Shown here: piece by piece, positions 1-27,912 of the stretch
Layout: each line of letters starts with the position of its first letter
Numbering within the stretch: the first letter of the stretch is position 1
Virus record (IMG/VR): IMGVR_UViG_3300034061_003912
Span: 1-27,912 of that record
Length of the DNA stretch: 27,912 nucleotides
Direction: 5' to 3' (one strand)
Source of the DNA: a virus
Position numbers and translations under genes: made by a program
Notes under the pieces: model-generated
Databases searched by the model: none
Seen by the model: the letters and a program-made list of their open reading frames with translations, nothing else
Told to the model about the DNA's origin: nothing

Positions 1-11
1 AACATAAAATT

Positions 12-39
12 AAGCACCCTCTTGACAGGGTGCTTTTTT
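12..39 (+). terminator. Intrinsic terminator at left edge
   Basis: A 9-bp perfect stem (12-20 with 27-35) closes a 6-base loop and runs into a T tract (34-39). It would end the operon to the left of the window. The loop carries most of a TTGACA box, so the same bases also act as the -35 of the promoter at 22-50. Confidence 0.85.
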
Positions 40-50
40 ATTGCTAGAAT
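22..50 (+). promoter_or_regulatory. Sigma70-type promoter overlapping terminator
   Basis: TTGACA at 22-27, a 17-base spacer and TAGAAT at 45-50. The -35 lies in the loop and stem of the terminator at 12-39 and the T tract forms part of the spacer. It would drive the GIY-YIG gene starting at 99. Confidence 0.7.
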
Positions 51-69
51 ACCTTTGTTAGGGTTGAAG

Positions 70-77
70 GATAAATA
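70..77 (+). promoter_or_regulatory. T4-like late promoter box
   Basis: GATAAATA matches the T4 and cyanomyovirus late -10 element (consensus TATAAATA). It sits 21 bases before the ATG at 99, where a late promoter would be expected. Together with the promoter at 22-50 it would allow both early and late expression. Confidence 0.5.
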
Positions 78-98
78 ATAGCTCTTAAAGATTACTAT

Positions 99-560
99 AT
101 GAGCTATGAGAATCCTTGGAGATTCAATGGAGAGATTTTTGAGTCTTCTGATATTCAAGATCATTTTGGTTTTGTTTATCATATCCACTGCACTGCAACT
201 GGTAAGTCGTATATTGGTAGAAAGTATTTCTGGAGTTTCCGCACACCAAAAGGAAAATCTAGAAAAGTTAAATCAGAGTCAGATTGGAAAAATTATTATG
301 GATCATGCCCCGAACTCAAAGCCGATGTTAAACTTTGGGGCAAAGCATCCTGCAACAGAACAATACTTAGCCTCCATAGAACAAAAGGACAATGTAACTA
401 CGAAGAAACCAAACAACTTTTCTTAAATGATGTGCTGAAAGAAGCACTTGACGATGGAACTCCAGCATACTACAATAGCAACATACTAGGACGCTACATG
501 CGAAAAGACTATGGTAACTTTGGAGCAGACACTTCGTCAAACTCACGATTGGGCAGTTGA
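99..560 (+). CDS. GIY-YIG nuclease (Seg-like)
   Basis: A 153-aa protein with the signature of the GIY-YIG nuclease fold: FVYHI at residues 25-29 and YIGRK at about 38-42, followed by an aromatic/basic segment and SDWKNYYGS at about 61-69. In the family the Tyr pair and the Arg just after YIG act in phosphodiester cleavage, with a downstream Glu binding metal. T4-like phages carry such enzymes as freestanding homing endonucleases (Seg group), which cut related genomes and spread by repair. No intron or split gene is visible here, so a freestanding role is likely. No strong ribosome binding site is seen, but a late box lies just upstream. The last 50 bases overlap another reading frame (511-687) that looks coding, so either the two genes overlap or the C-terminus has been frameshifted. 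Confidence 0.8.
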   Translation: MSYENPWRFNGEIFESSDIQDHFGFVYHIHCTATGKSYIGRKYFWSFRTPKGKSRKVKSESDWKNYYGSCPELKADVKLWGKASCNRTILSLHRTKGQCNYEETKQLFLNDVLKEALDDGTPAYYNSNILGRYMRKDYGNFGADTSSNSRLGS

Positions 561-687
561 TAGAATTCATACGTTGTCTGAACAAGATCTAGAAGATGCT
601 CGTTCTATTCAATTAGAGTTTAGTGAATGGTTGAATCCTGATATTGAAGATCATGATATATACTCTCTAGAATATATTGGAGATTGA
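511..687 (+). CDS. Small acidic protein overlapping nuclease gene
   Basis: A 58-aa frame starting at ATG 511 inside the end of the GIY-YIG gene (+1 relative to it) and ending at TGA 685-687. It reads as plausible protein: MVTLEQTLRQTHDWAVDRI, then an acidic helix-like stretch and a C-terminus ending EYIGD. No domain is recognised. It fills the space between the nuclease and the next start at 699, as expected in this compact region. The alternative is that it is the original C-terminus of the nuclease, split off by a frameshift near 511-560. No clear ribosome binding site precedes ATG 511. Confidence 0.55.
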   Translation: MVTLEQTLRQTHDWAVDRIHTLSEQDLEDARSIQLEFSEWLNPDIEDHDIYSLEYIGD

Positions 688-698
688 AAAATAAATTT

Positions 699-1427
699 AT
701 GTATTATAATAAATCCTTTCCAGTAACTATCATTGATGATTTCTATCCGAATCCACATGAAGTTAGAAATTATGCATTATCTCAAAAATTTGAACCAAAT
801 AAAACTGGTAGATGGCCTGGAGCAAGAACTAATACTATACACCAAATAGATGAACAAGGTTCGATAATGATGAAGTTTATGATAAAAAAAATTTTATCAT
901 TATTTTATACTGCAAATGACATAAAAACTATTACGATTGATAGTCATTTTCAACATATTAAACCTTTTCATAAAGATAAAAATCACGTATATAATCGTGG
1001 ATATATCCATAATGATTCTACTATATTTGGAGGTGTTATTTATTTGGATCCAAATTCTGAAGAAGGAACTGGAACATCAATATATTCTTTGAAAAATAAA
1101 TTAAAAACAGATGATTATCTCGACGAATATGCAAATAATTTAAAATTTAAATATCATAATCACAATATAGAATTTACTGATAATGATATCGATCTTTGGA
1201 ATCAGCAAAGAGATAAATTTCAAGAATCTGTAAGAATAGAAAATATTTTTAATCGTTGCATATTATTTGATGGATATGAGCATCATGGTGTTCCTAGTTT
1301 TGGAACAAAAGAAAGATTAACGCAAGTTTTTTTTGTTTATGATTTGGAATTTTCTGATTGTAATATGAGATTTCCTTTACGAAGAGAATTTGTCGATGAC
1401 TTCAAAATAAAAAGCTTACATAATTGA
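699..1427 (+). CDS. 2OG-Fe(II) oxygenase-fold protein (DUF6445-like)
   Basis: A 242-aa protein when started at ATG 699; a TTG at 684 is in frame but the N-terminus MYYNKSFPVTIIDDFYPNP looks natural from 699. The layout is that of the double-stranded beta-helix 2-oxoglutarate/Fe(II) oxygenases: an HxD pair at H104-N-D106, a hydrophobic strand GGVIYLDPN just after it, a distal His at 195/196 (EHHGVP) and a basic residue at R206 that would bind 2-oxoglutarate. Such enzymes hydroxylate protein or other side chains using 2-oxoglutarate and O2. The substrate cannot be told from sequence. The opening IIDDFYPNPxEVR resembles the DUF6445 family found in cyanophages. One of four proteins of this fold in the window. 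Its stop codon overlaps the -35 of the next promoter. Confidence 0.65.
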   Translation: MYYNKSFPVTIIDDFYPNPHEVRNYALSQKFEPNKTGRWPGARTNTIHQIDEQGSIMMKFMIKKILSLFYTANDIKTITIDSHFQHIKPFHKDKNHVYNRGYIHNDSTIFGGVIYLDPNSEEGTGTSIYSLKNKLKTDDYLDEYANNLKFKYHNHNIEFTDNDIDLWNQQRDKFQESVRIENIFNRCILFDGYEHHGVPSFGTKERLTQVFFVYDLEFSDCNMRFPLRREFVDDFKIKSLHN

Positions 1428-1452
1428 CAAAAGATAAATAATCACTTATTAT
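1424..1452 (+). promoter_or_regulatory. Sigma70 promoter with embedded late box
   Basis: TTGACA (1424-1429), a 17-base spacer and TATTAT (1447-1452). The spacer holds GATAAATA (1433-1440), a T4-type late box, so early and late elements are nested. The -35 overlaps the TGA stop of the preceding gene. A small hairpin, CCCTA (1461-1465) with TAGGG (1473-1477), lies in the 5' leader. Confidence 0.65.
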
Positions 1453-1498
1453 GCAGAAATCCCTATTATGAGTAGGGTATTTATCATGAGTCCTTGAT

Positions 1499-1576
1499 GT
1501 GACAATTAGAGCCGTGGAAGATGCCCTTCGAGAGTTGGGTGTACCCCTCTTCTATACGGATGTAGAGTTCAATTAA
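1499..1576 (+). CDS. Tiny ORF, GTG start or +1 frameshift
   Basis: The frame from GTG 1499 to TAA 1576 gives 25 residues (TIRAVEDALRELGVPLFYTD and a few more) that read like real protein: an amphipathic helix then a hydrophobic strand. GTG 1499 has no good ribosome binding site. ATG 1486 does (TAGGG at 1473-1477), but that frame stops after three codons at CCT-TGA. A +1 slip there would join Met-Ser-Pro to the coding frame, as in bacterial RF2. It lies between a strong promoter and the lysozyme-fold gene, so a short leader peptide is another possibility. No family recognised. Confidence 0.4.
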   Translation: MTIRAVEDALRELGVPLFYTDVEFN

Positions 1577-1581
1577 TTTTA

Positions 1582-2211
1582 ATGCAAAACATCTTTACTG
1601 TAGCCCTGCCCCTTCTGGCATCGGTTACAACCAATGTGGCAACACTGCCTGTATTCCCTCCCTTGACGACGCCTCCAGCGCCGTTTTCTGTTATTAAGGA
1701 GTTTGATACGACAGCGACCCGAGAGGTTGCTCCCGAAAAGCCGAAAGAGAAAAGGCTAATTTGTAAAGGGTGTTCAGAACATGAACAACTTGCCTTGGAT
1801 TTTTTCCAAGATCAAGGAATTAAAGACAGAAACGCCCTTGCTACTATCATGGGCAATATTAAGCAAGAATCTATGTTCGTGCCTAATATTTGTGAGGGTG
1901 GTAGCAGGACTCAGTACCATCACTGCGGACGTGGTTATGGTCTGATCCAATGGACATCTGCCGATCGTTATTATGGATTGGGTGATTTTGCTAGGAAGTA
2001 TGGTGGTTCTCCATCAACACTCCCAACGCAACTTCGTTATCTAACGACTGAGGTTCAATGGAAACGAATTGTTGACAGGATGAAAACTCCTGGTAAATCC
2101 ATCAATCGTTACATGGACTATGCGTATAGTTGGATTGGTTGGGGCATTCATGGTGCCCGCACTTCATATGCTCATGAGTATGCTAACCGACTGATCACGG
2201 TAGAAGTTTGA
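1582..2211 (+). CDS. Secreted phage-tail-lysozyme-fold protein
   Basis: A 209-aa protein. Residues 1-20 form a hydrophobic signal-like segment ending VTTNVA, followed by a Pro/Thr-rich linker (about 21-58) and a Cys pair (CKGC, 61-64). Residues 65-205 match the phage tail lysozyme fold (Phage_lysozyme2 type): ALATIMGNIKQES with E96 as the likely catalytic acid, then GYGLIQWTSADR and LRYLTTE. Such domains cut the glycan of peptidoglycan, either in virion parts or as lysins. The signal-like N-terminus and Cys residues suggest action in the periplasm. ATG 1582 follows the promoter at 1424-1452 and ends just before a hairpin at 2228. It is more GC-rich than its neighbours. Confidence 0.75.
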   Translation: MQNIFTVALPLLASVTTNVATLPVFPPLTTPPAPFSVIKEFDTTATREVAPEKPKEKRLICKGCSEHEQLALDFFQDQGIKDRNALATIMGNIKQESMFVPNICEGGSRTQYHHCGRGYGLIQWTSADRYYGLGDFARKYGGSPSTLPTQLRYLTTEVQWKRIVDRMKTPGKSINRYMDYAYSWIGWGIHGARTSYAHEYANRLITVEV

Positions 2212-2227
2212 TAAAATAAAATAAACG

Positions 2228-2264
2228 GAGAAAGGGATTGAAAAAATATTAATTTCCCTTTCTC
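2228..2264 (+). terminator. Long hairpin after lysozyme-fold gene
   Basis: A 10-bp perfect stem (2228-2237 with 2255-2264) around a 17-base AT-rich loop. There is no real T tract (TTATAC follows), so it is a weak terminator or a 3'-end stabiliser. The loop contains TTGAAA, resembling the -35-in-loop design seen at four other sites, but no good -10 box stands at the right distance. Confidence 0.5.
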
Positions 2265-2300
2265 TTATACATATAAAAGTAAAAATTAATGGAGTTGATT

Positions 2301-2492
2301 ATGTCACAAACCATTCAAGATCTTAATGCTGCATTTACAACTTGGCAAACTGAAGATGAAAAGTTTGTAAATGGGAATAATGCTGCTGGAACTAGATCTC
2401 GTAAAGCACTTCAAGAAATTTCAAAACTTGTTAAGGCACGTAGATTAGAAATTTCCGAAGAAAAAAATAATAGAAAAGAAAACAAATCCTGA
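2301..2492 (+). CDS. Histone H1-like (Hc1-type) protein
   Basis: A 63-aa protein starting at ATG 2301, chosen over ATG 2289 because GGAG at 2290-2293 is then a well-placed ribosome binding site. The core GNNAAGTRSRKALQEISKL (about residues 25-43) followed by a K/R/E-rich tail matches the small bacterial histone H1-like proteins (Hc1 family; chlamydial Hc1 has the related pattern GNKAAAQRVR). Those proteins bind DNA, and the fold is a short alpha-helical repeat. In a phage it may coat or compact DNA, or interfere with host nucleoid proteins (inference). Not in an obvious operon: a hairpin precedes it and 51 bases separate it from the next gene. Confidence 0.6.
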   Translation: MSQTIQDLNAAFTTWQTEDEKFVNGNNAAGTRSRKALQEISKLVKARRLEISEEKNNRKENKS

Positions 2493-2543
2493 ATTTTATC
2501 TGATATTAATATAATTTTTTAAGTGTTCTTGTGAGATTATAAT

Positions 2544-3113
2544 ATGGGAGAAAGACCTATTTTAGGACATTACTATATACCTTCTCAAATGAGTAAAGAG
2601 ATATGTGATATTATAGTAAGAGATTTTTATGATGAAAGACTTTTAAAACCATCATTATTACACTCTAAAAATAATAAATTTAATACAGAAGTTAGAAAAT
2701 CTAACCAAAGATGGCTTGACAAAGATAGTTGGGTTGCTTCCATGCTAACCCATTTTATTAGATCTGCAAATATAGAATATTATCGTTTTAATTTGACAGA
2801 TTGGAAAGATCAAATTCAATTTACTGTTTATGAACCTCCAGATGATCATTATAAATGGCACATTGATATGTTAGATACATCTGGATTTAATGAAATTAGA
2901 AAGTTAAGTATTGTGATGTGCTTAAGTTCTAAAAATGATTATGGTGGGGGCGAATTAGAATTATTTCACCCCACAAATAAAACAACTAGTTTTAAGTTAG
3001 ATGCTGGCGATGTTGTTATTTTTCCTTCAATAGTTTCTCACAGAGTGAAAAAAACAACTTGGGGAAGAAGAATTTCTTTAGTTGGATGGTATGGTGGACC
3101 ACCTTTTGCATAA
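2544..3113 (+). CDS. 2OG-Fe(II) oxygenase (PKHD/PiuC-like)
   Basis: A 189-aa protein with all marks of the prolyl-4-hydroxylase-type 2OG-Fe(II) oxygenases: metal ligands H106-x-D108 (WHIDM) and H166 (VSHRV), and R176 in GRRISL for 2-oxoglutarate. The strand GGGELELF and the segment AGDVVIFPS are typical of PKHD-type (PiuC-like) hydroxylases, which are frequent in cyanophages. The reaction is Fe(II)- and O2-dependent hydroxylation; the substrate is unknown. It ends directly against the next ATG (3114) and so is probably co-translated with the glycosyltransferase, which hints at a sugar- or envelope-related role. Confidence 0.8.
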   Translation: MGERPILGHYYIPSQMSKEICDIIVRDFYDERLLKPSLLHSKNNKFNTEVRKSNQRWLDKDSWVASMLTHFIRSANIEYYRFNLTDWKDQIQFTVYEPPDDHYKWHIDMLDTSGFNEIRKLSIVMCLSSKNDYGGGELELFHPTNKTTSFKLDAGDVVIFPSIVSHRVKKTTWGRRISLVGWYGGPPFA

Positions 3114-3812
3114 ATGAAAATACCAAAAATAATTCATCAAACTGCGCCAAAAAATGAAAAGGAGTGGCATCCTATTTGGAAAGAATGCCAACAGTCTTGG
3201 AAAAACAATTTTCAAGACTTTGAATATATTATGTGGGATGATGAAGATATCAGAGATTTGGTTAAAAGTGATTATCCAAAATTTTTAGATCATTACGACT
3301 CTTGGCCATATCATATTATGAGAGTTGATTTTGCACGTTTTTGCATTCTTCATAAGTATGGTGGAATATATGCTGATATGGATATGTACTGCTATTCTAA
3401 TTTTTATAACTTTTTAAAAAACAAAAGTGTTTATTTAATAGAGTCTTGGCCTGAATGGGGAGAAAAAGTATCTAATTGTTTGATGGCATCATCCCAAAAA
3501 AATAATTTTTGGGAAATATGTATGGAAAAAAGTATAGTAAATTTTGATATTATTGAAAATTCAAATATATCTTTTGATAAAGTTAAATTTGTTTTAAATT
3601 CGTTTGGACCAAAATACATGTCTAAATTAATTGATGATGAAATTGGTATTTTGCCAAAGGAAAAATTTTATCAAAGAGCAGAATTTCAATTTAATAATGC
3701 TGGTAGTGAATACAATTCTGAAAAGTATAAAAAAATATTAAATGAATTTTATACTTTAACTCAAACAAATACTGATTTTTTTACTCGGCATTGTTTAACT
3801 AGTGTGTGGTAA
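3114..3812 (+). CDS. GT32-type glycosyltransferase (DXD, OCH1-like)
   Basis: A 232-aa protein opening with KIPKIIHQTAP, the hallmark of the Gly_transf_sug (OCH1/GT32) group, followed by WKECQQSW, then RVDFARFCILHKYGGIYADM with the metal-binding DMD at residues 88-90. These enzymes transfer a hexose from a nucleotide sugar in a metal-dependent way. ATG 3114 follows the upstream stop with no gap. It lies about 6 kb from the main glycan island and could act on the same product, on host lipopolysaccharide, or on modified phage components (inference). Confidence 0.8.
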   Translation: MKIPKIIHQTAPKNEKEWHPIWKECQQSWKNNFQDFEYIMWDDEDIRDLVKSDYPKFLDHYDSWPYHIMRVDFARFCILHKYGGIYADMDMYCYSNFYNFLKNKSVYLIESWPEWGEKVSNCLMASSQKNNFWEICMEKSIVNFDIIENSNISFDKVKFVLNSFGPKYMSKLIDDEIGILPKEKFYQRAEFQFNNAGSEYNSEKYKKILNEFYTLTQTNTDFFTRHCLTSVW

Positions 3813-3821
3813 AAAAGTGAC

Positions 3822-3850
3822 TTGACAAGGTTGCCATTATCCCTTATAAT
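3822..3850 (+). promoter_or_regulatory. Consensus sigma70 promoter of tRNA operon
   Basis: Perfect TTGACA (3822-3827), a 17-base spacer and perfect TATAAT (3845-3850). It starts the Ile-Arg-Asn-Thr tRNA transcript. Such a strong promoter implies early, high-level expression by host RNA polymerase. Confidence 0.9.
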
Positions 3851-3889
3851 ACTCTCATGGGCAGGCGGGGTTCCACTCCACTCCCACAT

Positions 3890-3961
3890 GGGACTGTTGC
3901 TTATTGGTTAAAGCCCACTGCTTATAACGGTGTGAACAGAGTTCAATTCTCTGCAGTCCTA
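3890..3961 (+). tRNA. tRNA-Ile (UAU)
   Basis: A full cloverleaf: 7-bp acceptor stem with one G-U pair, D stem GCTT/AAGC, anticodon stem CACTG/CGGTG with loop CTTATAA, and T arm CAGAG-TTCAATT-CTCTG. Anticodon TAT reads AUA. Most bacteria use CAU with lysidine for this codon, so a direct UAU reader is notable. CCA is not encoded. A 16-base palindrome (GGAAGAATATTCTTCC, 3964-3979) separates it from the next tRNA and may guide processing. Confidence 0.85.
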
Positions 3962-3985
3962 CTTGGAAGAATATTCTTCCTTTAT

Positions 3986-4059
3986 GTCTTGGTAGCTCAG
4001 ATGGATAGAGCCACTCACTTCTAATGAGTTGGTCGGGGGTTCGAGTCCCTCCCAAGACG
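3986..4059 (+). tRNA. tRNA-Arg (UCU)
   Basis: Acceptor GTCTTGG/CCAAGAC, D arm GCTC/GAGC, anticodon stem ACTCA/TGAGT with loop CTTCTAA, and T arm GGGGG-TTCGAGT-CCCTC. Anticodon TCT reads AGA. Second gene of the tRNA operon. Confidence 0.93.
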
Positions 4060-4086
4060 TTGGAGATTTACTCTTCAAATTTATAT

Positions 4087-4158
4087 TCCACAATGGCGCA
4101 GCGGTAGCGCAGATGACTGTTAATCATTTGGTCCCTGGTTCGAATCCAGGTTGTGGAG
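4087..4158 (+). tRNA. tRNA-Asn (GUU)
   Basis: Acceptor TCCACAA/TTGTGGA, D arm GCGC/GCGC, anticodon stem GATGA/TCATT with loop CTGTTAA, and T arm CCTGG-TTCGAAT-CCAGG. Anticodon GTT reads AAY. It is the only tRNA of the eight without U at the wobble position. Confidence 0.93.
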
Positions 4159-4417
4159 TTGGAAGGACTGGAAATGTCTGGGACTTCCTCTAAATCCTAA
4201 CTTTTGTTAGGTCGGGGACTTGATCACCCCCGTTCATAACAGAAAACGCTGGACAAACTTTGGAGGTATAAATCCTTGCAAGGTCTCCCACCCCATTTGG
4301 GTGCCTTCCTGAGAACAGGAAAAATAAGGTTTGGTGTTTTCTCTTATCACTGCCCTCTAACGCAGTGAAAATTGCAGAAAGTGTCTTCTGCGGGTGTCGG
4401 GCACTCGATACCCATTT
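4159..4417 (+). ncRNA. Hairpin-rich RNA between tRNA genes
   Basis: No protein-like frame was found here on the plus strand. Instead there is a chain of nine local stems: 4161-4168/4176-4188 (two-part), 4196-4201/4206-4211 (6 bp, TTTT loop), 4213-4217/4228-4232, 4262-4265/4285-4288 with an inner 4274-4276/4281-4283, 4289-4293/4299-4303, 4306-4311/4316-4321 (6 bp, AGAA loop), 4347-4353/4362-4368 (7 bp), 4374-4379/4386-4391 (6 bp) and 4392-4399/4406-4413 (8 bp with one G-U). It is co-transcribed with tRNAs, a setting like that of the stable RNAs C and D in the T4 tRNA cluster. Function unknown. Confidence 0.6.
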
Positions 4418-4489
4418 GCCCTTGTAGCTCAGTGGTAGAGCAACGGTTTTGTAAACCGTTGGTCGCTGGTTCAAATCCAGTCGGGGGCT
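4418..4489 (+). tRNA. tRNA-Thr (UGU)
   Basis: Acceptor GCCCTTG/CGGGGGC (two G-U pairs), D arm GCTC/GAGC, anticodon stem ACGGT/ACCGT with loop TTTGTAA, and T arm GCTGG-TTCAAAT-CCAGT. Anticodon TGT reads ACA. Last tRNA of the operon; the next gene starts 17 bases on with no terminator between. Confidence 0.92.
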
Positions 4490-4506
4490 TATAAAAAATC
4501 TAGAGT

Positions 4507-5067
4507 ATGATTACAATAATAGATAATGTTATACCAAAAGATTATCAAGATAAATTAGAAAAATTTTTTCTGGGACCAGAACTCCCTTGGTTTTTTACTA
4601 CCAATTTAGTTGGTGATGATACATCTACGGGGGTAGGATTTTCTCATAGACTTATTACTTTAGATAACAAATATAAAAGTCCAGGATATAAAAATGTAAT
4701 TTCTTTGGTTGATGAAATTTCTAAAAAAATAAAAATTGATATTTTTGCAATACATGGTAGAAGTTTTTTGCAGTTACCATCACTTGCTTCTAAACATAAT
4801 GATTTGTTTCATGTTGATATTGATCAATCACATTTAGTTTATCTTTATTATGTAAATAATTCTGATGGTAATACTATTATTTGTAAAGAAAAATTTGAGA
4901 AAAATAAAAAATTAATTAAACCAGAAGAATATAAACCAGATATATTGGAAGAAATATGCCCTAAGAAAGGAAGAGTTGTAATTTTTGATGGATCTTTATA
5001 TCATGCTGCTGGAGTTCCTAAAAAAAATCCAAGATGTGTTTTGAATTTTTCAGTAGTTCCAAAGTAG
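4507..5067 (+). CDS. 2OG-Fe(II) oxygenase-fold protein
   Basis: A 186-aa protein with the jelly-roll oxygenase pattern: H102-V-D104 (FHVDID) as the metal pair, LVYLYYVN strand after it, then GRVVIFDGSLYHAAG giving the distal H166, and R176 (NPRCVLNF) as the 2-oxoglutarate ligand. It resembles short phage 2OG-Fe(II) oxygenases whose targets are unknown. It is transcribed behind the tRNA operon with no terminator, so it may share that strong promoter. Its stop codon is followed at once by the -35 of the next promoter. Confidence 0.7.
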   Translation: MITIIDNVIPKDYQDKLEKFFLGPELPWFFTTNLVGDDTSTGVGFSHRLITLDNKYKSPGYKNVISLVDEISKKIKIDIFAIHGRSFLQLPSLASKHNDLFHVDIDQSHLVYLYYVNNSDGNTIICKEKFEKNKKLIKPEEYKPDILEEICPKKGRVVIFDGSLYHAAGVPKKNPRCVLNFSVVPK

Positions 5068-5096
5068 TTGACATAATATAAAATTTGATATATAAT
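5068..5096 (+). promoter_or_regulatory. Consensus sigma70 promoter before tRNA-Gly
   Basis: Perfect TTGACA (5068-5073), 17-base AT-rich spacer and perfect TATAAT (5091-5096). It drives tRNA-Gly(UCC). The -35 starts directly after the upstream TAG stop. Confidence 0.9.
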
Positions 5097-5121
5097 AATA
5101 CTACCGTGTGAAGGTAAGTGC

Positions 5122-5139
5122 TGGGAGAGAAATCTCCCA
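5122..5139 (+). other. GNRA-loop hairpin in tRNA-Gly leader
   Basis: A 7-bp stem (5122-5128 with 5133-5139) closed by a GAAA tetraloop and followed by CTTTT, just before the tRNA. It looks like a weak terminator or an RNase landing site for 5' processing. It lies downstream of the promoter, so attenuation of tRNA-Gly is possible. Confidence 0.6.
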
Positions 5140-5144
5140 CTTTT

Positions 5145-5215
5145 GCGAATGTGGTGTAGCGGTAACATCCCATCCTTCCAAGTTGGTGTCACGGGTTCGA
5201 TCCCCGTCATTCGCT
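5145..5215 (+). tRNA. tRNA-Gly (UCC)
   Basis: Acceptor GCGAATG/CATTCGC, D stem GTGT/ACAT, anticodon stem CCATC/GTTGG with one T-T mismatch and loop CTTCCAA, and T arm ACGGG-TTCGATC-CCCGT. Anticodon TCC reads GGA. Confidence 0.88.
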
Positions 5216-5241
5216 TATAAAACCGTAAAAACCGAAAAGAC

Positions 5242-5270
5242 TTGACTGATCCCAAAGGAGATGTTAAGAT
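5242..5270 (+). promoter_or_regulatory. Porin promoter, early and late elements nested
   Basis: TTGACT (5242-5247), a 17-base spacer and TAAGAT (5265-5270). The -10 overlaps GATAAATA (5268-5275), a T4-type late box. It leaves a leader of about 70 bases before the porin ATG at 5347. Confidence 0.6.
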
Positions 5271-5346
5271 AAATATCGTGAAGTGATAGTGCCTCAATTA
5301 CTCGCATGATCACACATTATGTCCTATAGAACAAAAACAAATTTTT

Positions 5347-6816
5347 ATGAAATTTAAACAACTGATGCTTGCACCTGTTGCTCTGGGAATGGTTGCTCCT
5401 GTTGCTGCGAATGCCGCAGACCTTAATATGGCAGCAGTCAACCAATATGCTTCCTCCGAGCAGGTCTCAAGTATCAATCAACTTTCTGATGTGCAACCCA
5501 CTGATTGGGCATATCAGGCACTCAGCAACCTTGTAGAGCGTTATGGATGCGTTGCTGGTTATCCTAACGGCACTTATGGTGGTGGTAAGGCAATGACCCG
5601 CTATGAGGCAGCAGCACTTCTGAATGCTTGCCTTGATCGTGTAACCGAACAAACTGATGAACTGAAGCGTCTTGCTGATGAGTTCCGCAATGAACTTACT
5701 GTAATTCAAGGTTCTGTTACTAAACTGGAAGCACAGGTTGGACAACTTGAAGCAACCCAGTTCTCTACCACTACCAAACTCCGTGGTGAAGCATCTTTCG
5801 TTCTCGGTAACGTTGATGATTATCGGACCAAAGGTGGTGATGTAACTCATGCAGCATTTAACTATGATCTGCGTCTGAACCTGGACACTTCATTTACTGG
5901 TAAGGATCTTCTCAAGACTCGTCTGCGTTCTGCTAACTTCAGCAGCGATCCTTTTGGTTCTAGTTCTTCTTTGTTCAAACTGGATAAGGCAGATAACACC
6001 GCAAGTGAAGTTGGTAACAACGTAGTTATCGACCGTCTGTATTATCAGTTCCCTGCTTTTAACAACAAAGTAACTCTGACTGCTGGTGCTGCGGTTCGTA
6101 ATACTGAAATCGCTTGGATGCCTTCCGCATATAAGTCTGGTATTCTTGACTTCTTTGCTGTTTCTGGTACTCCTGGTGTCTATAACAAGGCAACTGGTGC
6201 TGGTTTTGGTGTTCAGTATGGTAAGAAAGGTATTGTTGCTGGTGTAAACTATGTTGCACAAGCAGGTCAAGATAGTTCCAAGGGTGAGTTTGATGAGACT
6301 GGTGCTCTGAACACTCTCGCACAGATTGGTTATCGTGGTACTAACTGGGGTGCTGCATTCGGTTATCGTTATGGTACTGAAGGCACTCGTGTTCGTACCT
6401 ACAACGGTCTGGATGGTGCTTCTGGTACTCTGGTTCCTGGTCAGACCTCTAACGGTTATGCCCTGAACGCATACTGGCAACCAACCAAGTCTGGTATTGT
6501 TCCTTCTATCTCTGCAGGTTATGGTTGGAATACTGTAAGTGGTACTCCTAGTGCTGCTACAGATAGTCAGTCCTGGTTTGCTGGTCTTCAGTGGGAAGAT
6601 GTGTTTGTTGATGGTAACTCTGCTGGCGTTGCTATTGGTCAAGCACCTACTGGGGAAGATCTTGAAAAGGCAACGATGCTTGAGATTTTCTACAAGTATC
6701 AAGTATCTGATAACATCAGTGTCACTCCTGCTATTATCTACGGAAGTGATAACCAACGTCTTGCTGGTAACTCCTCTAACTGGGGTGGTGTAATTCAGAC
6801 GACTTTCCGTTTCTGA
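5347..6816 (+). CDS. Cyanobacterial-type outer-membrane porin (SLH + OprB-like)
   Basis: A 489-aa protein. A signal peptide spans residues 1-23 (cleavage near AANA/AD). Residues about 45-100 are an S-layer homology domain (LSDVQPTDWAYQALSNLVER ... MTRYEAAALLN) that in cyanobacteria binds the cell wall. A coiled coil follows (about 100-138), then a long beta-barrel domain rich in Gly and aromatic residues ending TTFRF with the C-terminal Phe used for outer-membrane assembly. This is the architecture of the major Synechococcus porins (SomA/SomB type). The gene is complete and uses host-like, GC-richer codons, quite unlike its AT-rich neighbours, which suggests recent capture from a host or selection for high expression. 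It has its own promoter and a strong terminator. Likely role: altering outer-membrane permeability or receptor display during infection (inference). Confidence 0.85.
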   Translation: MKFKQLMLAPVALGMVAPVAANAADLNMAAVNQYASSEQVSSINQLSDVQPTDWAYQALSNLVERYGCVAGYPNGTYGGGKAMTRYEAAALLNACLDRVTEQTDELKRLADEFRNELTVIQGSVTKLEAQVGQLEATQFSTTTKLRGEASFVLGNVDDYRTKGGDVTHAAFNYDLRLNLDTSFTGKDLLKTRLRSANFSSDPFGSSSSLFKLDKADNTASEVGNNVVIDRLYYQFPAFNNKVTLTAGAAVRNTEIAWMPSAYKSGILDFFAVSGTPGVYNKATGAGFGVQYGKKGIVAGVNYVAQAGQDSSKGEFDETGALNTLAQIGYRGTNWGAAFGYRYGTEGTRVRTYNGLDGASGTLVPGQTSNGYALNAYWQPTKSGIVPSISAGYGWNTVSGTPSAATDSQSWFAGLQWEDVFVDGNSAGVAIGQAPTGEDLEKATMLEIFYKYQVSDNISVTPAIIYGSDNQRLAGNSSNWGGVIQTTFRF

Positions 6817-6826
6817 TATTTTAATG

Positions 6827-6850
6827 GGGGGTTGACAAAACCCCCTTTTT
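6827..6850 (+). terminator. Porin terminator fused to promoter
   Basis: A 7-bp stem (6827-6833 with 6839-6845), loop GACAA and five T's. It ends the porin transcript. The 3' part of its left arm and its loop spell TTGACA, the -35 of the next promoter. Confidence 0.92.
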
Positions 6851-6860
6851 GTTGTATTCT
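6832..6860 (+). promoter_or_regulatory. Sigma70 promoter inside terminator
   Basis: TTGACA (6832-6837) within the terminator hairpin, a 17-base spacer that includes the T tract, and TATTCT (6855-6860). It would drive the small gene at 6882 and tRNA-Val. Confidence 0.75.
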
Positions 6861-6881
6861 GTGTAAGGAAAGGATAAACTA

Positions 6882-7046
6882 ATGAAAATTAATCTTTGGT
6901 TCTGTAAAGATATGAACCAATGGCGTTGGACTCTTGTTGATGATCATCGCCCAATCATTAAACAAGAATCTGGTCAAAGAGAAAATCTCCGAGATGCTAT
7001 GAATGATGTGGCAAATACTGTAGAATACATGATGAGTCAAACTTGA
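6882..7046 (+). CDS. Small protein, 54 aa, unknown
   Basis: Starts at ATG 6882 with a ribosome binding site (AAGGAAAGGA at 6865-6874). The protein opens MKINLWFCKDMNQWRWTLVD and ends in a likely helix (about residues 31-52). The first half looks like a beta-hairpin rich in Trp. No family is recognised. It sits between a strong early promoter and tRNA-Val, so it is probably an early gene. Confidence 0.75.
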   Translation: MKINLWFCKDMNQWRWTLVDDHRPIIKQESGQRENLRDAMNDVANTVEYMMSQT

Positions 7047-7054
7047 CTTTTATT

Positions 7055-7126
7055 GGGCGATTAACTCAGCGGTAGAGTGCCTCCTTTACACGGAGATGGT
7101 CACTGGTTCGATCCCAGTATCGCCCA
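7055..7126 (+). tRNA. tRNA-Val (UAC)
   Basis: Acceptor GGGCGAT/ATCGCCC, D arm ACTC/GAGT, anticodon stem CCTCC/GGAGA (outer pair mismatched) with loop TTTACAC, and T arm ACTGG-TTCGATC-CCAGT. Anticodon TAC reads GUA. It starts 8 bases after the preceding stop codon, so it is probably cut out of an mRNA. Confidence 0.9.
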
Positions 7127-7127
7127 T

Positions 7128-7135
7128 TATAAATA
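7128..7135 (+). promoter_or_regulatory. Canonical T4-type late promoter
   Basis: TATAAATA, an exact match to the T4 late -10 element, immediately after tRNA-Val and 16 bases before the dps-like ATG at 7152. Confidence 0.7.
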
Positions 7136-7151
7136 CCTAAAAAATGGTATA

Positions 7152-7658
7152 ATGGAAACACTATTTAAACTATTAAGTGATGCTCAAGCATCACTTTTTG
7201 TGTTATTTCATAAAACTTGGGTCTATCATTGGAATGTTGTTGGACAAGATTTTCAGCAACTTCATACTCTTTTTGGTGGTCAATATGAAACCATGTTTGA
7301 AGAGATAGATAGATTATCAGAACATATGAGATACTTAAATGTAAAACCTTTGAGTAGTTTAAATCGTGTTCTTGAGGTTTCTAAAATTAAAGAGGCATCA
7401 AGTTCTGCAAATGCTGAAGGTATGATTTCTGATCTTCTTCAATCAAATATTGATTTCTGTAATATGATGAGTAAAATATCTGAAGAAGCAGAAGAACAGA
7501 AATCATATGCTACAGCAAATCTAGTTCAGGATTTAATGGAGTCTCATGGCAAGTTTGTTTGGATGCTTCGTGCATTTTCGGACTCTGGAACAAAAAAAGT
7601 TCAAGAAGAAGTAGAAGAAGTTATTGAAGATCAAATAGAAGAAACAATAGAAGAATAA
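7152..7658 (+). CDS. Dps-like ferritin
   Basis: A 168-aa four-helix protein of the Dps family, which stores iron and protects DNA by oxidising Fe(II) with H2O2. The inter-subunit ferroxidase ligands are all present: H26 (YHWNVVG), H38 (QLHTLFGGQYE), D53 and E57 (EIDRLSE). Length fits Dps. It ends in a Glu-rich tail (about 150-168), unlike the basic DNA-binding tails of many Dps proteins, so direct DNA binding is doubtful. ATG 7152 is chosen because the Dps helix A begins there; an upstream in-frame ATG lies inside tRNA-Val. A perfect late promoter precedes it, pointing to late expression and perhaps packaging in the virion (inference). Confidence 0.85.
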   Translation: METLFKLLSDAQASLFVLFHKTWVYHWNVVGQDFQQLHTLFGGQYETMFEEIDRLSEHMRYLNVKPLSSLNRVLEVSKIKEASSSANAEGMISDLLQSNIDFCNMMSKISEEAEEQKSYATANLVQDLMESHGKFVWMLRAFSDSGTKKVQEEVEEVIEDQIEETIEE

Positions 7659-7667
7659 TTTAAAATT

Positions 7668-7925
7668 ATGGAAAATTTAAGAATCAGATGCCGCTCTTGT
7701 GGTAAAGAGTTAGAAGGGCATCCTACAAAAACTGTGTCATGTGGTTGTCCAAATATGGCAACTATTCGTGGAGGAGTTATTTCAGCAGTTGACTTATCAC
7801 AGGTTGTTATGCTAAACTCTATGAATAACAAATCTAAAAAAAGTGTTCTTACCAACGAAGATATTGCCTGGCAAGAGGCAAGAAGACAACGTAAAGTAAA
7901 ACGTTTAGATTTTGAGATTCGTTGA
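7668..7925 (+). CDS. Small zinc-ribbon-like protein
   Basis: An 85-aa protein with CRSCGKE at about residues 8-14 and SCGCP at about 24-28, two Cys clusters spaced like a small zinc ribbon. The C-terminal third is basic (ARRQRKVKR). Nine bases separate it from the Dps-like gene, so they are probably one late transcript. Role unknown; nucleic-acid or protein binding is possible. Confidence 0.7.
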   Translation: MENLRIRCRSCGKELEGHPTKTVSCGCPNMATIRGGVISAVDLSQVVMLNSMNNKSKKSVLTNEDIAWQEARRQRKVKRLDFEIR

Positions 7926-7935
7926 ATCTCATTAT

Positions 7936-8021
7936 GGAAGATTGGCCGAGTGGTTGATGGCGATAGTCTTGAAAACTATTAACGTTAATAGCGTTCCAGG
8001 GTTCGAATCCCTGATCTTCCT
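7936..8021 (+). tRNA. tRNA-Ser (UGA)
   Basis: A class II tRNA with a long variable arm (AACG...CGTT). Acceptor GGAAGAT/ATCTTCC, anticodon stem ATAGT/ACTAT with loop CTTGAAA, T arm CAGGG-TTCGAAT-CCCTG. Anticodon TGA reads UCA. T-rich sequence follows. Confidence 0.92.
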
Positions 8022-8068
8022 TTTTAATTTAATAATTTCTTAAACACTTTCTTGAAACCAACACATAG

Positions 8069-8099
8069 TTGACAAAGTGAAAATGCTTACTAGTATAAT
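8069..8099 (+). promoter_or_regulatory. Sigma70-like promoter
   Basis: Perfect TTGACA (8069-8074) and TATAAT (8094-8099), but with a 19-base spacer, longer than at the other sites. It would drive the small-gene run 8124-8699. Confidence 0.65.
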
Positions 8100-8123
8100 T
8101 AGTAGTATTCAACCTAAAACCCT

Positions 8124-8273
8124 ATGGATCAGCACACCTACGATAATTGGGTGAAGATCAAGGAGACATTCGAATCTTCTGGTAACATGGATAATATGTT
8201 CTATAAACGAGCAGTTGAAATTGTAAAAACAAGAAGAGATCCTCTTGCAAAGTTTCTTGGTGATGAAAAATGA
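8124..8273 (+). CDS. Small protein, 49 aa, unknown
   Basis: Opens MDQHTYDNWVKIKETFESSG and ends with the basic stretch KTRRDPLAKFLGDEK; likely all helical and soluble. First gene behind the promoter at 8069. Its stop overlaps the next start (ATGA at 8270-8273), so translation is coupled to the membrane protein that follows. Confidence 0.7.
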   Translation: MDQHTYDNWVKIKETFESSGNMDNMFYKRAVEIVKTRRDPLAKFLGDEK

Positions 8274-8473
8274 TGTATGAACAGGAAGAGTTTATTACGC
8301 GCACAGAAGTCCAGGAGATGATTGATGCAGCAATACGACGACACAACCGTAATGCTTCTATCATTAGCATGTGCGTCGGTTGGGTGGTTCTTGCTTTATT
8401 TGCTGAAGGATTATTGAGGTTGATTGGAGTTATTCCACCATTACTTCCATTTCTTAAAATTACTCTTAATTAA
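8270..8473 (+). CDS. Small single-pass membrane protein, 67 aa
   Basis: A charged N-terminal helix (about residues 5-28, EEFITRTEVQEMIDAAIRRH) precedes a hydrophobic span (about 31-55). It overlaps the upstream stop by four bases. No family is named; the shape (soluble helix plus anchor) suits a membrane-tethered or holin/spanin-like accessory protein, but nothing in the sequence decides this. Confidence 0.7.
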   Translation: MMYEQEEFITRTEVQEMIDAAIRRHNRNASIISMCVGWVVLALFAEGLLRLIGVIPPLLPFLKITLN

Positions 8474-8481
8474 TCTTTTAT

Positions 8482-8586
8482 ATGGAAAAAGAAAATATAA
8501 GTAGCACAATATTTTCGGCAATGACTATTTTTGGTTTTATCGGATTATTCATTTATTGGGGTCTTACCCACGCATATCCACAATGA
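8482..8586 (+). CDS. Tiny membrane protein, 34 aa
   Basis: A single hydrophobic span (about residues 8-29) in a 34-aa product starting MEKENISSTIF. It overlaps the next start by ATGA (8583-8586). Its size recalls small photosystem or cytochrome-b6f subunits, but no specific one can be recognised. Confidence 0.6.
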   Translation: MEKENISSTIFSAMTIFGFIGLFIYWGLTHAYPQ

Positions 8587-8699
8587 TTTTTCATATCGTA
8601 GAAGCACTCGCAGCAAGTCCAGTTTGGTTGGGACTTTGTGGATTTGGTATAATTGTAGTTCCTATCATGGGAATTTCCTATATACATAATATAAAATAA
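8583..8699 (+). CDS. Tiny membrane protein, 38 aa
   Basis: One hydrophobic segment (about residues 5-32, with GLCGFGIIVVPIMG) and a short polar end. Start ATG 8583 overlaps the previous stop, so the pair is translationally coupled. No homologue recognised. Confidence 0.6.
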   Translation: MIFHIVEALAASPVWLGLCGFGIIVVPIMGISYIHNIK

Positions 8700-8711
8700 A
8701 TTTATTTTAAA

Positions 8712-9236
8712 ATGGCAAATATAACATATGAAATTTCTTCTGCAAGTGGTGCTGAAATAATAGAGGGTGGGCAGGGAATGAGTGGTGGAGTTTTTTTGGG
8801 ATGGACTGGAACTATTTTTAACATTGATCCAGACTCTCCTGCTATTAGTGCGCTTCCTACTAGTATTGATGCAGTATCTAATGCGATAACTTATTCATTT
8901 AGTCCAGATGCCACAAATGGAGTTAATAATTGGCCAGCTGGAGAAACTTGGTATGATAGCGTATTAAATGATAATGTTTTTTATAATTACATAACATATA
9001 AATCTCAAAATACTGCCAACCAATTTCCAAATTCTGGAAAAAGTTTTGATATTTGGTCTGGAAGTCTTTGGAAACAGTTTAATACTGTTGGAAAAAGTTG
9101 GAGGGATATACACACAGAAGATCCTTTTAAATTGAGCACAACTAAATATACTTTATTTTATGATTATACTTCTGGCAGTTCAGTTGCTCATTGTTGGGTT
9201 AAGGGTGGACAAGTTAATTTTACATTAGTTGAATAA
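8712..9236 (+). CDS. Unknown beta-rich protein, 174 aa
   Basis: Starts MANITYEISSASGAEIIEGG. The composition is rich in Ser, Thr, Asn, Gly, Tyr and Trp with few charges, typical of beta-structured phage virion decoration or fibre-tip domains. No signal peptide, transmembrane span or known motif is seen. It lies between the small membrane genes and tRNA-Pro. A virion-structural role is only a guess from composition. Confidence 0.7.
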   Translation: MANITYEISSASGAEIIEGGQGMSGGVFLGWTGTIFNIDPDSPAISALPTSIDAVSNAITYSFSPDATNGVNNWPAGETWYDSVLNDNVFYNYITYKSQNTANQFPNSGKSFDIWSGSLWKQFNTVGKSWRDIHTEDPFKLSTTKYTLFYDYTSGSSVAHCWVKGGQVNFTLVE

Positions 9237-9240
9237 TTTC

Positions 9241-9314
9241 CGGGATGTAGCTCAGTTTGGTAGAGCACTCGCTTTGGGAGCGAGTGGTCGTAGGTTCGAA
9301 TCCTATCATCCCGA
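9241..9314 (+). tRNA. tRNA-Pro (UGG)
   Basis: Acceptor CGGGATG/CATCCCG, D arm GCTC/GAGC, anticodon stem CTCGC/GCGAG with loop TTTGGGA, and T arm GTAGG-TTCGAAT-CCTAT. Anticodon TGG reads CCA. It starts four bases after the preceding stop. A 9-bp self-complementary run (9317-9336, one G-T pair) follows and may be its 3' processing or end signal. Confidence 0.93.
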
Positions 9315-9339
9315 TTGTCCAGTTTTTAAATTGGACCAC

Positions 9340-9368
9340 TTGACTAAAAGCAATTTAACTCTTATAAT
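9340..9368 (+). promoter_or_regulatory. Sigma70 promoter
   Basis: TTGACT (9340-9345), a 17-base spacer and perfect TATAAT (9363-9368). It drives the 71-aa gene at 9392 and, on the same transcript, the structured RNA at 9612-9739. Confidence 0.8.
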
Positions 9369-9391
9369 ACTAGGGTACACAATTCAAAACA

Positions 9392-9607
9392 ATGTCTCTG
9401 ATTCAAAAATTCAAGAAAGATGTTAGCACTCTTCGCCTTGCTGCTAACGGTGAAATCTACCTTGACGTAAAAAGTCCTAAACTTTATAAAAAAGTTCGAC
9501 GTTATTATGAAAATGAAGGTGTAGTATTTTCTGGAGATCCTCTTGATGATTATGAGATGCTTATGGAGTATCTCTATCAAGATTTAGAAACTATTGAAGT
9601 TGCATGA
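9392..9607 (+). CDS. Small protein, 71 aa, unknown
   Basis: Opens MSLIQKFKKDVSTLRLAANG, then EIYLDVKSPKLYKKVRRYYENEG and an acidic C-terminus. Predicted mixed alpha/beta, soluble. No family recognised. It is the only gene between a strong promoter and the RNA element before gmd, so it may be an early host-takeover type protein (inference). Confidence 0.7.
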   Translation: MSLIQKFKKDVSTLRLAANGEIYLDVKSPKLYKKVRRYYENEGVVFSGDPLDDYEMLMEYLYQDLETIEVA

Positions 9608-9611
9608 TAAA

Positions 9612-9739
9612 ATAGACACGGAGAGTCTATAAAAGAACTGGTGGAGTCAACCTGAATATGCCCGTGATGGAGACACGTTAAAAACCCTGGTGCGGATGGG
9701 ATAACTCCCGCTCAGTTTTACATCTGAATAAAATGTAAA
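9612..9739 (+). ncRNA. Structured leader RNA, candidate wcaG RNA motif
   Basis: The region has no coding frame but many stems: 9612-9617/9625-9630 (6 bp, loop ACGGAGA), 9663-9666/9674-9677 (loop ATGGAGA), 9698-9701/9706-9709, a long-range helix 9634-9640/9713-9719, and 9717-9723/9733-9739, which competes with that helix. GGAGA or GGAGTCA recurs in the loops. The wcaG RNA motif is known from cyanophages in the 5' region of exopolysaccharide genes (including wcaG, the GDP-fucose synthase) and hli genes. This element lies just before gmd-fcl, the same context. The assignment rests on context and foldability; the Rfam consensus could not be checked. Confidence 0.5.
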
Positions 9740-9750
9740 TAAATGCATGG

Positions 9751-9778
9751 AGACAGGTTGTTTAAACCTGTCTTTTTT
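9751..9778 (+). terminator. Terminator before the glycan island
   Basis: A 9-bp perfect stem (9751-9759 with 9765-9773), loop GTTTA and six T's. It would stop the transcript carrying the structured RNA, or act as its expression platform controlling entry into gmd. Confidence 0.9.
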
Positions 9779-9786
9779 GCTATAAT
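9758..9786 (+). promoter_or_regulatory. Promoter overlapping terminator, before gmd
   Basis: Perfect TATAAT (9781-9786) with TTGTTT (9758-9763) exactly 17 bases upstream in the hairpin stem and loop. The -35 is poor, so activity is less certain than at the other composites. Confidence 0.5.
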
Positions 9787-9808
9787 AGAATAATTCATAT
9801 TATACTTT

Positions 9809-10810
9809 ATGAAAGTTGCATTAATAACAGGTATAACAGGTCAAGATGGATCATATCTTGCTGAACTTCTTTTGGAAAAGGGATATGAAGTTCACGGTAT
9901 AATTCGCCGTGCTTCTTTGATCAATACTCATAGAATTGATCATATTTACAATCAGATTAAACTTCACTATGGAGATCTTACTGATTCTACAAACCTTGTA
10001 AGAGTCATTCAGCAAGTTCAACCTGATGAGATTTATAATCTAGGTGCTCAAAGTCATGTAAAAGTATCGTTTGAGATGCCTGAATATACTGGTCAAACTG
10101 ATGGATTAGGAACTCTTCGCATTCTTGAGGCAGTTCGTCTTTTGGGAATGGAGAAAAAAACAAGAATCTATCAGGCATCAACATCCGAAATGTTTGGCAA
10201 GGTTCAAGAAATTCCACAAAAAGAAACTACACCTTTTTATCCTCGTTCACCTTATGGAGTTGCAAAAGTTTATGGATACTGGATCGTCAAAAACTACAGA
10301 GAGTCTTATGGACTACACGCAAGTTCTGGAATTCTTTTCAATCACGAATCCCCTAGAAGAGGAGAAACTTTTGTCACAAGAAAAATCACTCGCGGACTAT
10401 CACGCATTTCAACTGGGCAACAAGATATACTATATCTCGGGAATCTGAATGCGAAACGAGATTGGGGACACGCTAAAGATTTTGTTGAGGCAATGTGGTT
10501 GATGCTTCAGCATGATGAAGCAGATGATTATGTAATTGCTACAGGAGAGCAGTATTCAGTCCGTGAGTTTGTTGAGGCAGCAGCACCTTATTTTGGAATG
10601 AAGATTGCCTGGGAAGGTGATGGATTGGGTGAGGTTGGTATTGATAAACTCACTAAAAGAGAGGTTGTAAGAGTGAGTCCTAAATATTTTAGACCTGCTG
10701 AAGTAGAGACCTTATTAGGTGATGCCACGAAGGCAAAGAAAAAATTAGGTTGGGAACCTAAAATTTCATTTGAACAATTAGTTGAGGATATGTGCATCTA
10801 TGGGCAATGA
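9809..10810 (+). CDS. gmd: GDP-mannose 4,6-dehydratase
   Basis: A 333-aa extended short-chain dehydrogenase that converts GDP-D-mannose to GDP-4-keto-6-deoxymannose, the first step to GDP-L-fucose. The Rossmann motif GITGQDG spans residues 8-14, IIRRAS (31-36) is typical of Gmd NADP binding, the catalytic TSEMFG is at 125-130 and YGVAK at 149-153, and the substrate loop [10 protein letters not shown] at 177-186. Length and motifs are complete. First gene of the glycan island and less AT-rich than most that follow. No mannose-activating genes are present in the window, so GDP-mannose must come from the host or from elsewhere in the genome. Confidence 0.95.
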
Positions 10811-10864
10811 AATAAACAGATATAAGATTACTAAAAATTTTAAATAATAAAGGAAATTTGTGTT

Positions 10865-11482
10865 ATGAGACAAGAAATTAATGAATGGTGGGAATGTAAA
10901 GGAGATCAAACTTTAAGAGAGTGTTATCCTTTAAATGAATATTCTGTAATTTTTGATCTTGGTGGTTTTGATGGAAATTTTTCCCAAACAATGTATTCAA
11001 AATATAAATCAAACATTTATGTTTTTGAACCACACCCAGAATTTGTTTCTATAATTAGAGATAAGTTTAAAGATAATGAAAAAGTTAAAGTATTTGATTA
11101 TGGAGTTGGTGGAAAAACAGAAAATCTTCAATTAGTATCATGCAATGAATCTTCTTATATTATTCCCCAAACAAAAGTTAACAATACAAGTAATAAAATT
11201 TTTCAAAATATAAGTATTAAATCTTTTAAAAATGTTTATGATGAGATGAAAGTAAATAATATTGATCTTTTGAAAATTAACGTTGAAGGGTCTGAATATG
11301 ATATTATGCAAAACATATTTGATAATGATTTAACCACAAAGATCAATAACTTTCAAATACAGTTTCACAAAATTAATGATAAGTCTGAAAAACTGTTGTT
11401 AGATATAAGAACTGAGCTGTCTAAAACACATAAACAAGATTGGTGTTTTAATTGGGTTTGGGAAAATTGGAGTTTAAAATGA
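10865..11482 (+). CDS. FkbM-family methyltransferase
   Basis: A 205-aa SAM-dependent methyltransferase of the FkbM type: VIFDLGGFDGNFS (about residues 28-40) is the SAM-binding loop, YVFEPHPEF follows, and LLKINVEGSEYDIM (about 138-151) is the family signature. FkbM enzymes O-methylate sugars and similar hydroxyls; within this island a capping or masking methylation of a glycan is likely (inference). A ribosome binding site (AAAGGA near 10849) and an AT-rich TTTAAATA-like late box precede ATG 10865. The stop overlaps the fcl start (ATGA). Confidence 0.85.
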   Translation: MRQEINEWWECKGDQTLRECYPLNEYSVIFDLGGFDGNFSQTMYSKYKSNIYVFEPHPEFVSIIRDKFKDNEKVKVFDYGVGGKTENLQLVSCNESSYIIPQTKVNNTSNKIFQNISIKSFKNVYDEMKVNNIDLLKINVEGSEYDIMQNIFDNDLTTKINNFQIQFHKINDKSEKLLLDIRTELSKTHKQDWCFNWVWENWSLK

Positions 11483-12438
11483 AATATGATTCTAGGATAT
11501 TAGTTGCTGGTGCCTATGGAATGGTTGGCAGAGCAATTGTTAGGAATCTTGAAAGCAAAGGATTTACTAATATCATCAGGGGAACTCGTGATGATGTAGA
11601 TTTTACAGATCAAGATGAAACTGAAAGATATTTCTGTTCAGAAGAACCTGAGTATGTGTTTGTTGCTGCTGCCAAAGTTGGTGGCATTATGGCAAACAAC
11701 AACTACAAGGCAGATTTTCTGACTGAGAATCTTCAAATTCAAACCAATCTTATTCAACAATCTTATAATTTTGGTGTAAAGAAACTGTTGTTTCTCGGTT
11801 CTTCTTGTATCTATCCCAAGTTTGCAACTCAACCAATCACCGAAGATCAGTTGATGACTGGTCCTCTAGAACCCACTAATGATGCTTATGCGATTGCCAA
11901 GATCGCTGGTATTATGATGTGCCAGGCATATCGCCAGCAGTACGGTTTCAACGCCATCTCCTTGATGCCTACGAACCTTTATGGACCTAATGATAACTTT
12001 GATCTGGAAACATCACACGTTCTCCCTGCGATGATTGCTAAGTTTCATTATATGAAAGAGCATGGATATACTATTGATATGGGAGGTCCTTATTATGGTT
12101 CCGTAAAACTTTGGGGTGATGGTTCTGCTATGAGAGAGTTCCTACACGTTGATGATCTTGCAGAAGCATGTTATGTTTGTATGCAGAAATATGATGAGGC
12201 AGAGCATATTAATGTTGGAACTGGTGAAGATGTAACAATTAAAGAACTTGCACATACAATTTCTGAGGTTGTTCATTTTATGGGTGATATTGAGTGGGAT
12301 ACTACAAAACCAAATGGAACTCCTCGTAAAGTTCTTAACGTAGATAAAATTAAATCACTTGGATGGAAATCCAAAATTAGTCTTCGTGATGGTATTGAAA
12401 AAACTTACGAATGGTATAAAAATAATGCTATCGTTTAA
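11479..12438 (+). CDS. fcl: GDP-L-fucose synthase
   Basis: A 319-aa epimerase/reductase that turns the Gmd product into GDP-L-fucose. VAGAYGMVG (residues 9-17) binds NADPH, FLGSSCIYPK carries the catalytic Ser/Cys, and YAIAK supplies Tyr and Lys; the PTNLYGPNDNF segment is typical. Start ATG 11479 overlaps the upstream stop by four bases and gives the expected N-terminus, in preference to the longer frame from 11452. It pairs with gmd, with the methyltransferase wedged between. The middle (about 11860-12010) is visibly GC-richer than either end, which suggests mosaic ancestry. Also known as wcaG. Confidence 0.95.
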   Translation: MKYDSRILVAGAYGMVGRAIVRNLESKGFTNIIRGTRDDVDFTDQDETERYFCSEEPEYVFVAAAKVGGIMANNNYKADFLTENLQIQTNLIQQSYNFGVKKLLFLGSSCIYPKFATQPITEDQLMTGPLEPTNDAYAIAKIAGIMMCQAYRQQYGFNAISLMPTNLYGPNDNFDLETSHVLPAMIAKFHYMKEHGYTIDMGGPYYGSVKLWGDGSAMREFLHVDDLAEACYVCMQKYDEAEHINVGTGEDVTIKELAHTISEVVHFMGDIEWDTTKPNGTPRKVLNVDKIKSLGWKSKISLRDGIEKTYEWYKNNAIV

Positions 12439-13222
12439 TTATCTTGGTAATCTAGGAAGACTTGGAAATCAAATGTTCCAATATGCTTCTTTAAAAGGTA
12501 TTGCGTCAAAGAGAGGTTATGATTTTTGCATTCCTTCAAAGGAACTATTTGGTTTTAAAGATGCAAACGTAAGGTCATCCGATTGCTCTATATTTGATTG
12601 CTTCAATCTTTCAGATGTTCATCAAGAAATTATTCAGCAACAAATTCTTCAGGAAAAAGATTTTAGTTTTGATAAACAACTTTTAAGAAACTGCCCAAAC
12701 AACGTTGATCTTTTTGGTTATTATCAGAGTGAGAAGTATTTCAAACATATTGAAGACGACATACGAAATGACTTTACTTTTAATAAGGATGTTCAAGAAC
12801 TTTCCTTAGAATTTTTTGAAAACTTTGAGAATAATAAAGTCATTTCACTTCATATTCGTAGGGGTGATTATGTCTTAAACCCAAATCATCCTGTGCAAAC
12901 TTTAGAGTATTATAAAAAGTCATTGGAATATTTTGATGATAGACTTCCAGTTTTAGTATTTTCTGATGATGCAGAATGGTGCAAACAGCAAGAACTGTTT
13001 GATTCTGATCGTTTTATGATATCTGAAGGAAATGCAACAGACTTTGATTTATGTTTGATGACATTATGTAAGTATCATATCATTGCAAATAGTTCCTATA
13101 GTTGGTGGGGTTCTTGGTTGGCAAAAAGTGAAAAAACTATTGCTCCTAAAAACTGGTTTGGTGGTGACTGTATAAATTATAATACGCAAGACTTGTATTG
13201 CTCCAATTGGATTGTTATTTAA
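12425..13222 (+). CDS. GT11 alpha-1,2-fucosyltransferase
   Basis: A 265-aa glycosyltransferase that would transfer L-fucose from GDP-fucose in alpha-1,2 linkage, usually to galactose. GT11 motifs are complete: GRLGNQMFQY at residues 11-20, HIRRGDY at 143-149 (the Arg contacts the GDP-fucose phosphates), and SSYSWWGSW at 223-231. Start ATG 12425 overlaps fcl by 14 bases; an earlier in-frame ATG at 12359 lies deep in fcl and is not needed. Directly after gmd and fcl, which make its donor, so the three form a functional unit. Confidence 0.92.
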   Translation: MLSFNYLGNLGRLGNQMFQYASLKGIASKRGYDFCIPSKELFGFKDANVRSSDCSIFDCFNLSDVHQEIIQQQILQEKDFSFDKQLLRNCPNNVDLFGYYQSEKYFKHIEDDIRNDFTFNKDVQELSLEFFENFENNKVISLHIRRGDYVLNPNHPVQTLEYYKKSLEYFDDRLPVLVFSDDAEWCKQQELFDSDRFMISEGNATDFDLCLMTLCKYHIIANSSYSWWGSWLAKSEKTIAPKNWFGGDCINYNTQDLYCSNWIVI

Positions 13223-13288
13223 TGTAAATTTGTAAAAATTATATTATTGTAAACAATTCTTTTAGTTGTTAGATAATTAGATGAGATT

Positions 13289-14035
13289 ATGAACGATAAA
13301 ATTTCTTTAGCAATTCCATTTTATAATACTTCAAAGTATTTTTTAAGATGTATTAAATATTCTTTGGAATCAGATTTTGTTTCCGAAATTGTTGTAAACG
13401 ATGATTATTCTACTGAAGAGGAATGGAAAAACTTAAATAAAATTGTAGAAAGTTTAAATTCAAATAAAATCAAATTATTTAGAAATAAAATAAATCTTGG
13501 TGGATTTGAAAATAAATATGAAACTATTAAAAAATCGACTTGCGAATGGGTTTATTTATTAGACAGTGATAATTATCTAGATAAAAATACATTAGATGTT
13601 ATCGGGAATATATCTGATTTGAATGAAAAAATTTGCTATTCGCCAGGGCATATTGTTATGGTTGGCGATGATGGTTTTGTTCATAGGGATATTGTTTTTG
13701 ATTTTCCTTATGAAAAAATAGGTTTACTTGAATCTAAACAAGAATTAGAAAATAATAAAGATAATTTTGGAATGTTTTTAAATGATGGAAATTGTTTTAT
13801 TAATAGGAAAAAATATTTAGATTTAGTAGAAAATTTACCCAATAATAAAGAAAAAACTTATGCAGCTGATTGTATTGCATTTCAATATTATTGGATGATT
13901 TCTGGGAATTATTCAAAAGTAATTAAAGAGTTTAAGTATTTTCATTTGTTAAGAGATGACAGTTATTGGATGTCTTGTGGATCTAATTCTTCTATAATGT
14001 TTGAATATTATGTTAATTTATTTAAAGGTGTTTAA
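13289..14035 (+). CDS. GT2-type glycosyltransferase
   Basis: A 248-aa protein of the GT-A fold. ISLAIPFYN at residues 5-13, EIVVNDDYSTEEE at about 33-45 and the metal-binding segment YLLDSDNYL at about 88-96 are typical of family 2. It lacks the long C-terminal part of larger GT2 enzymes but is within the normal size range. The sugar cannot be predicted. A 66-base AT-rich gap with a weak hairpin separates it from the fucosyltransferase gene. Strongly AT-rich codons. Confidence 0.85.
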   Translation: MNDKISLAIPFYNTSKYFLRCIKYSLESDFVSEIVVNDDYSTEEEWKNLNKIVESLNSNKIKLFRNKINLGGFENKYETIKKSTCEWVYLLDSDNYLDKNTLDVIGNISDLNEKICYSPGHIVMVGDDGFVHRDIVFDFPYEKIGLLESKQELENNKDNFGMFLNDGNCFINRKKYLDLVENLPNNKEKTYAADCIAFQYYWMISGNYSKVIKEFKYFHLLRDDSYWMSCGSNSSIMFEYYVNLFKGV

Positions 14036-14042
14036 TTAAAAA

Positions 14043-14738
14043 ATGAAAATTTGTATCTTAACTATTGCAACTAATAAGTATATACAATTTGTTGAAAGAC
14101 TTCTTGATAATATTGAAGAAAACTTTCTTAACGGACATGATATTGAATGCCTTCTTTTTACAGATCATGAGGTGGAAACTTCTAATAATATAAAGGTATG
14201 TCAAATTGATCATGAACCCTGGCCAATGCCCACATTAAAAAGATATAATTATTTTGTAAAAGAAAAACAATTCATATCTCAATTTGATTATTGTTATTAT
14301 TTTGATGTTGACATGGCAATTATTGATAAAGTTGGGGATGAAGTTTTAAGTGATCTTGTCGCTACGATGCATCCATATCAATCTTTCTATCCAAAAGAAA
14401 AAAGATCGTATGATAGAAATATACAATCTCTTGCATACGTTCCTGTGGGTGATGAGGGTGAACACTATTATGCTGGTGGATTTAATGGTGGATCTACTAA
14501 AAAGTTTCTTGAGATGGCAGAGGTTCTTGCCGATAGAGTTAATAAAGATTTAGAGAATGATGTAATTGCTTTGTGGCATGATGAATCGCAAATGAATAGA
14601 TATCTTATAGATAATCCTCCATCTTTAAGTTTAACTCCTTCATATTGTTTTGCGGAAGAGTTTATGGATAATTCCGAATATCCATATAAACCAAAAATTA
14701 TAGCTTTGAAAAAAAATCACAATGAACTTAGATCTTAG
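14043..14738 (+). CDS. GT6 (ABO blood-group type) glycosyltransferase
   Basis: A 231-aa GT6 enzyme. Family marks: FDVDM with the metal-binding D88-x-D90, HYYAGGFNGGS at 141-151 and LWHDESQMNRY at 177-187, which line the acceptor and donor sites in ABO and alpha-1,3-Gal transferases. Vertebrate relatives add Gal or GalNAc in alpha-1,3 linkage to galactose, often already alpha-1,2-fucosylated. Characterised bacterial GT6 enzymes are known for having NxN in place of DxD; here DxD is kept, as reported for a cyanophage GT6. It sits with a GT11 fucosyltransferase and a UDP-sugar 4-epimerase, which would supply acceptor and donor. Starts seven bases after the GT2 stop. Confidence 0.88.
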   Translation: MKICILTIATNKYIQFVERLLDNIEENFLNGHDIECLLFTDHEVETSNNIKVCQIDHEPWPMPTLKRYNYFVKEKQFISQFDYCYYFDVDMAIIDKVGDEVLSDLVATMHPYQSFYPKEKRSYDRNIQSLAYVPVGDEGEHYYAGGFNGGSTKKFLEMAEVLADRVNKDLENDVIALWHDESQMNRYLIDNPPSLSLTPSYCFAEEFMDNSEYPYKPKIIALKKNHNELRS

Positions 14739-15369
14739 AAAAATTCCAGTTATCTATATTAATTTAGATAAAGATACTGAAAAGAAAAATAAAATAGAAA
14801 AATTTTTAAAAGAAAATAAATTTGAAAATGTAATTAGAGTCCCTGGAGTTGAGCATCCTACTGGAAATCGTGCTGGATGTTCTATGGCACAACATAATGC
14901 TTTGTCTGAGATTGAACCTCCTTTCATAATATTTGAAGATGATATTGAATTAAATTATTTTAATCCTGTCATAGAAATTCCAGACAATACTGATGTTTTT
15001 TATCTAGGTATATCTAGTTGGGGTAGAATGAATGGGCATTCTGGACCATTTGTTCAGTATGAAAAAATTGACGATAATATAAATCGTGTGTATAATATGT
15101 TAGGTACACATGCTATTTTATATTTAAATAAAGAATATGTTTCTGTATGTAAAAAAATATCCTATCATCAATATTTAATAGAAGATTATATTGATATAGG
15201 ATTTACTGATGTGCAAAAGTATTATAATGTATATTGTTTTGATGAACCAATGTTCTATCAGTCTAGCTCAAATGGAACAAAAAATGCATTGAGCCAATAT
15301 CATTCTGAAGAATGTTTTGCATATCAAAAAATCTATTGGTTACCTTCAAAAATTTATAAAACGGAGTAA
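14722..15369 (+). CDS. GT25-like glycosyltransferase
   Basis: A 215-aa protein with the opening VIYINLDKDTEKK (about residues 10-22) and FIIFEDDIEL (about 68-77) of glycosyltransferase family 25, which includes LPS beta-1,4-galactosyltransferases. The segment CSMAQHNAL (about 53-61) replaces the usual GCxxSH. Its start overlaps the GT6 gene by 17 bases, so the two are translationally linked. A role as a galactosyltransferase making the acceptor for the GT11/GT6 steps would fit (inference). Confidence 0.8.
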   Translation: MNLDLRKIPVIYINLDKDTEKKNKIEKFLKENKFENVIRVPGVEHPTGNRAGCSMAQHNALSEIEPPFIIFEDDIELNYFNPVIEIPDNTDVFYLGISSWGRMNGHSGPFVQYEKIDDNINRVYNMLGTHAILYLNKEYVSVCKKISYHQYLIEDYIDIGFTDVQKYYNVYCFDEPMFYQSSSNGTKNALSQYHSEECFAYQKIYWLPSKIYKTE

Positions 15370-15370
15370 T

Positions 15371-16270
15371 ATGGTAAAGTCGTTAGTTACTGGTGGTGCT
15401 GGGTTTATTGGATCTAATTTGGTAGATAATCTTTTGGAATTAGGGCATGAAGTTGTTGTAATTGACAACGAATACTCTGATGTTCATGAACAATTTTACT
15501 GGAATGATAAGGCACAAAATTACAAATATGATATTCGTGATTATAAAAATACACGTCCTCTTTACGATGGTGTAGATTATGTTTTTCATATTGCTGCAGA
15601 AGCACGTATTCAACCTGCAATTCTTAATCCTATTGAAGCAGTAAGTATTAATTCTGTGGGAACTGTTACTGTTCTTCAATGTGCAAGAGAGGCAGGAGTT
15701 AAAAGATTAATGTATTCATCAACTTCCTCTGGGTATGGAATGAATGAATCTCCTAATATAGAAACTCAACCAGATGATTGTTTAAATCCTTATTCTGTTT
15801 CAAAAGTAAATGGGGAAAAATTGTGTAAAATGTACACAAGTCTATACGGTCTTCAAACTATTTGTTTTAGATATTTTAATGTTTACGGAGAACGTCAACC
15901 TCTTCGTGGTCAATATGCTCCAGTAATTGGTATTTTTCTTCGTCAACGTGCTACTGAAGAATTTCTTACTATTGTTGGTGATGGAAATCAACGACGTGAT
16001 TTTACTCACGTTAAAGATGTTGTAAATGCAAATATTCTTGCCGCAACAAAAGATGTTGATTATGAAGCATTTGGTCAAGTTTATAATGTTGGAACAGGAA
16101 CAAATCATTCAATTAATCAAATTGCGAGAATGATTAAACACAAAACAATTAATATTGCCCCTCGTCCTGGTGAATCCAGAGTAACTCTTGCAAATAATCA
16201 AAAACTTCGCAAAACATTTGGATGGGAACCAACTGTAAAACTTGAAGATTGGATTAATTCACAACTTTGA
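15371..16270 (+). CDS. UDP-sugar 4-epimerase (GalE/WbpP-like)
   Basis: A 299-aa extended SDR: VTGGAGFIGSN (6-16) binds NAD, SSTSSGYG (116-123) holds the catalytic Ser, and Y141-SVSK145 the Tyr/Lys pair; RYFNVYGERQPLRGQYAPV is typical of UDP-hexose epimerases. It would interconvert UDP-Glc/UDP-Gal or UDP-GlcNAc/UDP-GalNAc; which one cannot be settled by eye. Start ATG 15371 has a GGAG site. The product suits the GT6 enzyme upstream and the UDP-galactopyranose mutase downstream. Less AT-rich than the adjacent transferases. Confidence 0.88.
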   Translation: MVKSLVTGGAGFIGSNLVDNLLELGHEVVVIDNEYSDVHEQFYWNDKAQNYKYDIRDYKNTRPLYDGVDYVFHIAAEARIQPAILNPIEAVSINSVGTVTVLQCAREAGVKRLMYSSTSSGYGMNESPNIETQPDDCLNPYSVSKVNGEKLCKMYTSLYGLQTICFRYFNVYGERQPLRGQYAPVIGIFLRQRATEEFLTIVGDGNQRRDFTHVKDVVNANILAATKDVDYEAFGQVYNVGTGTNHSINQIARMIKHKTINIAPRPGESRVTLANNQKLRKTFGWEPTVKLEDWINSQL

Positions 16271-16282
16271 TATTTTGATCTA

Positions 16283-17722
16283 ATGAAAACAAAAATTTTT
16301 TCTTTCGTTTTTAATAGACCAGATATTCTGGATTATCAAATAAGATCTATTAAGAATTTTTTAGTTGGTGATTATGAAATTAATATAGTTTATGATACTA
16401 GAGATAATGAATACTATGATGAGTTTAAGCAGATATGTGACAAAAATAATGTAAATTTTTATCATCATTTGTCTAAACCAGGTCAAACTCCAAGTTTTTA
16501 TAACGCACAAGCAATTTCTTGGGCGTATGAGAATAAAATTTATAATGACGACGAGGAAAATATAATTATCTTTTTAGATCATGATATGTTCTTGATTAAT
16601 AATTTTGATCCTTGCAATGAGGTTGGTAATTACGATGTATTTGGGTGTTTACAAACTCGCAGTCACATCAAATATGTTTGGCCTGGTCTTTGTGGATTTA
16701 AAAAATCTTCTGTAAAAGATATTGAATTTGATTTTTATCCAAAAACTGTAGATGGTCAATTTCTTGATACTGGTGGAGGAACATATTCTTTGTTATTAAA
16801 TGATAGTATTAAATTTTTTGATACTGGAGTTGAATATCCAGATGAATATTGTGGCATAGATTTGAAAAACTCATCTTTAACTGGTGGGTATAATTATGAA
16901 TTACATTTTGGTGGAAAGTTTTTACACTTTAGAAATGCCTCTAATTGGCATAGTGGATACGAAGTAAATGATCTACAAAAAACAAATCTTTTATTTAAAA
17001 TTCTTTCAGATATTCTAGATAATAACAATAAAAAATATTTTGAAATAGTTGTTTCTAGATATAATGAAAATATTGATTGGATCAAAAATTATATAGATTA
17101 TGTTACTCTTTACAATAAAGGTGATGATCTTTGTGATAATGAAATCAGGTTAAAAAACGTAGGTAGAGAAGCACATACTTATGTTCATCATATTGTTAAT
17201 AATTATGATAATCTGTCAGAATATACTTGTTTTATTCAAGGAAATCCATTTGATCACATCTATCCTCACGAAAATGAAGAGAAAAGACTTTTTGAATTTT
17301 TGAATGATACTATCTTTAATAATAAACCTATTAAAAATTTTCATGAAATATATCCATACTTTATAACTGGAGATTATGAATATATACGAGAACCATATCA
17401 TATGGAATGTCCAAATATAGTGGATGCTTATTTAAAAGTTTTTGGGCATCTGCCAAAAAAAGAAGAAACTTATACTTATGGTGCTGGAGCTCAATTCATA
17501 GTATCTAAAAAGGCAATACATTCAAGACCATTAGAATTCTATAAAAATATACTTGAAATATTTGAATATGATTCAGAGATAAATGAATATGATGAAATAA
17601 ATGAAAAATTACTTCAAGTAAATCAAAGATTTTTTGATGGAGAAAATAAATTTTATCCAAAAAATCCACAATTGGCATATCACATGGAAAGATTTTGGAG
17701 ATTAATATTTGATGAAGTATGA
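16283..17722 (+). CDS. Two-domain glycosyltransferase / DUF3431 fusion
   Basis: A 479-aa protein of two parts. Residues 1-245 resemble a GT-A glycosyltransferase: a beta strand KIFSFVFNRPD, then IIIFLDHDMFL with the acidic metal site (about 93-103) and a His/Trp-rich end. Residues about 252-479 match the DUF3431 pattern: EIVVSRYNENIDWIKNY, LYNKG, NVGREAHTYVHHI and FIQGNPFDH, closing with a GAGAQF ... FYKNILEIFEYD ... AYHMERFWRLIF block. The same closing block occurs in the gene at 18794, so the two are paralogues. The second part is itself thought to be a transferase-like fold, so this may be a bifunctional polymer-building enzyme (inference). Overlaps glf by 11 bases. Confidence 0.75.
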   Translation: MKTKIFSFVFNRPDILDYQIRSIKNFLVGDYEINIVYDTRDNEYYDEFKQICDKNNVNFYHHLSKPGQTPSFYNAQAISWAYENKIYNDDEENIIIFLDHDMFLINNFDPCNEVGNYDVFGCLQTRSHIKYVWPGLCGFKKSSVKDIEFDFYPKTVDGQFLDTGGGTYSLLLNDSIKFFDTGVEYPDEYCGIDLKNSSLTGGYNYELHFGGKFLHFRNASNWHSGYEVNDLQKTNLLFKILSDILDNNNKKYFEIVVSRYNENIDWIKNYIDYVTLYNKGDDLCDNEIRLKNVGREAHTYVHHIVNNYDNLSEYTCFIQGNPFDHIYPHENEEKRLFEFLNDTIFNNKPIKNFHEIYPYFITGDYEYIREPYHMECPNIVDAYLKVFGHLPKKEETYTYGAGAQFIVSKKAIHSRPLEFYKNILEIFEYDSEINEYDEINEKLLQVNQRFFDGENKFYPKNPQLAYHMERFWRLIFDEV

Positions 17723-18797
17723 TTATTTAATTGTTGGATGTGGTTTATTTGGATCTACTTTTGCAAGACTTGCCACAGACAATGGTAAGTCTTGTTTAAT
17801 TATTGATAAAAGAAATCATATTGCGGGAAATTGCTATACAAAAAATATTGAAGGTATAAATGTTCACGAATATGGACCTCACATATTTCATACTAGCAAT
17901 AAACTTGTTTGGAATTTTGTAAATAGGTTTTGTGAATTTAATAATTACATACATTCCCCAAAGGCTTGGTGTGAAAATAGAGTATATTCTCTACCTTTTA
18001 ATATGAATACATTTTATGAATTGTGGAATACTAAAAATCCTCAACATGCAAAGTTAATAATAGAATCTCAAAAATTCAATGGAACTCCTAAAAATCTTGA
18101 AGAACAAGCATTAGCACTTGTTGGAGAAGACATATATCGCACTTTAATTAAAGGATATACGGAAAAACAATGGGGAAGGTCTGCAAAGGATCTTCCTTCT
18201 TTTATTATAAAAAGACTTCCTTTAAGATTTACTTTTGATAATAATTATTTTAATGATAGGTATCAAGGTATTCCAATAGGCGGATATACTAAAATGTTTG
18301 AAAAAATGCTTGATGGAATACCAATTGAGATTGGTGTTGATTATTTTTCTGACAGAAATTATTATAACTCTTTAGCAAAAAATGTAGTATATACTGGGTG
18401 TATAGATGAATTTTTTGATTATGAATATGGAAATTTACAATATCGCTCACTAAAATTTGATACTGAAGTTATTAATTTGGATAATTATCAAGCAATTTCT
18501 CAAATGAATTATACCTGCAATACTAAAAAATGGACCAGAATTGTAGAGCATAAACATTTTGAAAATGCAAATACAAAAAATACTGTTATTACTAAAGAGT
18601 ATTCTGTGGAGTATACAAAAGGATTAGTTCCATACTATCCAATTAATGATTTTTATAACCAAACTATTTTTAATAAGTATAAAGAAAAATCTAAATTGTT
18701 GACAAATATTATATTTGGGGGTAGACTATCCGAATATAAGTATATGGATATGCATGTTGTGATAGAATCTGCATTTAATAAATTTAAGAAACAATGA
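17712..18797 (+). CDS. glf: UDP-galactopyranose mutase
   Basis: A 361-aa FAD enzyme that converts UDP-galactopyranose to UDP-galactofuranose. VGCGLFGS (8-15) is the FAD-binding loop, IIDKRNHIAGNCYT follows, and HEYGPHIFHTS is the family signature with the substrate-loop region after it; ALVGEDIYRTLIKGYTEKQW and LVPYYPIND are further Glf hallmarks. Start ATG 17712 is preferred to TTG 17709. It takes UDP-Gal, which the epimerase at 15371 could supply, and so implies that a galactofuranose residue is made. Stop overlaps the next start (ATGA). Confidence 0.93.
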   Translation: MKYDYLIVGCGLFGSTFARLATDNGKSCLIIDKRNHIAGNCYTKNIEGINVHEYGPHIFHTSNKLVWNFVNRFCEFNNYIHSPKAWCENRVYSLPFNMNTFYELWNTKNPQHAKLIIESQKFNGTPKNLEEQALALVGEDIYRTLIKGYTEKQWGRSAKDLPSFIIKRLPLRFTFDNNYFNDRYQGIPIGGYTKMFEKMLDGIPIEIGVDYFSDRNYYNSLAKNVVYTGCIDEFFDYEYGNLQYRSLKFDTEVINLDNYQAISQMNYTCNTKKWTRIVEHKHFENANTKNTVITKEYSVEYTKGLVPYYPINDFYNQTIFNKYKEKSKLLTNIIFGGRLSEYKYMDMHVVIESAFNKFKKQ

Positions 18798-19504
18798 GTA
18801 TAACCAAAAGAGTAGTTGTTACAAATCATTCTAATCATGATTTGGAGTGGTTAAAAGATCTTGAAGACTATGGTATAACATCAGATCACATTTACATTTA
18901 TGATAGGAGTGGAAATGGGATAGAACAATATAGACATTTGGGAAAGGTTTTTGAATCACCAAATGTGGGATCTAATATATACGACTATGGTAGATATATA
19001 GTTGAAAATTATGATGATCTTGCAGATATTAATATTCTAATTAAAGGTAATATAACTTGGAGAACATATACTAATAAGGAACGATTAATTTATGCTTTGA
19101 ATGCAAATTGGTTTGTTCCAATAGATAATGATCCAATAGGAAATGGAATCCCAAATTATTTTGAACCATGGGGAGAAGGATTTTATGTGAATGATTCTTC
19201 CCATTTGGAAAAAACTGAAAGATTTATGGAAGATAATAAAGAATTAAAAGTTTATCCAAGAATAAAAAATATAAAAGATTTTTTGGAAGACCTGTTTATT
19301 ATTAAAAAGATACCAGAATATTTGTCATTTTGCCCAGGGGCAAATTTTGTTGTCCCGAAACAAAATATTTTAAAATATACTAAAAACTTTTATCAAAAAA
19401 TGATGGATTATACTGACTATGATCCAAATCCTATGGAGGCTCACTTTTTTGAAAGAGTTTTACCTCTTGCTTGGCAAGGTTGTTTATTAGAAAATTTAAA
19501 TTGA
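18794..19504 (+). CDS. DUF3431-like glycan protein
   Basis: A 236-aa protein aligned by eye to the C-terminal half of the 16283 gene: VVVTNHSNHDLEWLKD, IYDRSG, NVGSNIYDYGRYIVENYDDL, ILIKGN, then CPGANFVVPKQNILKYTKNF and PMEAHFFERVLPLAWQG. The basic residue and REAHTY motif of the other copy are replaced by SNIYDYGRY, so active-site details differ. Probably glycosyltransferase-like and co-translated with glf; perhaps a galactofuranosyl step (inference). Confidence 0.65.
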   Translation: MSITKRVVVTNHSNHDLEWLKDLEDYGITSDHIYIYDRSGNGIEQYRHLGKVFESPNVGSNIYDYGRYIVENYDDLADINILIKGNITWRTYTNKERLIYALNANWFVPIDNDPIGNGIPNYFEPWGEGFYVNDSSHLEKTERFMEDNKELKVYPRIKNIKDFLEDLFIIKKIPEYLSFCPGANFVVPKQNILKYTKNFYQKMMDYTDYDPNPMEAHFFERVLPLAWQGCLLENLN

Positions 19505-19505
19505 T

Positions 19506-20306
19506 ATGGATAAAAATAAATCTGCATACAAACTCAAAGGTCTTCCTCACATTTATTATATTAATTTGGATGATAAACCAGAAAGGGCTCAATATATGGA
19601 AGACCAGTTTAAATATTGGCAGATAGAAAATTATACTCGTATATCTGCGTATGATGGTAGAAATGATGATCTAGGACATTTATTAAAGGGAAGATATCCA
19701 GATATGATGAACTCTGGGGAAGTGGGGTGTGTAACGTCACATTTAAAAGCATTAAAGTATTTTTTAGAATCTTCTGATCAACAGGTCGCATTAATCATGG
19801 AAGATGATTGTGATTTGGATACAGTAAAACATTGGTCTTTTACCTGGAAAGATTTTTATTGCAAGATACCTTATGATTATGATGTGATGCAATTGGCAAT
19901 TATTAATCCATCTCAAATACATATGAGACTTCATCGTAGATTTGTCAATGATTTTTCTACAGCATGTTATTTAATAACAAGACATCATGCGCAAAAACTT
20001 ATTAATCTACATTGTAGAGAGGATAAGTATAAGCTTGATAATGGTGTGAAACCAAGAGCTGTGGCAGATGACTTAATTTATAATTCTGGAAATACTTTTG
20101 CAATACCACTTTTTATGTACAAAATTGAATTAGGTTCGGATATTCACAATGATCATATTGACACTTTTCATAGAAGCAGTTATGAGGGATTGTGGCAATT
20201 TTGGAGAAATGAATCTATTGATATTTCGGACTGGAATTTGATATTTGATTATGATGCTTATGCTAATAGAATACCTGTAATTAATAAACAATCTGATAAT
20301 GAGTAG
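19506..20306 (+). CDS. GT25 glycosyltransferase
   Basis: A 266-aa family 25 enzyme: IYYINLDDKPERAQYME (about 16-32), GEVGCVTSHLKAL (about 71-83) and ALIMEDDCDLD (about 94-104) match the LPS galactosyltransferase pattern fully, better than the copy at 14722. Last gene of the glycan island; a terminator follows at 20338. The donor sugar is probably UDP-Gal or UDP-Glc. Confidence 0.88.
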   Translation: MDKNKSAYKLKGLPHIYYINLDDKPERAQYMEDQFKYWQIENYTRISAYDGRNDDLGHLLKGRYPDMMNSGEVGCVTSHLKALKYFLESSDQQVALIMEDDCDLDTVKHWSFTWKDFYCKIPYDYDVMQLAIINPSQIHMRLHRRFVNDFSTACYLITRHHAQKLINLHCREDKYKLDNGVKPRAVADDLIYNSGNTFAIPLFMYKIELGSDIHNDHIDTFHRSSYEGLWQFWRNESIDISDWNLIFDYDAYANRIPVINKQSDNE

Positions 20307-20337
20307 ATATGCTTATAATGTGAGAAAACCGTAACAA

Positions 20338-20365
20338 AGAGGGGCTTGACCCCTCTTTATTTTTG
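20338..20365 (+). terminator. Terminator closing the glycan island
   Basis: A 7-bp GC-rich stem (20338-20344 with 20350-20356, extendable by A-T pairs), loop CTTGA, then a T-rich tail. The loop and right arm also spell TTGACC, the -35 of the following promoter. Confidence 0.92.
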
Positions 20366-20374
20366 CTATATAAT
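20346..20374 (+). promoter_or_regulatory. Sigma70 promoter inside terminator, hli/petF operon
   Basis: TTGACC (20346-20351) within the terminator hairpin, a 17-base spacer covering the T tract, and perfect TATAAT (20369-20374). It drives hli at 20402 and probably petF. Confidence 0.85.
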
Positions 20375-20401
20375 TCTGTAACAGTTCTTTACAAAACTAC
20401 G

Positions 20402-20605
20402 ATGACTGTAACGACTAATGAGTATGGCCAACAAAACATGTGGGCCAAAGAACCTGAAATGGTTTATCAAGAATACAATCGCAAGGGTCTTATGACTCCT
20501 ATGCAAACTACGGAGATGTACAATGGACGCTGGGCAATGGTCGGTATTATTGCTGGTCTCATTTCTTATGTTGGCACTGGCAAACTCTTCTTCGGCATCT
20601 TCTGA
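20402..20605 (+). CDS. hli: High-light-inducible protein
   Basis: A 67-aa Hli/CAB-like protein: EMYNGRWAMVGIIAGLISY (38-56) is the chlorophyll-binding helix with the ExxNxRxAM motif, followed by TGKLFFGIF. Such proteins bind pigment in the thylakoid and protect photosystems from excess light; cyanophages use them to keep photosynthesis going during infection. ATG 20402 is chosen for the standard N-terminus MTVTTNEYGQ; the earlier in-frame ATG at 20363 lies within the promoter. Codons are host-like. Confidence 0.92.
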   Translation: MTVTTNEYGQQNMWAKEPEMVYQEYNRKGLMTPMQTTEMYNGRWAMVGIIAGLISYVGTGKLFFGIF

Positions 20606-20612
20606 TAATTGA

Positions 20613-20641
20613 TTGACAATGGCAGAATTTACGTTTACAAT
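20613..20641 (+). promoter_or_regulatory. Internal sigma70 promoter before petF
   Basis: TTGACA (20613-20618), a 17-base spacer and TACAAT (20636-20641). The -10 falls inside the 28-aa gene at 20619, so this promoter would give a separate petF transcript. Confidence 0.55.
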
Positions 20642-20705
20642 TACTAGTGTTGCCTTCTTCGTACTGTTGGCAGCATCCGTAGAAAAACTTTGTGAAACTT
20701 ACTAA
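20619..20705 (+). CDS. Tiny membrane protein, 28 aa
   Basis: [20 protein letters not shown] followed by a short polar tail ending CETY: one hydrophobic span. It sits between hli and petF and overlaps the petF start by one base (TAATG), so it is probably real. Its size and place recall low-mass photosystem or cytochrome subunits, but it cannot be assigned to any. A promoter overlaps it, so chance reading is not excluded. Confidence 0.55.
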
Positions 20706-20998
20706 TGGCAACCTATAACGTTACCCTTCAATCTCCCAATGGTACTGAAACTACTATTCAGTGTCCCGATGATCAATACATTCTTGAATCTGCTGAAGAG
20801 GCAGGAGTAGATCTCCCTTCTTCATGTAAAGCTGGTGCTTGCTCTGCTTGTGCTGGTAAACTGATTAGCGGCACCGTGGATAACGAGGAGCAATCGTTCC
20901 TTGATGATGACCAGATTGCTGAAGGTTGGGTACTCACTTGTGTGGCATATCCTACTAGCGATTGTGTAATCCTTACCGAACAAGAAGAAAATCTGTGA
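20705..20998 (+). CDS. petF: Plant-type [2Fe-2S] ferredoxin
   Basis: A 97-aa ferredoxin that carries electrons from photosystem I. All four cluster ligands are present: C41, C46, C49 (CKAGACSAC) and C79 (LTCVAYP). Length equals host PetF. In cyanophages ferredoxin is thought to feed bilin reductases or redirect photosynthetic electrons; here it is flanked by two hli genes. The stop overlaps the next start (GTGA). Confidence 0.95.
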
Positions 20999-21207
20999 GT
21001 GCTAATATGTTAGGGCAATTTAACCTTGCCCTTCAGGAGTTGGTTGATAGTGGTGCTTGGGATCAAGATGTAGAACTAGAAGTCAAGATTGCAGGCACTC
21101 TTAAAAATGATAAGTTTATCGTTATTAAACCCATAAAAGAAAAAATGGTTTGTAATCCAAACCCAGAACTTAAACAACAACACCCTTATCAAGGAGAAAC
21201 AAAATGA
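20995..21207 (+). CDS. Small protein between petF and hli, 70 aa
   Basis: Start GTG 20995 overlaps the petF stop by four bases; ATG 21007 is the alternative (66 aa). The sequence [20 protein letters not shown] is helical, then [20 protein letters not shown] looks like beta strands, with a polar tail. No family is recognised. Coupled on both sides (its stop overlaps the hli start by ATGA), so it belongs to the photosynthesis module. Confidence 0.7.
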
Positions 21208-21323
21208 AATTTGGTTTTACCCCCGAGGCAGAGATTCTCAACGCACGGTTTGCAATGATTGGATTTGTTGCTGCTGTTGGATCCTATCTAACTACAGGAC
21301 AAATTATCCCTGGTATTTTTTAA
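21204..21323 (+). CDS. hli: Short high-light-inducible protein
   Basis: A 39-aa Hli: FTPEAEILNARFAMIGFVAA (5-24) carries the ExxNxRxAM pigment-binding helix, and SYLTTGQIIPGIF ends it. AAGGAG (21191-21196) is a strong ribosome binding site. Second hli in the module; the short form lacks the N-terminal extension of the gene at 20402. Confidence 0.9.
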   Translation: MKFGFTPEAEILNARFAMIGFVAAVGSYLTTGQIIPGIF

Positions 21324-21363
21324 AAGATATGGTATAATTTTTTTATATCATACTATAATTTAA

Positions 21364-21885
21364 ATGAAACTTCCTTCTTTATATGAATTTGAAATTAATG
21401 AAGAATCTATAAATTTTTTATTAGATAAATTAGATTATTATAAAAAAAATTCCATTTATTGGAGGAATGAAGACGATTATTCACCAGAAAATAAAGTTGT
21501 TACTACTAATGGAGATCACACTGATAATTTATTAGATTTTGATGATGAAGATTTTATTTTCTTTTTAAATTCTATAAAACAAGATTTTGAAAAAAAATTC
21601 GAACAAAAGTTTGAATTGTTTTGGTCTCATATCATACATTATTTTCCTGGTGGATATCAAAAATTTCACAAACATGATCATAATGAAGATTATGGATTTT
21701 TAATTTATTTGAATGATTGTGAAGGTGGAGAAACCGTATTTGTTTTAAATGAGAAAAGAAAAACAATAAGATCAATTACTCCAAAAAAAGGAAAAGGAGT
21801 TTTTTTTCTTGCCTCATTAGGTCATTATGGTGATATATGTAAAACTGAAAAAAAAGTTTTATTTTGTGGATTAACTTTAAAATAA
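21364..21885 (+). CDS. 2OG-Fe(II) oxygenase-like protein
   Basis: A 173-aa protein with P4H-like layout: YFPGGYQKFHKHDHNEDYGF (93-112), IYLNDCEGGETVFV, and KGKGVFFLASLGHYG giving a distal H154. The metal pair is less clear than in the other three copies: H102/H104/H106 crowd together, with D105, E108 or D109 as the acid. A Lys (163/164) may take the place of Arg for 2-oxoglutarate. It may be an active dioxygenase or a diverged binder. Stands between hli and the peroxiredoxin gene with AT-rich spacers. Confidence 0.65.
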   Translation: MKLPSLYEFEINEESINFLLDKLDYYKKNSIYWRNEDDYSPENKVVTTNGDHTDNLLDFDDEDFIFFLNSIKQDFEKKFEQKFELFWSHIIHYFPGGYQKFHKHDHNEDYGFLIYLNDCEGGETVFVLNEKRKTIRSITPKKGKGVFFLASLGHYGDICKTEKKVLFCGLTLK

Positions 21886-21907
21886 TAATAAAAATATGGA
21901 GGTAAAA

Positions 21908-22435
21908 ATGCGTAAAGAAGGATATCAAGTACCTGAAGTTCAATTTTTATTCAGGGAAAATGGGGAGTTTGTAAATCGCACATCATCAGAACTTTTTAAT
22001 GGAAAGCGTGTGGTCATTTTTAGTTTGCCTGGTGCTTTCACTCCTACTTGCAGTGCCTATCAGTTACCTGGATTTGAAGAGAGATATGACGACTTTATTG
22101 GTCTTGGCATCGACGATATTTACTGCATCTCTGTTAATGATGGGTTTGTAATGAACGCCTGGGCTAAAGACCAGAACATTGAGAAAGTAACTCTCATTCC
22201 AGATGGAAATGCATATTTTACACGCTCCATGGGAATGCTTGTTAATAAGTCTAATCTTGGTTTTGGCAATCGTTCTTGGCGTTATGCTGCTGTTGTAGAT
22301 AACGGAATCGTTGAAAAACTTTTTGTTGAAGATGGTTTACGTGATAATTCTGATGTTGACCCATATGAAGAAACAACTCCAGATAAAGTTCTTGAATATG
22401 TTTCAGAAAATGTAAAAGTACCTGCTACTGTTTGA
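21908..22435 (+). CDS. Peroxiredoxin (Prx5/AhpE-type redoxin)
   Basis: A 175-aa thioredoxin-fold peroxidase. PGAFTPTCSAYQLPGF (41-56) matches the Prx5 group PGAFTPTCS motif with peroxidatic C48; Arg in GNRSWRYAAVVDNG (about 119-132) completes the active site. The single other conserved-looking Cys is at about 73, so reduction probably uses host thioredoxin, glutaredoxin or glutathione. Start ATG 21908 is set by GGAGG at 21898-21902. With Dps, Hli and ferredoxin it forms a set for handling photo-oxidative stress. A terminator follows. Confidence 0.88.
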   Translation: MRKEGYQVPEVQFLFRENGEFVNRTSSELFNGKRVVIFSLPGAFTPTCSAYQLPGFEERYDDFIGLGIDDIYCISVNDGFVMNAWAKDQNIEKVTLIPDGNAYFTRSMGMLVNKSNLGFGNRSWRYAAVVDNGIVEKLFVEDGLRDNSDVDPYEETTPDKVLEYVSENVKVPATV

Positions 22436-22457
22436 AACAATAAGTAATAATATCTTA

Positions 22458-22488
22458 CTCTGTTGCTAAATAAGCAGCAGAGTTTTTT
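22458..22488 (+). terminator. Intrinsic terminator after peroxiredoxin
   Basis: A 10-bp stem with one G-T pair (22458-22467 with 22473-22482), 5-base loop and six T's. The loop region starts TTGCTA and TAGTAT follows the T tract, but at 19-base spacing, so it is at most a weak member of the terminator-promoter set. Confidence 0.9.
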
Positions 22489-22494
22489 AGTATT

Positions 22495-22659
22495 ATGCCA
22501 CGTTGTCAACTGACTAAAGAAATTATTAAATGTGAAGTTCTTAAAATGAAAAGGGATTTGGATAATGAATGGATGAATAAAACTGGATATGATCCAAAAT
22601 GGTTAGCACACCAATACCTTAATAAGGTATTGGATAAGATTGAAGAATACTCATATTAA
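22495..22659 (+). CDS. Small basic protein, 54 aa, unknown
   Basis: MPRCQLTKEIIKCEVLKMKR at the start, then DLDNEWMNKTGYDPKWLAHQ and a helical end. Likely all-alpha and soluble. No family recognised. It begins just seven bases after the terminator T tract and ends at the late promoter before the C39-like gene. Confidence 0.7.
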   Translation: MPRCQLTKEIIKCEVLKMKRDLDNEWMNKTGYDPKWLAHQYLNKVLDKIEEYSY

Positions 22660-22665
22660 TAAATA
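22658..22665 (+). promoter_or_regulatory. T4-like late promoter
   Basis: AATAAATA overlaps the stop of the 54-aa gene and stands 25 bases before ATG 22691, which has the strong ribosome binding site GGGAGAAAGG. It would drive the peptidase/lysozyme run as late genes. Confidence 0.6.
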
Positions 22666-22690
22666 CTTTAGTTGCATTCGGGAGAAAGGC

Positions 22691-23362
22691 ATGACATTAG
22701 ATCTTCATAATTTTTTCAAATATTATGATGATGGTAATGCGAACCATGTGGCAGCGGTTCAGTGGTTGGAAGATAATCTTCCTGCTCAATTTCTTGATGA
22801 TTCGGAAACAGAATGGATTGGAATTTTTAGAACTAAACCTCCTACACCAGAAGTTCTAGCAGTTCCATATTTCAATCAAGTAGACAACTACAGAGATGCA
22901 CATAGAACTTGTAACAGTTCATCGTGCGCTATGTGCCTTGCTTTCCTCAAGCCAGGAAGCATCAAAGGCGACGATGAATATGTTAAAAAAGTATTTGCGA
23001 TTGGTGATACGACCGATCACGCAGTTCAAACTAAAGTGCTTGCTGGATATGGCGTAAAGTCACACTTCAGTTATAATCTTTCTTTTGCTGATGTTGATAA
23101 GAGCCTTGATATGGGAAAACCAGTTGTTATTGGTATTCTGCATCGCGGTTCTTTATCTAACCCTACTGGTGGGCACATGTGTGTAGTCATCGGTAAAACA
23201 CCAGATGGTAAAGGATACTATGTAAATGATCCATATGGTTCTCTGAATGATAACTATACTGGTCCTGTAACTAACGGTAAGAAAACCATTTACACCAAAG
23301 CAGTTCTTAAGCATCGTTGGTGTCCAGGAGGTAATGATGGCTGGGGAAGAATCTTCGACTAG
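22691..23362 (+). CDS. C39-like cysteine peptidase with shared N-terminal module
   Basis: A 223-aa protein in two parts. Residues 3-47 (DLHNFFKYYDDGNANHVAAV, then QWLEDNLP) are nearly identical in pattern to residues 4-47 of the lysozyme at 23461. Residues 55-223 fit the papain-like Peptidase_C39_2 group: VPYFNQVDNYRDAHRTCNSS with probable catalytic C79 (SSSCAMC), H162 (GGHMCVVIG) and D180 (VNDPYG). No signal peptide. C39-like domains cut peptide bonds; in a phage they may process virion proteins or cut peptidoglycan cross-links. Behind a late promoter. Confidence 0.78.
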   Translation: MTLDLHNFFKYYDDGNANHVAAVQWLEDNLPAQFLDDSETEWIGIFRTKPPTPEVLAVPYFNQVDNYRDAHRTCNSSSCAMCLAFLKPGSIKGDDEYVKKVFAIGDTTDHAVQTKVLAGYGVKSHFSYNLSFADVDKSLDMGKPVVIGILHRGSLSNPTGGHMCVVIGKTPDGKGYYVNDPYGSLNDNYTGPVTNGKKTIYTKAVLKHRWCPGGNDGWGRIFD

Positions 23363-23474
23363 ATTTAAAGCAAAGATGCTTAAAGTCATCAAAGAACTTA
23401 CAAATAATGGAAAGCATGTTGAAGCAAACGAACTCTATCTAAAATACTTTGGAGGTAAAAATGGCAAGAATTGA
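23334..23474 (+). CDS. Small basic ORF overlapping both neighbours
   Basis: 46 aa from ATG 23334 (or ATG 23337), placed after GGAGG at 23327-23331. It overlaps the end of the C39-like gene by 29 bases and the start of the lysozyme gene by 14. The sequence MLKVIKELTNNGKHVEANEL is a convincing amphipathic helix, and it fills the only gap between the two genes. No family recognised. The ribosome binding site and gap filling argue that it is real. Confidence 0.55.
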   Translation: MMAGEESSTRFKAKMLKVIKELTNNGKHVEANELYLKYFGGKNGKN

Positions 23475-24156
23475 TCTGCATAACTTTTTTAAATTCTATG
23501 ATGAGAAGAACCCTAACCACGTGAAAGCAGTTCAGTGGTTAGAAGATAATTTACCAGTCAAATATCTTGAAGATAATATTGATTGGGCGGAGATTTATAG
23601 AGGAAAAAAGGGTAATGCTGCAGCAGCATCTACATCAGATTCTGCTTCTGCTCCTGCAGCATCTTCTTCACCTGCACCTGTGGGTGGTGATGATGTTCCG
23701 CAAATGGGCATCAAATTAATCAAGGAGTTTGAAGGATGTCATTTAAATGCATATCCTGATCCTCTTACTGGAGGACTTCCAATCACAATCGGTTGGGGAT
23801 CTACTAGAGATAAGAATGGACAACCATTCCAAATGGGTGATTCAATTACTCAATCTGAAGCAGATGAATTGCTAATTACCCAGTGTAAGAACCAGTTTCT
23901 TCCTGCACTTCGTAAAATTCCACATTGGGGAGAAATGTCTGATGGAAAAAGAGGCGCTTTGCTCAGCTTTGCTTATAATCTTGGCGCTGGTTTCTACGGT
24001 GGCGATAACTTTAATACTATTACTAAACGCTTGAAGAATAAAGAATGGGATTTAGTTCCCGATGCGCTTTATCTTTATCGTAATCCTGGTTCAAATGTAG
24101 AAGCAGGACTTGCTCGTAGAAGAAAGGCAGAAGGTGAAGCTTGGAAAAAAGGTTAA
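23461..24156 (+). CDS. GH24 lysozyme with shared N-terminal module
   Basis: A 231-aa protein: residues 4-47 are the module shared with the C39-like peptidase, 50-77 an Ala/Ser/Pro linker, and 80-231 a GH24 (T4-type) lysozyme domain. Catalytic residues are E91, D100 and T109 in the pattern FEG-x-HLNAYPDPLTGG...ITIGWGS; LSFAYNLG and GLARRRKAE are later family motifs. It hydrolyses peptidoglycan. No signal peptide, so it needs a holin or acts from the virion. GGAGG precedes ATG 23461. Followed by a holin-like gene. Confidence 0.88.
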   Translation: MARIDLHNFFKFYDEKNPNHVKAVQWLEDNLPVKYLEDNIDWAEIYRGKKGNAAAASTSDSASAPAASSSPAPVGGDDVPQMGIKLIKEFEGCHLNAYPDPLTGGLPITIGWGSTRDKNGQPFQMGDSITQSEADELLITQCKNQFLPALRKIPHWGEMSDGKRGALLSFAYNLGAGFYGGDNFNTITKRLKNKEWDLVPDALYLYRNPGSNVEAGLARRRKAEGEAWKKG

Positions 24157-24174
24157 CCTTACAAACTCACTAAA

Positions 24175-24600
24175 ATGGACCCTCAAAAGAAAAGAGAAGC
24201 TTGTATGAGCCAAATTATTCGTATTGCGATTTTGGGTTGGTCTGCCGCACTTCTTACGGCAAGTTATGCTGGGGCTCTTGCTAAAATGGACCCAACGTTT
24301 ATAGCAACAGTATTCACTGCATCTGCCGCAACATTTGGAATTAATACTATGAAGAAAGGTGGAGATGATGATGACGAAAAAAAGTCTGAAGCAAAAAGAG
24401 AGGAGTTTGTAGAAACACCTCCAACTACTTCTTCTGAAGTAGTAGTAGAACCAGTAGTGGGTGCGGTAGTTGAAGAAACAACTGCTGAAGAACCATTGGT
24501 TCAAACTGGTTATAAAGAAGAAACTTCTCTTGAAGAAAGAGTTGAAGCTTTAGAAGCAAAAGTCGATGAAGAAAAACCCTATTCAAGAGGAGATCTCTAA
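24175..24600 (+). CDS. Holin-like membrane protein, 141 aa
   Basis: Two hydrophobic spans (about residues 13-36 and 40-59) are followed by a long acidic tail with a short coiled coil near the end (SLEERVEALEAKVDEE). Size and the position right after a lysozyme gene suit a holin, which makes the membrane pore for lysis. The long acidic tail is unusual for one. ATG 24175 is used; ATG 24205 would shorten the N-terminus by ten residues. Its stop overlaps the next start (TAATG). Confidence 0.6.
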   Translation: MDPQKKREACMSQIIRIAILGWSAALLTASYAGALAKMDPTFIATVFTASAATFGINTMKKGGDDDDEKKSEAKREEFVETPPTTSSEVVVEPVVGAVVEETTAEEPLVQTGYKEETSLEERVEALEAKVDEEKPYSRGDL

Positions 24601-24707
24601 TGGCAAAATCTGCTAACAAAGGTAAAAAAGGATCTGCTAATAATAAGAAGCAAAACTCTGGTAATGCAACTGCTAAAAAGGCAAAAAATGGGGGTAAGAA
24701 AAAGTAA
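24600..24707 (+). CDS. Very basic 35-aa peptide
   Basis: Consists almost only of Lys, Asn, Ala, Gly and Ser (MAKSANKGKKGSANNKKQNS and a KK-rich end). Overlaps both neighbours by one base in the TAATG style, which supports translation. Low-complexity and strongly positive, so nucleic-acid binding or charge pairing with the acidic tail of the preceding protein is conceivable (inference). Confidence 0.6.
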   Translation: MAKSANKGKKGSANNKKQNSGNATAKKAKNGGKKK

Positions 24708-24880
24708 TGTTACTAGAAATTTTAATTGCTGGTAATGTTATGATAGGACCAAATTTATGCCAAGTTGATTATATGCATAATGGACAACTTTATACTGCTG
24801 AATACAAATGCCACGAGAATGGAACACTCCAAAGAGGGAGTGTTGGAATGCCCCAATCCACAAAATACTCCAAGCAATAG
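24707..24880 (+). CDS. Small protein, 57 aa, unknown
   Basis: Starts MLLEILIAGNVMIGPNLCQV with a weakly hydrophobic end, then two Cys residues (C18, C35) in a beta-like core. TAATG junction with the previous gene. Its last 73 bases overlap the next gene in another frame, which is long for a real overlap, so one of the two starts may be wrong. Confidence 0.55.
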   Translation: MLLEILIAGNVMIGPNLCQVDYMHNGQLYTAEYKCHENGTLQRGSVGMPQSTKYSKQ

Positions 24881-25008
24881 ATAATCACACTCGTCTTCAT
24901 ATGGAGACGGGTGATTTTTGGCATGAAGAACAGGCCCAGATCTTGAGAAAGTATGTGAAAGATTTGAAAGTCTGGATTCACAAACAAGAAGGATGGTGGG
25001 ATGAATGA
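24808..25008 (+). CDS. Small His/Trp-rich protein, 66 aa
   Basis: MPREWNTPKRECWNAPIHKI then helices with HTRLHMETGDFWHEEQAQ. Trp- and His-rich, soluble, likely all-alpha; metal binding is possible from the His spacing. It looks like a conserved cyanophage small protein but no function is known. Stop overlaps the next start (ATGA). Confidence 0.7.
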   Translation: MPREWNTPKRECWNAPIHKILQAIDNHTRLHMETGDFWHEEQAQILRKYVKDLKVWIHKQEGWWDE

Positions 25009-25751
25009 AAAAAATCCTAACAGCAATCGGTTTATCACTAACCTTATCATTTCCAGCAATTGCTGCATCACTTGAACCCAAACAACCAACAGTAAGACCT
25101 TACAGTTTAGAGGCAATGGGTTGTATGATACTTTTGGAATGTACCGAAGGTATTGAAAAATTATCAGAAGAATCGGAATTCTTAAAAAATCAAGACTTTG
25201 ATCCATTTAGAGAAGAAATTGTAAGGATAGTAACTTCTCTTAATAAACTAGAAGTTCCTGTTTACGTCGCACCAGAGAGATATTTTACTCCAAGAACGGT
25301 AGGGTTATATAAACCAAACTATAATCGTTTCTTTATTAATGAAACTCTTCTCAAAGATCCAAGAGAATTTTTAGGAACACTTCGTCACGAAGGTTGGCAT
25401 GTTGTTCAGGATTGTATGGGTGGTGGATTAAAAACATCTTTCATGGCACAAGTTCATCAGGATAGTGAAATTCCTGCTTGGATAATGAAGCAAACAAGAC
25501 TTACTTATGAATCAATGATGCAAAGTCGTGCTGTTCCTTGGGAAGCAGATGCAAACTGGGCAGAGGAACAGTTAAATCAAACTGCAAGACATCTTGAGAT
25601 GTGTGTTCAAGGTCCATTGTGGGATCAAATTCGTCCTACACCAATGACTATGGATTGGTTAATTGGATGTGGATTTATGAAACCACAAGAAGGAAAGTAT
25701 CCATATTATCCAAATAAAAAAGCACAGTATTGCACTGAAGGTAAGTATTGA
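25005..25751 (+). CDS. Secreted HExxH metalloprotease-like protein
   Basis: A 248-aa protein with signal peptide 1-20 (cleavage near AIA/A). LGTLRHEGWHVVQD holds the zinc motif H128-E-G-W-H132, and WEADANWAEEQ (about 179-189) could give the third, glutamate ligand as in gluzincins. Several Cys residues suit a periplasmic, disulfide-bonded protein. A likely role is cutting a periplasmic or cell-wall protein during infection or lysis (inference). It is flanked by small membrane proteins in a tightly coupled run. Confidence 0.75.
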   Translation: MKKILTAIGLSLTLSFPAIAASLEPKQPTVRPYSLEAMGCMILLECTEGIEKLSEESEFLKNQDFDPFREEIVRIVTSLNKLEVPVYVAPERYFTPRTVGLYKPNYNRFFINETLLKDPREFLGTLRHEGWHVVQDCMGGGLKTSFMAQVHQDSEIPAWIMKQTRLTYESMMQSRAVPWEADANWAEEQLNQTARHLEMCVQGPLWDQIRPTPMTMDWLIGCGFMKPQEGKYPYYPNKKAQYCTEGKY

Positions 25752-25903
25752 TGTCTGAGTTTCCTTGGGGTGTTGTAATAATTTTATCTTGCGGACTTGC
25801 CTTTACCGCATACATCATTTACTACATACTAAAATTAGCAAACGAGGAGATGAAAAATGAAACATCTGAGTCTAATTCTATCAATCACAAGTCTGGGCAT
25901 TAG
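25751..25903 (+). CDS. Small membrane protein, 50 aa
   Basis: One hydrophobic span (about residues 7-29, VVIILSCGLAFTAYIIYYIL) and a polar tail. It starts one base inside the preceding stop (TGATG) and overlaps the next gene by 47 bases in another frame. The overlap of a small anchored protein with a downstream membrane protein is reminiscent of nested spanin pairs, but no lipobox is seen. Confidence 0.6.
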   Translation: MSEFPWGVVIILSCGLAFTAYIIYYILKLANEEMKNETSESNSINHKSGH

Positions 25904-26069
25904 TGCTGCTATTGGTGTAGGTGCTTATATCACCTACCAGAAAGCGCAAAAGATTTTAGATAATCCAGAAGCATTTGTTGGTGCTGTTGCAGAGAAGCAG
26001 GTTAACAAAGCATTTGAGAAACTACCTATCCCTAAACTAAATAATGGGAGTATTAAGTTTCCTTTCTAA
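25857..26069 (+). CDS. Membrane-anchored small protein, 70 aa
   Basis: A hydrophobic N-terminus (about residues 3-27, SLILSITSLGISAAIGVGAY) acts as signal anchor; the rest is a helix (QKAQKILDNPEAFVGAVAEK) and a Pro/Lys end. GAGGAG at about 25845-25850 is a good ribosome binding site. Stop overlaps the nuclease start (TAATG). Unknown role. Confidence 0.7.
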   Translation: MKHLSLILSITSLGISAAIGVGAYITYQKAQKILDNPEAFVGAVAEKQVNKAFEKLPIPKLNNGSIKFPF

Positions 26070-26482
26070 TGTCAAACCAAGATCCATACATATATCGTAT
26101 TCGCTCAATCCATAAGGTAGTCGATGGAGACACTATTGACGCTGATATTGATTTGGGGTTCGATATATCTCTTACTAAACGGATTCGCCTTGCTGGTATT
26201 GATACCCCAGAAAGCCGAACATCTGACGCGAACGAAAAGAAATACGGACTTGAATCAAAAGATTGGTTGAAGAAGCGTTGTGAGAATGCAAAAGACATTC
26301 TTATCAAGACCGAACTTCCAGATTCCACAGAGAAATATGGAAGAATTATAGGACACTTGTTTATCAATGGCGAAGAGACTTCTCTGAATAATCAGATGAT
26401 TGTTGAAGGATATGCTTGGAATTATGATGGTGGAACAAAGAAAAAGAACTTTGATGAACTTCTAGCAAAAAGGAAAAAGTGA
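26069..26482 (+). CDS. Thermonuclease (SNase-like)
   Basis: A 137-aa staphylococcal-nuclease-fold protein: VVDGDTIDADIDLGF (17-31) with the Ca-binding Asp residues, RLAGIDTPE (40-48) giving R40 and E48, and KYGRIIG (89-95) giving R92, so the full Arg-Glu-Arg active site is present. It degrades DNA and RNA. No signal peptide is present, so it acts in the cytoplasm, perhaps on host nucleic acid for reuse. GTGA junction with the next gene. Confidence 0.88.
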   Translation: MSNQDPYIYRIRSIHKVVDGDTIDADIDLGFDISLTKRIRLAGIDTPESRTSDANEKKYGLESKDWLKKRCENAKDILIKTELPDSTEKYGRIIGHLFINGEETSLNNQMIVEGYAWNYDGGTKKKNFDELLAKRKK

Positions 26483-26679
26483 TTTACTTTAATATTGTTA
26501 GACTATTCATCATTATCTGGGCTGCATTGATGATTTCTGCTGTTGAGTCTGTTGCGATTAGAACAGAAGGGCAAGTAGAACTAGAGAGTACAAGTCGTGA
26601 TGCCTATTCCAAAGTTCTCATTCTTGCAGTTGGTTCTTTTCTTGGCGATGCTGCTTTTAAGTTGAAAGGGAAAAAATAA
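26479..26679 (+). CDS. Small membrane protein, 66 aa
   Basis: GTG start overlapping the nuclease stop. Hydrophobic spans at about residues 4-25 (NIVRLFIIIWAALMISAVES) and 46-60, ending in a KLKGKK tail: probably two-pass. No family recognised. After its TAA the same frame stays open for 39 more codons (see rejected items). Confidence 0.7.
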   Translation: MIYFNIVRLFIIIWAALMISAVESVAIRTEGQVELESTSRDAYSKVLILAVGSFLGDAAFKLKGKK

Positions 26680-26773
26680 TTTGTTAGGAGACCAGCACGA
26701 AAAGGCCGCAAAAAATCTTTACAATTTGATGTTTCTTTGTTAAATAGTAAAGATTTGTTTAAGGTGTTACACA

Positions 26774-26908
26774 ATGACCACGGCACCAGCAAAGGATAAA
26801 CGTAAAGAAGAGAAGGATAATATCTTTCTAGAAATTCTTTATAACGTTGTAGTTCAATTGCCAGCAATGATTGTTGTGTGGATTATTTCTAAATTTACTT
26901 CAGATTGA
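26774..26908 (+). CDS. Small membrane protein, 44 aa
   Basis: A charged N-terminus (TTAPAKDKRKEEKDN) and one hydrophobic span (about 18-40). Last plus-strand gene; its final nine bases overlap the end of the minus-strand gene at 26900. The 94 bases before it hold no clear promoter or gene. Confidence 0.6.
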   Translation: MTTAPAKDKRKEEKDNIFLEILYNVVVQLPAMIVVWIISKFTSD

Positions 26909-27772
26909 GAACTTAGCTGATAATTTTTTAGCAATTTTTTTAGCAGGGGCAAAGAGAGACTTAAATCTTTCTTTGCCTTCTTTTGTGAACTTATCTTTGA
27001 TTACATCGTCAATAATGATTTTATTATCAATTTCGTAGAGAGCATTGATTTCAACTTGGTCACGAATATATTGCTCAACATTAGTTACTTGCTCTACTAA
27101 ACGAGTTCCTTCTGCAGAGTATTCAAAAACATCTACATGCCCACCTTCTGCTAGGACATAATGTAGAACTGGTTTAACTTGTTTGATTTTAATTTTGAAC
27201 TTATTCTTTGTTGCTTCTTTGATGAGTGGTTCGGCAGCATTCTTCAGAGCATTTAAAACAGTTGTGGATGCTATCGTTGCAGCAGTTGTGACTACTGCGA
27301 CAGCACCAGCCGTAGCAACAAGAGAAGGGTCAGGTAAATTAATATCGATTCCATTTATAGTAAAGGTTGGAGTAGTAGGTTTGTCTGCTGGTATTTCAGC
27401 AATCGGCACTTGAGGTGGGGGAGTTTGAGCAATCTGAGGCAGTTGGGGAGTAGAGGTATCTGGTAATCCTCTTTCTTTTGGTTTTTCTTCCTGTTTTTGT
27501 TTTTCTCTTTCTGCTTTTACTGCAGCATCAAACTCTGCTTGAGTTGGTACATTAATGACTGGATACGGTATTCTTGTATTTGGTACATCAACAATAGGAA
27601 CTTCTAACCCACGAACTACTGGTGCTTCAACATCACGAATTGCTGGTTTCTCTATAGTAGAAATTACAGAAGGACCAGCAATTTTATTGATGTTTGAATT
27701 TGGAACATTAATCGGATTATTTCCGATTATAGGTCTTAAACTAGAAGTATCAATTGGTTTTATTGGTTCCAT
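26900..27772 (-). CDS. Pro-rich probable virion protein, 290 aa
   Basis: The N-terminal half is low in complexity and rich in Pro, Ile and Val (repeated PxxxVP steps, IPYPVINVP), with a charged coiled segment (AEFDAAVKAEREKQKQEEKP, about 79-98). A hydrophobic Ala/Thr/Val stretch at about 152-175 precedes a basic, folded-looking C-terminal domain (about 185-290). The extended Pro-rich N-terminus plus a compact tail suggests a virion or tail-associated protein of T4-like cyanophages, but I cannot name it. It lies on the opposite strand to everything upstream and so belongs to a different transcription unit entering from the right. Confidence 0.7.
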   Translation of the reverse strand: MEPIKPIDTSSLRPIIGNNPINVPNSNINKIAGPSVISTIEKPAIRDVEAPVVRGLEVPIVDVPNTRIPYPVINVPTQAEFDAAVKAEREKQKQEEKPKERGLPDTSTPQLPQIAQTPPPQVPIAEIPADKPTTPTFTINGIDINLPDPSLVATAGAVAVVTTAATIASTTVLNALKNAAEPLIKEATKNKFKIKIKQVKPVLHYVLAEGGHVDVFEYSAEGTRLVEQVTNVEQYIRDQVEINALYEIDNKIIIDDVIKDKFTKEGKERFKSLFAPAKKIAKKLSAKFSI

Positions 27773-27912
27773 TTACTACGTCCTCAACTCGTGGATATTT
27801 CACAACAACATCTGCACAAACTTTGTAGTAAGGACTTTCTGGATGGAACATTACACCATTCTTATATGCTTCTCCACATTTTAATAATCTTACGAGTTCA
27901 AAATCCAATCTT
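27750..27912 (-). CDS. Partial gene running off right edge
   Basis: An open minus-strand frame from the window end to a TGA at 27750-27752; the start lies beyond the window. The readable part includes LDFELVRLLKCGEAYKNG, then FHPESPYYKVCADVVVKYPR. It overlaps the start of the 290-aa gene by 23 bases, so the two are translated together. The two Cys residues and short length suggest a small structural or DNA-associated phage protein. No family named. Confidence 0.65.
   Translation of the reverse strand, partial: RLDFELVRLLKCGEAYKNGVMFHPESPYYKVCADVVVKYPRVEDVVNGTNKTN

Follow-up and report, generated by a model that had tools for sequence, protein, structure and literature searches.

The stretch analysed here (the window) is the whole of the 27,912-nt IMG/VR record IMGVR_UViG_3300034061_003912, virus DNA whose relatives are T4-like cyanophages (Kyanoviridae) and whose source is a phage of a marine cyanobacterium. 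Eight tRNA genes are followed in the window by a 71-aa open reading frame (ORF), the RNA under study, gmd and further sugar genes, and the isolate S-SM2 has a comparable layout, in which wcaG precedes a long series of polysaccharide genes. The features of the locus are as follows.

9340-9368, plus strand: predicted sigma-70-like promoter of the upstream transcription unit, TTGACT-N17-TATAAT, 11 of 12 consensus matches
9392-9607, plus strand: 71-aa ORF, PHROG 552, with its TGA stop codon (9605-9607) immediately 5′ of the array
9613-9652, plus strand: unit 1 (GGA type), stem UAGAC 9613-9617/GUCUA 9625-9629, loop ACGGAGA, tertiary pair C9619-G9635, UGGU 9639-9642, linker GGAGUCAACC
9663-9691, plus strand: unit 2 (GGA type), occupying the P1 position of wcaG, stem CGUG 9663-9666/CACG 9674-9677, loop AUGGAGA, tertiary pair U9668-A9684, UGGU 9688-9691
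9688-9711, plus strand: exact wcaG core, UGGUGCGGAUGGG-N-CCCGC, with hairpin P2 (GGG 9698-9700/CCC 9707-9709)
9712-9737, plus strand: 3′ H-type pseudoknot (wcaG P3), S1 UCAG 9712-9715/CUGA 9724-9727, L1 UUU, S2 UACAU 9719-9723/AUGUA 9733-9737, L3 AUAAA
9749-9777, plus strand: intrinsic terminator, stem GGAGACAGGUU/AACCUGUCUUU and T run
9758-9786, plus strand: likely gmd promoter lying over the terminator, TTGTTT-N17-TATAAT, weak -35 and perfect -10
9809-10810, plus strand: gmd, GDP-mannose 4,6-dehydratase (Pfam GDP_Man_Dehyd, E = 4e-156), which opens the polysaccharide cluster
11452-12438: epimerase gene, a downstream sugar gene
12359-13222: GT11 glycosyltransferase gene, a downstream sugar gene

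A first-pass annotation had described the interval before gmd as a structured leader and candidate wcaG-like riboswitch. Its structural description was partly borne out: positions 9608-9781 fold at -47.6 kcal/mol, compared with -34.9 ± 3.8 kcal/mol for dinucleotide shuffles (z = -3.4), the strong terminator lies at 9749-9775 and is followed by a T run, and the TATAAT is present at 9781-9786. The recurring GGAGA loops that it reported, at 9620-9624 and 9669-9673, belong to a conserved unit that is present in two copies. It overlooked the pseudoknot formed by UCAG (9712-9715) and CUGA (9724-9727), the two GGA units in tandem, the stop codon bordering the array on its 5′ side and the fact that promoter and terminator overlap. 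Judged by its pairing, the window RNA is an array of three units in tandem, two of them GGA-loop hairpins and the third an H-type pseudoknot.

With Rfam at the gathering threshold, the tRNAs alone were matched in the window. At a lax threshold, the wcaG model (RF01761) gave the sole credible match, at 9662-9752 (31.5 bits, E = 4.7e-4); the search proposed earlier with this model did yield a match, but one under the curated cut-off of 42 bits, and the window RNA is a divergent wcaG relative and not a member by Rfam's rule. The proposed link to wcaG held up in the homologous loci, which scored up to 104 bits and showed strong covariation, so that both a match and covariation in homologous leaders were found. 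Among the homologues detected by blastn, DSL-LC03, with the 71-aa ORF upstream and gmd downstream, carries a full wcaG at 103.7 bits and S-SRM01 one at 101.2 bits, and wcaG was found at 55.6 to 76 bits in S-H35, S-B64, S-RIM4, S-MS29, and DSL-LC02. The 71-aa gene also stands upstream of wcaG in the other loci of its seven-member family besides DSL-LC03, and at the six loci of this family outside the window, a TTGACA..TATAAT-like promoter precedes either the ORF or the tRNA gene in front of it.

Likenesses between the window RNA and RF01761 comprise the core UGGUGCGGAUGGG..CCCGC, P2, P3, the T4-like cyanophage setting and the neighbouring polysaccharide gene. The P1 hairpin of the model is absent from the window, where a GGA-loop unit stands instead, as it does in about nine other listed loci, and this replacement is a main reason for the low Rfam score. 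P3 is present together with its pseudoknot, UCAG/CUGA and UACAU/AUGUA being kept by compensatory changes. The 3′ flank GUGGCG is missing and AAUAAAUGCAUG is found there; loci L003, L136, and L160 have lost it as well. Furthermore, the window has one more unit, 5′ of the part that the model covers, and its RNA is placed between a stop codon and a terminator, whereas the 5′-UTR position of RF01761 does not clearly apply here. Across the listed loci, the 3′ flank takes two forms, GUGGCGUGCAUG and GUGGCGAGCCUG. Public ORF annotations overlap wcaG at L001 (2806-2911), L358 (33389-33583), and L006 (3270-3476), and the gmd N-terminus in DSL-LC03 (WJZ48046.1), the ORF SSM2_190 in S-SM2, and the ORF QPX48260.1 in S-SRM01 were probably mis-called inside the RNA.

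Viral loci were gathered with two exact patterns, which returned at least 142 core matches, two of these by chance. Since the loci came from exact pattern scans, conservation of the core is partly by construction; pairing was no selection criterion in A1-A4. Mutual information over 125 distinct sequences brought out P1, P3 and an additional pairing, the last of which indicated that P3 is an H-type pseudoknot. Its general form is an S1 of 4 pairs, an L1 of UUU, an S2 of about 7 pairs, no L2, and an L3 of UNAAA. S1 occurs as CUGG/CCAG, CAGG/CCUG, CCAG/CUGG, CCUG/CAGG, CGAG/CUCG, and CUAG/CUAG and, in the window, as UCAG/CUGA, which is preserved through double compensatory changes. Over 51 distinct sequences of this pseudoknot, 99.8% of cells are paired, with double changes in 9 of the 11 pairs, and the covariation score of the pseudoknot (P) unit was 0.636, compared with 0.235 when shuffled and at most 0.168 with slid partners. 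P1 is in most cases a pseudoknot like P3.

The two stems that the first-pass annotation took to be mutually exclusive fared differently in this comparison. The stem 9717-9723/9733-9739 is conserved and corresponds to S2 of the pseudoknot, whereas 9634-9640/9713-9719, although fully paired in the window, is complete in 1 of 106 related listed loci, that is, in the window alone. The latter stem is no sign of a switch, because its 3′ strand coincides with UCAG, the conserved strand of the pseudoknot, plus the UUU loop.

Array units share a plan in which a pseudoknot or a GGA-loop hairpin is followed by UGGU or UGGC and then by a linker hairpin. One to three extra units often stand 5′ of the region covered by the wcaG model, each of which opens with a 4-bp hairpin whose loop reads NYGGN.. 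and continues through an A-rich spacer and CUGGU to a linker hairpin, and at least 221 occurrences of such units were counted in the listed viral loci compared with 7 in a Markov control of equal size. When units were chosen irrespective of the stem, the strands were complementary in 110 of 119 cases in the listed loci, against 35 after permutation. In the GGA unit, the second base of the loop and the fourth base before UGGU form a Watson-Crick pair (C-G or U-A), which holds in 45/45 and 37/37 distinct sequences of the two spacer classes, with covariation of 0.698 versus 0.210 and 0.428 versus 0.158. A covariance model of the unit (35 nt), trained without the window sequences, recognized both copies in the window, at 9613-9647 (51.4 bits, E = 1.9e-14) and at 9662-9696 (42.7 bits, E = 9e-12). 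A third type of unit, with an S1 such as GUCC/GGAC, a stem GUCGG/CCGAC and then UGGUG, was seen in the place of P1 at L134 1060, L146 2196, L176 681, and L189 4071 (positions on the array strand).

Thus defined, wcaG makes up the 3′ portion of a modular, multi-unit array in at least about 140 viral loci. The parses vary among the listed loci (GGP, P, GP, PP, GG, and others), and arrays devoid of the wcaG core exist (L019, L067, and L045). In the nine and ten records searched, there was one array locus per genome, and the unit model found no array in 2 of 10 genome records searched. A pattern scan of 84,980 bacterial species genomes returned at least 119 stretches, mostly chance matches in GC-rich genomes; L305 was the sole match with a real P3 among those listed. 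This contig, filed as a Rhodobacteraceae MAG, carries the wcaG core together with homologues of two cyanophage ORFs, one of them the 71-aa gene, and it is probably a misbinned cyanophage contig.

Array position was then referred to the neighbouring genes. The start of the array was offset from the upstream stop codon by a median of -2 nt in 94 parsed arrays from the listed loci, and 57 of the 94 lay between -25 and +15 nt relative to the stop codon of an ORF no shorter than 40 aa, compared with 146 of 1,400 random positions. The final codons of the upstream ORF sometimes fall within the first hairpin (e.g., ..DDEDTESL-stop), and at S-SRM01 and locus L068, two consecutive ORFs are each followed by a unit.

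An intrinsic terminator follows the core in 105 of the 142 listed core loci, nearly always 60 to 90 nt away, and in 82 of these 105 a TATAAT-like box lies no more than 22 nt from the T run. At least 88 array loci have TTG, as a -35 element, within the terminator hairpin and N15-19 (mostly 17) before a TATAAT-like -10; the window sequence reads GG-TTGTTT-N17-TATAAT, ending at 9786, and S-CREM1 has a TTGACA-bearing hairpin, 17 nt, TATAAT and then tRNA-Met. Since the terminator hairpin overlaps the -35 of the next promoter, the gmd transcript likely begins 3′ of the RNA. The loci that lack the terminator layout lead into tRNA genes or straight into an ORF, and in about 10 listed loci without a terminator, the array stands directly 5′ of an ORF; a 5′-UTR role of the array is possible there. 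Terminator-promoter composites without an array occur elsewhere in the window, at 22-56, 6832-6860, and 22463-22496, and the composite is thus a general cyanophage feature.

Downstream of the array, sugar genes are the commonest neighbours. The next gene belongs to an SDR/gmd-like family in 49 of 129 listed loci, and glycosyltransferases, a cytidylyltransferase, GT11, and a mannose-phosphate-isomerase-like cupin are found as well. At S-H35, S-B64, S-MS29, and S-CREM1, the RNA precedes tRNA or hli genes. In total, 24 upstream and 26 downstream gene families occur in 62 combinations over 122 listed loci. Given these many combinations, the single locus per genome and the tRNA and hli neighbours, the downstream link to sugar genes can be one of synteny.

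S-CREM1 also carries, near wcaG, another cyanophage RNA, manA (RF01745), for which Rfam gave no match in the window. There, manA (10215-10429; L359 1967-2181) exactly fills the gap from tRNA-Leu, which ends at 10213, to tRNA-Asn, which starts at 10429, an odd site for a 5′-UTR element. By eye, no units common to manA and the array were seen in the S-CREM1 sequence.

These observations bear on what the array does. Weinberg et al. (2010; PMC2864571) proposed wcaG as a probable cis-regulator and riboswitch upstream of exopolysaccharide and high-light genes, with which the sugar-gene neighbours seen here agree, and the first-pass annotation placed such a riboswitch in the leader of gmd. A nucleotide sugar or other metabolite would then control read-through of the terminator from the upstream unit into the polysaccharide operon, in keeping with the predominance of sugar genes downstream in the terminator class and with a terminator close behind the RNA at a near-constant distance. 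We regard this reading as unlikely and do not uphold the riboswitch in the gmd leader: the alternative stem is not conserved, the likely gmd promoter overlaps the terminator and follows it, and the array abuts the upstream stop codon. Units vary in number and kind, the conserved core can be absent, and the RNA persists in front of tRNA and hli genes, where strong copies stand with no adjacent sugar gene. The antiterminator signal is marginal as well, the pairing of wcaG with its own terminator arm averaging -10.10 kcal/mol compared with -9.83 (SD, 0.12) for exchanged arms; with relatedness left in, this excess of about 2 SD was not counted as support for an antiterminator. Tandem units in which the unpaired letters UGGU and GG(A) are conserved, together with a discrete 3′ end at the terminator, would also suit an array that, free or as a stable 3′ UTR, acts in trans by binding a phage or host RNA-binding protein or by pairing with host mRNAs, and the GGA loops are reminiscent of CsrA-type sponges. 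There is, however, one locus per genome, and GGA is not universal, as GGGA and GGUA occur and P units are devoid of it; a CsrA-type site does not fit for this reason, and a sponge of that kind was dropped as the main reading. Action in trans in general appears distinctly unlikely.

A function chiefly at the DNA level has its own precedent in PeSLs, the composite promoter-terminator motifs known in T4-like phages (Arbiol 2010 and Comeau 2014, as relayed in PMC4503421). As far as that source outlines them, the window is similar in having a terminator stem-loop fused with an early-type promoter between genes and in its many neighbour combinations, and it differs in that the composite is preceded by a long structured RNA array, present once per genome. 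The array would on this account be part of a PeSL-like cassette supplying homology for gene shuffling between phages, with which the 62 family combinations and the composites that lack arrays, three of them in the window, agree. We consider this very improbable, since the covarying changes alter the DNA yet keep the RNA pairing, which homology alone would not select, and the array occurs at one locus per genome instead of many. Finally, a first unit at or overlapping the stop codon might suggest that the pseudoknots affect translation termination of the upstream ORF or its coupling to the next gene; with unrelated upstream families, an offset that varies from -25 to about +35, and no gene in the same transcript to couple to at terminator-class loci, such a role is exceedingly improbable.

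An array that runs from the stop codon of the upstream gene to the terminator probably forms the tail of the mRNA of this gene and not a sensor for gmd. We therefore favour, with moderate confidence and from sequence comparison, the reading that the array serves the 71-aa gene as a structured 3′ UTR and as the boundary of its transcript, and is not a metabolite sensor of gmd. The upstream message would start from the promoter at 9340-9368, be translated to the stop codon at 9605-9607, run on into the array and end at the terminator at 9749-9777. A separate gmd transcript would arise from the promoter whose -35 lies inside the terminator hairpin and whose -10, TATAAT, comes after the T run, and the gmd mRNA would not contain the array. 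As a compact 3′ end, the array may protect the early mRNA of the upstream gene against 3′ exonucleases and, as a boundary, may prevent upstream transcription from entering the gmd operon. The predominance of sugar genes downstream in the terminator class is not accounted for by a role confined to the upstream message, save by synteny of the one locus per genome.

Tandem 3′-UTR pseudoknots are familiar from RNA viruses. The upstream pseudoknot domain of tobacco mosaic virus consists of consecutive H-type pseudoknots right 3′ of the stop codon, and in some cases a tRNA or a tRNA-like structure comes next. The likeness to the arrays is one of layout alone; there is no sequence relation, and the arrays belong to a DNA phage. 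In the literature searched, there was no account of the units 5′ of wcaG, of the stop-codon placement or of the adjoining terminator-promoter overlap, and the pseudoknots may already have been drawn in the 2010 wcaG figure (Weinberg et al.).

Since 2010, wcaG has stood as a probable riboswitch that lacks a ligand. Should it instead form the end of a modular 3′-UTR array, ligand searches guided by the downstream gene would be misdirected, the Rfam model would cover part of the RNA and miss divergent or core-less arrays, and the structure of the message end could be tested in isolated phages such as S-PM2, S-SM2, and S-CREM1. More broadly, and tentatively, wcaG might be no stand-alone riboswitch but the 3′ end of a large cyanophage class of modular pseudoknot arrays, in which at least three kinds of unit are exchanged, gained and lost and which extend from stop codons to terminator-promoters or tRNA genes, and this class might constitute a dedicated 3′-UTR system by which phage messages are protected or marked in the infected cell.
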